This document shows positions 1-64,000 of a stretch of DNA of 64,000 bases, one piece after another. The DNA is from Candidatus Bipolaricaulis anaerobius (GTDB taxonomy: Bacteria > Bipolaricaulota > Bipolaricaulia > Bipolaricaulales > Bipolaricaulaceae): positions 1,054,001 through 1,118,000 of the forward strand of contig NZ_LS483254.1 in the NCBI RefSeq assembly GCF_900465355.1, given 5' to 3'. The notes below the pieces were generated by a model. It saw only the letters and a list, made by a program, of their open reading frames with translations. It made no database searches and was not told the DNA's origin. Numbering within the stretch: position 1 is the first letter of the stretch; each line of letters opens with the position of its first letter. Both the position numbers and the translations under genes were made by a program.

Positions 1-147
1 CGCCAACCGCAGCCCGAGGACGACCGTCGCCAGGCCCACCCCAATCGTCGCCCCCTCCCGCACCCGGGATGGAACACGAGCCCCGAGGGCCCACCCGAGG
101 CTCCCCCCCACGAGCACGGTCGCCATGTTGACCCACGTCCCGATCAC
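1..147 (-). CDS. DUF554 family membrane protein (N-terminal part)
   Basis: The reverse strand reads from a GTG at 147 as V-I-G-T-W-V-N-M-A-T-V-L-V-G-G followed by a glycine-rich hydrophobic stretch and a second hydrophobic segment ending at the window edge. The N-terminal G-T-x-V-N pattern and the following small-residue helix match my recollection of DUF554 (YdfK/YqgA-like) integral membrane proteins of unknown function. Only 49 codons are present and the C-terminus lies outside the window. It is divergent from mscL, leaving about 90 bp for both promoters. Membrane location is clear; the family call is moderate. Confidence 0.6.
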   Translation of the reverse strand, partial: MIGTWVNMATVLVGGSLGWALGARVPSRVREGATIGVGLATVVLGLRLA

Positions 148-238
148 AACGGAATGGTAGCCCCCCACGAGGCCGGGACCAACGGTTGCCAGGGCGGTGC
201 CCCTCGCGCTACAGTGCGCGGATAAGGAGGCGATCGTC

Positions 239-676
239 GTGTGGCAGGAGTTCAAGGCGTTCATCGTGAAGGGCAACCTCGTCCAAATCGCCGTGGCGTT
301 CATCATGGGCGTGGCGTTCAGTTCGGTCGTGAGCTCGTTCGTGAACGACCTCGTGATGCCGATCATCGGCAAGCTCATCGGCAACGTGGACTTCGCGAAC
401 CTGTACCTCAACCTATCGGGAGAGGCGTACGCGTCCGCCGCAGCCGCCCGGGCCGCGGGGGCGGCCGCGATCTACTACGGCGCGTTCATCAACGCGCTCG
501 TGAACTTCCTCCTCATCGCGGTCGTGGTGTTCGTGGTGAGCAAAGCCTACCAGAAGCTCGAACGGCCGAAGGTCGCTCCCGCTCCGACCACGAAGGAATG
601 CCCGTTCTGCAGGACCCAGATCCCCCTCGCTGCCCGGCGCTGCCCTCACTGCACCTCCGAATTGGGGGAGGGGTAG
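239..676 (+). CDS. mscL: large-conductance mechanosensitive channel with C-terminal zinc ribbon
   Basis: MscL is a homopentameric inner-membrane channel that releases solutes on hypo-osmotic shock. The 145-residue product starts MWQEFKAFIVKGN, runs through TM1 with the conserved AVAFIMG and a second hydrophobic helix (residues ~85-105), and ends in a CPFC-x9-CPHC zinc ribbon. I chose GTG 239 because AAGGAGG at 224-230 sits 8 nt upstream; the longer reading from GTG 197 has no ribosome site. Zinc ribbons at the MscL C-terminus occur in some lineages in place of the E. coli helical bundle; here it may gather the cytoplasmic end of the pentamer (inference). Confidence 0.93.
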   Translation: MWQEFKAFIVKGNLVQIAVAFIMGVAFSSVVSSFVNDLVMPIIGKLIGNVDFANLYLNLSGEAYASAAAARAAGAAAIYYGAFINALVNFLLIAVVVFVVSKAYQKLERPKVAPAPTTKECPFCRTQIPLAARRCPHCTSELGEG

Positions 677-710
677 ACCGCGAGACTGGGGACTGGCCTC
701 CATTCTTGGG

Positions 711-809
711 CTAGCCGGTGCGGGCGAACAGCGGCACAGCGATCATCGCCGCGAGGGCGAGGATCCCGGCGATGCCCACCAACGCTCGATCACGCTTGGA
801 CAACTTCAT
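711..809 (-). CDS. 32-residue single-span membrane peptide
   Basis: A short reverse ORF starts at ATG 809 behind a good ribosome site (GGAGGGG directly upstream) and encodes a basic start (MKLSKRDR) followed by one hydrophobic helix of about 18 residues and a short ARTG tail. The charge pattern predicts an N-in single-pass membrane peptide. I recognise no family. It lies convergent to mscL and downstream of the ACT-domain gene. Support rests on the ribosome site, the positively charged start and clean hydrophobicity; conservation is untested. Confidence 0.45.
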   Translation of the reverse strand: MKLSKRDRALVGIAGILALAAMIAVPLFARTG

Positions 810-929
810 CCCCTCCGTCAAATTCCGCTTGACTTTGCCCCTCTGCTGTGCACAGGGCATGGAACGGCGATGGATCTTCCCAAGATCGCAGACGGGGATC
901 CGTGCCAGATGTCCTCCCCTGCTCGGACA

Positions 930-954
930 CCCGCGGCCTAGGGTGCGCCGCGGG
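930..954 (-). terminator. GC-rich hairpin just after the ACT-domain gene
   Basis: CCCGCGGC at 930-937 and GCCGCGGG at 947-954 form an 8-bp perfect stem with a 9-nt loop. It begins 3 nt beyond the stop of the reverse-strand ACT gene. No T-run follows, so it may be an RNA 3' end stabiliser or a U-less terminator rather than a classical intrinsic terminator. Confidence 0.4.
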
Positions 955-957
955 GGC

Positions 958-1362
958 CTACTTCTCGCGGAGGAGGGTCACCGCCTTCGCGTTGTTCGTG
1001 CAGGAGAAGACGACGAGGGAGCTATGGCCAGCCTCGAACGCGCTCGCGTAGAGGTAGCGGATATCGAGGTCCTGGCGCGCTAGGACGTCGGTGATCCGAC
1101 GCAGAAATCCCGCGCGGTGGGGAAGTTCCACGAGGACGATATTCCGTTCCTCAACCTCGAATTCTGCCTTCCGCAGCGCCTCCAGCGCGTAGCTCGGGGA
1201 GTCCGGGACCAGATGGAGCTCTGCCTCCTCCCCCTCGGCGAACACCGCCACCGCGAGGATGTTGATCCCCTGGTCAGCGAGGACGCGGGCGATGTTTGCG
1301 AGCACGCCCACCCGGTTGCCCGTGATGATCACCAGTTCTTTCCCCACTGTCGCTTCGCGCAT
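958..1362 (-). CDS. tandem ACT-domain protein
   Basis: The 134-residue protein holds two ACT modules, roughly residues 8-68 (ELVIITGNRVGVLANIARVL) and 72-134 (NIVLVELPHRAGFLRRITDVL). ACT domains bind amino acids or similar small ligands and normally regulate metabolic enzymes; stand-alone tandem ACT proteins of this length are common in anaerobes and their partners are usually unknown. ATG 1362 is preceded by GGAGGT. The frame continues open upstream, but that extension lacks a start with a ribosome site. It is divergent from metG. Confidence 0.85.
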   Translation of the reverse strand: MREATVGKELVIITGNRVGVLANIARVLADQGINILAVAVFAEGEEAELHLVPDSPSYALEALRKAEFEVEERNIVLVELPHRAGFLRRITDVLARQDLDIRYLYASAFEAGHSSLVVFSCTNNAKAVTLLREK

Positions 1363-1433
1363 CGCTACCTCCGCCAGGGGGGTAGTGTACCCGGGCGACC
1401 CCCCGCCGTCCTTTCGATCCGGACCGAGCCCGC

Positions 1434-1439
1434 TATAAT
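1434..1439 (+). promoter_or_regulatory. -10 box upstream of metG
   Basis: A perfect TATAAT lies 20 nt before the metG GTG codon and just ahead of the GGAGG ribosome site at 1451-1455, giving a leader of roughly 15 nt. I see no good -35 hexamer 16-18 bp upstream; TTTCGA at 1412-1417 is the best, and weak. Confidence 0.55.
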
Positions 1440-1459
1440 CGGCCCCTCGCGGAGGATAC

Positions 1460-3424
1460 GTGGACGCCAACATCAAGCGGATCCTGGTGTGCAGCGCCTG
1501 GCCCTACGGTTCGGGCCTGCCCCATCTCGGCAACCTCATCGGGTGCCTCCTCTCCGGGGACGCGTTCGCCCGCTTTTACCGGCTCCGCGGGTACGAAGCG
1601 CTCCACGTGTCGGGGACCGATGCCCACGGGACGAAGGTCGAGTACGAGGCAGCACAGCTCGGGATCTCGCCCCGAGAGCTCGCCGAGCGGGTTCACCAAG
1701 CCATCACCGCTGTCCTCGCCCAGTTCGAGATTGCAATCGACAACTACACCACCACCGAGTCCCCCGTCCACTACGAGTTTGTGACCGAGATCTACCGGCA
1801 GATGGAGAAGAACGGGTACATCATCTCTCAGGAGGAAGGTCGGGCGTTCTGCCAAGGATGCAACCGGTTCCTGGCCGATCGGTTCATCGTCGGGACCTGT
1901 CCCCACTGCGGGTACCTCCATGCCCAGGGGAACCAATGCGATGCCTGCGGGGCGTTGCTCGAACCGGAGAACCTCCACCGCCCCCGCTGCGCGTTCTGCG
2001 GTTCGTCGTCGGTCGTCACGCGCACCACCCGGCATTGGTACCTCGACCTCGCGCAGCTGACCCCGCAGCTCCTCGCCTACGTGGCTAGCCGCGGCTTCCG
2101 CGGGAACGTGAAGCTGTTCACGGAGCGCCTCATCCAGGAGGGGCTCCGCCCGCGGGCGGTGACGCGCGACATCGCGTGGGGGATCCCCGCTCCGTTCCCC
2201 GGCGCCGCGGGGAAGGTCATCTACGTGTGGGCAGAGGCCGCGTTGGGCTATGTGTCCGCGACGATCGAGCACTTCCGCCGACGGGGGGAAGAGGAACGGT
2301 GGCGGGAGTTCTGGTTCGGGGACGAGGTGTGGCAGGTGTACACCCAAGCCAAGGACAACATCCCGTTCCACACGATCATCTTCCCCGGCCAGCTCCTCGC
2401 CTCGGGCCAGGGGTACCATCTGCCAGACCAGATCGCAGCCACGGAGTACCTGAACTGGATCGGAGGGGAGCAGTTCTCGAAGACCCGCCGGATTGGGATC
2501 TTCGCCGACGAGGCCCTGAAGCTCCTCCCGCCCGTGTACTGGCGGTTCTACCTCTTCTACAACCGCCCCGAATCCAAGGACGTCGAGTTCTCGTGGGAGG
2601 AGTTCGACAAGGCGGTCAACCACGTGCTCGTGGACAACATCGCGAACTTCGTGCACCGGGTTCTCTCCTACATCGGGTCCAAACACGGAGGGACGGTCCC
2701 CAACGAGCCGACTGACCCCGAGATCGTGCAGGCGATTGACCGAACCTGTGCCGAAGTGGTGGACACGATCGAGCGGGGATCCCTCGCCCCGGCCTTGCGG
2801 GCAATCGCCCTCCTCGCGGGGACGGGGAACGAGTACTTCCAGCGCAAGGCACCGTGGCGGAGCGGCGACAGGGGAGCCGTGGCCTCGGCCGCTCACCTCG
2901 TGAAGGCTGTAGCGATCCTGCTCGAACCGTTCATCCCCATGTTCTCGCGGGAGGTTTACGCAACGTTGGGCATCGAGGCGCCCACCCTAACGGCCGTCCG
3001 CTCCGGACTCGCCGGCCACGCGCTCGCCCGTGAGCCGCGGCCGCTCCTTGAGCACGTGGACATCGCGGAGTTGAAGGGGAGGTATCAGACGATGAAGGAA
3101 GAAGGGCTCATCTCGATCGAAGAGTTCCAGAAGCTCGACCTGCGGGTGGGGAGGGTCCTCGCCGCTGAGGAAGTGGCCGGGGCGGACAAGCTCCTCGCCC
3201 TCCAGGTGGACCTCGGGGATCGCCAAGCGCAAGCCGTGGCCGGGATCCGCAAGCACTATCAGCCGGCGGACCTCGTGGGGAAACTCGTGGCGGTGGTCGC
3301 GAACCTGAAGCCGGCCACGATCCGCGGGCTCCGCTCAGAATGCATGCTCCTCGCTGCCTCCGATGGCACCCTGTGCCTCCTCACGCCGGAACGCGAGGTG
3401 GAGCCGGGCACCCGGATTCGCTAG
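1460..3424 (+). CDS. metG: methionyl-tRNA synthetase
   Basis: MetRS charges tRNA-Met with methionine in the cytoplasm. The 654-residue protein has the class I HIGH-type motif as PHLGN (residues ~20-25), a zinc-binding knuckle domain with four CxxC pairs (residues ~130-180), the KMSKS equivalent FSKTR (residue ~340) and a C-terminal EMAP/Trbp-like tRNA-binding domain from about residue 553 (FQKLDLRVGRVLAAEEV). It starts at GTG 1460 with GGAGG 5 nt upstream. It heads the dense forward run of translation genes; rplU follows after 44 bp. Confidence 0.97.
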   Translation: MDANIKRILVCSAWPYGSGLPHLGNLIGCLLSGDAFARFYRLRGYEALHVSGTDAHGTKVEYEAAQLGISPRELAERVHQAITAVLAQFEIAIDNYTTTESPVHYEFVTEIYRQMEKNGYIISQEEGRAFCQGCNRFLADRFIVGTCPHCGYLHAQGNQCDACGALLEPENLHRPRCAFCGSSSVVTRTTRHWYLDLAQLTPQLLAYVASRGFRGNVKLFTERLIQEGLRPRAVTRDIAWGIPAPFPGAAGKVIYVWAEAALGYVSATIEHFRRRGEEERWREFWFGDEVWQVYTQAKDNIPFHTIIFPGQLLASGQGYHLPDQIAATEYLNWIGGEQFSKTRRIGIFADEALKLLPPVYWRFYLFYNRPESKDVEFSWEEFDKAVNHVLVDNIANFVHRVLSYIGSKHGGTVPNEPTDPEIVQAIDRTCAEVVDTIERGSLAPALRAIALLAGTGNEYFQRKAPWRSGDRGAVASAAHLVKAVAILLEPFIPMFSREVYATLGIEAPTLTAVRSGLAGHALAREPRPLLEHVDIAELKGRYQTMKEEGLISIEEFQKLDLRVGRVLAAEEVAGADKLLALQVDLGDRQAQAVAGIRKHYQPADLVGKLVAVVANLKPATIRGLRSECMLLAASDGTLCLLTPEREVEPGTRIR

Positions 3425-3468
3425 AATTGTCGTCGCGCATCGTTTCCACTACGATGACCGAGGTGGCT

Positions 3469-3786
3469 ATGTACGCTGTCGTCGAGATCGGAGGCAAACA
3501 GTACCGCGTCGAGGCCGAGGCCGAGATCGTGCACGAGCTCCTTCCCACGGTGAACGTGGGGGACAAGGTGACGTTCGATCGCGTGCTCCTCGTACGCAAC
3601 GGCGCGGGGGTGGAGGTCGGCCGCCCCTACCTGACCGGTGTCAAGGTCGTGGGGGAGGTCATGGAGAGCGGGCGCGGGCCCAAGGTGATCATCCGGCGGT
3701 TCGCCCCCAAGAAGGGGTACCGGCGGAAGAAGGGGCACCGCCAGCCCTACATGCGCACGCGGATCCTGGCGATCGAAAAGGGGTAG
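3469..3786 (+). CDS. rplU: 50S ribosomal protein L21
   Basis: L21 binds 23S rRNA in the large subunit. The 105-residue product starts MYAVVEIGGKQYRVE and has the basic KKGYRRKKGHRQPYMRTRI tail typical of the family. ATG 3469 is used; the longer in-frame ORF back to 3340 lies inside metG and is not real. The gene order L21, small protein, L27, Obg is the classic bacterial arrangement. Confidence 0.97.
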   Translation: MYAVVEIGGKQYRVEAEAEIVHELLPTVNVGDKVTFDRVLLVRNGAGVEVGRPYLTGVKVVGEVMESGRGPKVIIRRFAPKKGYRRKKGHRQPYMRTRILAIEKG

Positions 3787-3792
3787 CCGGGC

Positions 3793-4113
3793 ATGGTGGA
3801 AGTGGTGATCGAGCGAGACGAGGAGGGCCGGGTCCAGGCCGTGACCCTGCAGGGCGACGAGTCTGCGGAAGGGCTCGCCGCCGCCGCCCTCGTGGAGGCG
3901 CCGGTCCTCGGCCTGCGGGACTACCTCCACCTCGATCCCGCGGTCACGAAGGAGGGGCATCTCCTGCGGTTCCAGGTGGACCGGTCGGCGTTCTTCCTCG
4001 ACCGCGAGGTCGACGCCATCGTGGAGACGATGGTCTTGGGATTGCGCGCTCTCTCCCGCAACCGCCCGGGGCGGATCGCGGTGCACGAGGTTGGGGAGAG
4101 CGTAGCGGTGTGA
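3793..4113 (+). CDS. Prp-like protein lacking the protease catalytic residues
   Basis: This 106-residue protein sits between rplU and rpmA, exactly where Prp (YsxB), the cysteine protease that trims the L27 N-terminal extension, is found in Firmicutes and relatives. Its fold signature fits: an N-terminal strand pair (residues 1-20), a helix, and the C-terminal helix DAIVETMVLGLRALS (residues ~74-88). In Prp a His follows the first turn glycine and a Cys lies about 12 residues later. Here the glycine is G21, the next residue is Asp22, and the Cys region is an all-alanine stretch (residues 29-32). I read it as a non-catalytic Prp homologue. The next gene, L27, has no extension to cleave, which agrees. 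Confidence 0.7.
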   Translation: MVEVVIERDEEGRVQAVTLQGDESAEGLAAAALVEAPVLGLRDYLHLDPAVTKEGHLLRFQVDRSAFFLDREVDAIVETMVLGLRALSRNRPGRIAVHEVGESVAV

Positions 4114-4122
4114 GAGGACAGG

Positions 4123-4383
4123 ATGGCACATAAGACAAGTGGCGGTTCAACCCAAAACGTCCATGACTCCCCCGGCCAGCGGCTGGGGATCAAGCGCTAC
4201 GGCGGCGAGCTCGTGCGGCCGGGGTGCATCATCGTCCGTCAGCGGGGAACCAGGTTCTACCCGGGTTTCGGCGTCGGCATGGGCCGGGACTTCACGATCT
4301 TCGCCAAGACCACGGGCACGGTCCGGTTCGCCGGGCACAACCGCGTGTACGTGAACGTGGACCCGCTCCACGAGGAGGGGTAG
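4123..4383 (+). CDS. rpmA: 50S ribosomal protein L27
   Basis: L27 reaches toward the peptidyl transferase centre with its N-terminus. The 86-residue protein begins [20 protein letters not shown], the mature E. coli-like start, with no N-terminal cleavage segment ending in FFA as seen in Prp-processed L27. The core [18 protein letters not shown] is canonical. It lies 9 nt after the Prp-like gene and 8 nt before obg. Confidence 0.97.
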
Positions 4384-4391
4384 CCCCCCGA

Positions 4392-5663
4392 ATGTGGGTC
4401 GATGAGGCGAAGATCCATGTCGCCTCGGGACGGGGGGGGAACGGACTCATCAGCTTCCACAGGACCCGCACCAATCCCCGCGGCACCCCCGACGGCGGGA
4501 GCGGCGGTCGGGGAGGGGATGTCCTCCTGCGTGCCACCCGTTCCGTGGGGACCCTCCTCCAATTCCAAAACCAGATCCACTTTCGCGCCGGCCACGGCGG
4601 CCACGGTGGTCCGAACTGCCGCCAAGGGAAGAATGGCACCGACCTCGTGATCCACGTTCCAGTGGGCACCGTGGTCCGCGACGCCGGGACGGGGGAGATC
4701 CTCGCCGACCTCGCAACCGACGGGGCGGAGGCCCGCATCGCCCGGGGGGGACGCGGCGGGCGTGGGAACAAGGCGTTCACCAATTCCGCCCGCCAGGCCC
4801 CGTGGATCCGCGAGTTCGGGGAGGAGGGAGAGGAGCGGTGGATCCGGCTCGAGCTCCGCGTCCTGGCCGACGTCGGGATCATCGGGTTCCCCAACGTGGG
4901 CAAATCGTCGCTCCTCGCGCGGGTGTCGCGGCGGAAGGTGAAGGTCGCTCCCTACCCGTTCACCACCCTCGCCCCGAACCTCGGCCTGGCCGAGGTCGGG
5001 GACGGCAGCTCGCTCGTGCTCGCGGACCTGCCGGGCCTGATCGAGGGCGCCCACGAGGGGAAGGGCCTCGGGGACCGGTTCCTCCGCCATGCGACCCGGG
5101 CGAGGGTCCTCCTCCACGTGGTGGACCTGGCCGGGGTGGAGGGACGCGATCCCCTGGCCGACCACGGGTTGCTCCGTCGCGAGATCGAAGCGTGGGAAGA
5201 GCTGAGGGCGAAGCCGGAGGTCGTGGCGGGGAACAAGGCCGACCTCCTCCCCCCGGAGCGTGTGTCCGCAGAAGTGCACCGGTTCCGCGAAGCGGGGATC
5301 GAGCTTCACCCCATCTCCGCCGTGACCGGACGGGGGATCCGGGAGCTCCTGCTCCTCCTCGGGCGCAAGCTCCAGGAGAACCCTCCGCCGCTTGCGGCGG
5401 CAGAGGCCCCGGCGCGACGGGTGTGGCAGCTCACCCCGGACCGGGTTCCGTTCGAGGTGGCCGAGGAGGAGGGTCAGCTCGTCGTGCGCGGGCCGGCGGT
5501 GGAGCGCCTGGTGCGGCGCCTTGATCTCTCAACCCGCGACGCCCAGGAATACTTCCAGACGAGGTTGGAACGCCTCGGGGTGCTCGCTGCGCTCAAGCGG
5601 CGCGGCTTCCGTCCCGGGTCCACCGTGCGCATCGGAGGACAGGAGTTTGAGCTTACAGGGTAG
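4392..5663 (+). CDS. obg: GTPase Obg (CgtA)
   Basis: Obg is a ribosome-associated GTPase of late 50S assembly and stress signalling. The 423-residue protein has the glycine-rich Obg fold (residues 1-160, with GRGGNG, GGSGGRGG and GGRGGRGN), a G domain with G1 GFPNVGKSS, G3 DLPGLIEG, G4 NKAD and G5 SAVTGRG, and a C-terminal OCT domain (residues ~345-423). I use ATG 4392 because the Obg fold starts at MWVDEAKIHV; the ORF upstream of this is in rpmA. It overlaps nadD by 17 nt. Confidence 0.97.
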   Translation: MWVDEAKIHVASGRGGNGLISFHRTRTNPRGTPDGGSGGRGGDVLLRATRSVGTLLQFQNQIHFRAGHGGHGGPNCRQGKNGTDLVIHVPVGTVVRDAGTGEILADLATDGAEARIARGGRGGRGNKAFTNSARQAPWIREFGEEGEERWIRLELRVLADVGIIGFPNVGKSSLLARVSRRKVKVAPYPFTTLAPNLGLAEVGDGSSLVLADLPGLIEGAHEGKGLGDRFLRHATRARVLLHVVDLAGVEGRDPLADHGLLRREIEAWEELRAKPEVVAGNKADLLPPERVSAEVHRFREAGIELHPISAVTGRGIRELLLLLGRKLQENPPPLAAAEAPARRVWQLTPDRVPFEVAEEEGQLVVRGPAVERLVRRLDLSTRDAQEYFQTRLERLGVLAALKRRGFRPGSTVRIGGQEFELTG

Positions 5664-6264
5664 GACAGGGTTGTTCGGCGGCACGTTCAACCCGATCCAC
5701 ATCGGCCACCTCCGTGTGGCCGAGGAAGCCTGGCGCCAATTCGGGCTGCGAAAGGTCGTGTTCATCCCCACCGGGCGCCCCCCCCACCGCGCGGTGGACG
5801 AGGGGACACCCGCCGAGGCCCGGTACACGATGGTCTGCCTCGCCGTGGAGGGACATCCCCAGTTCTCCGTATCCCGGATCGAGGTGGACCGCCCCGGTCC
5901 CTGCTACACTGTGGACACGGTGGCGACGATGAGGGAGCTCCACCCCGAGGGCGTGGCCTACATCGTGGGGGCAGACATCTTCGCCCGGATCGAGACCTGG
6001 CACGACTGGCCGCGGCTCCTTGCAAGCTGCCCGTTCATCGTTGCCCCCCGGCCCGGGACGCCTCCGACCGTCTTCCACCGCCCCCCGTTCGACCGTGCCC
6101 AGATCCACTTCCTGGACATGCCCCTCATCTCCATGTCCTCATCCGAGATCCGTCGCCGCTACCGGTGCGGCCTCCCGACGGAGGGCCTCGTCCCCCCGGC
6201 GGTGGACCAGTGGATCCGCGCCCATGGTTTGTACGGCGTGGCCACCCCCCGCCTGGGCGGCTAG
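5647..6264 (+). CDS. nadD: nicotinate-nucleotide adenylyltransferase
   Basis: NadD adenylates nicotinate mononucleotide in NAD synthesis. The 205-residue protein shows the nucleotidyltransferase motif GGTFNPIHIGH at residues ~9-19 and the second motif MSSSEIRRRY near residue 160. I chose TTG 5647, inside the obg 3' end, because GGAGG at 5634-5638 is 8 nt upstream and the product then starts MSLQGRTGLFGGTF. No ATG or GTG is available before the catalytic motif. The pairing obg-nadD is common; rsfS, often next, is absent here. Confidence 0.93.
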   Translation: MSLQGRTGLFGGTFNPIHIGHLRVAEEAWRQFGLRKVVFIPTGRPPHRAVDEGTPAEARYTMVCLAVEGHPQFSVSRIEVDRPGPCYTVDTVATMRELHPEGVAYIVGADIFARIETWHDWPRLLASCPFIVAPRPGTPPTVFHRPPFDRAQIHFLDMPLISMSSSEIRRRYRCGLPTEGLVPPAVDQWIRAHGLYGVATPRLGG

Positions 6265-6267
6265 AAT
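6262..6267 (+). promoter_or_regulatory. -10 box for infC-rpmI-rplT
   Basis: TAGAAT overlaps the nadD stop codon and lies 21 nt before the infC ATT start, with the GGAGGG ribosome site between them. The hexamer resembles other -10 boxes in this window. No convincing -35 was seen, so confidence is moderate. Confidence 0.4.
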
Positions 6268-6288
6268 ACATGTTATGAGGAGGGACCC

Positions 6289-6837
6289 ATTCGACGGGAG
6301 TTCCGAGTAAACGAGCAGATCCGAGCGAGAGAGGTTCTCCTGATCGACCCCGAAGGACGCAGCTTGGGCGTGCTCCCTGTGGACCGGGCGCTGGCCATGG
6401 CGCGTGAGAAGGGGCTCGATCTTGTGGAGGTGGCTCCCGAGGCGAACCCGGTGGTGTGCAAGATCGTGGACTACGGGAAGTACCGGTACCAACTGGAGAA
6501 GCGGGAGAAGAAACAGCAGAAGGCTACCCGCCTCAAAGAGGTGAAGTTCACGATCCAGACTGGGGAACACGATTTTCAGACGAAGCTCGCGCGGATCCGC
6601 GAGTTCCTCAGCGCGGGCCACATGGTGCGCGTGTCGGTGTTCTTCAAGGGCCGGCAGATCATCCATATCGGCAAGGGGGAAGAGATCCTGGCCCGGGTGG
6701 CGGCGGCGACGAAGGACATGGCGAAGGTCGATCAAGACATGACGAGCAAGGGAAGGACGCTGCAGATGCTGCTCGTTCCCGTCAAAGGAGGGCGCGTTGA
6801 AGACAAAAACGCACAGAGCGTCAGCGAAGAGATTTAG
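6289..6837 (+). CDS. infC: translation initiation factor IF-3 (ATT start)
   Basis: IF-3 keeps ribosomal subunits apart and proofreads the initiator codon. Reading from ATT 6289 gives the family N-terminus (M)RREFRVNEQIRAREVLLIDP, preceded by GGAGGG with about 5 nt spacing. The first standard start (6364, TTG) would cut away the N-terminal domain. ATT initiation is the known autoregulatory device of infC: IF-3 discriminates against its own start codon. The 182-residue length is normal. The 3' end overlaps rpmI by 41 nt, so the two are translationally linked. Confidence 0.95.
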   Translation: MRREFRVNEQIRAREVLLIDPEGRSLGVLPVDRALAMAREKGLDLVEVAPEANPVVCKIVDYGKYRYQLEKREKKQQKATRLKEVKFTIQTGEHDFQTKLARIREFLSAGHMVRVSVFFKGRQIIHIGKGEEILARVAAATKDMAKVDQDMTSKGRTLQMLLVPVKGGRVEDKNAQSVSEEI

Positions 6838-6988
6838 GATCTCGGGGACGGGGAGGATTTTCCACCAGCACGCCAACCGCAAGCACAAGCTGTCAAAGAT
6901 GCGACCCCAGTACCGCCGCGAAGCAGGGCGGCCCGTCGAGGTGCGCGGTGCCGATCGCAAGCGGTTGCGGCGGATCCTGAGTATCTAG
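6797..6988 (+). CDS. rpmI: 50S ribosomal protein L35
   Basis: The 63-residue basic protein ([20 protein letters not shown] at the start, then [12 protein letters not shown]) is L35. It starts at TTG 6797 behind AAAGGAGGG (6785-6792 region). The start lies inside infC, so rpmI translation is probably coupled to infC. It is followed by rplT after 13 nt, the standard infC-rpmI-rplT operon. Confidence 0.95.
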
Positions 6989-7001
6989 AGGAGGAAGGAC
7001 G

Positions 7002-7358
7002 ATGCGAGTTCCAGGCGGGGTGAAACACGGCCGGCGGCGGCGGAAGGTCCTCCAGCAGACCAAGGGGTTCCAGGGGAAGCGGCGCTCCTGCTACCGAATC
7101 GCGAAGCAGTCCGTGTTCAAGGCGCAGCGGCACATGTACGTGTCGCGCAAACTGGAGAAGCGGACGATGCGCAGGTTGTGGATGGTCCGCATCGGAGCGG
7201 CAGCGAAGGGCCACGGGCTCTCCTACTCCGCGTTCATGGGGGGCCTGCACAAGGCCGGCGTGGGGCTGAACCGGAAGATGCTCGCCGACATCGCTCAGCG
7301 CGATCCGCAGGCATTTTCCCAGGTGGTAACCGTCGCCAAGGAGATGCGGCGCGCCTAA
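7002..7358 (+). CDS. rplT: 50S ribosomal protein L20
   Basis: L20 is an early-assembly 23S rRNA-binding protein. The 118-residue product has the family features: a basic N-terminal helix ([19 protein letters not shown]), ALxRR-like [16 protein letters not shown] and the [13 protein letters not shown] motif. ATG 7002 follows GAGGAAGG. In several bacteria L20 represses this operon; no obvious operator was checked here. Confidence 0.96.
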
Positions 7359-7459
7359 GGGCCCCCGGGCCCGCGCTACGCTGACGTGGAGGTCGCACGC
7401 TCAAGGGCAATCACATCCTGATCACGGTCGAGCGAACGCCCTCCGGCCCCCGGAGGCGG

Positions 7460-8638
7460 GTGGCGATCGTCGAGGACGGCGAGCTCGTCGAGGTCCACTT
7501 CGATGCCCCGGCACGCCGGGCCCTGGTGGGCAACATCTACCAGGGGAAGGTGGAGACGGTCCTCCCCGGGATGGGGGCCGCCTTCGTGAATGTCGGGGAG
7601 AGGAAAGCCCTTTTTCTCTCCGAGCACGAGATCAGCGATGCCCTCCTCGTCGCCAAGGGGTTCGAGCCGTGGAAGGAGAGCGTGCCCATCCAGAAGGTGC
7701 TCCGCCCCGGGGATACCGTGCTGATCCAGGTCCGGCGGGAAGGGATGGGGAAGAAGAACCCCCAGGGGACGACGAAGATCAGCCTCCCCGGGCGGTACTG
7801 GGTGTTCCTGCCGACCGAGGATCGGGTCGGGATCTCCCGGCGGGTGGGGGATCCCGAGGATGCGAAGCGCCTCCGCCGGATTGCGCACGAGCTCAAGGGA
7901 GAGGGGCAGGGCCTCATCGCCCGCACCGCCGCGTTCCACGCAGATGAAGAGGAGCTCGCCGTTGACTTCCGCCGCCTCCAGGAGGTCTGGGGCGGGATCG
8001 AGCGGGCAGCCGCGGAGGCCACCCCCCCGCAGCTCCTCCACGAACCCCTCGACCTCGTGCGGACCCTCGTCCGCGACCGCTTTCTCGAGACCGTGAACTC
8101 CCTCATCGTGGACGACGCTGACGAGCAGAAGGGGATCCAGGAGTTCCTCGGCGAACTACGCCTTCCCCACCTCCGCCGCCGCGTCCGGCTGTACCGGGGG
8201 CAGGTCCCCTTGTTCGTGCGCTACGACATCGAGCGCCGGCTGCGCGAGGCGCTGCAGCGCAAGATCCCGCTCCAGGCGGGCGGGTTCCTCGTGGTGGACG
8301 AGACGGAGGCCCTCACCGCGATCGACGTCAACACGGGCTCCGACATCCGGCACCGCACACAGGACTCGGCGATCCTCAGCACCAACCTCGAGGCAGCGAA
8401 GGAAATCCCGCGCATCCTCCGGTTGCGGAAGATCTCGGGGATCATCATCGTGGACCTGGTGGACATGGAGAGCGAAGCCGATGAGCAGAAGGTGATCGCC
8501 CGCCTCGAGGCCGAGCTGAAGAAGGACCGCGTGCCGGTGGACCTCATCGGGATCACCAAGTTGGGGCTGGTCGAGATCACCCGGCGCCGGGAAGGGGAGT
8601 CCTTGATCGCGATGATCGAGGACAACGGCGAGAGCTAG
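7460..8638 (+). CDS. rng: ribonuclease E/G family endoribonuclease, start uncertain
   Basis: RNase E/G enzymes cut single-stranded RNA in rRNA processing and mRNA decay. The protein has the S1 domain (RRALVGNIYQGKVETVLPGMGAAFVNVG), the DNase I-like catalytic domain with metal-binding aspartates in TAIDVNTGS and GIIIVDLVDME, and then stops. The CPxC zinc-link and small C-terminal domain of E. coli RNase G are missing (392 vs ~489 residues). Homology clearly continues upstream of GTG 7460: HILITVERTPSGPRRR in the same frame, back to a stop at 7382. That stretch has no ATG, GTG or TTG, so the true start may be CTG 7418 or another rare codon. GGAGG lies only 3 nt before GTG 7460, too close for a good site. 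Confidence 0.85.
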   Translation: MAIVEDGELVEVHFDAPARRALVGNIYQGKVETVLPGMGAAFVNVGERKALFLSEHEISDALLVAKGFEPWKESVPIQKVLRPGDTVLIQVRREGMGKKNPQGTTKISLPGRYWVFLPTEDRVGISRRVGDPEDAKRLRRIAHELKGEGQGLIARTAAFHADEEELAVDFRRLQEVWGGIERAAAEATPPQLLHEPLDLVRTLVRDRFLETVNSLIVDDADEQKGIQEFLGELRLPHLRRRVRLYRGQVPLFVRYDIERRLREALQRKIPLQAGGFLVVDETEALTAIDVNTGSDIRHRTQDSAILSTNLEAAKEIPRILRLRKISGIIIVDLVDMESEADEQKVIARLEAELKKDRVPVDLIGITKLGLVEITRRREGESLIAMIEDNGES

Positions 8639-8645
8639 TCCCAAC

Positions 8646-8674
8646 TTGCGCGTGCAAAACGGGCCGGCTACCAT
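8646..8674 (+). promoter_or_regulatory. promoter of tRNA-Val
   Basis: TTGCGC at 8646-8651, a 17-bp spacer and TACCAT at 8669-8674 place a transcription start about 3 nt before the tRNA. Position and spacing are ideal; hexamer matches are partial. Confidence 0.55.
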
Positions 8675-8683
8675 CGCTACGCA

Positions 8684-8756
8684 GGGCGGATAGCTCAGTT
8701 GGTAGAGCGCTCCCTTCACGGGGGAGAAGTCGGGGGTTCAAGTCCTCCTCCGCCCA
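8684..8756 (+). tRNA. tRNA-Val (anticodon CAC)
   Basis: A 73-nt cloverleaf: acceptor GGGCGGA pairs with TCCGCCC, the D arm has GCTC/GAGC, the anticodon arm CTCCC/GGGAG encloses loop TTCACGG (anticodon CAC, reading GTG), and the T arm has GGTTCAAGT. Discriminator A is followed by GTC, so CCA is not encoded and must be added post-transcriptionally. Confidence 0.96.
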
Positions 8757-8765
8757 GTCCCCCCT

Positions 8766-10046
8766 ATGCACATCTCAGTCGAAGGCCTGCCCGCGCTGGG
8801 AAAGAGCGAGGTCCTGTCCGTTCTTCGCTTGTACTACCCCGATCAGGTGGTGGTCCTCCCCGAGCTGGTCAAGGAGGCTGCCGAGCAAGAGGGGATCGAT
8901 CTCTTCCGCGAGAGGGCCCGACTGAGCGAGGCGATCTGGGCGCGGCTCCCCGAGCGTGAGCGCGCGATCCGCGACGCTCTCTCCGCTGGGAGGACCGTGA
9001 TCGAGGAGTCCCACCTCGCCGTCCACGCTGCCTACGCCGCCGCGTTGGGCGATACCTCGTTCCTCGCCCAATTCCGGGAGCGGGAACCGAACATCGTTTG
9101 GCCGAACCGGTTCGTGCGGTTCGTCGCCCCCATCGCAGTGTCCCGCGCCCGCCAAAGGGGCCGAGCCAATCCCCGTTACGCCGTGTCGGAGGAGATCCTG
9201 AGGAGGATGCTCCCCTGGCTCGACGCCTGGCACGCCAGGCAGGGGAGCGATCTCTGGCTCGTCGAGGCCGACCGCCCCCCAGCCGAGGTCCTCGAGGACG
9301 TTACTTCCGCCGCCGGGCTCGCCTACCGCGGGCAGTCCAATGGAGAGGTCCTCCCGTACCTGTTCCTCCTCGGCCGACCTGCGGCGGGGAAGTCCGAACT
9401 GATCCAGTTCCTCCGCCACCTATCCCCGGACGAGCGGGCGGCCGCCTACCACCTCGGCCGGCTGCGGGTGGCGGACGACTTCCCCCTCCTGTGGGAGCTG
9501 TTCGTGGCGGATGACCTCTGGGAGAAGGCCGGGCGGGGCCGGCTTCATTCGCGCCGGGCCGGGGAGAACTACGCGGTCACCGATGAGGGGGTATGGCCGT
9601 TCCTCATCCTGAAGCTCCAGGAGGACCTGGCCTGCCACCCCGTCGCCCCCGGGGAGACGGTGATCGTCGAGTTCGCCCGCGGCGGACCGACCGCGTACCG
9701 AGATGCCCTCCATCTGTGGTCCCCGACGTTTTTACCGAAAGCGGCGATCCTCTACCTCGACGTCACATTCGCGGAATCGTGGCGCCGGAACATCGCCCGC
9801 TACGATCGCGACCGCCGGGCGGGGATCCTCACCCACTCTGTCCCCCGCGAGGAGATGGAGCGCACCTACGCCCGCGACGACTGGGCCACCCTCGCCCCTC
9901 ACGGCCAGGGGTACCTCCCGCTCGGGGGCATCCGGGTTCCGTACGAAACCGTCCCCAACACGCCCGAGCCGACGAGCGCGGACGCGTTCGCCCATCGCTT
10001 CCAGCCCGCCCTCGCCACCCTGTGGGAGCTCCACCGCAACCGCTGA
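8766..10046 (+). CDS. tandem P-loop kinase-like protein
   Basis: The 426-residue protein contains two P-loop NTPase halves. The first (residues 1-~190) opens with ISVEGLPALGKSE, like a thymidylate/deoxynucleoside kinase start. The second (from residue ~197) opens with LFLLGRPAAGKSE. Both share the pattern GxPAxGKSE, suggesting an internal duplication. A lid-like arginine-rich segment (RARQRGRANPRY) follows in the first half; DRDRRAGILTHS may be the equivalent in the second. Substrate is unknown; nucleotide or small-molecule phosphorylation is inference. It starts 9 nt after tRNA-Val and probably shares its transcript. No clear ribosome site is seen. Confidence 0.6.
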   Translation: MHISVEGLPALGKSEVLSVLRLYYPDQVVVLPELVKEAAEQEGIDLFRERARLSEAIWARLPERERAIRDALSAGRTVIEESHLAVHAAYAAALGDTSFLAQFREREPNIVWPNRFVRFVAPIAVSRARQRGRANPRYAVSEEILRRMLPWLDAWHARQGSDLWLVEADRPPAEVLEDVTSAAGLAYRGQSNGEVLPYLFLLGRPAAGKSELIQFLRHLSPDERAAAYHLGRLRVADDFPLLWELFVADDLWEKAGRGRLHSRRAGENYAVTDEGVWPFLILKLQEDLACHPVAPGETVIVEFARGGPTAYRDALHLWSPTFLPKAAILYLDVTFAESWRRNIARYDRDRRAGILTHSVPREEMERTYARDDWATLAPHGQGYLPLGGIRVPYETVPNTPEPTSADAFAHRFQPALATLWELHRNR

Positions 10047-10053
10047 CGCAGGT

Positions 10054-11553
10054 CTACAGGTAGCCCAGGAGGACCCCAACGATCATCCCGACCCCGAGGA
10101 GGACCATCACCAGCCCCGCCGCGAAGTGGAGCGTCCCCAGCTTTGCCGTCCGCCACCGCTCCGCCCGGGCGGTGGTGGTGAACCCGAAGTGGACCATGAG
10201 CGCGATCGCGATCATGGGGAGGATGAAGATGAAGTTGTAGAGGAGGAGCCACAGCGCCCCTTGGACCCGGCTCGTGGTCTGGGAGAGGAGGGTGAGGATC
10301 ACGATGTAGGGGCCCGACGTGCATGGGGCGAGGAACAGGGAGTCCACGAGCCCGATCACGAACGCGCCGGGGACCGACACCACCGACGCCGTGATCCTCT
10401 TCACCGACGGCTTCCACCTCTCGGGGACCTCGATCGAGAACCACTTCCCGTACCAGAGGAGGTCCTTCATCTCCCACAGGCCGATGAGAATGGCGAGCGA
10501 GGAGACGGCGAGGATGAACGGCACGCGGAACGCCCGCGACCCGACCGTGATCCCGAGCACAGCGTACAGGCCGAACCCGATCGCGAAATAGGCCACGAAG
10601 ATCCCCGCCGCGAAGGCGAGGCCGGCCCAGATCACCTTGACCCTCTTCCCCACGACGAGCAAGGTCCCGAGGAGGAGGACCAGAACAGCGAAGTCACAGG
10701 GGTTGATCGAGTCAAGGGCTGCACCGACGACCACCGCTCCCAAGGTGAGCTGCTCCCGTAGCCGCAGCCGGTCGAGGGGGGAGGTCGCCTTGGCCTCCAC
10801 CGCCTTCGCCACCGCCTCGCGGAGCGCGACCTCCCCGGCCGGGCTCGAGAGAGGAACAGGATCGCGCCGCGGGAGGTACACGTTCCCCCCCACCACCGCC
10901 GCATCGCCCACGAACAGGGCAGGCGGATCCCCCCGCACCCCATACAGCCGCAGGAGCTTCTCGAACGTGGACGATGCATTCGGATCCGTGACCGCCAACC
11001 GGCGGATCCCGAGGGCGGGGTACGTCTCCCCAAGCTGGGTTAGGTGGAGGTCGAGGAGGACGCAACCCGAGTCCAAACACGGATCGGAGGGGACGATGAC
11101 CACCGCCTCCGTCGCCACCGGAGGAAGGAGGGTGAGCGGGGAGGGAGCGTTCGCGACCACGGCCGCCCGCACCGCCTCCTCCAGCACGAGGTCGTAGGCC
11201 GCCCCCGTGTACACGATCGGCTCAGGGCCCAGCCCATAAAACGTGTCCCCCACCACCGCAACCTCGCCCACGAACACCATCGGGACAGAACCGATGTCAG
11301 CGTGGTAGACGCCGAGGAGCCGGAGGAGGAGGTTCCACCCTTCTGGGGCGTGAATCTCGTAGCGTTCGATCGTGAACTCGAGGCCAGCCTGCTGGAGATC
11401 CGTCAGGAACGACTCAACTTGCTTACAGTGCGTGCAGCTCTCGTCGTAGAAGAACAGGAGTTCGGTCGCCCCGCCCGCGAGGCCAGCCCCCACCACGAGG
11501 CCCACGGCGGCGAGCACCAGGATCCATCGCTTCCAGTCCATGACCGCGTTCAT
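10054..11553 (-). CDS. thioredoxin-like domains fused to CcdA/DsbD transmembrane domain
   Basis: The 499-residue protein has a signal-anchor (residues ~8-28), a glutaredoxin-like exported domain with active site SCTHC (residue ~38), a second thioredoxin-like region with PCLDSGC (~residue 160) and a C-terminal six-helix CcdA/DsbD domain from residue ~265 containing NPCDFAVL and APCTSGPYIV, the paired cysteine motifs that carry electrons across the membrane. ATG 11553 follows AAGGAGGG; the ORF upstream is spurious. It would pass cytoplasmic reducing power to exported thiols. It is the last gene of the ArsR-headed operon. Confidence 0.85.
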   Translation of the reverse strand: MNAVMDWKRWILVLAAVGLVVGAGLAGGATELLFFYDESCTHCKQVESFLTDLQQAGLEFTIERYEIHAPEGWNLLLRLLGVYHADIGSVPMVFVGEVAVVGDTFYGLGPEPIVYTGAAYDLVLEEAVRAAVVANAPSPLTLLPPVATEAVVIVPSDPCLDSGCVLLDLHLTQLGETYPALGIRRLAVTDPNASSTFEKLLRLYGVRGDPPALFVGDAAVVGGNVYLPRRDPVPLSSPAGEVALREAVAKAVEAKATSPLDRLRLREQLTLGAVVVGAALDSINPCDFAVLVLLLGTLLVVGKRVKVIWAGLAFAAGIFVAYFAIGFGLYAVLGITVGSRAFRVPFILAVSSLAILIGLWEMKDLLWYGKWFSIEVPERWKPSVKRITASVVSVPGAFVIGLVDSLFLAPCTSGPYIVILTLLSQTTSRVQGALWLLLYNFIFILPMIAIALMVHFGFTTTARAERWRTAKLGTLHFAAGLVMVLLGVGMIVGVLLGYL

Positions 11554-11611
11554 CCGCCCTCCTTCGCGGGCGACCCCGGCCCCAGCGCTTCGCGCGTGGA
11601 ATCCAGCACGT

Positions 11612-12076
11612 TCATCCTCCACCGCCCACGACCAAGATCAGCAGCACCCCCACCGCCAGAAGCACCGCGATCTCGAGTGGGCTCAGCACAGGGCGGAGCT
11701 TCTGGGGGAGGCGAGCCAGGGGGGAAGGACAGCCGGCCCCGAGGCAGCGCTCCACCTCTTCCCGGATCTGCAGTTCCACCGCCCGACCGATTCCGGCCAC
11801 GGCCAGGTCCCCCACGAACACCGTGGGCGTGGTCTCCTTCTCCAGGCCGTACGCCTGGGCAAGGGTGGCCATGAGGCGCCAGTTGTCGGGGGTGAACGTG
11901 ACCTCGTGCGCAACGATTGCGAGGTCGGGGTACTCCTGGGCGAGCTCGGCCAGGAACGCCTTCATCACCTGGCAGTCCGGGCAGGTTGCGGACCAGAAGT
12001 AGTGGAGCTCGACCGGGGCCGCAGCTGCGACCGCTCCCGACAGGATGAGTGCTACCACCATTCCTACCGTCCTCAC
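11612..12076 (-). CDS. exported thioredoxin-like protein with C-terminal membrane anchor
   Basis: The 154-residue protein has a signal peptide (VGMVVALILSGAVAAAAP), a thioredoxin-fold domain with active site CPDC (WSATCPDCQVMKAF), the cis-Pro-type TPTVFVGD strand, and a C-terminal hydrophobic helix ending VVGGGG. GTG 12076 is chosen because AAGGAGGG precedes it closely; ATG 12061 is an alternative. Its domain resembles the first domain of the next gene product, the CcdA fusion, so it is a likely redox partner at the outer face of the membrane. Confidence 0.75.
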   Translation of the reverse strand: MRTVGMVVALILSGAVAAAAPVELHYFWSATCPDCQVMKAFLAELAQEYPDLAIVAHEVTFTPDNWRLMATLAQAYGLEKETTPTVFVGDLAVAGIGRAVELQIREEVERCLGAGCPSPLARLPQKLRPVLSPLEIAVLLAVGVLLILVVGGGG

Positions 12077-12155
12077 GCTCCCTCCTTGCGCGTCACGGAA
12101 GCAGGGGAGCCCAGTTCCTCCCAGGGCCTTTTGCTCCCCCCGCAGCCAGATCCGA

Positions 12156-13226
12156 CTACCGCTCCGGGAAGAGGAGCTCGTCCCCGAACTGGGCCCGCCA
12201 GGCCGCGACCCCCCCGAACAGGCACCGCGCCTGGGTGAACCCGATCCCCTGCAGGTATTGGGCCACGTCGCACGCCTGGGAACCATCCTCGTCCACAATC
12301 CAAATCGCAAGCGACGTCCCGGGGATCGGGCGCGGGAGGCGGGCCGCCCACGCCACGAGCTCATCCCGGGTGGCGAGGGCCACGTTCTCCGCCCCTGGGA
12401 AGTGGCCCGCAGCGTAGGTCGGCGGGGAGCGGAGGTCCACCACGTACTGGTACTTCTTCGCGAGCTGGGACGGCTGGACCACCGCCCACGTGCCGTAGTA
12501 CGGCGTCCCCGTCGGCGGGGTCCGCACTGCATCGGGGGCCCACACGAAGAACAGGTCCCCATACGCCTGCCACCATCCGAGGAGGCCACCCGCGAGGACA
12601 CGGGCGAGGGTGAACGCGTTCTGCTGGAGAAGCTGGACGGCCTGAGTGGCCTCGATCCCCGTTGCATCGTAGAGGTAGATGATCTTCGACTTCGGGAGCT
12701 CCCCGAGGTGCGCGGAGAGTTCGGCGACCGGGATGTTCACCGCGCCGAGGAGGTGCCCCCGGGCGTAGTCCTCGGCCGACCGAAGGTCGACGAGCACGTA
12801 GAAATCCTGTTCCAACAGGGACGCTGTGCCCTCGTAGGGGGCAAGGGTGCGGACGATGCCGCGCACCACGATCGGCAGCTCGGGTCGGGCCGGGTCGTTC
12901 GAGTGGATGGTCACCAGCTGGGAGACGGGCTGAGCGTGGCTGCTGTAGTTCCGGGTGTTGAACGTGACCGTCATCGTCGTCGACTCGCCCGGGTTGAGGG
13001 TCCGCACAGCCAGGGAATAGCTCGTGCAGGAGCAGTTGTAGCCCACGCTGCTGATGTAGAGCGTGCTGTCGCCGCTGTTCTTCAGGGTAACGACGAATCG
13101 GATGACCGTCCCGTCCATCGCCGTTCCGAAGTCATAGACCTCCGGGTCCACCACCAGCCGGGGGGCAGCCGCGGCCATCCCCGCGACCACACCCAACGCC
13201 AGGACCAAGTACGCCATCCGCTTCAT
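12156..13226 (-). CDS. DUF1573 domain plus two rhodanese-like domains, exported
   Basis: The 356-residue protein has a signal peptide (residues 1-21), a DUF1573 Ig-like domain (DFGTAMDGTVIRFVVTLKN, with NCSCTS, residues ~25-130) and two rhodanese-fold repeats (residues ~140-235 and ~255-356). In active rhodaneses a Cys opens the loop after the central strand. Here the loops read YLYDATG and IWIVDEDGS, with Asp in that place, so both look non-catalytic. ATG 13226 follows GGGAGGA. Neighbours are all thiol-redox proteins; a structural or sulfur-carrier role outside the membrane is possible. Confidence 0.75.
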   Translation of the reverse strand: MKRMAYLVLALGVVAGMAAAAPRLVVDPEVYDFGTAMDGTVIRFVVTLKNSGDSTLYISSVGYNCSCTSYSLAVRTLNPGESTTMTVTFNTRNYSSHAQPVSQLVTIHSNDPARPELPIVVRGIVRTLAPYEGTASLLEQDFYVLVDLRSAEDYARGHLLGAVNIPVAELSAHLGELPKSKIIYLYDATGIEATQAVQLLQQNAFTLARVLAGGLLGWWQAYGDLFFVWAPDAVRTPPTGTPYYGTWAVVQPSQLAKKYQYVVDLRSPPTYAAGHFPGAENVALATRDELVAWAARLPRPIPGTSLAIWIVDEDGSQACDVAQYLQGIGFTQARCLFGGVAAWRAQFGDELLFPER

Positions 13227-13249
13227 CTGTTCCTCCCTTTGGCACGGCG

Positions 13250-13498
13250 CTAGCCACGCCCCTTCTCTTCGAGGTGTTTCTTGATCTCCGCCACGGGAGC
13301 GATGTGGCCGGACACGACGATCTCGCCGTCGATGGCGAGCGCCGGCGTCATCATCACTCCCCGCGCCATGATCTCCCGCAAATCCTCCACCTTCACGATC
13401 TCCGCGTCCACCCCCAGCTCGGCCACCGCCTGCTCCGCGTTGCGCAGGGTGGCCTGACACTTGGGGCACCCCGTACCCAGTACCTCAAGCTTGAGCAT
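13250..13498 (-). CDS. small thioredoxin-fold protein (TM0996/MTH895 family)
   Basis: The 82-residue cytoplasmic protein starts MLKLEVLGTGCPKCQ, the GCPKC active site of the small redox-disulfide family, and keeps the GVMMTPALAIDG cis-Pro strand. An excellent ribosome site (AAGGAGGTG) precedes ATG 13498. Such proteins often occur next to DUF318-type permeases and ArsR regulators, as here, and are thought to supply reducing equivalents to them. Confidence 0.9.
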   Translation of the reverse strand: MLKLEVLGTGCPKCQATLRNAEQAVAELGVDAEIVKVEDLREIMARGVMMTPALAIDGEIVVSGHIAPVAEIKKHLEEKGRG

Positions 13499-13531
13499 CT
13501 ACACCTCCTTAGCAGCCCCGGTTTCGCTCGC

Positions 13532-13729
13532 TCACGGCGCCGCGTAGACCACGTCCAAGCCCGCCCGGATCACCACAACCCCGCACACCGCCTTTACAAC
13601 CTTCGCCCCCCGTGACTCCTCGTTCCAGTTGAGGTAACGCTGGACCATCCCCCTGGGACGTCCCTCCGCCGCGCACGAGCAGCGCGCACGTTCCCGTAGG
13701 CCCTTCGTCCTGAGGACCACAGCACCCAC
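13532..13729 (-). CDS. small ORF resembling the C-terminal end of a CcdA-type protein
   Basis: GTG 13729 is placed 4 nt after the GGAGG that overlaps the permease 3' end, giving a 65-residue product. Its first half is arginine/alanine-rich and unconvincing. Its second half (RYLNWNEESRGAKVVKAVCG, then a hydrophobic VVVIRAGLDVVYA) resembles the last helix of CcdA-family transporters. A competing frame from ATG 13733 starts MSGCCGPQ. The stretch may be a decayed or frameshifted CcdA gene, or a real coupled small membrane protein. Confidence 0.35.
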   Translation of the reverse strand: MGAVVLRTKGLRERARCSCAAEGRPRGMVQRYLNWNEESRGAKVVKAVCGVVVIRAGLDVVYAAP

Positions 13730-15037
13730 TCATCCTCCGATCACCGTCCCGTAGAGCTTCCCCGCCAAGGTGGACAACACCACCACGAGCAGGATGAACG
13801 CCCCTGTCCTCTTCGTTCCGAGGACACGGCGGAGGACGAGCATCGAGGGCAAGGACAGCGCCGGGCCGGCGAGGAGGAGGGCCAGGGCCGGCCCCTGGCC
13901 CATTCCCGACCCGAGGAGCCCGTGGAGGATCGGGACTTCGGTGAGCGTGGCAAAGTACATGAACGCCCCCGCCACCGATGCCACCGCACACGACGCCCAC
14001 GAGTTCCCGCCCACCGCGGCCTGGACCCAAGCCGAGGGGATGAGGGCCTCCTCCCCCGGCCGTCCGAAGAGGAACCCCGCCACCAGGACGCCGCCGAACA
14101 GGTACGGGAGGATGAGGAGCGCGTAGTCCCACGTGGAGCGGGCCCACGCCAATCCCTCCTCTTTGCCGACCCAGAACGGGAGAAGAACAAGCAGCGCGAC
14201 GAGGAACACCCCGGCCACCGCGTACCGGTGCCGCCAAAGGGTGGTATAGGCCGACGGGCTGTACTCCACCCCTACGATCTCCGCCTTGGGGAGGGAGGCG
14301 ATCTCCTCCCCTCCTTCCGGCACCAAAAGAAGAGAGGAGGCTTCCTCCCCAGCGCGGGTGCCGGAGACGACGGACCCGTCGCGGAGCGTCACCGTGACGC
14401 CCGCCGGTCGGCCCCAGGTGGCGATCACGAGCACCGCGATCATGAGCGCAAACAGAACGACCGTCTTCCACAGCGCGCGGGCCGGGGGAGGGGGCGTCGG
14501 CACCGCGGCATCCGCCTTCGCCTTCTCCTCCTTCCGGAACAGGGCGTGCATCGCGAGCCCGATCACGATCGAGAAGACCACCGCGCCGATCGCGCGGGCG
14601 ATCCCGAGGGACGGCCCCAGCACGCGCGCGGTGAGGATGATCGCCAGCACGTTGATCGCCGGCCCCGAGTAGAGGAACGCCGTCGCCGGCCCGAGGCCCG
14701 CGCCCCGCGTGTAGATCCCGGCGAACAGCGGCAGCACGGTGCACGAGCACACGGCCAGCACCGTCCCCGCGACCGAGGCCACCCCGTAGGCGAGGATCCT
14801 CTTCGCCCCGTAGCCGAGGTAGCGGATCACGGACGCCTGCGACACGAGCACCGCGATCCCGCCGGCGATGAACAGGGCTGGGATGAGGCAGGTGAGCACG
14901 TGCTCCCGGGCGTAGTCCTGGAGGAGGAGGACCGCCTCCGACAGGGCCTTCTGCACGGCCGGAGCCGACCACGGGACGAGGTACGCAGCGAGGAACGTGC
15001 CTCCCAGGAGGAGGGACAGACGCAGTTCGCGCTTCAT
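13730..15037 (-). CDS. DUF318/ArsP-type permease
   Basis: The 435-residue integral membrane protein has two homologous halves of about four helices. The first carries the family signature VCSCTVLPLFAGIY and SGPAINVLAI; the second repeats it as ASVAGAFMYFATL and LAGPALSLPS. A soluble insert lies between them (residues ~205-265). Family members include the ArsP organoarsenical exporter and YraQ proteins; the substrate here is unknown. The start overlaps the arsR stop (ATGA), so the two are translationally coupled. Confidence 0.85.
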   Translation of the reverse strand: MKRELRLSLLLGGTFLAAYLVPWSAPAVQKALSEAVLLLQDYAREHVLTCLIPALFIAGGIAVLVSQASVIRYLGYGAKRILAYGVASVAGTVLAVCSCTVLPLFAGIYTRGAGLGPATAFLYSGPAINVLAIILTARVLGPSLGIARAIGAVVFSIVIGLAMHALFRKEEKAKADAAVPTPPPPARALWKTVVLFALMIAVLVIATWGRPAGVTVTLRDGSVVSGTRAGEEASSLLLVPEGGEEIASLPKAEIVGVEYSPSAYTTLWRHRYAVAGVFLVALLVLLPFWVGKEEGLAWARSTWDYALLILPYLFGGVLVAGFLFGRPGEEALIPSAWVQAAVGGNSWASCAVASVAGAFMYFATLTEVPILHGLLGSGMGQGPALALLLAGPALSLPSMLVLRRVLGTKRTGAFILLVVVLSTLAGKLYGTVIGG

Positions 15038-15339
15038 TCAGATTGCCGTGAGCACTGCAGGTTGGCCAGGCAGGACAACAGACGGGGGATGTCGGGCCGG
15101 ACGAGCCGCCACATGATCCGCACTCCATCGCGCCGAGAGACGATCAGACCCGCCCGCGAGAGAACGGCGAGGTGCCGCGAGACGACGGATGGATCGAGGT
15201 TGAGCGAGGGCACGAACTCGCACCCGCACCGCTCGCCGTCCTCGAGAAGGCGCAGCAGCTCCACCCGGGCCGGGTGGGCGAGGGCCTTGCCGATCGTGCT
15301 CAGAACCGATTCATCCGTCTCTATCGCGTTACTTGTCAT
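15034..15339 (-). CDS. ArsR-family transcriptional repressor
   Basis: The product (101 residues from ATG 15339) is a winged-helix ArsR protein: LAHPARVELLRLL, then GERCGCEFVPSLNLDPSVVSRHLAVL as the recognition helix region. The CGC pair near the recognition helix is in the place of the arsenic/metal CxC motif of ArsR, so thiol-reactive metalloids or redox state could be the signal (inference). A TTG at 15348 in frame could extend it by three residues. It heads the reverse-strand redox operon and likely controls its own promoter. Confidence 0.88.
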   Translation of the reverse strand: MTSNAIETDESVLSTIGKALAHPARVELLRLLEDGERCGCEFVPSLNLDPSVVSRHLAVLSRAGLIVSRRDGVRIMWRLVRPDIPRLLSCLANLQCSRQSE

Positions 15340-15366
15340 ATTGCACAACCATGCACGAATGCCCGC

Positions 15367-15395
15367 ATCCTAGTACGGACAACCCATCCTGTCAA
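15367..15395 (-). promoter_or_regulatory. promoter of the arsR-permease-thioredoxin operon
   Basis: On the reverse strand TTGACA (15395-15390) and TAGGAT (15372-15367) are separated by 17 bp, a near-consensus sigma-70 promoter. Transcription would start near 15360, leaving about 20 nt before the arsR ATG. Between them lie two GTGCA(T/A) repeats that could be part of an ArsR operator. Confidence 0.75.
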
Positions 15396-15780
15396 GGCCG
15401 ATGGAAGGCCCTCGTGTCCCGGCTGAGAGGGACACCCGGGGGAGATGCGTGCGCGAGCAGCATGGCTGAGAAGGGCCTGTGGGGCCTTCGACCGCGCGGA
15501 GGACACCGGATCCTTGAGGCTAGACAGTGCTCCCCCGCAAAGTGCGCGGAGTGGGCAGAGAGACGATCGTAGCGTCGATCTTTGTTCCCAACGGAATTTT
15601 GGTGATCCCATAACTGCCGAACCGCGGGAAGCGGCCAACGGACCCCGAACAGCGGGGTTCGCGGCGCCCTTCCAGGTTGGGGATGGCGATGCGCGCCAAT
15701 CCGCCTGCGGGTGGCGTGCCAGCAGGAGACGTGCACCGAGGGGGCCGCGGGCCTCGGAGCTCCCCCAGCGTCTCCGAGGA
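15396..15780. other. intergenic region without a recognisable gene
   Basis: About 385 bp between the arsR promoter and the end of the lipid-kinase gene. I see a perfect 7-bp hairpin (GTGTCCC at 15414-15420, GGGACAC at 15429-15435, 8-nt loop) and no ORF with a ribosome site or recognisable protein pattern. Confidence 0.5.
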
Positions 15781-16656
15781 TCAGGCGACTACGTGCAAAG
15801 CCTGGGGCCGCAGCGAAACCTCGATCTCCTGGATGGGTTCCGGAAGGAGCTCCCCATCCATGTGCACCGGGACCGGCCGATCGCTGCGGATCGAAACCCG
15901 CTGGGCCTTCTTGGCGTGCACGCGCGCTAAGTCGAGGTAGGTCCCGTCGCGCGTCTTGGGGAGGACCACGCACCGCACCACGCGCGGGTAATCGCCGATG
16001 ATCCCCACATCGAGCGCCCCGTCATCGAGGCAGGCCTGCGGGGCGAGGCGGTACCCTCCCCCGGCGTAGGAACCGTTCATCACCGATACGGCCAACACCT
16101 TCCCCGTGAACGTCCACCCATCGCCCACGACCTCCGCCCGGAACGCGCGGAAGCGGATCACCTCGAGGACGGTCGCCGAGAGGTACCCAAGTTCTCCCTT
16201 CAGGGCCCGCATGCGGAGGTAGTCCGCGGCGATCTGGCCGTCAATGCCCATCCCCACCGAGTTGAGGGAGAACTGTCCGTTGACGTTTGCCACATCCACG
16301 ATCCGCACCTCACCGCGGGCGAGGATTGCCGCGGCGCCGGCGAGGTCCCGGGGGATCCCCAGCACCCGGATGTAGTCGTTCCCTGACCCCATGGGGAGGA
16401 TCCCCAGGGCGACGTCCGTCCCCACCAGGGCCTGGCCGACCTCGTGGACCGTCCCGTCCCCCCCCGCCGCGGCGACGACCGTCGCCCCCGCCCGCACCGC
16501 ATCCCGGGCGAGCTCGATCGCGTGTCCCGGCCCGTCCGTGAGGACGACCTGGGCTAGAATCCCCGCCGCCTCAAGGGCCTGGCTCAGCTCCTCCCGTCGC
16601 TCCCCGGCCCGGCCGCGATCCGCCGCCGGGTTGAGGACCACGTGTACCTGTCCCAT
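15781..16656 (-). CDS. diacylglycerol/lipid kinase-like protein
   Basis: The 291-residue protein is of the DAGK catalytic-domain family (YegS/DgkB-like): N-terminal VVLNPAADRGRA, the nucleotide-binding GGDGTVHEV (residues ~65-73), PMGSGNDYIRVLG, and the second-domain motif VMNGSYAGGGYRLAP. Members phosphorylate diacylglycerol, sphingoid bases or related lipids at the membrane. TAGAAT lies 6 nt before ATG 16656 on the reverse strand with no ribosome site between, so the mRNA may be leaderless. Confidence 0.88.
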   Translation of the reverse strand: MGQVHVVLNPAADRGRAGERREELSQALEAAGILAQVVLTDGPGHAIELARDAVRAGATVVAAAGGDGTVHEVGQALVGTDVALGILPMGSGNDYIRVLGIPRDLAGAAAILARGEVRIVDVANVNGQFSLNSVGMGIDGQIAADYLRMRALKGELGYLSATVLEVIRFRAFRAEVVGDGWTFTGKVLAVSVMNGSYAGGGYRLAPQACLDDGALDVGIIGDYPRVVRCVVLPKTRDGTYLDLARVHAKKAQRVSIRSDRPVPVHMDGELLPEPIQEIEVSLRPQALHVVA

Positions 16657-16728
16657 GGCCTCATTCTACCTCGGTTGACGGGGAGGATGAGCTTTACTTC
16701 CCTGCCCCGGCCGGCCGCCGCGGACGGG

Positions 16729-16802
16729 TACGCCCGGGAGGACTCGAACCTCCGGCCTGCGGTTTAGGAAACCGCTGCTCTGTCCAGCTGAGCTACGGGC
16801 GC
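16729..16802 (-). tRNA. tRNA-Arg (anticodon CCT)
   Basis: The reverse strand gives a 74-nt cloverleaf: acceptor GCGCCCG with CGGGCGT (terminal G-U pair), D arm GCTC/GAGC, anticodon arm GCGGT/ACCGC with loop TTCCTAA (anticodon CCT, reading AGG), and T arm GGAGG/CCTCC around TTCGAGT. The discriminator is A; CCA is not encoded (CCC follows the A). Confidence 0.96.
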
Positions 16803-16812
16803 CTCGCCCGCC

Positions 16813-16842
16813 ATCATAGTCGGCGCCGCCCCACCGATGCAA
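16813..16842 (-). promoter_or_regulatory. promoter of tRNA-Arg
   Basis: On the reverse strand TTGCAT (16842-16837), an 18-bp spacer and TATGAT (16818-16813) point to a start a few nt upstream of the tRNA. Confidence 0.6.
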
Positions 16843-16856
16843 CCGGCCGTGCGCTG

Positions 16857-19800
16857 TCACCTTCTGCGGGCCCGGTGCCGCTTCATCCCATAGAGGACCT
16901 CGTCCGCCCGGCGGAGGAGGGCCTCGACCGTGGTCGGGCCATCCCGGACCGGGTTCCACACCGCGTGGCCCACGCTCAGGCTCACCGAAAGGCCGGGCAC
17001 GTCAGGGAGGGAGATCCCCCGCACCGCCTCCTGCAGCCGCGGGAGGACGCCCGTCCCGTCCCCCGTCTCGGGGAGGACAAGCACGAACTCCTCCCCCCCA
17101 TAGCGGAACACGTAATCCCCCGCCCGCACGCTCCCGCGGAGGACCTCCGCAACGCGGCGCAGCACGGCGTCGCCCACCAGGTGTCCATGACGATCGTTCA
17201 CACTCTTGAAGTCGTCAACATCCGCCATGACGAGGGTCAGGGGGTGTCCATAGCGCTTCGCCCGCTCGATCTCCCGCTCCAGGACCCCCACCAGAGTCCT
17301 CCGGTTGTAGAGGCCGGTCAGGGGATCGCGGATCGCCTGCTCCCGCAGTTGTTCCTCAACGCGGATCCGCCGGATCTCCTCCTGGAGGTGCCCGGCGAAG
17401 ATCTCGGCCACGAGCGTATCCTCGGCGGAGAAGGCATCGCACGCCGTGGACACCACCTGGAACACGCCGAAGTCCCCGATCGGAACGGACAGGATGCTCC
17501 GCAGATCGGGCCGGACCGGCCGCGCTTGCGGCATGTCCTCGAGGTTGCCCGAGATCGTTTGGCCGCGCGCAAGCGTCTGCCAGGCGACCCCCTCCCCCTG
17601 CCGCAGGGGGCGGCCCTCGACCCCCACCGAGGCCTGGGGGACGAGCCAATCCCCTTCGACCAGGCTCACGGTGTAGGTGGTGAACCCGAGGATCCGCACC
17701 GCCTCGTGGGCAGCCACCTCACACAGCTCTTCCACCGTCGTGCAGCTTGAAAGCCGCATCACCAGCCCGTGGAGGCCAGCCAGCCGCTCGTTCACGGCCT
17801 CCACCTGTCCCAGCCGCTCCAACCCGGCCAGAGCCACAGCGAGCTCGGAGGCAACGATGTTGAGGAGATCCCGGTCCTCGGCGGGGATCCCGCTTGCCGC
17901 CGCAGTTTGGACATCCAAAATCCCGAACACCCTCTCCCCGAGGACGATGGGGACGGCGAGCTCGCTATGCGTGGTGGGGTCCCCGATGACGTAGCGCTCA
18001 TCGCTCGACACGTCCGCCGCGTACTCCGGTTCCCGCGACCGGAACGCGGCGGTGGTGATCCCCCTCCCGTTCCTGCCGAATCGCATCCCCTGGGCCCACG
18101 CGATCTCGTCGTGCCCCGCCACCACCGTCAGCTCTTCCCCACATGGCTCGAGGATCGCGCATGGCCGATAGCCCAACACGGACCCGGTCAGCTCGAGGAC
18201 GAGGCTGTACAGTTCACCCTTATCGCGGGCGAGCTTCATTCGGCGCGAGTATGCCTCCACCCTCCTCAGCTTCTCCTCGAGGACCGCCAGTCCGGCGTAG
18301 GTGCGCGCGTTGTGGATCGCCGTGGCCACCGGGGCGGAGATCGTCTCCAGAAGGCGGAGGTCCTCCTCCCCGTAAGCGCCCGGAGCGAAACTTTGGACCG
18401 AGAGGGCGCCCAGCACCTCATCCTGAAAGAGGAGGGGGACGCCAAGCCAACTCCGCACATCCTTGCCCACCAATTGCGGCGCCGCCGGGAGCTGATCGCT
18501 CTCGGCCTCGAAGTCGCGGACGAGGAGGGGACGCTTGGTGGCCACGATCCAGCCCGTCAGGCTCTGCTCATGATCGAGGGGGTGCACGACCTCGGGAAGG
18601 CGCTCCCCTTCCTCCACTGCGTACGCAAGCCGGAACTCACGGCGGGCGGCGTCCACCAGTGCGAGGACGAACGCATCGCAGGGGATGAGCCGGGCGATCT
18701 CCTCGTACACCCGGGCGAACACGCTCTCGAGGTCGAGGCTCGTCCCCAGGGCAACCGACACCTCATACAGCCCTCGCAGGTTGGCGTTCAGGGCCTGGAG
18801 GTCCTCCACGATCTTCGCCCGCTCGATCGCCGCGCCAAGCGTCCTCGCTGCCATCCGGAGGGCCTCGACCTCGATCTCTGACCACTCCCGCTCCCGGACG
18901 CAGTCGTCGAGCCCGAGGAACCCCCACCGCTCGGTGGCCACGAAGATCGGCACGGCGAGGAGGGAGAGGATCCCCTGAGGCCGAAGGACGGACTGCTCCG
19001 CGGGGGGGAACTCCCGCACCGGGCCCGCGATCGGCTCCCCGCGGGAGAACGCCTCCTCCCACCGGGATAACCCACCCTCCAGGTACGGAAGACCCTGGAG
19101 CTTAGGGTTACCGATCTGGGGAGAGATGCCAGGTGCCACCCATTCGAACTTCTGGCTGGCCAGCCGTCGCCCGGCTGCGTCGCGGTGGTCCTGGAAGAGG
19201 TAGACCCGGCTCACCCCGATCGCCTCCCCTAGGCGAGCCAGAACCCCCGGGATCTCCTCATCGAGGGGCTGGGCCCGCAGGAACAGCTCTGCAGCGAAGG
19301 CCACGGCGCCGAGCACCGCGTCGCGGCGGGCGGTCGCCTCCTCGGCCGCCACCCGCTCCGTGAGATCAACGAGGGACACGAGAACGCGGTCGTAGGTCTT
19401 TTCGTGGCCGGGGAAGACCCGCCACTTGAGCTGAACGTGAACCGCCCTTCCCTGGACGTCTGGATTGACGACGAGGAAGGTCGCCTCCGTCTTCCCCTGC
19501 CAGATGGCGAGGAGCTGTTGGACAAACGGGGCGCCCGGTTCCGTAAGGATCTTCCCCCGAAGATGGGCGACCTGTTGGGCCTGGTCCCGCGCGCCGTAGA
19601 GGGCGAGGGCAGCGCGGTTGGCATGGACGAGGCGCATCGCTTCCGCACACGCCCGGAGGAAGTCGGGGTTCTCCGCGACGTAGGCTATGAGGTCGCTCAC
19701 CCCCTGCCCACGAAGGGCGTCGAGCATCGTCTTGACCCCTGAGAAGTCCTCCACGTGAATCCCCACCGGCGATTCCTCGAATAGGAGCCGCCACTGGGCC

Positions 19801-21230
19801 TCGCTCTCCCGGAGCGTGGCGTAGAGGGAGGCGTTCTCCAACGCCACCGCAATCTGGCGGGCGAGAGAGGTCAGGAACTCGACCTGCCCAGCGAAGGCCC
19901 TTCTCTCGTAGCTGTGGACGTAGAGGATCCCCATCACCCGCCCCTCGCCGCGGATGGGGATCCCCGCCAGGGACCGGATGCCTCCCTCAATGAGGACGGG
20001 GCTCACCTGGAGGGGGGCCTGGCGACGGCCCGGCCACCGGATCGGAGGATCGGTGGTCCCATCGTCCCGGATCTCCTCGATCACCACCGGCTGCCCCGTC
20101 TCCCGGATCCAGGCCGATAACCCGCGTTCGCGGATCTGGAGGGGGATCGGGGGCGCGCCGTGGGGCTCGAGGGTGCGGAGGGGCCGTCCCCCCTCATCGA
20201 ACAGGAGCACGTTGGCGAAGTCGGCCCCCGTGGCATCTTGTACCAGCGTAACCACGTCCTGGACAAGCTTATCTCGGTCGAGCGTCGCGGAGAGGAGGAT
20301 GGACGCGCGGTAGAGGGCCTGAAGCTGCGTCAACCGGCTCTCCAAAAGTTGTTCGAGGCCTTTGCGGTCCGTGATGTCCCGGTTCACCGACAGGGTGGCC
20401 GGCTTACCCTTGTACTCGAACAAGGTGATGGCGCAGTCGGTGATAAAGACTGTTCCATCCTTGCGGCGCTTCTTCTCCTCGAAGTGGACGATCTCCCCGT
20501 GGGCGAGCCGCTCGTTGGCCGTGTCATAGGTGATTGCCGGCTCCTCCGCAGCCAGATCGCGCATGATGTTCATCCCGATGAGCTCGGAGCGGGAGTAGCC
20601 GGTCTGCCTCTCCGCCGCCGGGTTGGCCTCGAGGATGGTCCCGTCGAGAGAGGTGATGTAGACGGGATCGGCCAGGCGCTCGAACAGGAGCCGGAACCGC
20701 CGCTCCGAATCAGCGAGCGCTGCCCGCTCCCGGGCCCTGCGCACAGCGAGGGTGATCTCCTCCCACACCCCCTGCAGACGGTCGAGATCAGCCGGAGAGA
20801 AGGCATCGGGATCGTCCCGGCTGTTCACGTTGAAGTAGGCGATCACCTCTCCCGCGACGAGGATGGGAAACGTGATGAACGCGGCAACGGGGAACGCATC
20901 GAGCTCGCGCGCAATGGGGGGAGGGAGGAGGTCGCGGTAGAGCCGCTGCGGATCGCGGATGATGGCCGGGCTCGTGAGGCCCAACTGGTGCTGGATGGTG
21001 CGGTCTTGGGGGAGCTTGAGCTGGGATAGCTCCCCCAGGTCATAGCCCACCGCGGCCTGATACTCGAACACCCCCTCCTCGTCGTTCAGGGAGAGAAAGG
21101 TCGCGGATTGGGCTTGGGGGAGGATCTCCAGGGCATGCTCCAGAATCGTGCGCGCGACAGCCGGGAGAGCGGGGTCGCTGTTCAGCGCCCGCAGGAACTC
21201 CACGAGATGTGCCCCATGTCCGTGGTCCAT
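16857..21230 (-). CDS. multi-GAF/PAS diguanylate cyclase
   Basis: The 1457-residue cytoplasmic protein makes cyclic di-GMP from two GTP in its C-terminal GGDEF domain (residues ~1290-1457), whose active site is RYGGEEF. The product-inhibition I-site RAGD stands five residues before GGEEF. In front lie about six GAF domains (roughly 1-170, 305-475, 645-795, 800-980, 990-1120, 1125-1270) and two PAS-like domains (172-295, with a clear PAS/PAC; and 480-635). No membrane helix is seen, so it senses intracellular ligands or redox cues through a long sensory stack. ATG 21230 has GGAGGAAGG about 10 nt upstream. It lies 4 kb from two c-di-GMP riboswitches and is the only cyclase in the window. Confidence 0.92.
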   Translation of the reverse strand: MDHGHGAHLVEFLRALNSDPALPAVARTILEHALEILPQAQSATFLSLNDEEGVFEYQAAVGYDLGELSQLKLPQDRTIQHQLGLTSPAIIRDPQRLYRDLLPPPIARELDAFPVAAFITFPILVAGEVIAYFNVNSRDDPDAFSPADLDRLQGVWEEITLAVRRARERAALADSERRFRLLFERLADPVYITSLDGTILEANPAAERQTGYSRSELIGMNIMRDLAAEEPAITYDTANERLAHGEIVHFEEKKRRKDGTVFITDCAITLFEYKGKPATLSVNRDITDRKGLEQLLESRLTQLQALYRASILLSATLDRDKLVQDVVTLVQDATGADFANVLLFDEGGRPLRTLEPHGAPPIPLQIRERGLSAWIRETGQPVVIEEIRDDGTTDPPIRWPGRRQAPLQVSPVLIEGGIRSLAGIPIRGEGRVMGILYVHSYERRAFAGQVEFLTSLARQIAVALENASLYATLRESEAQWRLLFEESPVGIHVEDFSGVKTMLDALRGQGVSDLIAYVAENPDFLRACAEAMRLVHANRAALALYGARDQAQQVAHLRGKILTEPGAPFVQQLLAIWQGKTEATFLVVNPDVQGRAVHVQLKWRVFPGHEKTYDRVLVSLVDLTERVAAEEATARRDAVLGAVAFAAELFLRAQPLDEEIPGVLARLGEAIGVSRVYLFQDHRDAAGRRLASQKFEWVAPGISPQIGNPKLQGLPYLEGGLSRWEEAFSRGEPIAGPVREFPPAEQSVLRPQGILSLLAVPIFVATERWGFLGLDDCVREREWSEIEVEALRMAARTLGAAIERAKIVEDLQALNANLRGLYEVSVALGTSLDLESVFARVYEEIARLIPCDAFVLALVDAARREFRLAYAVEEGERLPEVVHPLDHEQSLTGWIVATKRPLLVRDFEAESDQLPAAPQLVGKDVRSWLGVPLLFQDEVLGALSVQSFAPGAYGEEDLRLLETISAPVATAIHNARTYAGLAVLEEKLRRVEAYSRRMKLARDKGELYSLVLELTGSVLGYRPCAILEPCGEELTVVAGHDEIAWAQGMRFGRNGRGITTAAFRSREPEYAADVSSDERYVIGDPTTHSELAVPIVLGERVFGILDVQTAAASGIPAEDRDLLNIVASELAVALAGLERLGQVEAVNERLAGLHGLVMRLSSCTTVEELCEVAAHEAVRILGFTTYTVSLVEGDWLVPQASVGVEGRPLRQGEGVAWQTLARGQTISGNLEDMPQARPVRPDLRSILSVPIGDFGVFQVVSTACDAFSAEDTLVAEIFAGHLQEEIRRIRVEEQLREQAIRDPLTGLYNRRTLVGVLEREIERAKRYGHPLTLVMADVDDFKSVNDRHGHLVGDAVLRRVAEVLRGSVRAGDYVFRYGGEEFVLVLPETGDGTGVLPRLQEAVRGISLPDVPGLSVSLSVGHAVWNPVRDGPTTVEALLRRADEVLYGMKRHRARRR

Positions 21231-21330
21231 CAGCGCGGCACCTTCCTCCGGACGAGCGGCATTATCCGAAGCTTACCGGTCCCGATCCAGGCGCGGGGCT
21301 TCCGTCAAGAGGGCAGATCAGCCACCTCCG

Positions 21331-22359
21331 CTAGCAGATGCGGGGAACGGGGTCGCCGAGGGGCATCTCGAGGAACCTCCGTCCCCCGATCCCCGTATCG
21401 AGGATCACCCGGCCAGGGTAGGTGGGGATGACCTCCCCGATGATCTGGCTGTCCCGCCCGAGCGGGTGGTCGCGGAGGAGGGACAGGACCGCCTCGGCTC
21501 GGTCTGGGACGACCGCGAGGACAGCCCGGCCCTCGCATGCCACCTCAAGGGAGCTGATCCCGAGGAGCTCGGACAGCGCCCTCGCCTCGGGGCGGAGCGG
21601 GATCGCCTCCTCGTGGATCTCGATCCCGACCCCTGCCTTCCGCGCCATCTCGTTGAGGGCTGCGGCGAGCCCGCCCCGGGTGGGGTCCTTCATCGCCGTG
21701 ATCCCCCCCGAGGCGAGTACGGGCGCGAGGAGCGGCCACAGCGGGGCGACGTCGCTCGTGAGCCCAGTCGCGAGCTTGAACCCCTCGCGGGCAGCGAGGA
21801 GGGCCATCCCGTGGTCCCCGACCGTCCCCGTGACGAGGATCGCGTCCCCCACGCGGAGCCCCGCATCGGAGATGACCCGCTCCGCAACGCCGATCCCCGT
21901 CGTGTTGATCGCGATCCGATCGAGCTCTCCCCTCCCCATGACCTTCGTGTCCCCGGCGACGAGGGGCACTCCGAGTTCCGCGAGGACCCCCGCCGCGGAG
22001 CGAAGGACCCGCTCCAGATCGGAGAAGGGGAAACCCTCCTCGAGGAGGAGCCCCAGCGTGAGGGCCACCGGACGGGCCCCCATCACAGCGAGGTCGTTCA
22101 CCGTCCCGCACACGGCGAGCCTCCCGATGTCCCCGCCGGGGAAAAGGAACGGTTTCACCACGTGGTTGTCGGTGGTGACAACGAGGTGGCCGGGGGGGAG
22201 GTCCACCACCGCCCCATCGTCGAGCTGGTCGAGCCCGATCGGCCCCGCCGACCGCAGCTGGAACAGGGGCAGGACCCGCTCGGCGAGGAACTTCCCCATC
22301 AGCTCGCCGCCGGCACCGTGGAGGGCTGTTACCCCCTCGTCCGACAGGCGGCCGGTCAT
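21331..22359 (-). CDS. hypE: [NiFe]-hydrogenase maturation protein HypE
   Basis: HypE dehydrates its C-terminal thiocarboxamide to thiocyanate, the source of the active-site CN ligands. The 342-residue protein has the PurM-like ATP-binding fold (GAVVDLPPGHLVVTTDNHVV, then GTVNDLAVMGARP) and ends in the essential PRIC tail with the terminal cysteine. ATG 22359 overlaps the hypD stop (ATGA). No hydrogenase structural gene is in the window. Confidence 0.96.
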   Translation of the reverse strand: MTGRLSDEGVTALHGAGGELMGKFLAERVLPLFQLRSAGPIGLDQLDDGAVVDLPPGHLVVTTDNHVVKPFLFPGGDIGRLAVCGTVNDLAVMGARPVALTLGLLLEEGFPFSDLERVLRSAAGVLAELGVPLVAGDTKVMGRGELDRIAINTTGIGVAERVISDAGLRVGDAILVTGTVGDHGMALLAAREGFKLATGLTSDVAPLWPLLAPVLASGGITAMKDPTRGGLAAALNEMARKAGVGIEIHEEAIPLRPEARALSELLGISSLEVACEGRAVLAVVPDRAEAVLSLLRDHPLGRDSQIIGEVIPTYPGRVILDTGIGGRRFLEMPLGDPVPRIC

Positions 22360-23471
22360 AGGTCGGGCCTCCCCCCGTACCGGTACCACACGTTGCATGC
22401 CCCTTCCGATCCCACCATGCATGGCCCCACCGGAGAGAGGGGCGTGCACCCGTTGCGGAAGAGAGGGCACTCCGCGGGCACGGCCCGCGCGAGGAGGACC
22501 TCCGAGCACAAGCAGCCCGGAGGCTTGTCCTCCCCTGGCTCGGCCGGAACCGAGAACGCCCGCTCCGCATCGAGATGGGCGAGCTCCTCGCGGATCCGCA
22601 GGCCCGAACCGGGGATCAGCCCGATCCCCCGCCATACAGCATCGGAGGGCGCAAACGCCCGCGCGAGGAGCGCCTGGGCGCGGAGGTTCCCGTCCTCGCT
22701 CACCGCCCGCGGGTACCCGTTCTCCACCTCCACCCGGCCCTCGCGAAGCTGGCGCAGGAGGAGGGCGATCGCGTACAGGATGTCCAGGGGTTCGAACCCA
22801 GCGACCACGACCGGGACGTGATACCGCTCAACGACGAACCGGTACGCCCGCGCCCCGATGATCGTGGACACGTGCCCCGGCGCGAGGAACCCCGCGATCG
22901 GCGCCGGCGGGCCGGCGAGGAGCGCCCCCAGCGCGGGGGGGATGAGGCGGTGGGAAGAGAGGACGTAGAAGTTGGGCGGGGGGGAGTCGAGGAGCACGGC
23001 GGCCGTGCCGGGGGCGGTCGTCTCGAACCCCACAGCGAAGAACACCACGTCGCGGTCCGGATGGGCCTGCGCCACATCCACCGCATCCGCCGCGGACAGG
23101 ACCACCCGCACGTCGGCGCCTTGGGCCCGCGCCTCGGCAAGCGTCACGCGGGTCCCCGGCACGCGCGTCATGTCCCCGAACGTGCACAGGATCGCCCCCC
23201 CCGCGGCCAGTTTCGCCGCCCGATCGAGGTCCACGGTCGGGGTCACGCACACCGGGCACCCTGGCCCCTCGAGGACCTCCACCCCTTCCGGGAGGAGGGA
23301 CCGCAGCCCGTGCTGGGCGATCGCCATCTCGTGGGTCCCGCAGACGTGGACGATCCGCACCGGGTACGGTGGGGCATAGCGGCGGATGAGGTCGCCCAAC
23401 GCCCGCGCCCGGTGTGGGTCACGCAGCGGGAAGGTCGTGCCCGAGGACGGCATCAGGACGCCGGCGGGCAT
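22356..23471 (-). CDS. hypD: [NiFe]-hydrogenase maturation protein HypD
   Basis: HypD is the Fe-S scaffold on which the Fe(CN)2CO unit is built with HypC. The 371-residue protein shows the family motifs CGTHEMAIAQHG, GPGCPVCVTP and FAVGFETTAPG, and a cysteine-rich C-terminus (CLCSEVLL, CPLF, GPCMVGSEGACNVWYRY) for the [4Fe-4S] cluster. ATG 23471 follows GAGGGG; 42 nt separate it from hypC. Confidence 0.96.
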   Translation of the reverse strand: MPAGVLMPSSGTTFPLRDPHRARALGDLIRRYAPPYPVRIVHVCGTHEMAIAQHGLRSLLPEGVEVLEGPGCPVCVTPTVDLDRAAKLAAGGAILCTFGDMTRVPGTRVTLAEARAQGADVRVVLSAADAVDVAQAHPDRDVVFFAVGFETTAPGTAAVLLDSPPPNFYVLSSHRLIPPALGALLAGPPAPIAGFLAPGHVSTIIGARAYRFVVERYHVPVVVAGFEPLDILYAIALLLRQLREGRVEVENGYPRAVSEDGNLRAQALLARAFAPSDAVWRGIGLIPGSGLRIREELAHLDAERAFSVPAEPGEDKPPGCLCSEVLLARAVPAECPLFRNGCTPLSPVGPCMVGSEGACNVWYRYGGRPDL

Positions 23472-23513
23472 CGCCCCTCTTTTTCCGTCGCAGGGGCGCG
23501 GTCGAACCCTCGT

Positions 23514-23807
23514 TCAGGCGGGACGCGAGTCATGCCGTGGTCCAGCGGGATCCGGGGCCACCCCTGTCGGAGGAGAGGCACCCTGCGGATCGAGGGCGAA
23601 CAGCTCATCGAACAGGGCCAACGTTTCCGCGGCATCCTGGGGATCGAGGCGGCGGATGGCGAACCCGGCGTGGACGAGGAGGTAGTCCCCGATCCGAACC
23701 TCCTCCCCGAGGGCATCGAGCCGCACCCGGGCCTGAACGCCCTGCACGTCCACCGTGGCCACGTTCCCGTCCAGCGTGAGCACCTTCGTCGGGATGGCGA
23801 GACACAT
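23514..23807 (-). CDS. hypC: [NiFe]-hydrogenase maturation chaperone HypC
   Basis: HypC carries the Fe(CN)2CO unit from HypD to the hydrogenase large subunit through its N-terminal cysteine. The 97-residue protein starts MCLAIPTKVLTLDG with the essential Cys2 and has the conserved GDYLLVHAGFAI with His. Its C-terminal 20 residues are longer than usual. It is the first gene of hypCDE; hypA, B and F are not in the window. Confidence 0.95.
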   Translation of the reverse strand: MCLAIPTKVLTLDGNVATVDVQGVQARVRLDALGEEVRIGDYLLVHAGFAIRRLDPQDAAETLALFDELFALDPQGASPPTGVAPDPAGPRHDSRPA

Positions 23808-23822
23808 GCGCGATCGGAACCC

Positions 23823-23851
23823 ATTCTAGCGGGCCCCATCCCCCCCCACAA
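23823..23851 (-). promoter_or_regulatory. promoter of hypCDE
   Basis: On the reverse strand TTGTGG (23851-23846), 17 bp and TAGAAT (23828-23823) give a start near 23816, only about 9 nt before the hypC ATG, which has no Shine-Dalgarno. Confidence 0.6.
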
Positions 23852-23904
23852 CGGGCCGAGCGAGGGCTGTGCCTCAAAACGAGAGCGTGTGTATCATCGG
23901 GCTC

Positions 23905-24777
23905 ATGCGCGCCGCGTGGAATGGGGGCCTCTGGCGAGCGGGGGCGGTGGCCCTCGTGGCCGCCCTGGGCGTCGTGGGGAGCGGAACCTCCCCGCAGGAG
24001 AAACTCGCCGCCGCTGAGGCGCTCTACAACCGGTGGGATGGGGCGTTTGAGTTCACGGCGTACGAGGCCCGCCTCCGGGGGGCGATTTCGCTGTGGGAGG
24101 AGGTGTTGGCGGCCACGGACCTGACGGTGGACGAGCGGGAGGCGGTGCTCGTCCGCCTGTCCCGGGCCTACTTCGAGCTCGCCGAGGCGTACCTCCCGGA
24201 CGGGGAGCGCCGCGCGGCGTACGCGACGGGCGAGGCGGCGGGCCTTGCCGCGCTGCGCCTCGATCCGGAGTTCGCCCGCGTGGAGGGCATCCACGGGTTC
24301 CGCGCCGCCCTGGGGGCGGCCGCGGAGGTTGGGGCGATCTTCTGGTACGGGAACAACCTCGGCCGGAGCTTGAATTACGACTACGGCCGGGCGTTGTTCG
24401 GGGGAACGCGGGACGTGCTCGCCGCGTTCACGCGGGCGGTGGAGCTTGACGAGGCATACTGGGGCGGGGGGCCCCACCGCGCGCTCGCGAACTTCCTCGC
24501 CCAAACCCCGGGGTTCCTCGGTGGCGATCAGGCCCAGGCGGGCCTCCACTTCGCCCGCGCTGTCGAGCTCGATCCGGCCTTCGTCCAGAACTACGTGGAT
24601 TGGGCCGAGTTCTATGCCAAGCCGCGCCGCGAGTGGGACACGTTCTGCCGGCTCCTCCACGTAGCCCTCGCCGTCGGGGACGACCCCGCCCAGCGGGAGC
24701 GGTGGCCCCTCTACAACCACCTCGCCCTCACCCGAGCCACGGCCCTCCGCGCGGAGCCCCCGGAACGCTGTCCCTGA
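23905..24777 (+). CDS. TatT-like TRAP transporter accessory protein (TPR-type)
   Basis: The 290-residue protein has an N-terminal signal sequence (GAVALVAALGVVGSG) and helical TPR-like repeats, ending in the pattern LHFARAVELDPAFVQNYVDW followed by AEFYAKPRREWDTFCRLLHVAL. This matches the TRAP-T (TatT/Tp0956) periplasmic helper family, whose trimer is thought to deliver ligands to a TRAP transporter. No TRAP transporter genes lie nearby. ATG 23905 is chosen because TATCAT at 23892-23897 is 7 nt upstream, implying a leaderless mRNA; an in-frame GTG at 23869 lacks a ribosome site. Confidence 0.7.
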   Translation: MRAAWNGGLWRAGAVALVAALGVVGSGTSPQEKLAAAEALYNRWDGAFEFTAYEARLRGAISLWEEVLAATDLTVDEREAVLVRLSRAYFELAEAYLPDGERRAAYATGEAAGLAALRLDPEFARVEGIHGFRAALGAAAEVGAIFWYGNNLGRSLNYDYGRALFGGTRDVLAAFTRAVELDEAYWGGGPHRALANFLAQTPGFLGGDQAQAGLHFARAVELDPAFVQNYVDWAEFYAKPRREWDTFCRLLHVALAVGDDPAQRERWPLYNHLALTRATALRAEPPERCP

Positions 24778-24807
24778 GGCTCATCCCCGTGAACGTGATG
24801 GATGCAC

Positions 24808-24835
24808 TTGTCGGTTGACCGAACTTGCATATAAT
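24808..24835 (+). promoter_or_regulatory. promoter driving the riboswitch-controlled surface locus
   Basis: TTGTCG (24808-24813), a 16-bp spacer and a perfect TATAAT (24830-24835) predict transcription from about 24842. The leader begins with a strong hairpin (CCCCCG at 24851-24856, CGGGGG at 24860-24865, loop TCT) and then enters the first riboswitch. The leader is about 135 nt long. Confidence 0.75.
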
Positions 24836-24881
24836 GCAATCACTTACTTACCCCCGTCTCGGGGGAGGGGAGGTGGCACCG

Positions 24882-24971
24882 GGCAACTGACCTCGACCGT
24901 CCGATAAGGGCAAACCCACGGCAACGTGGGGACGCAAAGCCAACAGGTCCCTCAGGGATGGCTGGGTTGCC
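24882..24971 (+). promoter_or_regulatory. cyclic di-GMP-I (GEMM-I) riboswitch 1
   Basis: The core reads AAGGGCAAACC, then a 6-bp hairpin CCCACG/CGTGGG closed by the GNRA loop GCAA (24921-24924), then GGGACGCAAAGCC, a second arm (AGCCA 24938-24942 with TGGCT 24959-24963, TCCC/GGGA on top, internal CAGG as the tetraloop-receptor side) and GGGTTGCCG. These are the invariant GEMM-I elements. The nucleotide before CAAACC is G, the G20 equivalent that favours c-di-GMP over cGAMP. GGCAACT (24882-24888) can pair with GGTTGCC (24965-24971) as P1, though 19 nt separate it from the core. The aptamer ends 5 nt before the start codon of the next gene, so control of ribosome access is likely. Confidence 0.9.
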
Positions 24972-24976
24972 GAAGC

Positions 24977-25450
24977 ATGGTCAGGAAAATGGTTGTGCTG
25001 GTGATGATTGGCCTCGCGGCGGGGAGCGTCCTGACATGGGGGAGCGAAAAAACAGCGGGGGCTCAAGCTGCCCTGACGATCCCCTCCCTCTCCCGCCTCT
25101 CCGTGGCGGGGACGAGCGCTACGGGGCGAGAGGTCTCGGTCTCAGTGGAGATCCCTCCTGGGGCGGCCCCCACCACAGGGGGCATTGAGCTAGCGAGAGC
25201 AGTCGTCCTCGTGGTGCGTAGCAACGTGCCGTGGACGCTCGTCGCACGGCCGGGCGACCTCCTCACGGAGGGGGCCATGGAGGCCCGCGTCGGGCGTGAC
25301 GACTACCGGCCGGTCCGGCCGGAGGGGCTGGTCCTCGCCCAGGGAGCGCCCGGGGTGCACGAGATCGTGCTCGACTACCGGGTAGCCTGGGGCGAGGCCG
25401 GGTGGAGCGGTGAGAGCTCGCTCACCCTGGTGTACACGATCGAGGGATAG
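24977..25450 (+). CDS. small secreted beta-rich protein 1 (pilin-like candidate)
   Basis: The 157-residue protein has a signal peptide (MVVLVMIGLAAGSVLTWG) and a mature region with alternating hydrophobic strands that ends in SSLTLVYTIEG. The closing pattern (xLxxTYTL) recurs in the two following secreted proteins (FTYTLTAP, FTYTLTTP), and all three have a strand of the type VRSNVPWTLVARPGD or WSNKSWTLTVAADA. I infer a common small beta-sandwich fold, possibly a surface or fimbrial subunit. It starts 5 nt after riboswitch 1 with no Shine-Dalgarno. ATG 24989 is an alternative start. Confidence 0.65.
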   Translation: MVRKMVVLVMIGLAAGSVLTWGSEKTAGAQAALTIPSLSRLSVAGTSATGREVSVSVEIPPGAAPTTGGIELARAVVLVVRSNVPWTLVARPGDLLTEGAMEARVGRDDYRPVRPEGLVLAQGAPGVHEIVLDYRVAWGEAGWSGESSLTLVYTIEG

Positions 25451-25605
25451 GTGGGCCCATGCTCGAGGACGGACGCGGCGTGGGGCGATGGACGCTGGCC
25501 GAAAGCCTGCGGGGAGCCCGTGTACGATCGGGCCAGAGTAGAGACGGAGGTGAAAGCCGAAGCAAGGCCACTACGGAAAGGGACAACGGCATCTGGACAC
25601 AACGA

Positions 25606-25683
25606 GGTGACCGAACAGGCAAACCCGGGGCGACCCGGGGACGCAAAGCCACAGGTCTCCCAGAGGGAGATGGCTGGGTTGCC
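25606..25683 (+). promoter_or_regulatory. cyclic di-GMP-I (GEMM-I) riboswitch 2
   Basis: P1 is GGTGACC (25606-25612) with GGTTGCC (25677-25683), 7 pairs including two G-U. P2 is CCCGGG/CCCGGG around the GNRA loop GCGA (25630-25633). The joining strand GGGACGCAAAGCC is intact. P3 is AGCCA/TGGCT plus TCTCCC/GGGAGA with loop AGA. G is retained before CAAACC (G20 equivalent). It lies between secreted proteins 1 and 2, so it can tune the second gene separately from the first, whether on a readthrough transcript or its own. Confidence 0.93.
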
Positions 25684-25689
25684 GAAACG

Positions 25690-25725
25690 CCTCCAAGAGA
25701 AGGACAATTCAAACTTTCTTGGAGG
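25690..25725 (+). promoter_or_regulatory. Shine-Dalgarno-masking hairpin (expression platform of riboswitch 2)
   Basis: CCTCCAAGA at 25690-25698 is perfectly complementary over 9 bp to TCTTGGAGG at 25717-25725, whose GGAGG is the ribosome site of the gene at 25733. The 18-nt loop is A-rich. The hairpin lies 6 nt after the aptamer and has no T-run, so it should act on translation rather than termination. Whether c-di-GMP opens or closes it cannot be told from sequence alone. Confidence 0.8.
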
Positions 25726-25732
25726 TGCAGTG

Positions 25733-26242
25733 ATGAAGGTTCGTACGCTTACGGTTGGCATGTTGGCATTGGGGCTGCTGGTGGGCGTGGCAGGGATGGC
25801 GCAAGTGACACAGGGCTCGACGGCTCAGTTCACGGTGCCGACGTTGATCCGGCTCTCCCTTACGACGAGCACGGTCAACTTCGGTGCCCTGACCGAAGAC
25901 GACTACGATCTAGGGTTCAAGGATCTCTATACGGCACAGGGGATCCAGATCTGGAGCAACAAGAGCTGGACCCTGACCGTGGCCGCAGACGCTGCGACGT
26001 GGACCGGTCCGTGGGCGAAGCCCTCCACCGACCTTCAGTGGCGGGCCGTGACCTCGGATGGACGCGTCACCTCGTTCGAGAACACGTTCACTGGGCTGAC
26101 GAGCGGAGCGACCCAGGTTGCCGCTGGCACGAGGGGCGGGAACATCCAACTCTCGATGGACTTCCGGGTCCTCGTGAGCTGGGAGAACGACCCGGCCGGC
26201 GACTATAGCGTGGGGTTCACCTACACGCTCACCGCCCCGTAA
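25733..26242 (+). CDS. small secreted beta-rich protein 2 (pilin-like candidate)
   Basis: The 169-residue protein has a signal peptide (MLALGLLVGVAGMAQV) and a mature domain that is a clear paralogue of the C-terminal half of the protein at 26319: both contain VxxGALTxxxYDxGxK, VAADAATWT and a final GxYxxxFTYTLTxP. Translation starts at ATG 25733 behind GGAGGT, the site masked by the riboswitch 2 hairpin. No catalytic residues or cysteines are apparent; a structural subunit is the best guess. Confidence 0.7.
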   Translation: MKVRTLTVGMLALGLLVGVAGMAQVTQGSTAQFTVPTLIRLSLTTSTVNFGALTEDDYDLGFKDLYTAQGIQIWSNKSWTLTVAADAATWTGPWAKPSTDLQWRAVTSDGRVTSFENTFTGLTSGATQVAAGTRGGNIQLSMDFRVLVSWENDPAGDYSVGFTYTLTAP

Positions 26243-26259
26243 TGAGGGCACAACCATGG

Positions 26260-26290
26260 GCAGCCCGGGTTCACGCGGAATCCGGGCTGC
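26260..26290 (+). terminator. hairpin between secreted proteins 2 and 3
   Basis: GCAGCCCGG (26260-26268) and CCGGGCTGC (26282-26290) make a 9-bp stem with a 13-nt loop, followed by the partly T-rich TCCTGTTCTC. It may end most transcripts after gene 2 or protect the upstream mRNA, making secreted protein 2 more abundant than the products downstream. Confidence 0.5.
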
Positions 26291-26318
26291 TCCTGTTCTC
26301 GTGGGAAGACGGGGGAAC

Positions 26319-27242
26319 ATGATGAACCGCACGCGGCAGCTATTGGGCCTGCTCCTCTTGTTCGTGGGGCTGGCGGGACTGGCCCAAGAGACGGGGTGGA
26401 TGGACCCGTCGGCGGATATGGGGCAGTTCACGAATGGCCCCCGTGCCTACCACCGCGACGGACGCTACGCGGTCGCTTCTCACGGGCAAGAGCACAGCTA
26501 CGAGGGCTACGGGATCTCCCTTCCCGGGGGGAGCGAGGTCGTGGGGATCGAGGTCCTCTTCACGGCCCGCAAGGACGGCCCCACCAATTCATCGCTCGAG
26601 GTGGAACTGTCATGGGATGGCGGGGTGAGCTGGACCGCCACGGGCTACGGAGTGGGGCCAATGCCGGCCAGCTGGAAGAACTACGTCGCAGGGGGGAGTT
26701 CCGACACGTGGGGGCGGACGTGGGCACCCAATGAGCTCGGCGATGGAGCGTTCCAGGTGCGGATCCGGGCGACCCACAATTCGCGTTTGGACTGGGTAGC
26801 GGTGCGGGTCCACTACCGGGAGGAGATCGCCCAGACCCTGATTGTGACCCCGCCGCTCGTGGATCTGGGGGCGCTGACCCTCGCCCACTACGACGCAGGC
26901 TACAAGGAAATCTCCCCCGCCCAGAGGGTCACGGTGTCGAGCCCCACCGCATGGTCCCTCGTTGTAGCCGCGGACGCCGCGACCTGGACCTACACCGGGT
27001 CGGAGGCCCCGCCGGGGAAACCTTCCTCCCACCTCGAGTGGCGGGTCAACGCATCGGGCCCGGGGACCACCGACTCTCAGACGAGCTACACTGGCCTGAC
27101 CACGGCGTCCCACACGGTGGCCCGGGGGGCGGCGGGTAGCGGCCTGTGGCTCGAGGTCAGCCTGCGGGTCCGGGTGGACTACGACACCACAGTCCCCGGC
27201 ACGTACGAGCTCCGCTTCACCTACACGCTGACCACACCGTAG
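26319..27242 (+). CDS. secreted protein 3: N-terminal beta-sandwich plus pilin-like C-terminal domain
   Basis: The 307-residue product has a signal peptide (LLGLLLLFVGLAGLAQ), an N-terminal domain of about 150 residues (VVGIEVLFTARKDGPTNSS, then VELSWDGGVSWT and RIRATHNSRLDWVAVRVHY) that looks like a jelly-roll adhesive or carbohydrate-binding module, and a C-terminal domain paralogous to secreted protein 2. A two-domain layout of this kind is what a tip adhesin would look like; that role is inference. The ribosome site GGGGGA is close to the ATGATG at 26319/26322, so the exact start is uncertain by one codon. Confidence 0.65.
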   Translation: MMNRTRQLLGLLLLFVGLAGLAQETGWMDPSADMGQFTNGPRAYHRDGRYAVASHGQEHSYEGYGISLPGGSEVVGIEVLFTARKDGPTNSSLEVELSWDGGVSWTATGYGVGPMPASWKNYVAGGSSDTWGRTWAPNELGDGAFQVRIRATHNSRLDWVAVRVHYREEIAQTLIVTPPLVDLGALTLAHYDAGYKEISPAQRVTVSSPTAWSLVVAADAATWTYTGSEAPPGKPSSHLEWRVNASGPGTTDSQTSYTGLTTASHTVARGAAGSGLWLEVSLRVRVDYDTTVPGTYELRFTYTLTTP

Positions 27243-27253
27243 ACGACGGCGCG

Positions 27254-27259
27254 TATACT
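27254..27259 (+). promoter_or_regulatory. -10 box of a leaderless transcript
   Basis: TATACT lies 6 nt before ATG 27266, and no ribosome site occurs in between. Transcription would begin at or next to the start codon. A CTGACC at 27228-27233 is a weak -35 at 20-bp spacing. Confidence 0.5.
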
Positions 27260-27265
27260 TCGGTC

Positions 27266-28273
27266 ATGAGAAAGCTCCTCTGGATCACGATCCTTCTCGC
27301 CAGCTTCTCGGGGGCAGGCCTCGAGGTGAACCTCCTCGAAGTGGACCTCTCGGTAGCTCCAGGGCAGGCGTACACGTTCTCGTTCACCGCCCGCAATGAG
27401 ACGGAAGCCCCGGAGACCTTCTTCGTCTACGCCGGCGACTGGGACCGCGATGAGATGGGCGAGAACAGGTTCTACCCTCCCGGGACGCTCCCCCGCTCGC
27501 TCTGCTCCTGGCTCACCGTAGCCCCTGGCTCCTTCACGTTGGGCCCCGGGGAGACCCGCGAGATCGGGGGAACGCTGCACGTGCCCACCAATGCCGCGCC
27601 GGGGACCCACTGGGGGATCGTGTTCGTCCACGGCGAGCCGCGGCCGGTGGAGCACCAGGGGACGACGGTGATGGTCGCAAAGCGGATCGGGATCAAGGTC
27701 TACGCCACGGTGGGGTCAGCCCCGGCCGAAGGAGAGGTGCGGAGGATGGAGTTCCGCGGCCTGAATCCCCTCTGGCTCGGGGTGGAGTTCACCAACGCCG
27801 GGCCCACCAACCTCCGCGAGGTCCGGGTGGAGGTTCAGATCTACGACGCCGTGGGGGAGCGCGTGGCCGAGGTCAAACCAGCTCCCGTTCCCTGCCTCCC
27901 CGGGGCAAGCCGATGGGTGATCGTGGAGACGGACCTGCGCCCCACCCCCGGGACGTACCTCGTAGTGGCGCGGGTGGACCTGGGAGGGGAAGAGATCCTC
28001 GCCGCCCAGGCCTACCTACGGGTGCGACCCCTGTCCCTCGTCCCCCTCTCCGGGGGCACCGTGCCGGGCGACCTCGATCGCGATGGCCTGTACGAGGACG
28101 CAAACGGGGATGGCACGTTCGATGAAGAGGACGTGGCCTTGTTCCGGACCCATGTCACGAGCGCGCCCGTGCAGGGCAATGCCCGGGCGTTCGACTTCAC
28201 CAACGACGGCCGCGTGGACGAGGCGGACGTGGAGGCCCTGATGGCGCTCCTCGCTGCCGCACCCGTGCCGTAG
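27266..28273 (+). CDS. periplasmic chaperone-like protein with C-terminal dockerin-like repeats
   Basis: The 335-residue protein has a short signal peptide, then two Ig-like domains. The first (VDLSVAPGQAYTFSFTARNE, then LTVAPGSFTLGPGETREIGG, APGTHWGIVFV, MVAKRIGIKVYAT) has the layout of PapD-like pilus chaperones and DUF916-like proteins. The second is residues ~160-255. The last ~65 residues hold two acidic repeats, GDLDRDGLYEDANGDGTFDE and FDFTNDGRVDEADVEALM, which match dockerin/EF-hand-type calcium loops. It lies between the secreted subunits and the beta-barrel protein, the place of a chaperone in a chaperone-usher operon. The chaperone role is inference. Confidence 0.6.
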   Translation: MRKLLWITILLASFSGAGLEVNLLEVDLSVAPGQAYTFSFTARNETEAPETFFVYAGDWDRDEMGENRFYPPGTLPRSLCSWLTVAPGSFTLGPGETREIGGTLHVPTNAAPGTHWGIVFVHGEPRPVEHQGTTVMVAKRIGIKVYATVGSAPAEGEVRRMEFRGLNPLWLGVEFTNAGPTNLREVRVEVQIYDAVGERVAEVKPAPVPCLPGASRWVIVETDLRPTPGTYLVVARVDLGGEEILAAQAYLRVRPLSLVPLSGGTVPGDLDRDGLYEDANGDGTFDEEDVALFRTHVTSAPVQGNARAFDFTNDGRVDEADVEALMALLAAAPVP

Positions 28274-28342
28274 GCAGCACTTCCCCTCGCCCCCGCACCT
28301 CCTTCCTCGCCTCCCCCCCTCTCGCCCTCTACAGTCACGAAG

Positions 28343-31228
28343 ATGGGAACGTGGCGGGTGTGCCTACGCATCGGGCTTGGGCTCGGCCTCGGAGCGTTCC
28401 TCGTCGGCATGGGGCTCGCAGCCGGGGCAGGGATCGCGTTGGAGCTCGTTTCCCCCCCCCGCACCGTCGCCCCGGGCGAGGTGGCGATCCACGTCTTTTC
28501 GGTCTCCAACCCAACCTCATCCACCGTGGTGGTCGAGCTAAGCGCGGATGCCCCTCTGGGTTGGGGCACGCTCGATCTTCCTCCCATCGTGTCCCTTGGG
28601 CCGGGAGATGAGGAGGCACTGTTCGTGACGGTCGTCGTGCCCCGCACCGCGGTGGCCGGCGCGCACATCGTGCGCCTGAAGGCAGCCTGGGACAGCGGCG
28701 AGGCGGTAGCCGAGGCGACGGTGCACGTCCTCGCCATGGCCGCGGTCGGGCTCATCCCCCCGCCCGCCGGCGAAGGGGAGCCGGGAGCGACCGTGGCTTA
28801 CACCCTGACGGTCCTCAATCGGGGGAACGGGCTCGACCGCTTCCTCGTCGCCGCCTCCTCCGCCCACGGCTGGCCGGTGCGGATCGAGCCCCAGGAGCTC
28901 GCCCTGCGCCCCGGGGAGAAGGGGACCATCGAGCTCCTCCTCTCCCTCCCCAGTTCGGCCGAACCAGGGCGCGACCTCCTCACCGTGACCGTCCGCTCGA
29001 CCGAGGGGGCGGAGGCCCGGGCCGCGTGGTTCACGACGATCCTCCCCCCGGGGCCGGAGGCAATCGTGGGCACCGTGTTCTCCGCGCTCGAGATGCGCCT
29101 GGGCGGGAGGCTCGGGTACGACCCCCTCTCCGGGCGCCGGCTGTCGCTCCTGACCCTGTCCGGGGGTGGGGAGGTCCTGGGCGGGGAACTGGGCCTTCAC
29201 CTCCAGCTCACCGGGCCCTGGGGGCCGGATCCGTACAGCCTAGCAAGGTTTTCACTGCGCTACCTCCAGGATTGGGCCTGGGTCGAGGCGGGGGAGGTCG
29301 GCCTCGATCTTTCCTCCCTCCTTCTCTCGCTTGGGGGAAGCGGGATGTGCGCCGGCGTCGCCAGCGAGAGGGGGGAGGCGGCCCTCCTCACCGGCTGGCA
29401 GGGGGACGAGGGGAGATTCGGAATCCGCGGGGCATGGCGGGGGGGATGGGGGGAGCTCGGGGTGGCGGCGCGGGAAACGCGAGGGACGGACTCCCTCCAC
29501 GCCGGCTCTCTCTGGATCACCGGGCACCTCGGGGAGGGCCTCACCCTGCGCGGGGAGGGGGGGATCGCAGTTTCGGGCCCGCATCGGGAGGCGGGGGTCC
29601 TCGTCGGCCTCACCGCGGGGACGGGGGCGACCCTCTCCTTCCAGGCCGATGCCTACGCAGTGGGGCCGCGGCTCCCCAGCCCGCGGGCGGACCGGGCGGG
29701 GATCAGCTTCGCGGGGCAACTCGCGGCGGACGCGGTGGCGCTGCGGTTCATGACGCGCTGGGAGAGGGACAATGTCCTCGGGGTCGCCCTCGTCCCGACC
29801 GTGGTCCGATCGGACCTCACCACCGCGGTGGATTGGTCCCCGTCGGGGTCGCGTCTGGCGCTGTTCGCGACGACCACCGTCCGCCGCAGCCAGGGATTCG
29901 GCCCTGGCCCCGCGCTCGACCGGCGGAACCGCATCCTCGACCTGGCACTGGCCGTCACCGACCCTTCGTTCGCGTTCCGGCTGAGCGGACGGTGGAGGTG
30001 GGAGGAGGACCTCGCGGCCATCTCCTGGCAGCGGACCGACGAGTATGCCCAACGGTTCACCCTCGCCCTCGGGCAGACCAAGGCGACCCTAAGCCTGACC
30101 GAGGTCGCCTCCATCGGTGACGGAGGCGCGACCCCGGTGGTGAGCCAGGCAAGCGTGGACGTCCTCACCCCGGCGGGGCTGGCCCTTGGCTTCCGCCACG
30201 CCTCCGATGGGGGAAGGGTGGGGATCGAGATCCCAGTTGCCCTCTCCCCCGCAAGCTCGATCACCCCCCGCCTTGAGGTGCGGTGGGATCCCGCCGGTGA
30301 GGCGAGCTCCCTCTACGCGGAACTCAGGTTCGAGCACGCCTTCATCGCGACCCCCCCCCTCCTCCCCGCCCGGGGGTGGATCGAAGGCGTGGTGTTCGTG
30401 GATGACGATGGGAACGGACGCCTTGACCCGGGCGAGCTCGGGATCGTCGGGGCGGTGCTCGAGATGGACGGGACCCGCGTCGCAACCGGGGCCGATGGGC
30501 GGTTCCTGTTCCCTCCCCTCGCTCCGGGAGCGTACAGCCTTGCCATCGGGCGCCTCCCCGCGGGGTTCCGGGCCCAGGTAGAGCTCCCTCTCCAGGTCGA
30601 GGTCGCGCTCGCTGGGCGGACGGTCGTCCACATCCCGTGCAAGCGGTTGGGGGAAATCGCGGGCGTGGTGTACGACGACCAGGACAAGAGCGGATCCCGC
30701 GACGGTGGGGAACCGGGGCTGGGGCGGGTGCGCGTGGTCCTCGCCCAGGACGGGGTGGACGTGGGGGAGGCCCTCTCGGATCCAACGGGGGCGTTCTCGT
30801 TCCCCGACCTCCCGGGGGGCGAGTACTGGGTAAGGGTGGACGCGACCTCCCTCCCCGAGCGGTACGAGCTCACCACGCCCGTCGCGGTGGTGGTGGGGTT
30901 GGGGCCGGGTGAGAGCGAGGAAGTGCTGTTCGGGGCCTGGCAGAAGCCGCGGCCGGTGGTGGTCGTGTACCGGCCCCCAGTGGCGGACTTCACGTGGGAG
31001 CCGACTTCCCCTCAAGCGGGGCAGCCGATCACGTTCGACGGCGGGGCCTCGCTCGGGGAGATCGTGAACTACCGCTGGGACTTCACCGCTGATGGGACCT
31101 TCGATGCCGAGGGCGTCCGCGTGGCGTGGACGTTCCCCGAACCCGGGTTCTACCTCGTAACCCTCGTCGTGACCGACGACAAGGACCTGACGGGCAAAAC
31201 CGAGCTCCTCATCTCGGTGGTTCCCTGA
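28343..31228 (+). CDS. large envelope protein: Ig-like domains, beta-barrel, SdrD-B repeats, PKD
   Basis: The 961-residue protein has a signal peptide (1-30), two NEW3-like Ig domains (~32-130, 135-235), a ~430-residue region of alternating hydrophobic/polar strands with glycine turns (for example ALRFMTRWERDNV, YAELRFEHAF) typical of an outer-membrane beta-barrel, two SdrD-B-type domains (EGVVFVDDDGNGRLDPGE at ~674, AGVVYDDQDKSGSRDGGE at ~772) and a PKD domain (~880-961). It resembles a usher or porin with periplasmic and surface modules. TACAGT 7 nt before ATG 28343 suggests a leaderless mRNA. It is the last gene of the surface locus. Confidence 0.65.
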   Translation: MGTWRVCLRIGLGLGLGAFLVGMGLAAGAGIALELVSPPRTVAPGEVAIHVFSVSNPTSSTVVVELSADAPLGWGTLDLPPIVSLGPGDEEALFVTVVVPRTAVAGAHIVRLKAAWDSGEAVAEATVHVLAMAAVGLIPPPAGEGEPGATVAYTLTVLNRGNGLDRFLVAASSAHGWPVRIEPQELALRPGEKGTIELLLSLPSSAEPGRDLLTVTVRSTEGAEARAAWFTTILPPGPEAIVGTVFSALEMRLGGRLGYDPLSGRRLSLLTLSGGGEVLGGELGLHLQLTGPWGPDPYSLARFSLRYLQDWAWVEAGEVGLDLSSLLLSLGGSGMCAGVASERGEAALLTGWQGDEGRFGIRGAWRGGWGELGVAARETRGTDSLHAGSLWITGHLGEGLTLRGEGGIAVSGPHREAGVLVGLTAGTGATLSFQADAYAVGPRLPSPRADRAGISFAGQLAADAVALRFMTRWERDNVLGVALVPTVVRSDLTTAVDWSPSGSRLALFATTTVRRSQGFGPGPALDRRNRILDLALAVTDPSFAFRLSGRWRWEEDLAAISWQRTDEYAQRFTLALGQTKATLSLTEVASIGDGGATPVVSQASVDVLTPAGLALGFRHASDGGRVGIEIPVALSPASSITPRLEVRWDPAGEASSLYAELRFEHAFIATPPLLPARGWIEGVVFVDDDGNGRLDPGELGIVGAVLEMDGTRVATGADGRFLFPPLAPGAYSLAIGRLPAGFRAQVELPLQVEVALAGRTVVHIPCKRLGEIAGVVYDDQDKSGSRDGGEPGLGRVRVVLAQDGVDVGEALSDPTGAFSFPDLPGGEYWVRVDATSLPERYELTTPVAVVVGLGPGESEEVLFGAWQKPRPVVVVYRPPVADFTWEPTSPQAGQPITFDGGASLGEIVNYRWDFTADGTFDAEGVRVAWTFPEPGFYLVTLVVTDDKDLTGKTELLISVVP

Positions 31229-31357
31229 GGGGGAAGCCACAGCGGCGCCGACGGGGAGCCTCTACCATGGTGTACACTCGCCTCACTTCCTCGGGCGGAT
31301 CGCGCGAGTTCCATCCGCTTCAGGTATTGCGATGGGTTGCTGCTAGGGAGGCGTAGC

Positions 31358-32644
31358 ATGGCTGCACCAGGAGAGAAGACAGTCAGCCGTCTGCCGCGCA
31401 CGGACCGCGGCCGGGCGACGCGGGAGCGCCTCCTCCACGGCGCGGAGGAGGTGTTCCGCGAGCGGGGGTACAAGGCGGCCTCCGTGTCCGCAATTTGCCG
31501 GCGGGCGGGGCTCGCCCAGGGCACCTTCTACCTCTACTTCGTGAGCAAGGAAGAGGTCTACGTCAACCTGGTGGAGGCTCTTCAGAATGACCTCGTCGCG
31601 ACGCTGCGGAGCAGCACTGCTCCGAACCCCGACCCGCGCGCACAGCTCATTGGTGCGTACGACGCCCTACTGGATTTTATCTCCGAGAATGCAGGCCTCT
31701 TTCAAGTGTTCCGCGAGGCGGAGTTCGTCCGCCCGGAGATCCCGAAGCGGTTCTATGCCGCAGTGTGTGCCGAACTGATCTCTGTCCTGGAGGCCGGCAT
31801 CGCGGCCGGGGCGTTTCGCGACTTGGACCCGGAGGTGGTCGCGTACGCGGTCCTGGGGGCGGTGTTCTTCCTCGCAGTGCGGTACGTGATGTGGGAGGGG
31901 AGGGCCATTCCCCCGGAGGCGCGGCGCGTCGGGGCGGATCTCATCCGACAGGGGATCGCAGGCGATCGCAGCCCGATCAAGTACGGAGGGGAACCCGCGT
32001 CGGGGTCTGTTCAAGACAGCGCAGCGGCGCCATCTCCGCAGGGGCTGGAAGGAGGGGAAGCCACCCGACACGCGCTCCTCATCGCTGCCGAACGGGCGTT
32101 TGGCCAAGCAGGGTTCCACCAGACCACGATCTCGACCATCACCTATCTGGCCGGGGTTGGCCAAGGCACGTTCTACATCCACTTTCCGAGCAAGGTCGCC
32201 ATCTTCAGCGAGCTGGTGCGGGAGATCAGCCGAGAGTTCCGGTACCGACAGAGTCTCGCGGTGGCCCACCACGTGGATCGACGAGCGGTTGAAGCTGAGG
32301 GATTCCGTTCGTTCCTGCGCTGGGTGCGTGATCACCCGGGGGCATACCGCATCGTCCGGGAGGCGGAGTTCGTGGACGAAAACGTTGGCAAATGGTACTA
32401 CACGCGCCTTGCGCAAGGGTACGCGCGGGGACTGTCCGCTGGCATGAACCGCGGAGAGATCCGCCGCTGTGACCCAGAGGTCCTGGCGTACACTCTCCTC
32501 GGCATCGGGCACTTCGCAGGCCAGCGGTGGGAACTGTGGGGAGGGGAGAAACCAGCCGAGAAGGCTCTCCCCGACTTGATCAGTCTGATCCTGTACGGGG
32601 CCCTGAAGGAACCTCACGCTACCAAAGTCCCCTGCGACTACTAG
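31358..32644 (+). CDS. tandem TetR-family regulator (two complete TetR units)
   Basis: The 428-residue protein contains two full TetR/AcrR modules. Each has a helix-turn-helix (RERLLHGAEEVFRERGYKAA and GTFYLYFVSKEEVY in the first; HALLIAAERAFGQAGFHQTT and GTFYIHFPSKVAIF in the second) and its own ligand-binding half (FREAEFVRPEIPKRFY, paralleled by VREAEFVDENVGKWYY). An internal duplication is plain. One chain can thus form the usual four-helix DNA-binding pair alone. ATG 31358 follows GGAGGCG. It stands upstream of the acyl-CoA cluster and probably represses it, with an acyl-CoA or the imported acid as ligand. Confidence 0.88.
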   Translation: MAAPGEKTVSRLPRTDRGRATRERLLHGAEEVFRERGYKAASVSAICRRAGLAQGTFYLYFVSKEEVYVNLVEALQNDLVATLRSSTAPNPDPRAQLIGAYDALLDFISENAGLFQVFREAEFVRPEIPKRFYAAVCAELISVLEAGIAAGAFRDLDPEVVAYAVLGAVFFLAVRYVMWEGRAIPPEARRVGADLIRQGIAGDRSPIKYGGEPASGSVQDSAAAPSPQGLEGGEATRHALLIAAERAFGQAGFHQTTISTITYLAGVGQGTFYIHFPSKVAIFSELVREISREFRYRQSLAVAHHVDRRAVEAEGFRSFLRWVRDHPGAYRIVREAEFVDENVGKWYYTRLAQGYARGLSAGMNRGEIRRCDPEVLAYTLLGIGHFAGQRWELWGGEKPAEKALPDLISLILYGALKEPHATKVPCDY

Positions 32645-33141
32645 TCTGGGCGTGATGTCCCAAAACACATGGTAGCGGGGCGATTTCCCGCCCGAGGGAA
32701 CTGGATCCCCTCCTCGGAACGCTGCGTCGTTGTCCGAGCCGAACCCCGTAGCGGGAACGGGAGGCGCTCCCGGATCCCAGGGATCGCTTCCCGCACCGCC
32801 TCCTGGCTTTGGGAGCGGTGGGTGGAGAGCAGCCGGTCGATCGTGGCCGGGTTCAGCTGGACCAGGGGCCTCGGCGTCTCCAGGGCAAGGGCGAGTCCCT
32901 CTTCCCGCTCCAGCACAGAGCGATCTTAGGCAGGAACGGAGCGCCGTCTCACATCCGGGGTATCCGCCCGAGGACGTTCCTTGGGCTTCCTTCCGGTCCG
33001 GAGGGCGCGGATCGCGGCCTGGCGGTGGTACCCGGTGAGGGCCACGAACTCGTCGAGGATCATCGTCTTGTCGCCGCGCCTCGCACGCAGGTAGCGGGCG
33101 CACAGTGCTCCCACCACCTCCGCCACGCTCGCGTGGGTCAT
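32641..33141 (-). pseudogene. decayed IS transposase (integrase-catalytic-type)
   Basis: Reading down from ATG 33141 gives a transposase N-terminus (ILDEFVALTGYHRQAAIRAL, then RPRADTPDVRR). The frame then meets a TAA at 32926-32928 and resumes as LEREEGLALALETPRPLVQL and NPATIDRLLSTHRSQ, the region just before the DDE domain in such proteins. About 25-30 expected residues are missing at the join, and nothing of the catalytic core follows. The remnant marks the left edge of the catabolic island. I see no terminal inverted repeats. Confidence 0.7.
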
Positions 33142-33225
33142 CGGTACCTCCTCGTCTTCGGTAACCCGAATTCTGAGGAACCGACACCCCGTCCGGTAAC
33201 ACCGTCACGGAGGCAACTCGGGGGG

Positions 33226-33254
33226 TTGACACGGGCCTCGGCTAGCGCTATGCT
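33226..33254 (+). promoter_or_regulatory. strong promoter of the acyl-CoA cluster
   Basis: A perfect TTGACA (33226-33231), a 17-bp spacer and TATGCT (33249-33254) form one of the best sigma-70 promoters in the window. Transcription would start near 33261, about 100 nt before the thiolase start. Confidence 0.8.
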
Positions 33255-33274
33255 GACAGGTGATTCAGGTGTCA
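33254..33274 (+). promoter_or_regulatory. palindromic operator at the transcription start
   Basis: A 21-bp interrupted palindrome with layout TGACA-N2-TGA-N-TCA-N2-TGTCA is centred on position 33264. It overlaps the last base of the -10 box and the predicted start, so a bound protein would block initiation. Arm length and symmetry suit a TetR-type repressor; the tandem-TetR gene 0.6 kb upstream is the obvious candidate (inference). Confidence 0.6.
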
Positions 33275-33360
33275 TAGCAAGCCCGGCCGGGGCCCGAACC
33301 GCCGGAGCCGTGGGTGCTGGCGCCGGTCCTTCGTGCCTGGCGAGGCGAAGGGGGCGGCGC

Positions 33361-34548
33361 GTGGCAACGAGGCGGACTGCGGGCAAGAGGGCGAGGGTTG
33401 GGATCGTTGGCGTTGGACTGACCCGGTTCGGCGTTCGTTCTGATGCGTCCCTGCGAGAACTAGCCTTCGAAGCCGCAAAGGCGTGCCTTGAGGACGCAAC
33501 CGTGCGGCTGGCTGACGTCGAATCCATGATCGTCGCAGTTGCGTCGGACGAACTCAGCTTCTCTCTTCAACCTTCGGCCCAGGTCGTGGACTACTTGGGG
33601 TTCTATCCCAGACCAAGCTTCCGGGCCGAGGGTGCCTGCGCGTCGGGAAGCATGGCGATTCGCGCGGGATGGATGAACGTCGCGTCTGGGCTAGCTGATC
33701 TCGTATTGGTGGTGGGGGTAGAAAAGATGACGGAGGTTCCCACCCCGACGGTTACAGAAGTACTCGGCCGTGCTGGCGATACAGTATGGGAGTACCCCTT
33801 CGGCATGACCTTCCCCGGGTACTACGCGATGCTCGCCCGTGCGCACATGGCAAAGTACGGAACGACAGAAGAACAGCTGGCAGCCGTCGCGGTGAAGAAC
33901 CATCACTATGGCGCGCTGAACCCATACGCCCACATGCAGAAGGAAATCACACTTGACACAGCGTTGAGTTCGCGCGTGGTGGCTGATCCGCTCAAGTTGT
34001 ACGACTGTTGTTTGATCTCCGATGGAGCCGCAGCGGTCCTGCTTGCCACGGAGACAACGGCCAAGCGCCTTCGCGTCGACCCGATTTGGCTAACAGGGTT
34101 GGGCCTCGGCACCGGCACCCTCAACATCGCTCACCGTGCGGACCTGACCACACTGGAAGCGAGCACTGAAGCCGCCGGTCAAGCCTACGAGATGGCGCAT
34201 GTCACACCTAGGGACATTGATGTGGCAGTTGTTCATGACTGCTTCACAATCGCGGAGATCGTAGCCTACGAGGACTTGGGATTCTGTCCACGTGGCGAAG
34301 GAGGGCAGCTGATCGAGGAGCGACGGACGTATATTGAGGGTGAAATCCCAGTTAACGTGGATGGGGGGTTGAAGTCAAAGGGGCATCCGATCGGAGCTAC
34401 TGGGGTGGCTATGGCTGTGGAGATTGTCAAGCAGTTGCGAGGAGAGGCTGGTGCCGGACGGCAAGTCCCTGGGGCAGAGATCGGGCTGTCTCACAACGTC
34501 GGTGGGAGCGGGCAACACTCGGTTGTCCACATCTTCAGCCGGTCGTGA
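33361..34548 (+). CDS. thiolase (SCP-x/acetyl-CoA acetyltransferase-like)
   Basis: The ~395-residue enzyme would cleave or form 3-ketoacyl-CoA. The acylated cysteine lies in EGACASGSMAI (residue ~90); the catalytic His is in SKGHPIGATG. The usual second cysteine region reads SHNVGGSGQHS, the SCP-2-thiolase variant. GTG 33361 is chosen from homology (RARVGIVGVGLTRFG near the N-terminus) and an upstream GAAGGGGG; the 5' ORF extension to 32809 is not coding. A DUF35 protein follows after 11 nt, the usual partner of this thiolase subtype. Confidence 0.85.
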   Translation: MATRRTAGKRARVGIVGVGLTRFGVRSDASLRELAFEAAKACLEDATVRLADVESMIVAVASDELSFSLQPSAQVVDYLGFYPRPSFRAEGACASGSMAIRAGWMNVASGLADLVLVVGVEKMTEVPTPTVTEVLGRAGDTVWEYPFGMTFPGYYAMLARAHMAKYGTTEEQLAAVAVKNHHYGALNPYAHMQKEITLDTALSSRVVADPLKLYDCCLISDGAAAVLLATETTAKRLRVDPIWLTGLGLGTGTLNIAHRADLTTLEASTEAAGQAYEMAHVTPRDIDVAVVHDCFTIAEIVAYEDLGFCPRGEGGQLIEERRTYIEGEIPVNVDGGLKSKGHPIGATGVAMAVEIVKQLRGEAGAGRQVPGAEIGLSHNVGGSGQHSVVHIFSRS

Positions 34549-34559
34549 GGGAGGAAGGA

Positions 34560-35006
34560 ATGGAGTTTCGGGACTTCAGTTTGCTGGTTCAGCACACCAA
34601 GGTCAGAGGGTTCACAGATGGGCTGGAACGCGGGGAACTTCTTGCCTCCCGGTGCACGACGTGTGGTGCAACATCGTACCCCCCTCGTAGCGACTGCCCC
34701 CGGTGTCTGGGGAGCGAATTCGAGTGGGTTCCAATCACAGGCAAGGGCCGACTTCTCACGCACACCGCGGTATTCGTCACGCCACGCCACTTCACCCCGG
34801 ACCTGTCGCAAGTCGCACCTTTCTCCTCGTATGCCTACCGCCCAGCTGCGGTAGGAATCGTGGAAATGGCCAATGGGCTCCGCGTCATGGGATGGATTCG
34901 CGGCCTAGCCATTGAGGAGATCCGGATTGGCATGGAGCTGGAACCGCGCCCAGAGATCCTGCCGGACGGCCGGGCGACTGTGACCTTGTACAGCGGGGAG
35001 CGCTGA
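34560..35006 (+). CDS. DUF35 OB-fold zinc-ribbon protein
   Basis: The 148-residue protein has the rubredoxin-like zinc ribbon CTTCGATSYPPRSDCPRC (residues ~31-48) followed by an OB-fold acyl-CoA-binding-like domain. DUF35 proteins complex with SCP-2-type thiolases and, in archaea, bridge thiolase and HMG-CoA synthase to channel intermediates. Here it lies between a thiolase and a KAS III-like gene, the same three-part set. ATG 34560 follows GGAGGAAGGA. Confidence 0.88.
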   Translation: MEFRDFSLLVQHTKVRGFTDGLERGELLASRCTTCGATSYPPRSDCPRCLGSEFEWVPITGKGRLLTHTAVFVTPRHFTPDLSQVAPFSSYAYRPAAVGIVEMANGLRVMGWIRGLAIEEIRIGMELEPRPEILPDGRATVTLYSGER

Positions 35007-36032
35007 TTGGGGATGCGAAACGGTGGTAGGACGGCAAGGATCTCGGGCGTAGGGATGTATCTCCCACAGGAGCGAGTTACCAACGCTGACCTCAGCGCGA
35101 TCATGGATTACGACGTCGAGTCATACCTGGCGGAGAAGGGGATCGGCGTGCGGTACCGGGCAGCCCCCAACGAGGCAACATCCGACATGGGGGTGCGTGC
35201 AGCACGGGAGGCGTTGCTCCGAGCTGGCCTCGTTCCGGAGGACGTCGATTTGATCATCCTCGCTACCGATACACCAGACTTCATCAGTCCTCCCACATCG
35301 GCTGTGATTCAGCATAAGTTGGGCGCGACGAACGCTGGCGCCTTCGATATCAACGCCGCTTGCACCGATGAGACGATCGCGTTGGCGCTTGGAGCGCACT
35401 ATATCGCTCTAGAACCGGGGATTGACCATGTCCTGGTTATCGGCGCCTATGGGATGACTAAATGGCTTGACTGGCGCCCATACGGCGAATCGGTGTCCAA
35501 GGTTCTGGCGATGCTCTTCAGCGACGGAGCGGGAGCGGTCGTCCTCTCCCCATCGGAAGAGGCGGGATACTTATCCTCCAAGATGCTCACGGAGGGCAGT
35601 TACTGGGACACCTACGGGATCTACCTCGGTACGGGTCAGCCGCCGACACCGACCATGATCGAGACACGTCGGCACTGTTTGCGGTTTCACGAGAACGGGC
35701 ACCGTGTGCCGGCAGACTTCAACAGTAGTCGTTGGCCACGCCTATTGCGAGAGACGCTCCGGGTCGCCAACTGCACGCCCGACGACTTGAACCTCGTGCT
35801 GATGAACCAGGTGGACCTGAGCACCGTCCGCATCACACTAGAGGGACTCGGGTTACCGATGGATCGCACCCACTGGGTGGCTGATCGGTTCGGGTACGCC
35901 GGTTCAGCGTCGGTGTTCATGGCACTGTACGACGCTGTCGAGCAAGGGAAGCTTTCCGCAGGCGATCTCGTAGCCTTTTGCACCTCCGGCGCGGGATTCG
36001 TCTTGTCGACGGCGTTGTTTCGATGGCGCTGA
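35007..36032 (+). CDS. KAS III (FabH-like) protein with altered catalytic triad
   Basis: The 341-residue thiolase-fold protein aligns along its length with FabH: RISGVGMYLPQERVTN at the start, nucleophile Cys in INAACTDET (residue ~119), and the C-terminal DRFGYAGSAS segment. FabH uses Cys-His-Asn; the His region PHQAN is replaced by MNQVD and the Asn in HGNTSAAS by Tyr (FGYAGSAS). Decarboxylating condensation by the FabH mechanism is therefore doubtful. It could be an acyltransferase, a non-decarboxylating Claisen enzyme or a scaffold with DUF35. TTG 35007 has GGGGAG 6 nt upstream; ATG 35013 is an alternative. Confidence 0.75.
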   Translation: MGMRNGGRTARISGVGMYLPQERVTNADLSAIMDYDVESYLAEKGIGVRYRAAPNEATSDMGVRAAREALLRAGLVPEDVDLIILATDTPDFISPPTSAVIQHKLGATNAGAFDINAACTDETIALALGAHYIALEPGIDHVLVIGAYGMTKWLDWRPYGESVSKVLAMLFSDGAGAVVLSPSEEAGYLSSKMLTEGSYWDTYGIYLGTGQPPTPTMIETRRHCLRFHENGHRVPADFNSSRWPRLLRETLRVANCTPDDLNLVLMNQVDLSTVRITLEGLGLPMDRTHWVADRFGYAGSASVFMALYDAVEQGKLSAGDLVAFCTSGAGFVLSTALFRWR

Positions 36033-36046
36033 GAAGGGGGGAGCAG

Positions 36047-36784
36047 ATGCGGCTGAAGGAAAGGGTGGCGATCATCACTGGCGCAGCACGGGGCATCGGC
36101 CGTGAGACAGCATTGCTATTCGCCCGGGAGGGGGCGAAGGTCGTTGTGGCCGATGTGGACAGCCGTGGTGAGGAAGTGGCTACCGAAATCAGGCAGGGGA
36201 ACCGTGAGGCGCTGTTCATGCGAACGGACATCACCGATCGCGAGGCATGCCGAATGATGGTCGAGTCCACCATAGCGAGGTTTGGAGTGGTGGATGTCCT
36301 CGTCAATAACGCTGGGATTGTCCGCGACGGCCAGCTGACCAAACTTTCCGAGGCCGACTTCGATCGGGTGATCCACGTCAACCTCAAGGGAACGTTCAAC
36401 GTAACGCAAGCTGTGGCCCCATACATGATCGAGAAGGGCTGTGGGCGCATCATCAACGTGGCGTCAGTTGTAGGGTTGTACGGGAACTTCGGTCAGACCA
36501 ACTACGCGGCGAGCAAGGCCGGCGTGATAGCGATGACGAGGGTGTGGGCACGGGAACTCGGCAGGAAGGGGATCAACGTCAACGCGGTCGCCCCTGGGTT
36601 CATCAGCACCGAGATGACCGAAGGGGTTCCGGAGAAGGTGCTCGGCATGATGCGTGACAAGACCCCCCTCGGCCGGTTGGGAACGCCGCGCGAGGTCGCA
36701 AACGTCTTCCTGTTCCTCGCCTCCGATGAGGCCGCGTACGTCCATGGAGCGGTGATCTGCGTTGACGGAGGACTGATCACATGA
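36047..36784 (+). CDS. 3-oxoacyl-[ACP/CoA] reductase-like SDR
   Basis: The 245-residue short-chain dehydrogenase has TGAARGIGRE for NAD(P), NNAG at ~86, and catalytic Ser-Tyr-Lys in NVASVVG and YAASKAG. It is closest in look to FabG and 3-hydroxyacyl-CoA dehydrogenases. The acidic end of strand 2 (VVVADVDSRGEE) favours NAD over NADP, as in a catabolic enzyme. ATG 36047 follows AAGGGGGGAG. Confidence 0.88.
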   Translation: MRLKERVAIITGAARGIGRETALLFAREGAKVVVADVDSRGEEVATEIRQGNREALFMRTDITDREACRMMVESTIARFGVVDVLVNNAGIVRDGQLTKLSEADFDRVIHVNLKGTFNVTQAVAPYMIEKGCGRIINVASVVGLYGNFGQTNYAASKAGVIAMTRVWARELGRKGINVNAVAPGFISTEMTEGVPEKVLGMMRDKTPLGRLGTPREVANVFLFLASDEAAYVHGAVICVDGGLIT

Positions 36785-36815
36785 GGCTGAGGGTAGCAGA
36801 GGGACTCAGGGGCTC

Positions 36816-37565
36816 ATGATGAGCCGACTAAACGGCAAGGTTGTGATCATCACCGGGGCCAGCTCGGGGATCGGTGCTGCCCTGGCGCGGTCCTGCTCAA
36901 AGCGCGGTGCCCACGTGGCACTTGCGGCACGGCGAGGCGAACAGCTTGCCGAAGTGGCAGTCACCTGTCCCGGGGAGACTATGGTCGTCACCTGCGATGT
37001 CACCGTCTCCGAGGACCGCCAGCGTCTCGTGAACGCTGCAGTCGAGAGATGGGAGCGGATTGACGTTCTTGTGAACAACGCTGGCATCGGTCTTTACGCC
37101 CCGTTTGACAAGACAGGCGAGGCCGATCTGCGCGCTCTGATGGAGGTTGACTTCATGGCGGTGTTCGGCATGACACAACTCGTGCTGCCGCTTATGCGCG
37201 CTACGGGGCGGGGAGCCATCGTCAGCGTAGCTTCTACCGGCGGACTGATCGCCCATGCACCGAACGTTTCGGCGTACTTGGCAGCCAAGCACGCCGTAGT
37301 CGGACTCAGTAGGGGCCTCCGCCGAGACCTTGAGGGAACGGGGATATCTGTACAGGTAGCGTGCCCACATCTGACCGACACGGGCTTCTTTGAAACGGGG
37401 GTGGGGGCTGAAGAGATGCAGGTAGTTGCCGCTCCGCTGCGCTGCCTGATGGACACCGCAGAGGACGTGGCCGAGGGAACGGTGGAGCAGATCGGAGCGG
37501 ATCCGTTCGTCATCTTCCCAACAGCACGCTCTCGAGCTGCGTACGAACGATTTCGGGACCTATGA
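36816..37565 (+). CDS. SDR family oxidoreductase
   Basis: The 249-residue protein has TGASSGIGAAL, NNAG and SAYLAAKHA with the catalytic Tyr and Lys. Strand 2 ends LAARR, which suits NADPH rather than NAD, unlike its two SDR neighbours. It overlaps the next SDR by 4 nt (ATGA). The substrate is unknown; the cluster implies a CoA ester or free keto acid. Confidence 0.85.
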   Translation: MMSRLNGKVVIITGASSGIGAALARSCSKRGAHVALAARRGEQLAEVAVTCPGETMVVTCDVTVSEDRQRLVNAAVERWERIDVLVNNAGIGLYAPFDKTGEADLRALMEVDFMAVFGMTQLVLPLMRATGRGAIVSVASTGGLIAHAPNVSAYLAAKHAVVGLSRGLRRDLEGTGISVQVACPHLTDTGFFETGVGAEEMQVVAAPLRCLMDTAEDVAEGTVEQIGADPFVIFPTARSRAAYERFRDL

Positions 37566-38323
37566 TGGGAGGAAGCGTGGCCGCCTACGTGTGCACTACA
37601 GCTTTGGTGACCGGCGGTGCATCGGGCATCGGCCGGGCGATCGTTGAGGCCCTGTGTGCGGATGGCGTACGCGTGTTTTTGGCAGACCTCGATCAGGACC
37701 GGGCCGAAGAAGCGGTTGGCATGATCACCCGTGGAGGTGGGGCGGCAGAGGCACACTGCGTGGATGTTGCGGACAGCGCTGGGGTCACGAGGCTCTTTTC
37801 CGTTCTGAGAGGGAGATGTGACCGATTGGACCTTCTTGTGAACTGCGCTGCGATCATGGGTGCAACAACCTTCATTGATGATATGTCGGACCGGGAGTGG
37901 GATCGGGTGATAACGGTCAACCTTACCGGGACCTTTTACTGTTGCCGGGAAGCGGTCCGCTGGATGAAGGAACATCGGCATGGTCGCATCATCAATTTCT
38001 CCTCGGTCGCCGCATTGATGCCTACCCCGGGCGCCATCCACTACAGCACAAGCAAAGCAGGCGTGGCCCAGCTCACCAAAACACTGGCACGGGAGGTGGC
38101 CCGATACAACCTTCGCGTGAACGCTGTTGCTCCTGGATACGTGGAAACCCCGATGCTCTTTAAGCTAGACGTGAAATTTAAGGAGCAGATTCTCCGGCGA
38201 ACCCCGCTTGGGCGGTTTGCGTTGCCAAACGAGATCGCTGCGCTCGTACGATTCTTGGCTAGCCCTGAGGCCGACTTCTTCACCGGCCAGGTGCTCAGTC
38301 CCAACGGTGGGCTGGTGATGTAG
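37562..38323 (+). CDS. SDR family oxidoreductase
   Basis: The 253-residue protein has TGGASGIGRAI, NFSSVAAL and YSTSKAG with the active-site Ser, Tyr and Lys. NCAA replaces the common NNAG. Strand 2 ends FLADLDQD, favouring NAD. Together with the SDR at 36047 it could oxidise hydroxyacyl intermediates at different steps. Confidence 0.85.
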   Translation: MMGGSVAAYVCTTALVTGGASGIGRAIVEALCADGVRVFLADLDQDRAEEAVGMITRGGGAAEAHCVDVADSAGVTRLFSVLRGRCDRLDLLVNCAAIMGATTFIDDMSDREWDRVITVNLTGTFYCCREAVRWMKEHRHGRIINFSSVAALMPTPGAIHYSTSKAGVAQLTKTLAREVARYNLRVNAVAPGYVETPMLFKLDVKFKEQILRRTPLGRFALPNEIAALVRFLASPEADFFTGQVLSPNGGLVM

Positions 38324-38355
38324 TGAACGGGTTCAACGAGAGAGGAGGGCGCGAG

Positions 38356-39180
38356 TTGAGGAACAGGTTTCCGAACTTAGCGATTAGCCAGGCACAGGAT
38401 GCCCTGTGGGTCACCATCAACCGGCCGGGCGATCGGAACTCGCTGGACTCCGAGACGATTGCGCAGTTGCAAGCACAGCTTGAGGTCGCCGAGGCTTCCG
38501 GTGTGAGGGCAATTGTCTATCAAGGCAGTGGGGAGAAGTACTTCATCGGAGGGGCGGATGGGGTGGAGATGTACCGACTATGTCCGGACGAGGCACGGGG
38601 CTTTTCAGTTCGCATCCAAAGACTGTTCAACCGGATGGAGCGAAGCCCCCTCTTGTTGATCGCGGCGATTGATGGCCTTTGTTTTGGGGGCGGGCTGGAG
38701 TTCGCCCTAGCCTGCGACCTGCGCGTGGCGAGCGACGGATCGCGGCTCGGCCTGCCTGAGGTGAAGCTGGGGATCATCCCGGGTGGGGGCGGGACACAGC
38801 GGCTGCCGCGAGTGGTCGGCTTCGGCCGGGCGGTGGAAATGATCCTCTGTGGGAGGCTACACCCGGCGCACGATGCGCTGGAGATGGGCCTGGTTCATGC
38901 GGTGGTCCCGGCGACACAGCTCGTGAACTGGGCTGCTGAGATGGTGGCACGGGTGAACGCAATCCCCGCCTTTGCATTCGCCGCCGCAAAGCGGGCCGTC
39001 TACGGTTCGCGGAGCCTACCACTCGAAGCGGGACTCGGACTGGAGGCCGATCGGTTCGCGGAGTGCTTCGCCGAGAACTACTTCGCCGATCGCGTACGCG
39101 AGCAGCTTGCGGACGGCCGGCTGCAGTCCACTAGGGAGACGCATACTGAGCGGGAGGTGGGAGAACATGGCGACGTTTAG
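38356..39180 (+). CDS. enoyl-CoA hydratase/isomerase (crotonase family)
   Basis: The 274-residue crotonase has the oxyanion-hole segments (YFIGGADGVE, GLCFGGGLE) and both catalytic glutamates of enoyl-CoA hydratase: Glu in GGGLEFA and Glu in LGLPEVKLG. Hydration of an enoyl-CoA is therefore likely. TTG 38356 is preferred since GGAGGG lies 6 nt upstream; GTG 38323, in frame and overlapping the previous stop, has none. Confidence 0.87.
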   Translation: MRNRFPNLAISQAQDALWVTINRPGDRNSLDSETIAQLQAQLEVAEASGVRAIVYQGSGEKYFIGGADGVEMYRLCPDEARGFSVRIQRLFNRMERSPLLLIAAIDGLCFGGGLEFALACDLRVASDGSRLGLPEVKLGIIPGGGGTQRLPRVVGFGRAVEMILCGRLHPAHDALEMGLVHAVVPATQLVNWAAEMVARVNAIPAFAFAAAKRAVYGSRSLPLEAGLGLEADRFAECFAENYFADRVREQLADGRLQSTRETHTEREVGEHGDV

Positions 39181-39988
39181 GGCGAAAGACGGGCTCGAGC
39201 TTTATTACGAGGAACACGGACAGGGTGACCCGGTGGTGCTGCTCGGGGGGATCATGATGAGCGCAGCCAGCTGGGCCCTGCATGTGCCGGTGTTCGCACG
39301 GCACGTTCACCTGATCTTGCTGGATCTACGGGACCAAGGGCGGTCCGGGAAGATGGATCGTGAGTATCGCTTGGACGTACACGTCCCTGATGTCGTTGGA
39401 CTGCTTGACGAACTTGATATCCCAGCGGCGCATCTGATTGGCCTTTCTTATGGTGGCCAGGTGGCCCTGCGTGTCGCTTTGGCTCATCCTGACCGATTGC
39501 TGACGCTCATCCTCGCCAACGCCAACCACTACATTCCAAATCATCTGGCCGCGATTGGTCGGGCCTGGGAGGTAGCGGCTCAGCTGAACGACGGTGAACG
39601 GTTCTTCGAACTGGCCATCCCGTTCATCTACTCGGCTGACTTCTACGCTAAGTACCTGAATGCTCTCCGCCAGCGTCAGGCAATGTTCAAGTCCGCTCTG
39701 ACGAAGGAGTGGTTTGAGGCTTTTCAACGCTTGTGCCGAAGTACCAACGGCTTCTCCGTGTCCACCGAGCAGCTGGCTCAACTTCGTATGCCGACGCTCC
39801 TTCTTGGCGCGGAGGATGACATGATCACGCCGGTCCGCCTGATGGAGGAGATGTACCGCGCAATCCCCGGTTGTGAGTTCATCACGCTACCCAGGGCAGG
39901 ACACGGCGCATTTCTTGAGCGTGCCGGCGAGTTTCTGACAACGGTGGTTGGCTTCCTGGCGAAACATAGGCAGGAAACCCTGGCCTAG
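39167..39988 (+). CDS. alpha/beta hydrolase
   Basis: The 273-residue hydrolase has the nucleophile elbow GLSYGGQ (Ser ~98), acid Asp in GAEDDMITP and His in AGHGAFL. It resembles 3-oxoadipate enol-lactonase and ring-cleavage hydrolases. In this cluster it may cleave an ester, lactone or C-C bond of the imported substrate. ATG 39167 follows GGGAGGTGGGAG and lies 14 nt inside the crotonase gene. Confidence 0.85.
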   Translation: MATFRAKDGLELYYEEHGQGDPVVLLGGIMMSAASWALHVPVFARHVHLILLDLRDQGRSGKMDREYRLDVHVPDVVGLLDELDIPAAHLIGLSYGGQVALRVALAHPDRLLTLILANANHYIPNHLAAIGRAWEVAAQLNDGERFFELAIPFIYSADFYAKYLNALRQRQAMFKSALTKEWFEAFQRLCRSTNGFSVSTEQLAQLRMPTLLLGAEDDMITPVRLMEEMYRAIPGCEFITLPRAGHGAFLERAGEFLTTVVGFLAKHRQETLA

Positions 39989-40088
39989 CTCGTCAGGATA
40001 GAGGGCCAATCGAAGGGGGTGATGGCAGAGACCGAGCGAACTGAAGGGAAAAGGAGATCATCAATCTGTGCCTACTAAGGAGGTTTAC

Positions 40089-41288
40089 GTGAGAGTGAAA
40101 GGATGCGGGCTTATTGTAGTGATGTTACTGCTAGGCATGGTGACCCTCGCGGTGGCGGCTGCAGAGCCGATCAAGATCGGCGTGGTCAGCCCGTTGGGTG
40201 ATATCACCGGCCGCCAGTCGACGCGAGCGATGCAGCTGGCCGTTGAGGAAATCAATGCCGCCGGCGGTGTGCTTGGAAGGCCACTGGAACTCATCATCAT
40301 CGATGATGAGATGAATCCCGCCAAGGGAGCGGCGGCGATCGACCTCTTGGCCACTCAACACAACGTCGATGTGTTCATCGGCGGCATGGGCAGCGGTGTC
40401 CATCTCGCGCAAATCCCGCGGCTCAAGATCTACGAGAAGGTGACGGTCTGGATCGGCGCCGCCTCGTCGCTCGCCGAGCAGGCGCTGGAGGGATGTGACT
40501 GGTACTTCCACATCCACCCCTGGGACTACCTCCAGGGCGCCAGCTACGTGGTAGGATGGGCGGCAATCCAAGAAGAGTACCCGATGATCCGCATCAAGAA
40601 GGCATTTTGGGCATACGAAGAGGGAGCGTTCGGAGCGAGCTCGTACCAGGGTAGCCTGGTCGCCCATGCGGACTGGGAGAACACCGGCATGTCGTTCAAG
40701 AGCGCCATCGTCGGCGGCGGCGACTACCGCGCCGTCCTTCGCCATGCCAAGGATGTGAACCCCGACATCTTCATCTGGGTTGGGTACGATGCAGATGCAC
40801 TCCCGATCATGGAACAGGCGCGCGAGATCGGCTTCACACCGCCTCTGTTCGTCGGATCGCCTCCCGGCTGGCCAGCCGACTTCGGGAAGTCCCCGCTGGC
40901 TGAGGGCGTCATTCTGTACGGGATGTGGGCACCGTCTATCAAAGAGGTGAGCCCAGTCAGCAAGCACTTCTGGGACGCCTACATCGCTCGGTGGAACGAA
41001 GAGCCAGCGACGTACTTCGCCCCACTTGGATACACCAACGTCTACGTAGTCGCACAAGCGATCGAGCGGGCCGGGACCTTGGAGAAGGCAGCGCTGATCG
41101 CCGCCCTGGAGGCGACGGAGTATGAGTCGCCCATCGGCGAGACCCTCACGTTCACTCCATCGAACATCATCAAGCACCAAGGCTTCCAGGGCCAGAAGAT
41201 CCTGCAGTGGCAGGATGGACGCCAGGAAGTGCTCTGGCCGTTTGAGTTCGCTACGGCACTACCTCGGTATCCGTTCCGCTGGCGCTAA
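40089..41288 (+). CDS. ABC transporter substrate-binding protein (branched-chain/carboxylate type)
   Basis: The 399-residue exported protein has a signal peptide (IVVMLLLGMVTLAVAAAEP) and a periplasmic type I fold of the LivK class (IKIGVVSPLGDITG, AVEEINAAGGVLGRPLELIIIDDEMNP). This class binds amino acids, but also aromatic and aliphatic carboxylates, so the ligand is probably the cluster's substrate. GTG 40089 follows AAGGAGGT at 40077-40084. A GTG at 40068 is possible but less well spaced. It is the first of five transporter genes. Confidence 0.92.
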   Translation: MRVKGCGLIVVMLLLGMVTLAVAAAEPIKIGVVSPLGDITGRQSTRAMQLAVEEINAAGGVLGRPLELIIIDDEMNPAKGAAAIDLLATQHNVDVFIGGMGSGVHLAQIPRLKIYEKVTVWIGAASSLAEQALEGCDWYFHIHPWDYLQGASYVVGWAAIQEEYPMIRIKKAFWAYEEGAFGASSYQGSLVAHADWENTGMSFKSAIVGGGDYRAVLRHAKDVNPDIFIWVGYDADALPIMEQAREIGFTPPLFVGSPPGWPADFGKSPLAEGVILYGMWAPSIKEVSPVSKHFWDAYIARWNEEPATYFAPLGYTNVYVVAQAIERAGTLEKAALIAALEATEYESPIGETLTFTPSNIIKHQGFQGQKILQWQDGRQEVLWPFEFATALPRYPFRWR

Positions 41289-41304
41289 CACCGCAGCATC
41301 AGGG

Positions 41305-41329
41305 GCCGGCCCGGCTCGGCCGGGCCGGC
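41305..41329 (+). terminator. 11-bp perfect hairpin after the binding-protein gene
   Basis: GCCGGCCCGGC (41305-41315) and GCCGGGCCGGC (41319-41329) enclose a TCG loop. No T-run follows. Its place between the binding protein and the permease fits an mRNA-stabilising or partial-termination element that raises binding-protein output over the membrane parts. Confidence 0.6.
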
Positions 41330-41357
41330 TCACTTCAACAGCGGGGGATGAGGAGAG

Positions 41358-42293
41358 ATGACGCTCGTTCATCGACTGGAGCGGAAACAGTGTCTGATAG
41401 GCCTGATCACGCTGGTTGTGCTAGGGGTCGTAGCGGCATGGAAGCCATACGCACTAATCGAGGGCCTTCAACGCGGCGGACTCTACTCGCTGATTGCGCT
41501 ACCGATGGCGTTGATCCTCGGGATCGTGGGGATCATCAACTTGGCGCACGGCGAATTCATGATGCTTGGGGCCTACTTCGCCTACTGGCTGTGGGCTTAC
41601 GCGGGACTGGATCCCTTGGTAGCGATGGTCCCCTCTCTGGGGGCCTTTGCCCTCATCGGTGCTGTAACCTACAGCGCAACGATTCGTCGTGTGCTGAAGG
41701 CGCCGGAGCTAACCCAGTTGCTACTCACATTCGGGCTGGCACTGATGGCTGTGGAGTTCGCCAATCTGATGTGGACCTCGCGGCCGTGGAAACCCCACCT
41801 CAGCTACATCTACTCCTCAGTGTCAATAGGCTCACTCACTTTTGGCATATATCCCTTCGTGTACACGGTAGGTGCGATCGTGGTTTTGATCGGATTGATG
41901 GCGTTCCTGCGCCGTACACGGATTGGCAAGGCGGCGCTCGCGGTCGGACAGAATCCGCGGGGGGCAGAGCTTGTGGGGATCAACGTAAACCGGACGTATC
42001 TTCTGATCTTCACTTTGTCAATCGCCCTGGTCGGGGCGATCGGAGGGCTATTCCTTACACGCCACTCTGTCTTCCCGGCTGTCGGATCGCCGTTCACGCT
42101 GAAGTCGTTTTGTCTGATCGCTATGGCTGGCGTGGGCAACTTGCCAGGGGTGCTGTGGGGTGGCTTTGCCCTCGGCATTGCTGAAGCTCTCGTGTTGTCA
42201 TTCCGCGAGGCATACATGTGGGCCGATGTGGTGTTCTTTGCCGTGCTGGTTGGGGTGATCCTTGGCAGATCGTATCGGAGGCATACCACATGA
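41358..42293 (+). CDS. ABC transporter permease, LivH type
   Basis: The 311-residue membrane protein is a LivH-type permease: GLQRGGLYSLIALPMALI and GIINLAHGEFMMLGAYFAYW at the N-terminus, then GQNPRGAELVGINVNRTY, the coupling-helix region that touches the ATPase. ATG 41358 follows GAGGAGAG. It overlaps livM by 4 nt. Confidence 0.93.
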   Translation: MTLVHRLERKQCLIGLITLVVLGVVAAWKPYALIEGLQRGGLYSLIALPMALILGIVGIINLAHGEFMMLGAYFAYWLWAYAGLDPLVAMVPSLGAFALIGAVTYSATIRRVLKAPELTQLLLTFGLALMAVEFANLMWTSRPWKPHLSYIYSSVSIGSLTFGIYPFVYTVGAIVVLIGLMAFLRRTRIGKAALAVGQNPRGAELVGINVNRTYLLIFTLSIALVGAIGGLFLTRHSVFPAVGSPFTLKSFCLIAMAGVGNLPGVLWGGFALGIAEALVLSFREAYMWADVVFFAVLVGVILGRSYRRHTT

Positions 42294-43228
42294 GGATCAA
42301 GAGGCTCCTCCCTTATGTCGTTGGCGCCGCGATAGCTGTGACGTTCCCGCTTTGGACGGGCATGTACCAACAGCAAGTGGCGGTAACGATACTGATCTAC
42401 CTGACGCTCGCCCTGAGCTGGGACATGCTGTTGCGCTCAGGACAGCTCAATTTCGGCACTGCTGGGTTCTTTGGGATAGGGAGCTACACGGCGGTGCTGT
42501 TGTTCCTTAACTTGGGTGTGCCTCCCCTGCTGAGCATCGCTCTTGGGGGGCTGATCGCTGGTGTAGTCGCTCTGTTTCTTGGGCTGGCGGTGTTGCGGCT
42601 GCGAGGCATGTACTTCGCCATCACCACCCTAGGGGTAGCCAGCATCTTCCAGGTGGTGGCGCGAAACATCCCTTCCTTGACCGGGGGACCGGAGGGGAAG
42701 ATGCTGCCCACGGCCATCTTCCGCGGGAACGTGTCAATGGCATACTGGCTTGTCCTGGGTGTAGCCCTCCTCGCGGTGGTGGTCTCCGAGGTCTTTGAGC
42801 GGACGCGGGTCCGCCTTGCGTTGACCTCCATGCGCAACAATGAGTGGGTTGCCAGATCGAGTGGCATCGATGTCTTCAAGTACCTCGTGTTTATGTTCAC
42901 GGTTACCTCCATCATCCAGGGAATTGCAGGTGGGACTTATGCCCATGTCTACGGGTTCGTCGCGCCCGAGGCAACCTTCCACGTGAACTTCCTCCTCCTC
43001 CCTCTGGCCATGGCTCTGCTCGGGGGAATCTATGGCACGTGGGGGCCAGTGATCGGCGCGCTCATCCTGGGGATCCTGAGCGAATACCTGAAGCTGCAGA
43101 TTCCATATGGGCACCTTCTCGTCTATGGAGGGATCATCGTGGTCGTCACGTTGTTCGCGCCCCACGGCGTTGTTGGGCTGGTGAAGGCAGGCCTCCAGAA
43201 GTGGGCCGCGGAGCGCGGTCCCCGATGA
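42290..43228 (+). CDS. ABC transporter permease, LivM type
   Basis: The 312-residue permease pairs with LivH. It has LSWDMLLRSGQLNFGTAGFF and IGSYTAV, the family's core helices, and SMRNNEWVARSSGIDVFKYL as the coupling segment. ATG 42290 overlaps the livH stop. An 82-nt gap precedes the ATPase gene. Confidence 0.93.
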   Translation: MRIKRLLPYVVGAAIAVTFPLWTGMYQQQVAVTILIYLTLALSWDMLLRSGQLNFGTAGFFGIGSYTAVLLFLNLGVPPLLSIALGGLIAGVVALFLGLAVLRLRGMYFAITTLGVASIFQVVARNIPSLTGGPEGKMLPTAIFRGNVSMAYWLVLGVALLAVVVSEVFERTRVRLALTSMRNNEWVARSSGIDVFKYLVFMFTVTSIIQGIAGGTYAHVYGFVAPEATFHVNFLLLPLAMALLGGIYGTWGPVIGALILGILSEYLKLQIPYGHLLVYGGIIVVVTLFAPHGVVGLVKAGLQKWAAERGPR

Positions 43229-43310
43229 TGCGGCTGATGGAAGGTCACGGCCGGGAGCGGCTGCAGCAGGTGCGGCGACGCGCCAGAACCGTGGATTGGG
43301 GGTGCGAACG

Positions 43311-44027
43311 ATGGCGGTCTTGAGAACCGAGTCCTTGACGAAGCGCTTCGGAGGGTTGGTAGCTGTCAACGAAGTGACGTTCGAGGTAGCCAAGGGCGAG
43401 ATCCTCGGCATCATCGGCCCCAACGGAGCGGGGAAAACGACCCTGATCAATGTCATCTCAGGGTTGTACCTGCCCGACGCGGGGCGGATTCTCCTCGACG
43501 GACGGGACATCACATTCACCCCCCCGCATGTGCGGTGCCGATTGGGGATCGGCCGGACGTTTCAGTTGGCCTATCCGCTCATGGATCTGTCGGCTAGGGA
43601 GAACATTATGGTGGGCGCGGTGTTCGGTCAGCCGCAACGTCTACGGGAGGCACGCCATACTGCCGATGAGATCGGACAACTCCTGGATCTCCCGGCGATG
43701 GATCGCGGCGTATGGAACCTGACGGCCCTGGAGATCAAGAAGCTAGAGCTTGGCCGCGCACTGGCGACGCATCCCAGCGTTCTCTTCCTAGACGAGGGCA
43801 TGGCGGGACTGAACCAAGACGAGACGAGGGCGATGATCGCCGTGGTCCGTAGGATTCAGGAGCAGGGCATAGGGATCTGCGTGGTAGAGCATGTGATGAG
43901 CGTGATCGGCGAGCTGACCGATCGGGTGATCGTCCTGAACGGGGGGGCGGTCATCGCCGAGGGAACGTACGCGGAGGTTTGTTCCGACCCAGAGGTCATC
44001 GCTGCCTATCTCGGGAAGGAGGAATGA
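43311..44027 (+). CDS. ABC transporter ATPase, LivG type
   Basis: The ~238-residue ATPase has Walker A GPNGAGKT (residue ~37), Walker B VLFLDEGMAG with catalytic Glu, and the switch His in VVEHVMSV. The ABC signature is LTALEIKKLELGRAL, without the glycine of LSGGQ; LivG proteins vary here more than LivF. The asymmetric pair LivG/LivF would then have one degenerate ATP site. ATG 43311 is used; TTG 43296 is in frame. Confidence 0.9.
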   Translation: MAVLRTESLTKRFGGLVAVNEVTFEVAKGEILGIIGPNGAGKTTLINVISGLYLPDAGRILLDGRDITFTPPHVRCRLGIGRTFQLAYPLMDLSARENIMVGAVFGQPQRLREARHTADEIGQLLDLPAMDRGVWNLTALEIKKLELGRALATHPSVLFLDEGMAGLNQDETRAMIAVVRRIQEQGIGICVVEHVMSVIGELTDRVIVLNGGAVIAEGTYAEVCSDPEVIAAYLGKEE

Positions 44028-44728
44028 TGCTCAACGTCTCTGATGTCGACCATTACTACGGCAAAGCCCATGTCCTGCGCAACCTATCCTTGAGCGTCGG
44101 TGCGGAATCAGTCGGGGTGTTCGGCCCGAACGGGGCGGGCAAGACAACATTGGTTAATGCAATTACAGGCTTCGTGCGGCCTAGGCGCGGCGAGATCGTA
44201 TTTGATGGAACTCCCTTGCTTCGCTTACAACCACATCAGATCACCCGCTTAGGGATCGCGATGGTTCCACAAGAACGGGAACTTTTCCCGTTCATGTCCG
44301 TGTACGGCAACCTCGAGTCTGGGGCAGCGTACGTCCCGGGCGCGCGAGAGCGGATGCGGGAGTCACTGGATGCTGTGTTCCAGCTGTTCCCGATCTTGCA
44401 AGAACGGACGCGCCAGCTTGCCGTGACACTGAGTGGCGGTGAACAGAGGATGCTTGCCATCGCGCGGGCGCTGATGTCTGCCCCAAAACTTCTGATCTTG
44501 GACGAACCTTCACTCGGCCTACAGCCGTCGCTCGTCACGGATGTATTTCATACTCTTCGCGATGTCAGCCAACGGATCTCGATCTTCTTGGCTGAGCAGA
44601 ACGTGCGGCAGAGCCTCAAGGCAATCGATCGTGGCTACATCATCGAGAACGGTCAAGTCGTACTGGAAGGACCTTCCGACGAGCTACTCGACAACGAGCA
44701 CGTGAAGCGGGCGTACCTGGGGTTGTGA
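44027..44728 (+). CDS. ABC transporter ATPase, LivF type
   Basis: The 233-residue ATPase has Walker A GPNGAGKT, Q-loop MVPQERELF, a full signature TLSGGEQRMLAIARAL, Walker B LLILDEPSLG and switch region FLAEQNV. AAGGAGG (44016-44022) sits before the ATGATG at 44024/44027; 44027 gives better spacing. It completes the five-gene importer. Confidence 0.92.
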   Translation: MLNVSDVDHYYGKAHVLRNLSLSVGAESVGVFGPNGAGKTTLVNAITGFVRPRRGEIVFDGTPLLRLQPHQITRLGIAMVPQERELFPFMSVYGNLESGAAYVPGARERMRESLDAVFQLFPILQERTRQLAVTLSGGEQRMLAIARALMSAPKLLILDEPSLGLQPSLVTDVFHTLRDVSQRISIFLAEQNVRQSLKAIDRGYIIENGQVVLEGPSDELLDNEHVKRAYLGL

Positions 44729-44763
44729 ACAACGAGGATGCATAGCGGGGAAAGGAGACGGAT

Positions 44764-45360
44764 GTGAATCCCAAGGTCCTGGCCCTCTGCGGAAGCCCGC
44801 GGCCGGGTGGGAACACCGAGTCCTACCTCAACGCGGCGTTGGATGTGCTGCGCAACCACGGTATGGAAACCGAGCTCGTGGCCCTGCATGACAAGACGAT
44901 CGCGAGTTGCCGTGCCTGCTACCAATGCTGGCATAGTGGCCAGGGTGTCTGTCAGCTCACGGGGGATGACTTCCACGACATCTACGCCAAGATGGTTGCG
45001 GCTGACGTGCTGCTTGTTGGATCACCGGTCCACTATAGCGCGGTGCATCCCGACCTGTGGTCGGTGCTCGTACGCGCTGGGTTCCCTGGGATGGCCGGCC
45101 ACCCTCACAGCGCCCCGCGACCATTCTCACGCAAGATCGGTGGCCCGATCACGGTTGCACGGCGCGCTGGGCATAACTTCGCATTTGCCCAATTGCTGTT
45201 GTGGTTTTACATCAATGAGTTCATCGTCCCTGGGTCGATCTACTGGACCGTCGGTGTAGCTCGTTCCCCGGGGGATGCCGCTCTCGATCGTGAAGGGATC
45301 GATACCGCAAAGCGGTTTGCGGAGAACATCGCCTGGTTATTCGGAAAGATCAGAACGTGA
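44764..45360 (+). CDS. iron-sulfur flavoprotein (NADPH-dependent FMN reductase fold)
   Basis: The 198-residue flavodoxin-like protein binds FMN phosphate at CGSPRPGGNTES and has GSPVHYSAV for the flavin ring. A compact cysteine motif, C-x2-C-x2-C-x7-C (SCRACYQCWHSGQGVC, residues ~49-63), matches the [4Fe-4S] site of archaeal/clostridial iron-sulfur flavoproteins. It may accept electrons from the cluster's oxidations or reduce an unsaturated intermediate. GTG 44764 follows AAAGGAGAC. Confidence 0.85.
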   Translation: MNPKVLALCGSPRPGGNTESYLNAALDVLRNHGMETELVALHDKTIASCRACYQCWHSGQGVCQLTGDDFHDIYAKMVAADVLLVGSPVHYSAVHPDLWSVLVRAGFPGMAGHPHSAPRPFSRKIGGPITVARRAGHNFAFAQLLLWFYINEFIVPGSIYWTVGVARSPGDAALDREGIDTAKRFAENIAWLFGKIRT

Positions 45361-45370
45361 AGGAGGACGT

Positions 45371-47005
45371 ATGGCTGGAAGCGTCAGACGGGAGAGGGGA
45401 GAGCGGATGTCGACAGGACCGAATGTCACAGCATATCCTGGCCCAGGTGCTGTCTACAACCTCGGGAACATCCTGGAACGAAACGCGGCTCCGTCAGGGT
45501 CTCCCGATCGGCCTGCGGTAGTCGACGCCGATCGGGCGGACGACCGACACGTCTCATCCTACCGAGCGCTTGACCGCCGTGCTAACCGGTTCGCCCAGGC
45601 ACTGACGTCGCTGGGGGTCAAGAAGGGTGACCGGGTTTTCGTGGTGCTTCCGAACAGGGTAGAGATGCTGGAGGTCCTGTTTGGGTGCCTCAAGGTTGGG
45701 GCGGTGTTCACGCCAGCCAATTTTCGGTTCTCCGCGGAGGAGATCTCGTTCCTTATCGATGACGTGGATTCGGGGATCCTCGTCTTCGACAGCGAGTACG
45801 CGGAGAAGATCCAGGAGGTGGTGTCTGGCCACCCTGGCCTACGGACGATTGAGATCGGCGGGCATGTGCTGAGCGGCTCACTCGACTACCGCCAGCTACT
45901 CACCAAGGCGTCTGAGGACGCGCCGGCCTGCCCAACTGCGCCGGACGAGACCGCTATGATCCTGTTCACGGCTGGGACGACGGGGCATCCCAAGGGGGTC
46001 AGACTCACCCATCGAAGCACGTTCTTTGCCTGTCTAGCGAACGGGATCTCAGCGGCACTGACGCGGGATGATGTCTACCTGGGGGCGCCACCGATGTTCC
46101 ATAGCGGAGGATTGACTTGCTTTCAGCTGTACATGCTGATGATCAACGGAAAGCTGATCCTCCAGCGTCGCTGGACCCCGGAGGGAGCACTCGCGCTGAT
46201 CAAGAAGTACGGCGTGACATACCATTTTGGAATAGCCACGCAGCTCAAGATGATGGTCCAGGTTCCAGGGTGGGAGAGGTGCGTCTCCTCCCTCCGTGCT
46301 GTAAACGGGGGTGGGGAGCCACAACCCGTTGAGTTGAAGCGGGCGTTCATCGATCAGGGGATCACCTACATATGCGGCTATGGGCTAACCGAGACCGGCG
46401 CGACCGGGCTCAACTGGCCCGCATCATCACCTGACGATCCGCTGTTGAGCAAGGCAAGCGAGTGCATGGGCAAGCCCCCAGCATTCGTCGAGGTGAAGAT
46501 CGTGAGCGAAAGTGGCGACGAAGTCGCTCCTGATGAGATCGGCGAGATCATCATCCGCCGCGAGCCCACGGGCGCAGCAGGCTACTGGAATCGTCCAGAA
46601 GAGGAGGCAAAGAAGTTCCGCGGCGACTGGATCTTCACTGGCGACCTGGGGAAGCTCGATGGGGATGGGTATTTCTACGTCCTTGGCCGGACCGATGACA
46701 TGATCATCAGTGGGGGAGAGAACATCTACCCAGCTGAGGTTGAGCGCGCTATCTACTCTCACCCCAAAGTCGCCAACGTAGTGGTTGTCCGCGGGAAGCA
46801 CCCTCAGTGGGGGCAGACGCCGAAAGCGATCGTTATGCCCAAGGAAGGGCAGACGATCACCGTAGAGGAGATCCTGGAGCACGTGAGCGCCCATCTTGCC
46901 TCGTTCAAGAAGCCTCGCACGGTGGTGATTGTGGACAGCCTGCCAAGATCTGAAACAGGCAAGATCGACCGTAAAGCGGTTAAGAATATGTACGAGGAGC
47001 TCTAG
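45371..47005 (+). CDS. acyl-CoA ligase (AMP-forming)
   Basis: The 544-residue ANL-superfamily ligase adenylates a carboxylate and transfers it to CoA. Motifs: ILFTAGTTGHPKGV (A3/P-loop), YGLTETGATG, GDWIFTGDLGKLDGDGYFYV, and the C-terminal catalytic Lys in RSETGKIDRKAV. It is of the fatty/aromatic acid-CoA ligase type and likely activates the acid imported by the adjacent transporter. ATG 45371 follows AAGGAGGA; ATG 45407, 12 codons on, is an alternative. Confidence 0.9.
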   Translation: MAGSVRRERGERMSTGPNVTAYPGPGAVYNLGNILERNAAPSGSPDRPAVVDADRADDRHVSSYRALDRRANRFAQALTSLGVKKGDRVFVVLPNRVEMLEVLFGCLKVGAVFTPANFRFSAEEISFLIDDVDSGILVFDSEYAEKIQEVVSGHPGLRTIEIGGHVLSGSLDYRQLLTKASEDAPACPTAPDETAMILFTAGTTGHPKGVRLTHRSTFFACLANGISAALTRDDVYLGAPPMFHSGGLTCFQLYMLMINGKLILQRRWTPEGALALIKKYGVTYHFGIATQLKMMVQVPGWERCVSSLRAVNGGGEPQPVELKRAFIDQGITYICGYGLTETGATGLNWPASSPDDPLLSKASECMGKPPAFVEVKIVSESGDEVAPDEIGEIIIRREPTGAAGYWNRPEEEAKKFRGDWIFTGDLGKLDGDGYFYVLGRTDDMIISGGENIYPAEVERAIYSHPKVANVVVVRGKHPQWGQTPKAIVMPKEGQTITVEEILEHVSAHLASFKKPRTVVIVDSLPRSETGKIDRKAVKNMYEEL

Positions 47006-47251
47006 CGCGCAAGCTGTGTTGTTCCGCAGTGCGAAGGCATGAAGCACCGGTTCGCCCTGCGCAACACGCTCCCCGCCCTCGTCAACGTGTGGTGGTCGAC
47101 TCCCGCCTAGGAGGAGATCATCCGTTGCCTGTTCCAGGTCCATCTAGGGGGAACTGACCTTCGTGATGGACATTGCCGGCTTAGCCAGTTCGCTCCTGGC
47201 CGGCGGGGGGTGCGAGGATTCCCTGTAGGCGTGGGTCCGAGAGGAGGGAAC
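47006..47251. other. gap with unrecognised sequence at the right edge of the catabolic island
   Basis: About 245 bp between the acyl-CoA ligase and the next ligase. A short forward frame from ATG 47039 (KHRFALRNTLPALVNVWW) ends at TAG and has no ribosome site. It may be debris of a transposon or another gene, but I do not recognise it. Confidence 0.3.
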
Positions 47252-49165
47252 ATGGGACGGCAGTACGAGGAGGTTTACCACCGATCGGTCGAGGATGCGG
47301 AGGAGTTCTGGGCTGCGGAAGCGCAGAAGCTGCACTGGTTCCAGCGCTGGGAGCAGGTACTCGACGATTCCAAGGCTCCGTTCACCCGCTGGTTCTCTGG
47401 GGGACAGACGAACCTCTGCTACAACGCGGTGGATCGCCATGTCGTGGCGGGAAAGGGGGACCGGCCGGCGATCCTCTGGGAAAGTCCGGAGTTGGGACAG
47501 AGCCGGACCCTCACCTTTCGCGAGCTCCACCGGGAAGTGAACCGGTTCGCCGCGGCCCTGCAGCGATGCGGGGTGACGAAGGGGGATCGGGTGCTCGTGT
47601 ACATGCCGATGGTCCCCGAGGCGCTCATAGCGGTGCTCGCCTGCGTTCGGATCGGCGCCATTCACTCCGTGGTCTTCGCCGGGTTCTCCGTGGAGTCCCT
47701 CGCCCACCGAATTGAGGACTCGGGGTCGCGGGTCATCGTGTGCGCCGACGGCGCTCTCCGGAAGGGGAAGCCGATCAACCTCAAGGAGATCGTAGACCGG
47801 GCCGTGGATCAAGCGCGGACCGAGGTCGAGCGCGTGATCATCCTCGATCGCGGTGTCGTCCCGTGGACCCCGGTCCCCGGGCGCGACGTACGGTGGGACG
47901 AGGCGATGGCGGAGATCGGCGAAGCCGAGGTGCCCGCCGTTCCCCTGAATGCCACGGACCCGAGCTACATCCTCTACACGTCGGGCACCACCGGGAAGCC
48001 CAAAGGGGTGGTACGGGACACGGGCGGGTACATGGTCGCCCTCCACGCTTCGATGGACCTCATCTACGGGTGCACCCCAGAGGACGTGTATTGGTCCACG
48101 TCCGACATCGGGTGGGTCGTCGGCCACAGCTACATCATCTATGGGCCGCTCCTGTACGGGATCCCGACCCTCGTGTACGAAGGAACGCCCGACAGCCCCA
48201 ACCCCGGGATCTGGTGGGAGACGATCGAGAAGCACCGGGTGTCCGTCCTCTTCTCCGCTCCCACCGCGATGCGCATGCTACGCAAGTTCCCGTCGAGCTG
48301 GATCGAAGGTCACGATCTGTCCTCGCTTCGTCACGTGTTCCTCGCCGGCGAGCCCCTGGACGAGCCCACCTACCGCTGGGCGGCCGAGACCCTGAACAAG
48401 CCCGTCATTGATCACTACTGGCAGACCGAGAGCGGCTGGCCGATGATCACGAACCACATGGGGATTCCCCCTCTTCCGGTGAAACCTGGATCCCCGACGC
48501 GGGAAGCGATCGGGTGGCAGCTCGACGTGGTCGACGAGCAGGGCGATCCGGTCCCCCGTGGGCAACGGGGGTACCTCGTCGCCTATCCTCCCCTTCCACC
48601 GGGCGCGCTCCAGACCCTGTGGAAAGACGACGAACGGTTCGTAGGAAGCTACTGGAAGCACTTCGCCCGTCACGGAAAGCGGCTCTACTTCTCCGGGGAC
48701 TATGCGATTAAGGACGAGGATGGGTACTACTGGCTCCTCGGCCGGGCGGACGAGGTGATCAACGTCGCCGGGCACCGCATGGGGACGCGCGAGGTAGAGG
48801 AGGTCATCTCCGGGCACCCCGGGGTGGCCGAGGTATCGGCGATCGGGATCGACGATGAGATCAAGGGCCAGGCGATCGCGGCGTTCGTGGTCCTCAAGAA
48901 GGACGTTGCCGATAGCCCTGCTCTCCACCAGGAGATCATCCACCTCATCCGGGAAAGCATCGGCCCCATCGCGACCCCGAAGGTGCTGCGGGTCGTGCCG
49001 CGGCTTCCTAAAACCCGCTCCGGGAAGGTGATGCGCCGCGTGTTGCGGGCGATCTGCGAGGAAAAGGCGCTGGGGGACCTGTCCACGATCGAGGACGGGG
49101 CGAGCGTAGACGAGGTCCGGAAGGCCCTTGATGAGCTGGGAGAAGTGACACAACCGAGGACCTAG
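47252..49165 (+). CDS. propionate/acetate-CoA ligase (PrpE/AcsA-like)
   Basis: The 637-residue protein is a short-chain acyl-CoA synthetase. It has the N-terminal AcsA domain (YNAVDRHVVAGKGDRPAILW), the P-loop SGTTGKPKGVV, TSDIGWVVGHSYIIYGPL, WQTESGWPMITN, the typical propionyl-CoA synthetase form of the motif, and the acetylation-type Lys in KTRSGKVMRR. It makes acetyl- or propionyl-CoA, a likely outlet for end products of the neighbouring cluster. Its G+C-rich codons look like the host backbone. ATG 47252 follows GAGGAGGGAA. Confidence 0.9.
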   Translation: MGRQYEEVYHRSVEDAEEFWAAEAQKLHWFQRWEQVLDDSKAPFTRWFSGGQTNLCYNAVDRHVVAGKGDRPAILWESPELGQSRTLTFRELHREVNRFAAALQRCGVTKGDRVLVYMPMVPEALIAVLACVRIGAIHSVVFAGFSVESLAHRIEDSGSRVIVCADGALRKGKPINLKEIVDRAVDQARTEVERVIILDRGVVPWTPVPGRDVRWDEAMAEIGEAEVPAVPLNATDPSYILYTSGTTGKPKGVVRDTGGYMVALHASMDLIYGCTPEDVYWSTSDIGWVVGHSYIIYGPLLYGIPTLVYEGTPDSPNPGIWWETIEKHRVSVLFSAPTAMRMLRKFPSSWIEGHDLSSLRHVFLAGEPLDEPTYRWAAETLNKPVIDHYWQTESGWPMITNHMGIPPLPVKPGSPTREAIGWQLDVVDEQGDPVPRGQRGYLVAYPPLPPGALQTLWKDDERFVGSYWKHFARHGKRLYFSGDYAIKDEDGYYWLLGRADEVINVAGHRMGTREVEEVISGHPGVAEVSAIGIDDEIKGQAIAAFVVLKKDVADSPALHQEIIHLIRESIGPIATPKVLRVVPRLPKTRSGKVMRRVLRAICEEKALGDLSTIEDGASVDEVRKALDELGEVTQPRT

Positions 49166-49226
49166 TCAGGTCCTCTGTCCATCCGTTAGGAGCCAGCCTT
49201 GCCCCGATCGACCCACCACCGGCGGC

Positions 49227-50807
49227 CTACCGCTCGGCCGGAGGGCCGTAGCCGCCCCCGCCGGGGGTGCGGATGCTCAGCGTCTCCCCGGGGTGGAGGT
49301 CGAATTCCGTCTTCCCCGGGAGCCGGATCTCCTCCCCATCGCGGACGAGGATGTTCTCCCCCCGTTCCCCCGCCTCCCCACCCCTAAGCCCGTAGGGACG
49401 CCCGATTCGGCGGTCGGTGAGGAGGGAGACGTGGGCGGCGTGCCCAAGCGGAGCGAGGTCGCGGCGGATCCCGCACCCGCCGCGGAACCGGCCGCGCCCG
49501 CCCGTCCCCGATCGGAGCTCGTACCTCTCCACGCGTAGGGGATAGGCAAGTTCAAGCGCCTCCACGGGCGTGTTGAGGGTGTTCGTCATGTGGCTGTGAA
49601 CCCCGTCCACCCCGTCCCCTTTCGGCCGGGCCCCGCTCCCTCCCCCGATCGTCTCGTAGAACGCGTACGGCCGGCCGGTGCGGGGATCCGTGCCCCCGAT
49701 CGCGACGTTGTTCATCGTCCCCTGGCTCGCCGCAGGAACCCGCTCCGGGATGAGCTCGGCAAGGGCCCCGAGGACGACGTCCACGATCCGCTGCGATGTC
49801 TCGAGGTTCCCCCCCACCACCGGGGCGGGGGGACGCGGGTTCACGATCGTGCCCTCCGGGGCGAGGAGCTCGATCGGCCGGTAGCACCCGGCGTTGGGGG
49901 GGATCGTGGGGTCGGTCACGGCGCGGAGGGCGTAGTACACCGCGGACGCGGTCACAGCGAACACGGCGTTCAGCGGCCCCCGCACCTGGGAGTCTGACCC
50001 GGCGAAGTCCACCCGCACCGTGTCCGCGCGGATCTCGATCCGGACCAGGATCGGGACCGGGCCGGTCCCCACGCCGTCGTCGTCGAGGGCATCCGCGAAC
50101 TCGGCCGCTCCCTGGGGGAGGCGCCTGATCTCCGCCCGCATCCGCCGCTCGCTGTAGTCGAGCACGCCGGCCATCCCCTCCCCGAGGAGTTCCGTCCCGT
50201 ACCGGGCGACGAGGTCACGGATCCGCCCAATCCCGGTCCGGCACGCCGCGTGCTGGGCGCGGAGGTCGCCCCACCGCTCGTCGGGGGTACGCACGTTCTG
50301 AAGGAGGATCCGGAGGAGGTCCTCGTCGAGTTCCCCCCTCTTCCACAGCCGCACCGGCGGGATGCGCAGCCCCTCCCCGTAGATCTCGGTTGCCGTGGGA
50401 GCGAGGCTCCCCGGCGCGGGGCCGCCGATGTCGGCGTGGTGGGCACGGCAGGCGACGAACGCCACGAGCCCCGACCCCGCGAACACGGGGGCAACGAACG
50501 TCACGTCGGGGAGGTGCGCCCCCCCGAGGTACGGATCGTTGAGGATAACGACATCGCCCTCTTCCCACTCCGCCACCCTCGCCAGCGCCGCCCGCACCGA
50601 GAACGGCATCGCCCCAAGGTGGACGGGGATGGATTCCGCCTGGGCCACGAGTTCGCCGTGGGGATCGAATAAGGCCGATGAGCAGTCCCGCCGTTCCTTG
50701 ATGTTCGGGCTGTAGGCGGACCGAACGAGGTTCGCGTTCATCTCCTCGGCCACGCTCGTGAGGGCGTGGCGGAGGACTTCGAGCGTGACCGGATCGATCG
50801 TGCTCAT
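49227..50807 (-). CDS. hyuB: hydantoinase B/oxoprolinase-like subunit
   Basis: The 526-residue protein matches HyuB, the second subunit of ATP-dependent N-methylhydantoinase/5-oxoprolinase/acetone-carboxylase-like enzymes: IDPVTLEVLRHALTSVAEEM at the start, SPNIKERRDCSSALFD, and NDPYLGGAHLPDVT. The C-terminal RTPGGGGYGPP is canonical. ATG 50807 overlaps the hyuA stop (ATGA) behind GGAGGTCGG. The substrate is not defined by sequence. Confidence 0.92.
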   Translation of the reverse strand: MSTIDPVTLEVLRHALTSVAEEMNANLVRSAYSPNIKERRDCSSALFDPHGELVAQAESIPVHLGAMPFSVRAALARVAEWEEGDVVILNDPYLGGAHLPDVTFVAPVFAGSGLVAFVACRAHHADIGGPAPGSLAPTATEIYGEGLRIPPVRLWKRGELDEDLLRILLQNVRTPDERWGDLRAQHAACRTGIGRIRDLVARYGTELLGEGMAGVLDYSERRMRAEIRRLPQGAAEFADALDDDGVGTGPVPILVRIEIRADTVRVDFAGSDSQVRGPLNAVFAVTASAVYYALRAVTDPTIPPNAGCYRPIELLAPEGTIVNPRPPAPVVGGNLETSQRIVDVVLGALAELIPERVPAASQGTMNNVAIGGTDPRTGRPYAFYETIGGGSGARPKGDGVDGVHSHMTNTLNTPVEALELAYPLRVERYELRSGTGGRGRFRGGCGIRRDLAPLGHAAHVSLLTDRRIGRPYGLRGGEAGERGENILVRDGEEIRLPGKTEFDLHPGETLSIRTPGGGGYGPPAER

Positions 50808-52828
50808 CCGACCTCCACGATGAGCGCGCCGTGCTCGTCCACCGCCCCCTCGCTCCCCGGTGGGAGGAGGGTCGTCGCGTCGGGCCCGAGGACGATCGCC
50901 GGCCCCGTGATCCGCGTTCCGGGGCCGAGGTCCGCCCGGTGGACGAGCCGGGCGGCGACGGGGCCGGTCCGGTCGAACCACGCCGCGCCCGTCGCGGGGA
51001 GTTCGGGAGCAGAGGAGAAGGAGGGTCGGATGTCCACGGGCAAAGCGGGGACGCTCGCCCGAACGCGGACGGCGACGAGCTCGATCTCCTCCCCCGGCGC
51101 GGCGTGGCCGTACCTCTGCTCATGGGCCTTGTGGAACACCTCTTCTAGCTCCGTAACCCACTGCGGTCCCACCCTCCCTTGGGGAACGGGAATGTCGAGT
51201 TCGTGGGCCTGGCCCGCGTAGCGGAGTGCGGCCACGGTCGCAAACCGAAGGCCCTCCTCGGGACCACCGTGGCCGACGAGTTCCTCCCCCGCCCGCTCGC
51301 GGAGGCGCGCAAGGAGCTCGGCCAGTTCCGCTACCGAAAGCGAGCGGAGCGGGCGGACGATCCCCTGGCTCGTCTCGTGCCCAACCTCGGCGAGGAGGAG
51401 CCCGAGCGCCGACAAGACCCCCGCTGTGGGTGGGACGAGCACCTTCGGGATCGAGAGCCGACGGGCGAGGGGGACGGCGTGGAGGGGGCCCGCCCCCCCG
51501 AACGCCAGCAGCGCGAATCCCCGTGGGTCGTGCCCCTGCTCGACCGAGATCACCCGGATCGCCCGCTCCATCGCCGCATCGGCGACGTCGAGGATCCCAA
51601 GGGCGGCCTCCTCCACCGTGAGGCCGAGCGGATCGGCGATCCGGCGCACCGCGGTCCGCGCCGCGTCGAGGTCGAGCGCGGGGAGCCCGCCCAACGGGAA
51701 CTCGGGGAGGAGGTGGCCAAGGACGAGGTGGGCGTCGGTGACCGTGGGCTCCTCTCCCCCGCGGCCGTAGCAGGCCGGACCGGGGTCAGCCCCCGCGCTC
51801 TCCGGCCCCACCGCGAGCGCGCCCCCGGGGTCGAGGCGGGCGAGGCTCCCCCCGCCGGCACCGATCGTGTGGATGTCCACCATCGGGAGGGCGACCGGGT
51901 GCCCCCCGACCGCGCCCCCCACCGTGCGCGCGACCGTGCCCCCCTGGACGAGGGCCACGTCGCAGCTCGTCCCGCCCATGTCGAGGGTAATGAGGTCAGA
52001 AAACCCCGACCGGAGCCCGATCTGGCGTGCCCCCTCCACCCCACCCGCCGGCCCCGAGAGGAGGATCCGCGCCGGTTCCTTCTGGGCCGTGGCGGCGTGG
52101 GCGATCGTCCCGCTCGACTGCATGACCTGCCACGAGGCGGGGAGCCCGAGACCGGCCGATCCCCCCTCGACCGCCGCGAGGTAGCTCCCCACCACCGGCC
52201 GCAGCGCGGCGTTGACGACGGTGGTCGAGGTGCGCTCGTACTCGCGGAACTCGGGGAGGAGGTCACAGGACAGGGTCAGCGGCACCCCGAGCCCGGCGAG
52301 GACCTCCCCCGCCTCCCGCTCGTGGTCCGGGCAGAGGAACGAGAACAGGAAGCACACCGCCACCGCCTCCACCCCCCGGGCGCGGAGCTCGGGGAGGAGC
52401 TGGGCGACGGCCGCCCGGTCGAGCGCGCGGACCACGTTCCCTTGAGCGTCCACCCGCTCCGGGACTTCGAACCGGAGCTCGCGGGGCACGATCGGCTGCA
52501 CCCGCTCGAAGAAGAGGTTATAGAGTGACGGCCGGTTCTGGCGGCCGATCTCGAGCACGTCGCGGAACCCGGCCGTGGTGACGAGGGCCGTTTTCCCGAG
52601 CTTCCCCTCCAGGACCGCGTTCGTGGCCACCGTCGACCCGTGGGCGATCCTGGTCACAGACTCCGGCCGGATCTCCCCCCGCGCGATGAGCTCCGCCAGG
52701 GCGGCGAGGACGCCGCGGGCCGGGTCGTCCGGCGTGGAGGGGAACTTGTAGAGGCGTGGCCCGCCCTCCCCGAGGATGACGATATCCGTGAACGTCCCCC
52801 CAATATCCACCCCCATCGCCACAGCCAC
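50804..52828 (-). CDS. hyuA: hydantoinase A/oxoprolinase-like ATPase subunit
   Basis: The 674-residue HyuA has the ASKHA-type ATP site (MGVDIGGTFTDIV at the N-terminus, LDMGGTSCDVALV near residue ~285, AFGGAGPLHA near ~455). It phosphorylates an amide or ketone for hydrolysis or carboxylation with HyuB. GTG 52828 is 8 nt after a TATACT -10 box and lacks a ribosome site, so the start is set by a leaderless mRNA; ATG 52816 is internal. Confidence 0.92.
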   Translation of the reverse strand: MAVAMGVDIGGTFTDIVILGEGGPRLYKFPSTPDDPARGVLAALAELIARGEIRPESVTRIAHGSTVATNAVLEGKLGKTALVTTAGFRDVLEIGRQNRPSLYNLFFERVQPIVPRELRFEVPERVDAQGNVVRALDRAAVAQLLPELRARGVEAVAVCFLFSFLCPDHEREAGEVLAGLGVPLTLSCDLLPEFREYERTSTTVVNAALRPVVGSYLAAVEGGSAGLGLPASWQVMQSSGTIAHAATAQKEPARILLSGPAGGVEGARQIGLRSGFSDLITLDMGGTSCDVALVQGGTVARTVGGAVGGHPVALPMVDIHTIGAGGGSLARLDPGGALAVGPESAGADPGPACYGRGGEEPTVTDAHLVLGHLLPEFPLGGLPALDLDAARTAVRRIADPLGLTVEEAALGILDVADAAMERAIRVISVEQGHDPRGFALLAFGGAGPLHAVPLARRLSIPKVLVPPTAGVLSALGLLLAEVGHETSQGIVRPLRSLSVAELAELLARLRERAGEELVGHGGPEEGLRFATVAALRYAGQAHELDIPVPQGRVGPQWVTELEEVFHKAHEQRYGHAAPGEEIELVAVRVRASVPALPVDIRPSFSSAPELPATGAAWFDRTGPVAARLVHRADLGPGTRITGPAIVLGPDATTLLPPGSEGAVDEHGALIVEVG

Positions 52829-52836
52829 AGCGTGGG

Positions 52837-52865
52837 AGTATAGGCTAGCTCGTCCTTTTCAGCAA
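52837..52865 (-). promoter_or_regulatory. promoter of hyuAB (leaderless)
   Basis: On the reverse strand TTGCTG (52865-52860), 17 bp and TATACT (52842-52837) precede the hyuA GTG by 8 nt, so mRNA and reading frame begin at nearly the same base. Confidence 0.65.
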
Positions 52866-53038
52866 AGGCAACCCCCGAGGTCGGCGAGGTATTCGAGTTC
52901 AAGAGAGGGCGTCTTCGGCCCTAATCATGAACAGGTCGGGCCCGGCCGCGACGCGCGCACGGGCTCAACGATGCCCACCGTCTTCACGATGAGCCCCTGC
53001 AGTTCATGAAACGATGGACACCCCCTCGGAACGGCCGA

Positions 53039-53067
53039 TTGGAGGTCCCAGGCGGCCCAGCTACAAT
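53039..53067 (+). promoter_or_regulatory. promoter of the defence island
   Basis: TTGGAG (53039-53044), a 17-bp spacer and TACAAT (53062-53067) point to a start near 53074, about 44 nt before the helicase gene. Confidence 0.6.
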
Positions 53068-53117
53068 CCGTTAGCTGCGGGGAGGAACCGGATGCTCAGC
53101 TCCACGGTGGAACTGAG

Positions 53118-56100
53118 ATGATGCGTCTCGAAGACCTACGGCCGGGGACCGTGGTCCGGGGCCTCGTTCTCAACTCTGCCGTCACCGTGATTCAGGTCCA
53201 GTGGCTGGGATCGGAGGCCCTGGAGATCACGTTCAAGGAGCCCTCGGGCCGCGTAGGATCCCAGCTTCTCTTCCGGAGCGACGAGGAACGCCTGGACATC
53301 GTGGAACGGGGCCGGCCGTGGAGCTTCGACGGTGACGGCGCTCTGTTCCGGCTCGTCGCTGAGGCGCACAGAATTCGACTCGCTCACCTGTTCGATCCTC
53401 TCTTGGCGGTGCACACATCGCTCGTGGAGCCGCTACCGCATCAGATCACCGCTGTCTACGAAGCCATGCTCCCTCGTCAGCCGCTGCGGTTCCTCCTGGC
53501 CGACGATCCGGGGGCCGGGAAGACGATCATGGCCGGCCTCCTCATCAAGGAGCTCATCGTCCGCGGGGACGTCGAGCGGTGCCTCATCGTGTGCCCGGGT
53601 GGCCTCGTCGAGCAGTGGCAGGACGAGCTCTCCCAGCGCTTTCATCTCCCGTTCGAGATCATGACCAACGACAAGCTGGAGGCAGCCCGAACGGGGAACT
53701 GGTTCACCGAGACCCCCCTCATCATCGCACGGCTTGACAAGTGCGCTCGTGACGAATCCGTCAAAGCGCGACTTGCTTCCCCGGAGTGCCGGTGGGACCT
53801 CGTGGTGGTGGATGAGGCGCACAAGATGTCGGCAACCTTCTTCAGCGGGGAGATCAAATACACCAAGCGTTACCAGCTTGGGCAGCTCCTCTCCGGCCTC
53901 ACCCGCCACTTCCTCCTCCTCACCGCGACCCCGCACAACGGAAAGGAAGAGGAGTTCCAGCTGTTCATGGCCCTGCTCGATGGCGACCGCTTCGAGGGGA
54001 AGTTCCGCGACGGAACACACCAGGTGGACGTCTCCGACCTGATGCGGCGGATGGTGAAGGAAAAGCTCGTCCGGTTCGACGGCACGCCCCTGTTCCCTGA
54101 GCGGATCGCGTACACGGTCCCGTACCGCCTGTCGGACCTCGAGGCCCGGCTCTACCAGGAGGTTACGGAATACGTTCGCCAGGAGTTCAATCGCGCCGAG
54201 GCCCTGGCGGACAACAAGCGTGCGGGGACGGTTGGGTTCGCGCTGACCATCCTCCAGCGCCGGTTGGCCTCCTCTCCCGAGGCGATCTACCAGTCCCTCC
54301 GCAGGCGGCGGGAGAGGCTGGAGCACCGGCGCCGCGAGCTCCAGGTGCTCCACCGAGGCGCTACTGTGCCCGCTCTGGTCACCCCGGCCCTCGATGAAGA
54401 AGCCCTCGACGACCTGGAGGATGCGCCCGACACAGAAGCAGCGGCTATCGAGCAGGAGATCCTCGACCAGGCCACCGCGGCGCGGACGCTGGAGGAGCTT
54501 CAGGCCGAGATCGAGACCCTGAAACGCCTCGAAGACCTCGCCCTCCGGGTGCGGCAAAGTGGGGAAGACCGCAAGTGGCGCGAGCTCGCGAGCCTGCTCG
54601 GGGAGATCTTCGCCCCCGCGGCCTTCGCCCCCCAGGTGAGCGAGCCCACCGCGCCCTACAGCGCGCGCGATGTGCCCAAACCCGTCCCCTCCCCCCGCCA
54701 GAAGCTCATCGTCTTCAGCGAGCACCGCGATACCCTGGCCTACCTGGAACAGCGGATCGCCACGCTCCTTGGGCGCGGCGATGCCGTGGTGACGATCCAC
54801 GGCGGGATGGGCCGCGAAGAGCGCCGGAAGGCTCAGGAAGCCTTCCTGTACGACCCGAATGTTCACGTGCTGGTCGCCACCGATGCGGCCGGGGAAGGGA
54901 TCAACCTCCAGCGGGCCCACCTGATGGTCAACTACGACCTCCCGTGGAATCCAAACCGGATCGAGCAGCGATTCGGGCGGATCCACCGTATCGGCCAAAC
55001 TGAGGTCTGCCACCTGTGGAACCTCGTGGCCGTGGATACCCGCGAAGGCGACGTGTACCGCACCCTGCTCGACAAGATCGAGCAAGCCCGGCAGCGCCTC
55101 GAGGGCCAGGTGTTCGACGTCTTGGGGAAGGTTCAGTTCGAGGGCCGCCCGCTTCGGGATCTCCTCATCGAAGCCGTCCGCTACGGCGAGCGGCCGGAGG
55201 TCCGCATGCGGCTGACCCAGGTCATCGCCGATGCGTTCGACCCTGCCCATGTTCAGGATCTCGTCGAGAACAAGGCACTGGTCGAGGAGGTGATGGACCC
55301 GGCGCGCCTCGGTCGGATCCGCGAGGAGATGGAGCGGGCCGAGGCACGGAGGCTTCAGCCGCACTACATCGAGGGGTTCTTCTTGGAGGCGTTCCGGCGG
55401 TTGGGCGGCTCCGCCCGCCAGCGCGAGCCCAGGCGGTACGAGATCACCCACGTCCCTCCTCCGGTCCGACGCTGGGACCGGCAGACCGGGATCGGCGGTC
55501 CCATCCTCCCGCGCTATGAGCGGATCACGTTCGAGAAGGATCTCATCTCCCCGCCCGGGCAGCCACTGGCAGCGTTCGTCTGTCCGGGGCACCCGCTCCT
55601 CGACGCGGTGGTGGATCTCACCCTCGACGCCCATCGGGACCTCCTGCGACGGGGGACCGTGCTCGTGGACGAGGCGGACCTCGGCGAGAAGCCGCGGGCT
55701 CTCTTCTTCGTCGAGCACACGATTCAGGACGCGGGGGTTCTCCCGACGGGCGAGAACCGCGTGATCTCCCGCCGGGTTCTGTACGTGGAGACCGACGCCG
55801 AGGGGCGGGCCCGCCACCTCTACCACGCCCCCTACCTCGACTACCGCCCGCTCCGAGCCGACGAGCCTGAGACCGAGGCCATCCTCGCCCGGCCGGAGTG
55901 TCGCTGGGTGAACGAGGCGCTCGAAGGGCGGGTGCTCGAACACGCGGTGTCCACCGTGGTCCCCGAGCACGTGCGTGAGGTGCGGGAGCGGCGCCTCCGG
56001 TGGATCGAGAAAACGCGCGCCGCTGTGAAGGACCGGCTGACCAAGGAGATCTACCATTGGGACAGCCGGGCGACCCAGCTCAAGCTTGAGGAGGAGGCGG

Positions 56101-56702
56101 GCAAGGTCGGGGCCAGACTGAACTGGCAGGAAGCGCGCCGGCGGGCCGACGACCTCCAGGCCCGGTTGGAGCGGCGCCTGGCCGAGCTCGACCGGGAGGC
56201 GCAGATCACCGCCCTGCCGCCGGTCGTGCTGGGTGGCGTGCTCGTGGTCCCGCTGGGGCTCCTGGCGAAGATGAGCGGAAGGCCACTTTCTGAAGAAGAG
56301 CGCCGGGTCGTGGACAAACAGAAGGTCGCGGCGGCAGCGCGGGCAATCGTCATGGACGTGGAGCGCCGGCTTGGCTGCACGCCCGTGAATAGGGAAGAAG
56401 AAAAGCTGGGGTACGACATCGAGAGCCGGGACCCCCGCACGGGGAATCTCCGGTTCATCGAGGTGAAGGGCCGGGAGGCAGGCGCGGACACGATCACCGT
56501 GACCAAGAACGAGATCCTGACCGCGCTCAACAAGCCCGACGCCTACATCCTGGCGGTCGTCGAGCTCGCGGGGGATGGAACCCACGCCGTGCACTACGTC
56601 CGCCGGCCGTTCGAGCGGAGCGGCGTGACCGTTGACTTCAACGGAGCGAGCGTGAACTTCCACTTCGCCGATCTCCTAAAGCGGGCCGAGGTGCCAACAT
56701 GA
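53118..56702 (+). CDS. SNF2-family helicase with C-terminal DUF3883 domain
   Basis: The 1194-residue protein is an SF2/SNF2 ATPase: Walker A DPGAGKT (residue ~132), DEAH in VVVDEAHKMS, TATPHNGKE, and C-terminal helicase motifs VATDAAGEGINLQ and RIEQRFGRIHRIGQ. The tail (residues ~1090-1190) holds DUF3883 with a PD-(D/E)xK-like GYDIES-x10-RFIEVKGR, so it may bind or cut DNA. It resembles DrmD of DISARM and helicases next to DUF1156/DUF499 genes. GGTGG lies 7 nt before ATG 53118. Confidence 0.88.
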   Translation: MMRLEDLRPGTVVRGLVLNSAVTVIQVQWLGSEALEITFKEPSGRVGSQLLFRSDEERLDIVERGRPWSFDGDGALFRLVAEAHRIRLAHLFDPLLAVHTSLVEPLPHQITAVYEAMLPRQPLRFLLADDPGAGKTIMAGLLIKELIVRGDVERCLIVCPGGLVEQWQDELSQRFHLPFEIMTNDKLEAARTGNWFTETPLIIARLDKCARDESVKARLASPECRWDLVVVDEAHKMSATFFSGEIKYTKRYQLGQLLSGLTRHFLLLTATPHNGKEEEFQLFMALLDGDRFEGKFRDGTHQVDVSDLMRRMVKEKLVRFDGTPLFPERIAYTVPYRLSDLEARLYQEVTEYVRQEFNRAEALADNKRAGTVGFALTILQRRLASSPEAIYQSLRRRRERLEHRRRELQVLHRGATVPALVTPALDEEALDDLEDAPDTEAAAIEQEILDQATAARTLEELQAEIETLKRLEDLALRVRQSGEDRKWRELASLLGEIFAPAAFAPQVSEPTAPYSARDVPKPVPSPRQKLIVFSEHRDTLAYLEQRIATLLGRGDAVVTIHGGMGREERRKAQEAFLYDPNVHVLVATDAAGEGINLQRAHLMVNYDLPWNPNRIEQRFGRIHRIGQTEVCHLWNLVAVDTREGDVYRTLLDKIEQARQRLEGQVFDVLGKVQFEGRPLRDLLIEAVRYGERPEVRMRLTQVIADAFDPAHVQDLVENKALVEEVMDPARLGRIREEMERAEARRLQPHYIEGFFLEAFRRLGGSARQREPRRYEITHVPPPVRRWDRQTGIGGPILPRYERITFEKDLISPPGQPLAAFVCPGHPLLDAVVDLTLDAHRDLLRRGTVLVDEADLGEKPRALFFVEHTIQDAGVLPTGENRVISRRVLYVETDAEGRARHLYHAPYLDYRPLRADEPETEAILARPECRWVNEALEGRVLEHAVSTVVPEHVREVRERRLRWIEKTRAAVKDRLTKEIYHWDSRATQLKLEEEAGKVGARLNWQEARRRADDLQARLERRLAELDREAQITALPPVVLGGVLVVPLGLLAKMSGRPLSEEERRVVDKQKVAAAARAIVMDVERRLGCTPVNREEEKLGYDIESRDPRTGNLRFIEVKGREAGADTITVTKNEILTALNKPDAYILAVVELAGDGTHAVHYVRRPFERSGVTVDFNGASVNFHFADLLKRAEVPT

Positions 56703-56764
56703 GGACGCCCACTGCTCCAACCTTCCCCAACACTTCGCGCGTGGTGGACGAGGCGTCATGGCTA

Positions 56765-56793
56765 TTGCCATCCATCTCATGAATGATTATCAT
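56765..56793 (+). promoter_or_regulatory. internal promoter of the defence island (leaderless)
   Basis: TTGCCA (56765-56770), 17 bp and TATCAT (56788-56793) are followed after exactly 7 nt by GTG 56801. This gives the ATPase and the genes after it a second promoter. Confidence 0.6.
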
Positions 56794-56800
56794 CCACAGC

Positions 56801-58014
56801 GTGAATACTCTTCCCCGCCTGGTCGAGCCCGCGCTGGCTGAGCGGCTCCAGGTGATGCCGGCGGTCGTGGTGACTGGCGCCCGGCAGACAGGCAAGAGCA
56901 CGCTCGTGGCCGAGCGCATCGGGCGGGGGCGGCGCTATGCCTCGCTCGACGACCTCGACGTCCTCGACGCCGCGCGCCGCGACCCGGAGATCCTCCTCGG
57001 CGGGCCCGGACCCGTGACCCTCGACGAGGTCCAGCGCGAGCCCTCCCTGCTCCAGGCCATCAAGCGGGCCATTGACCGCGACCGCACGCCGGGGCGCTTC
57101 CTCCTCACCGGCTCGGCGAACCTGCTCCTCATGAGGCAGGTCTCCGAGTCGCTCGCCGGCCGGGCGAGCTACCTAACGCTCTGGCCGATGACCCGGCGCG
57201 AACAGTGCGGGGAGGGTCGTTCCGGCCGCTGGGAGGACCTGCTCGCCGCGCCCGACGAGGAGTGGCCCGAGGTGCTGGGGGCAGGGAAGGCGGAGCCCGA
57301 GGACTGGCGCGCGCTCGTCCGCCGCGGCGGATTCCCCACGCCCGCGCTCGAACTCGCCGACGCCAAGGAGCGCGCCATCTGGTTCGATGGCTACGCGCGC
57401 ACCTACCTCGAGCGCGATCTCCAGGACCTGGCCGCAATCAGCGCGCTCCCTGACTTCCGGCGGCTCATGCGCGCCGCCTGTCTGCGCCTGGGCCAGCTCG
57501 TCAACCAAACGGAGCTCGGCCGCGACGTATCGCTGCCCCAGGCCACCGTGCACCGCTGGCTCAACCTGCTCGAGACCTCCTGCCTGCTCGTTCGCCTGCC
57601 GGCCTACGCCGTCAACCGTACCAAGCGGCTCATCAAGTCGCCCAAGCTCTATTGGGCCGACACCGGCCTTGCCCTCCACCTGGCAGAGGCAGACGAGCCC
57701 AACGGCGCGCACCTCGAGAACTTGGTTCTGGGCGATCTCTTGGCCTGGCGTGATGCCCGGCTCGAACGCGCCGAGGTCACCTACTGGCGCACGGCGAGCG
57801 GGGAAGAGGTGGACTTCGTGGTCGAGGCTGGGCGGAAGCTGCTCCCGATCGAGGTGAAGGCGGGCAGCCGGCCACGTCTGGACGACGCGGCGCACCTCCG
57901 GTCCTTCCGCCGCGAGTACGGCCGGAAGGCGCGGGTGGGCCTCGTGCTCCACACCGGCAGCGCCATCGAGTGGCTGGCGCCGGACGTGCTCGCCGCGCCA
58001 TGGTGGAGGGTGTT

Positions 58015-58018
<4 letters not shown>
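56801..58018 (+). CDS. AAA ATPase with DUF4143 domain
   Basis: The 405-residue protein has an N-terminal AAA_14 ATPase (Walker [12 protein letters not shown], Walker B VTLDEVQ, sensor [11 protein letters not shown]) and a C-terminal DUF4143 with GEEVDFVV-x8-PIEVKAG, a PD-(D/E)xK-like core. Such stand-alone ATPases are common near mobile and defence loci; their biochemistry is poorly known. GTG 56801 is preferred over ATG 56783, which lies within the promoter spacer. Its stop overlaps the methylase start (GTGA). Confidence 0.85.
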
Positions 58019-60947
<2,929 letters not shown>

Positions 60948-60951
<4 letters not shown>

Positions 60952-62321
60952 TTACAGACCTGCACTTGAGGGGCTTCAAGGGATGGGCTGATACTGGCCC
61001 ACTAAAGTTTGCGCGAATCACGGGTTTCTTCGGGCCGAACAGTTCCGGTAAGAGCGCTCTCATACAAGCGCTTCTAATGTTGAAACAAACAGCGGATTCC
61101 CCCGACAGAAACCTTCCTCTCTTCCTGGGCGACGACAGAAGTCTAGTCGAGCTCGGAGGGTTCCATGAGGTCACCCACAGGCACGACACAGAGAGAGGAA
61201 TTGAATGGGACATATCGTGGCGTCTTCCGAAGCAGATCACGATTACGGATCCGACTGTCCCATCGCGGACTCTGTTCTCTACTGAGCAGCTCTCGCAGTT
61301 CGCGCGGGTGACTCAGGGGGGGGCCGGGCTCCGAGTGGAGCGAATGGGCTACAGGATTGACAACCTAGAGCTTGGGATGCAGGCTCGCGAGAAGCAAGGC
61401 TACGACCTTTTCCCATCGCGGGCTGAGGGACGAGACTTCCACTTCGTCCGAACCCGTGGACGCGCTTGGCCTCTACCTCCCCCAACGAAGTGCTACGGCT
61501 TCCCGCCTGAAGTCAGGGCCTACTACCAGAACGCTCAGTTTCTTGCAGATCTCGAACTGGCAGCTGAACACCTGTGGGGACGGGTCTTCTACCTGGGCCC
61601 GCTGCGCGAGTATCCAAGACGGCACTACATCTGGGCAGGGGGCGAGCCTCTCGATGTTGGACGGCGAGGAGAGCGTGTCACTGATGCGCTGCTCTCATCA
61701 AGGGCAAGGGGCAAGTACATCTCCCCGGGTCCCAGGAGACATAGGAGGACTCTCGAGGAACAGGTCGCCAGCTCGCTGGCTGATCTCGGGATTGTACATA
61801 AATTCGAGATTGAATCAGTAGCAGAAGACGTCCAGATCTACAGGATGATGCTTCAGACCGACAACGGAGGGCCTTTGGTTCCCGTAACAGATGTGGGCTT
61901 CGGCGTCTCGCAGGTGCTTCCCGTGATAACCCTATGCTACTACGTCCCGGAGGGCTCGGTGGTAATTCTTGAGCAGCCTGAGATACACCTGCACCCAGCT
62001 GTGCAGGCGGGGCTCGCTGATGTTCTGATTGACGCAGTGAAGACGCGCCGCATACAGGTGATCCTGGAGAGCCACAGTGAGCATCTCCTGCGAAGACTGC
62101 AGCGCCGAATGGCTGAAGGAAAGATCGATCCCGAGCAGGAGGTTGCGCTGTACTTCGTCCACCGGACTGGGCGGGCTTCTGATATTCAGCGCCTCTTGCT
62201 GGATCTCTTCGGACGGATCTCGAACTGGCCACCGGGCTTCTTCGGAGATGACCTTGGCGAGGTTCTTGCCACGCAGGCTGCCATCCTCCGGCAGAAGGGT
62301 GCAGATGCGCAGGGTGGTTGA
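60948..62321 (+). CDS. AAA ATPase of the DUF3696 type
   Basis: The 457-residue SMC/OLD-like ATPase has Walker [15 protein letters not shown] (residue ~27), a degenerate signature [11 protein letters not shown], Walker [14 protein letters not shown] and the H-loop [10 protein letters not shown]. The C-terminal ~50 residues correspond to DUF3696. ATPases of this kind often work with a nuclease; here a PIN-like gene overlaps its end. Its codons are less G+C-rich than those of neighbouring genes. It overlaps the methylase stop by 4 nt. Confidence 0.87.
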
Positions 62322-62832
62322 TGTCAACGTCCTTGTGGTAGCGAACGAGCGCTGCGACCACGCAACAGAGCGCTGCGTCCTGGCTGTGACTGGGGAGTTA
62401 AGCCAGATAGTCAAGAAAGCTAACGAGGGAAGCCTGAAGGTGGTGATTGATGCAGGTGACGAGATCTTGAAGGAGTACGGTCGTCACGCCAGCCGCAGCG
62501 GACGCCCGGGCGCAGGGGATTTCTTCTTCAAGTGGCTCTGGGACAGGCAGACAGACCCACACTTCTGTGAGCAAGCCTCCGTGAACCGAGATGCTCAGCG
62601 CGGGTACAGCGAGTTCCCCGCAGATCAAGATCTTGCGGCCTTCGACAGAGGGGATCGCATCTATGTTGCAGTAGCGATTGTAAGCGGGGCAGATGTCGTG
62701 AACGCCGTCGACACAGACTGGGCTATGTTCGAGATGGCGTTGCGGAAAAACGGTGTTCGCGTGAAGAACCTATGTGCTGACATGCTGCAGCACACAGGAG
62801 GAGGTAACAGCCATGGCGACCACAAACCATGA
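62305..62832 (+). CDS. PIN-like nuclease, partner of the DUF3696 ATPase
   Basis: The 175-residue protein starts [15 protein letters not shown], a PIN-type first strand with the metal-binding Asp, has DAGDEILKEYGRH in the second position, and ends with DRIYVAVAIVSGADVVNAVD and TDWAMF, the last acidic PIN motif. It may cut RNA or DNA under control of the ATPase. It overlaps the ATPase gene by 17 nt and the next gene by 20 nt. ATG 62305 has AAGGG about 6 nt upstream. Confidence 0.7.
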   Translation: MRRVVDVNVLVVANERCDHATERCVLAVTGELSQIVKKANEGSLKVVIDAGDEILKEYGRHASRSGRPGAGDFFFKWLWDRQTDPHFCEQASVNRDAQRGYSEFPADQDLAAFDRGDRIYVAVAIVSGADVVNAVDTDWAMFEMALRKNGVRVKNLCADMLQHTGGGNSHGDHKP

Positions 62833-64000
62833 GCGAGTAGGGAAGGCGCTGGAGCTCCTGAAGATCGGACTCGGGCCGTTCATCGAACGTGAGGTGAAGA
62901 CGCTCTCCGACGACGAGGCGCACAGGCTCGTCGAGCGGCTTTCGGCCGACGAGCGCCTCGCCTCGGGGAAGCCCCTCTCCCAGTGGGACGCCGCGGCTCT
63001 CCTCAAGCTGATGTGGGACGGGTGGCAGCCGGTGTTCCGCCGCACGCTCGGTCCAGTGGAGCGAAGCCTCGTCTCGGAACTGCGCGAGATCCGGAACCGC
63101 TGGGCTCACCAGGAGGCGTTTTCGAGCGACGACGCGTACCGTGCCCTCGACTCCGTGGAGCGCCTGCTCACGGCGGTATCGGCCCGAGAGGCGGCGGAGG
63201 TGGCGAAGATGAAGCGCCAGCTCCTCCGCCAACAGTTCGACGAAGAGGTGCGCGGCGAGAAGCGGCGCGTGGGCGGCTCGCTCGTCGAGGCTGCGGCCAC
63301 AGGCGCGCTTAGGCCATGGCGCGAGGTCATCTCCCCCCACCCCGACGTGGCGAGCGGCCACTACCAGGAGGCGGAGTTCGCCGCCGACCTGTGGCAGGTC
63401 TACCGCGGCGAGGGGAGCGACGAGTACAAGAACCCGGTGGACTTCTTCCGCCGCACCTACCTCACCGAGAGCCTCCAGCGGCTCCTCGTGCGGGCCGTGG
63501 AACGCCTCGCCGGCACGGGCGGAGACCCCGTGGTCCAGCTCCAGACGAACTTCGGCGGCGGGAAGACCCACTCGCTTCTTGCCCTGTACCACCTCTTCTC
63601 GGGGAAGGCCCCGCGCGAGCTCCCGGGAGTGGAGGAACTCCTCGCCGAGGCTGGGGTGGAGAAGCTCCCGGCGGTCCACCGGGTGGTCCTGGTAGGGAAC
63701 AAGATCTCGCCAGCCAACCCAACGAAGAAACCCGACGGAACGGAGGTTCGCACCCTATGGGGTGAACTCGCCTGGCAGCTCGGCTACGCCAAGGGCGGAG
63801 AGAAGGAGGCGCGGAAGGCGTTCGACCGGATCCGGGCCGACGATGAGCGAGCAACGAGCCCCGGCGACCGGCTACGGGAGCTCCTGCGCGACTACAGCCC
63901 GTGCCTCATCCTCATTGATGAGTGGGTGGCCTATGCCCGCCAGCTCCACGACGGCGCCGACCTCCCCGCGGGAAGCTTCGAGACCCAGTTCACGTTCGCC
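62813..64000 (+). CDS. HEPN-DUF499 ATPase (3' end outside the window)
   Basis: Only the first 396 residues are present. Residues ~1-115 are a Swt1-like HEPN domain with a R-x4-H motif (RNRWAH, residue ~100), the usual RNase site of HEPN toxins. DUF499 follows: Walker A QTNFGGGKTHSLLAL (residue ~243) and Walker B CLILIDEWVAYAR (~365). DUF499 ATPases accompany DUF1156 methylases in bacteria and archaea. GGAGGAGG precedes ATG 62813. More island genes are expected beyond 64,000. Confidence 0.88.
   Translation, partial: MATTNHERVGKALELLKIGLGPFIEREVKTLSDDEAHRLVERLSADERLASGKPLSQWDAAALLKLMWDGWQPVFRRTLGPVERSLVSELREIRNRWAHQEAFSSDDAYRALDSVERLLTAVSAREAAEVAKMKRQLLRQQFDEEVRGEKRRVGGSLVEAAATGALRPWREVISPHPDVASGHYQEAEFAADLWQVYRGEGSDEYKNPVDFFRRTYLTESLQRLLVRAVERLAGTGGDPVVQLQTNFGGGKTHSLLALYHLFSGKAPRELPGVEELLAEAGVEKLPAVHRVVLVGNKISPANPTKKPDGTEVRTLWGELAWQLGYAKGGEKEARKAFDRIRADDERATSPGDRLRELLRDYSPCLILIDEWVAYARQLHDGADLPAGSFETQFTFA

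Follow-up and report, generated by a model that had tools for sequence, protein, structure and literature searches.

The founding paper on Candidatus Bipolaricaulis reported that fimbrial, pilus and adhesin genes were all absent, and it left the presence of an outer membrane undecided (PMC6092417). Does a locus in which two c-di-GMP aptamers are interleaved with genes for five exported proteins nevertheless specify a surface fibre in this lineage, and what would the second messenger control there? The locus lies in a window of 64,000 nucleotides (bases 1054001-1118000 of the source genome, a single contig of 1,324,338 bases), and all coordinates below are positions in that window. We favor, with a probability of about 0.6, the reading that it encodes a chaperone-usher-like surface fibre that has gone unrecognised by sequence and whose subunits are switched by c-di-GMP.

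Layout and conservation of the locus

The locus has the conserved layout RS1-A1-RS2-B2-C3-D4-E5, with all elements on the forward strand. Its main features are as follows.

24808-24835, +: sigma-70-like promoter TTGTCG-16-TATAAT, upstream of RS1 (promoter scan)
24900-24975, +: RS1, c-di-GMP-I aptamer (Rfam, 64.9 bits)
24977-25450, +: A1, exported pilin-like protein, 157 aa (ORF, hydrophobic N-terminus, pilin-like HMM)
25609-25687, +: RS2, c-di-GMP-I aptamer (Rfam, 64.1 bits)
25733-26242, +: B2, exported pilin-like protein, 169 aa, probable major subunit (ORF, AlphaFold, Foldseek)
26258-26292, +: GC-rich intercistronic hairpin of ~15 bp after B2 (conserved)
26319-27242, +: C3, exported, 307 aa, extra N-terminal domain plus B2-like domain (ORF, hhalign)
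27254-27259, +: TATACT, conserved -10 box with 6 nt between its end and the D4 start codon, possible leaderless promoter (locus comparison)
27266-28273, +: D4, exported Ig-type protein, 335 aa, candidate chaperone (ORF, sequence domains)
28343-31228, +: E5, usher-like protein, 961 aa (ORF, domain search, AlphaFold, Foldseek)
29087-30349, +: E5 barrel, ~26 strands, residues 249-669 (AlphaFold)

RS1 and RS2 exceed the RF03167 cut-off, are matched by RF01051 (c-di-GMP-I) too, and are thus putative class I c-di-GMP riboswitches. A true GGC-variant aptamer was not concluded, given that both carry A at the model's G and that RF01051 also matches. The genome holds five c-di-GMP-I aptamers, i.e., RS1, RS2 and three on the other strand ~32 kb upstream, whereas 14 control genomes yielded none; a scan with RF01051 likewise counted five in the genome. 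A c-di-GMP signal is plausible because the same genome encodes three GGDEF proteins. A hydrophobic N-terminus is present in all five ORF products (24977-31228), which, together with the Rfam matches, bears out the two aptamers and five consecutive exported proteins described in the first-pass annotation. Its remark that the usual fimbrial signatures are missing also stands, as no fimbrial family was found by Pfam/NCBIfam among all locus proteins.

The first-pass annotation had further proposed looking for the five-gene order in related genomes. A tblastn comparison of the five proteins with relatives' regions revealed that this order is kept within the genus wherever genomes are well assembled, and likewise in the family genera g5, g10, and g12; some relatives' contigs stop within the locus, and RS1 and RS2 occupy the identical two sites wherever the contig extends that far. 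Named relatives retrieved via D4 are MAGs of Candidatus Bipolaricaulota, and two carry the label Bipolaricaulaceae. Recurrence of the gene order and of both aptamers therefore indicates that the locus is not a chance arrangement. The D4-E5 pair is retained beyond near relatives (e.g., G021, G026, G018, G051, and G058), mostly preceded or followed by riboswitch-pilin genes. Throughout the class, pilin-like genes often lie directly behind a c-di-GMP-I aptamer: 13 of 20 pilin-like loci sampled in other families have a same-strand aptamer no more than ~100 nt upstream, with an expected chance of ~1.4e-4 per locus.

Predicted folds of the exported proteins

A1 and B2 share one domain family with the C-terminal part of C3. 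Three small proteins had initially been credited with an FTYTL-type end; the literal motif closes only B2 (25733) and C3 (26319), whereas A1 ends in LVYTIEG yet is a member of the same family (pilin-like HMM, E 3e-35). Pfam provided no convincing family for this domain, and only TLP-1/TLP-2 chains reached a plausible E-value (8e-4) in sequence profile searches. The AlphaFold model of B2 (pLDDT 90) has its best PDB fold matches in the 16-chain structures of TLP-1a/b (E 1e-6 and 8e-6), followed by some glycosidase chains and, at E 1e-3 to 5e-2, by donor-strand pilins (CfaB, PapA, PapG/FimH pilin domains, FimG, and CsuA/B) and archaeal filaments. With regard to a filament subunit of the archaeal thread/TasA type, the matches are the weak ones to 7UEG and 7PNB, and they extend to bundling pili of archaea and to the Sulfolobus thread. 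The TLP-1 assembly (PDB 9IKJ/9IKK) is thus the best match of B2 by both structure and sequence profile, with a subunit of 236 residues as opposed to the 169 aa of B2. The structural comparison proposed for this product accordingly returned TLP-1 first and pilins afterwards, and B2 has, as modelled, a pilin-like fold, with residues up to 38 lying outside the sheet. B2 is the probable major subunit. The C-terminal domain of C3 is the B2 domain (hhalign probability 100), and another domain takes the place of the N-terminal extension, a layout that resembles that of two-domain tip adhesins.

The same comparison for E5, with an AlphaFold model at pLDDT 89, placed FimD/PapC ushers at the top of the PDB matches (Foldseek E ~2e-15, probability 1.00). 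FimD or PapC account for 10 of the first 17 matches, including the first four, and the remaining early ones are mostly strings of Ig domains. Because global TM-scores stay low (0.25-0.30 by query, 0.29-0.44 by target), we read the match as similarity in topology and domain series, without close agreement in shape. Within that limit, the model displays an usher-type layout, i.e., a big barrel flanked N- and C-terminally by beta domains. The series comprises two NEW3-type Ig-like domains, the ~26 barrel strands, two SdrD/transthyretin-like domains, and a PKD domain; hence, the first description of E5 as a 961-residue beta-barrel protein was right about the barrel and incomplete about the rest. 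No domain-sized insertion that could be a plug interrupts the strands between residues 249 and 669 of the model. PF00577 is absent from the families listed for E5 and 31 homologues and was found in 0 of 40 genomes, with a positive E. coli control. E5-type proteins occur throughout the class, although many of the matches are partial and reflect PKD, NEW3, or SdrD domains that the proteins have in common. We regard E5 as usher-like by its predicted fold.

D4 contains two Ig-like stretches by sequence, and a dockerin-like EF-hand tail is present in 22 of 24 members of its family. Weak profile matches of this family favor NEW3/WxLIP over PapD: WxLIP_PGBD was matched by four D4 relatives (best E 2e-5) and PapD_N by a single member (E 0.07). 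Comparison by hhalign with FimC, FimD, and FimA of E. coli K-12 detected no homology, in what is a weak test as single sequences were used. From gene position and Ig character, we infer that D4 is a candidate periplasmic chaperone.

Chaperone-usher pili and other readings

In the favored reading, the fibre would consist mainly of B2, whose Ig-type fold leaves the N-terminal extension free to serve as donor strand; C3 would be a tip-like subunit of two domains, and A1 would replace B2 as an alternative subunit. D4 would be the likely periplasmic chaperone, and export of the fibre would proceed through E5 as a pore in the outer membrane. Omp85, encoded in the same genome, speaks for this reading too. 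Subunit, adhesin, and usher roles had already been proposed from the sequence, an interpretation partly supported by the predicted folds of B2 and E5 and the adhesin-like layout of C3. The PapD-like chaperone role proposed alongside them agrees with the Ig character of D4 but not with its weak profile matches, which favor NEW3/WxLIP. Likeness to chaperone-usher pili (type 1/P, CFA/I alternative, archaic Csu) resides in the subunit/chaperone-like/usher-like gene order, which is that of fim, in a predicted pilin-like fold with an N-terminal extension and a putative two-domain tip-like subunit (B2, C3), and in the large E5 barrel with terminal beta domains that matches FimD and PapC. In contrast to these systems, the Bipolaricaulota locus has no detectable sequence similarity to usher, chaperone, or pilin families, carries NEW3/SdrD/PKD accessory domains and a dockerin-like tail on its chaperone candidate, and sits in a phylum without reported pili. 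Known ushers combine PF00577 with a plug in a 24-strand barrel, whereas E5 has neither and ~26 strands. We therefore use the label chaperone-usher-like, since both usher hallmarks are missing though the set of functions most resembles chaperone-usher systems. Archaic systems have been recorded in Proteobacteria, Cyanobacteria, and Deinococcus-Thermus (PMC4654587). The Bipolaricaulota locus suggests that chaperone-usher-like export may extend beyond the reach of sequence profiles, and it provides the phylum with a specific fibre candidate as well as a candidate outer-membrane barrel.

The similarity of B2 to TLP-1 also fits a self-assembling donor-strand filament of the archaeal thread, bundling pilus, or TasA type, in which B2 would polymerise extracellularly without an usher and E5 would be an unrelated outer-membrane anchor or passage. 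Besides the 16-chain structures, B2 matches bundling pili of archaea and the Sulfolobus thread, and some class members (L103, L106) carry riboswitch-pilin genes away from E5, all of which points in this direction. However, D4 and E5 stay paired across much of the class, mostly with adjacent pilin-like genes, ushers are the best E5 matches, and CfaB, PapA, and FimG match B2 too; we deem such a filament unlikely. Still less credit is due to a WxL/WxLIP-like surface layer with no fibre, where WxL-like A1, B2, and C3 would be held by a DUF916-like D4 and E5 would be structural in the envelope. This improbable arrangement draws on the WxLIP_PGBD matches of D4 relatives, which would make D4 the DUF916-like Ig protein nearby, and on an invariant W in a W-x-L-like context that A1, B2, and C3 share together with a C-terminal Y-T-L strand. 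Against it, the WxL profile matched none of 26 members, and the B2 fold matches pilins, with WxL structures absent from the first 50 matches. Moreover, WxL systems are known from Firmicutes, whereas this diderm-type genome encodes Omp85 and the usher-like barrel.

Predicted RNA control and transcription

RS1 and RS2 have different, covarying platforms, built from the following elements.

24869-24875, +: SD-like GGAGGTG, 5' of the RS1 aptamer (sequence, relatives)
24882-24887, +: GGCAAC, candidate P1* strand, complementary to GTTGCC at 24966-24971, the aptamer 3' end (covarying partner bases)
24895-24898, +: RS1 P0 5' strand GACC, partner GGTC at 24979-24982 (4/4 pairs in 16 of 17 loci)
25604-25609, +: RS2 P0 5' strand GAGGTG, partner CGCCTC at 25688-25693 (covariation)
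25688-25727, +: RS2 SD-sequestering hairpin CGCCTCCAAGA...TCTTGGAGGTG (20 of 20 loci)
25721-25727, +: B2 SD GGAGGTG, held in the RS2 hairpin

In each of the 17 loci with both features readable, a single nucleotide separates the RS1 aptamer end from the start codon of A1, with no SD in between. The P0 partner consists of the final start-codon base and the three bases of codon 2, and its compensatory pairs (GACC/GGUC, GGCC/GGCC, and AGCC/GGCU) span genera. None of 2000 random re-pairings reached the mean energy observed in 12 representative loci, which are related to one another. Since the aptamer with P0 should cover the A1 start codon, c-di-GMP is predicted to turn A1 OFF. A second element, GGCARC, is complementary to the aptamer end GYUGCC and mostly sits 6-7 nt behind the SD-like GGAGGUG; it was not found in L085, and its re-pairing test gave 0.02, a figure that is not a strict probability among related loci. 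This competing P1* helix may represent the ligand-free state, in which the A1 start codon would be freed and the upstream SD could be brought close to the AUG, the weakest step of the model. A short upstream ORF (GTG...TGA) was considered as an explanation for the conserved GGAGGTG and rejected, as its frame is not kept in relatives.

The hairpin 3' of the RS2 aptamer encloses the B2 SD in 20 of 20 loci, and in all of them its 5' arm (CRCCYC) also forms 6/6 pairs with GRGGUG just 5' of the aptamer. All three strands co-vary in g5 (L078/L079), and in g12 (L085-L089) the arm tracks the 5' strand at the cost of SD pairing; the re-pairing test yielded 0.009, again from related loci and not to be taken as a strict probability. 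This aptamer-extending P0 competes with SD sequestration; hence, RS2 is predicted to be ON with ligand. Without c-di-GMP, the hairpin would hide the B2 ribosome-binding site, which aptamer formation would free as ligand stabilises the aptamer and P0 and the latter captures the anti-SD arm. A terminator-type platform was discarded because there is no T-run and the hairpin holds the SD, as was an in-frame long ORF through RS2, where open frames are short in other genera.

The same P0 helix would thus have opposite consequences, covering a start codon in RS1 and capturing an anti-SD arm in RS2, a difference in sign that the first-pass picture of RNA control had missed. We advance only tentatively, at less than even odds, the full version of the favored reading, i.e., a remote or separately evolved chaperone-usher-like machine in which c-di-GMP, acting on the subunit mRNAs, swaps A1 for B2 through opposite-sign riboswitches. 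Compatible with any reading of the proteins, and somewhat doubtful in our view, is that both riboswitches act with the same sign, RS1 P0 and P1* being aptamer-stabilising helices with no switch. The modest P1* re-pairing figure from related loci agrees with this, as does the folding of RS1, where P0-like pairing is present whether or not the aptamer is imposed as a constraint; taken alone, the minimum-energy folds of the window leaders give no clean separation of the states. On the other side, RS1 P0 tracks A1 codon 2 and includes the last start-codon base in 16 of 17 loci, and RS2 P0 takes the anti-SD arm. If opposite signs hold, one second messenger would exchange two paralogous subunits via two neighbouring riboswitches. 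In C. difficile, c-di-GMP riboswitches control type IV pili and flagella with opposite signs (PMC6366702), and many tandem copies of these riboswitches exist (PMC9481103). The Bipolaricaulota arrangement differs from known class I riboswitches in placing two aptamers in one locus, before paralogous subunit genes and with different platforms of predicted control, and in RS1 abutting a start codon. A search that was not exhaustive leaves us aware of no other case of two neighbouring class I copies serving paralogous subunits through opposite platforms.

How far this control reaches depends on transcription. TTGTCG-16-TATAAT is the only sigma-70-like match in 24600-31400, and relatives have similar -10 boxes at about the same position upstream of RS1. 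The strong promoter of the first-pass annotation therefore corresponds to a promoter-like site before RS1, but that it is the only one is doubtful since D4 has its own conserved -10 box. Of 26 loci, 18 carry such a -10-like box 10-19 nt ahead of the D4 start codon, compared with 2 of 78 control windows, which suggests that D4 has its own leaderless promoter. The aptamers precede only A1 and B2, and C3 is reached through the strong intercistronic hairpin. The evidence supports direct riboswitch control of A1 and B2 and allows it for C3, whereas for D4 and E5 it is unproven; extending it to all five genes, as initially proposed, was too strong, and co-regulation of the assembly genes is unproven because D4 may be transcribed alone. 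Known pilin operons use leaky stops to make the major subunit in excess. The hairpin 3' of B2, found in all near relatives, would be expected if B2 were made in such excess.

Possible start signals within the locus

D4, the exported Ig-type protein and candidate chaperone of the putative fibre locus, has a promoter-like element a few nucleotides 5' of its start codon.

27254-27259: TATAAT-like box just 5' of the D4 start codon

The box is conserved in the D4 start regions of relatives, and with so little room between it and the start codon it points to leaderless transcripts in the phylum Bipolaricaulota. In the leader of RS2, the second c-di-GMP-I aptamer of the locus, relatives conserve a GGAGGTGARAGCCGAARG-like block approximately 50-70 nt 5' of the aptamer, which may belong to a transcription start of its own. 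One relative carries a second D4-like fragment (L071:10128-10715) between D4 and the usher-like E5.

Other c-di-GMP-I aptamers

The three other c-di-GMP-I aptamers of the genome lie together outside the window.

L006:9083-10763 (C1:1045082-1046762), minus strand: three c-di-GMP-I aptamers

The first shares bases with the start codon of the gene for an S8 subtilase-like protease. Behind the second comes a terminator-like hairpin with a T-run, overlapping the end of that aptamer, and the third precedes the gene of a 1897-aa repeat surface protein. This placement suggests a protease OFF/giant surface protein ON output, which resembles protease and adhesin control in C. difficile. In other genera, pilin-like genes at four loci (L095, L096, L098, and L106) are preceded by two c-di-GMP-I aptamer-like motifs spaced 60-80 nt apart.

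Nearby candidate regulatory genes

Two further reading frames lie near the putative fibre locus.

16860-21272, minus strand: 1471-residue open frame with a C-terminal GGDEF domain
31337-32644: TetR-type regulator, directly after E5

The GGDEF frame lies about 3.5 kb from the locus and retains an intact GGEEF motif. The TetR-type regulator is a single chain with two TetR_N domains, and several genus members keep it at the same place.
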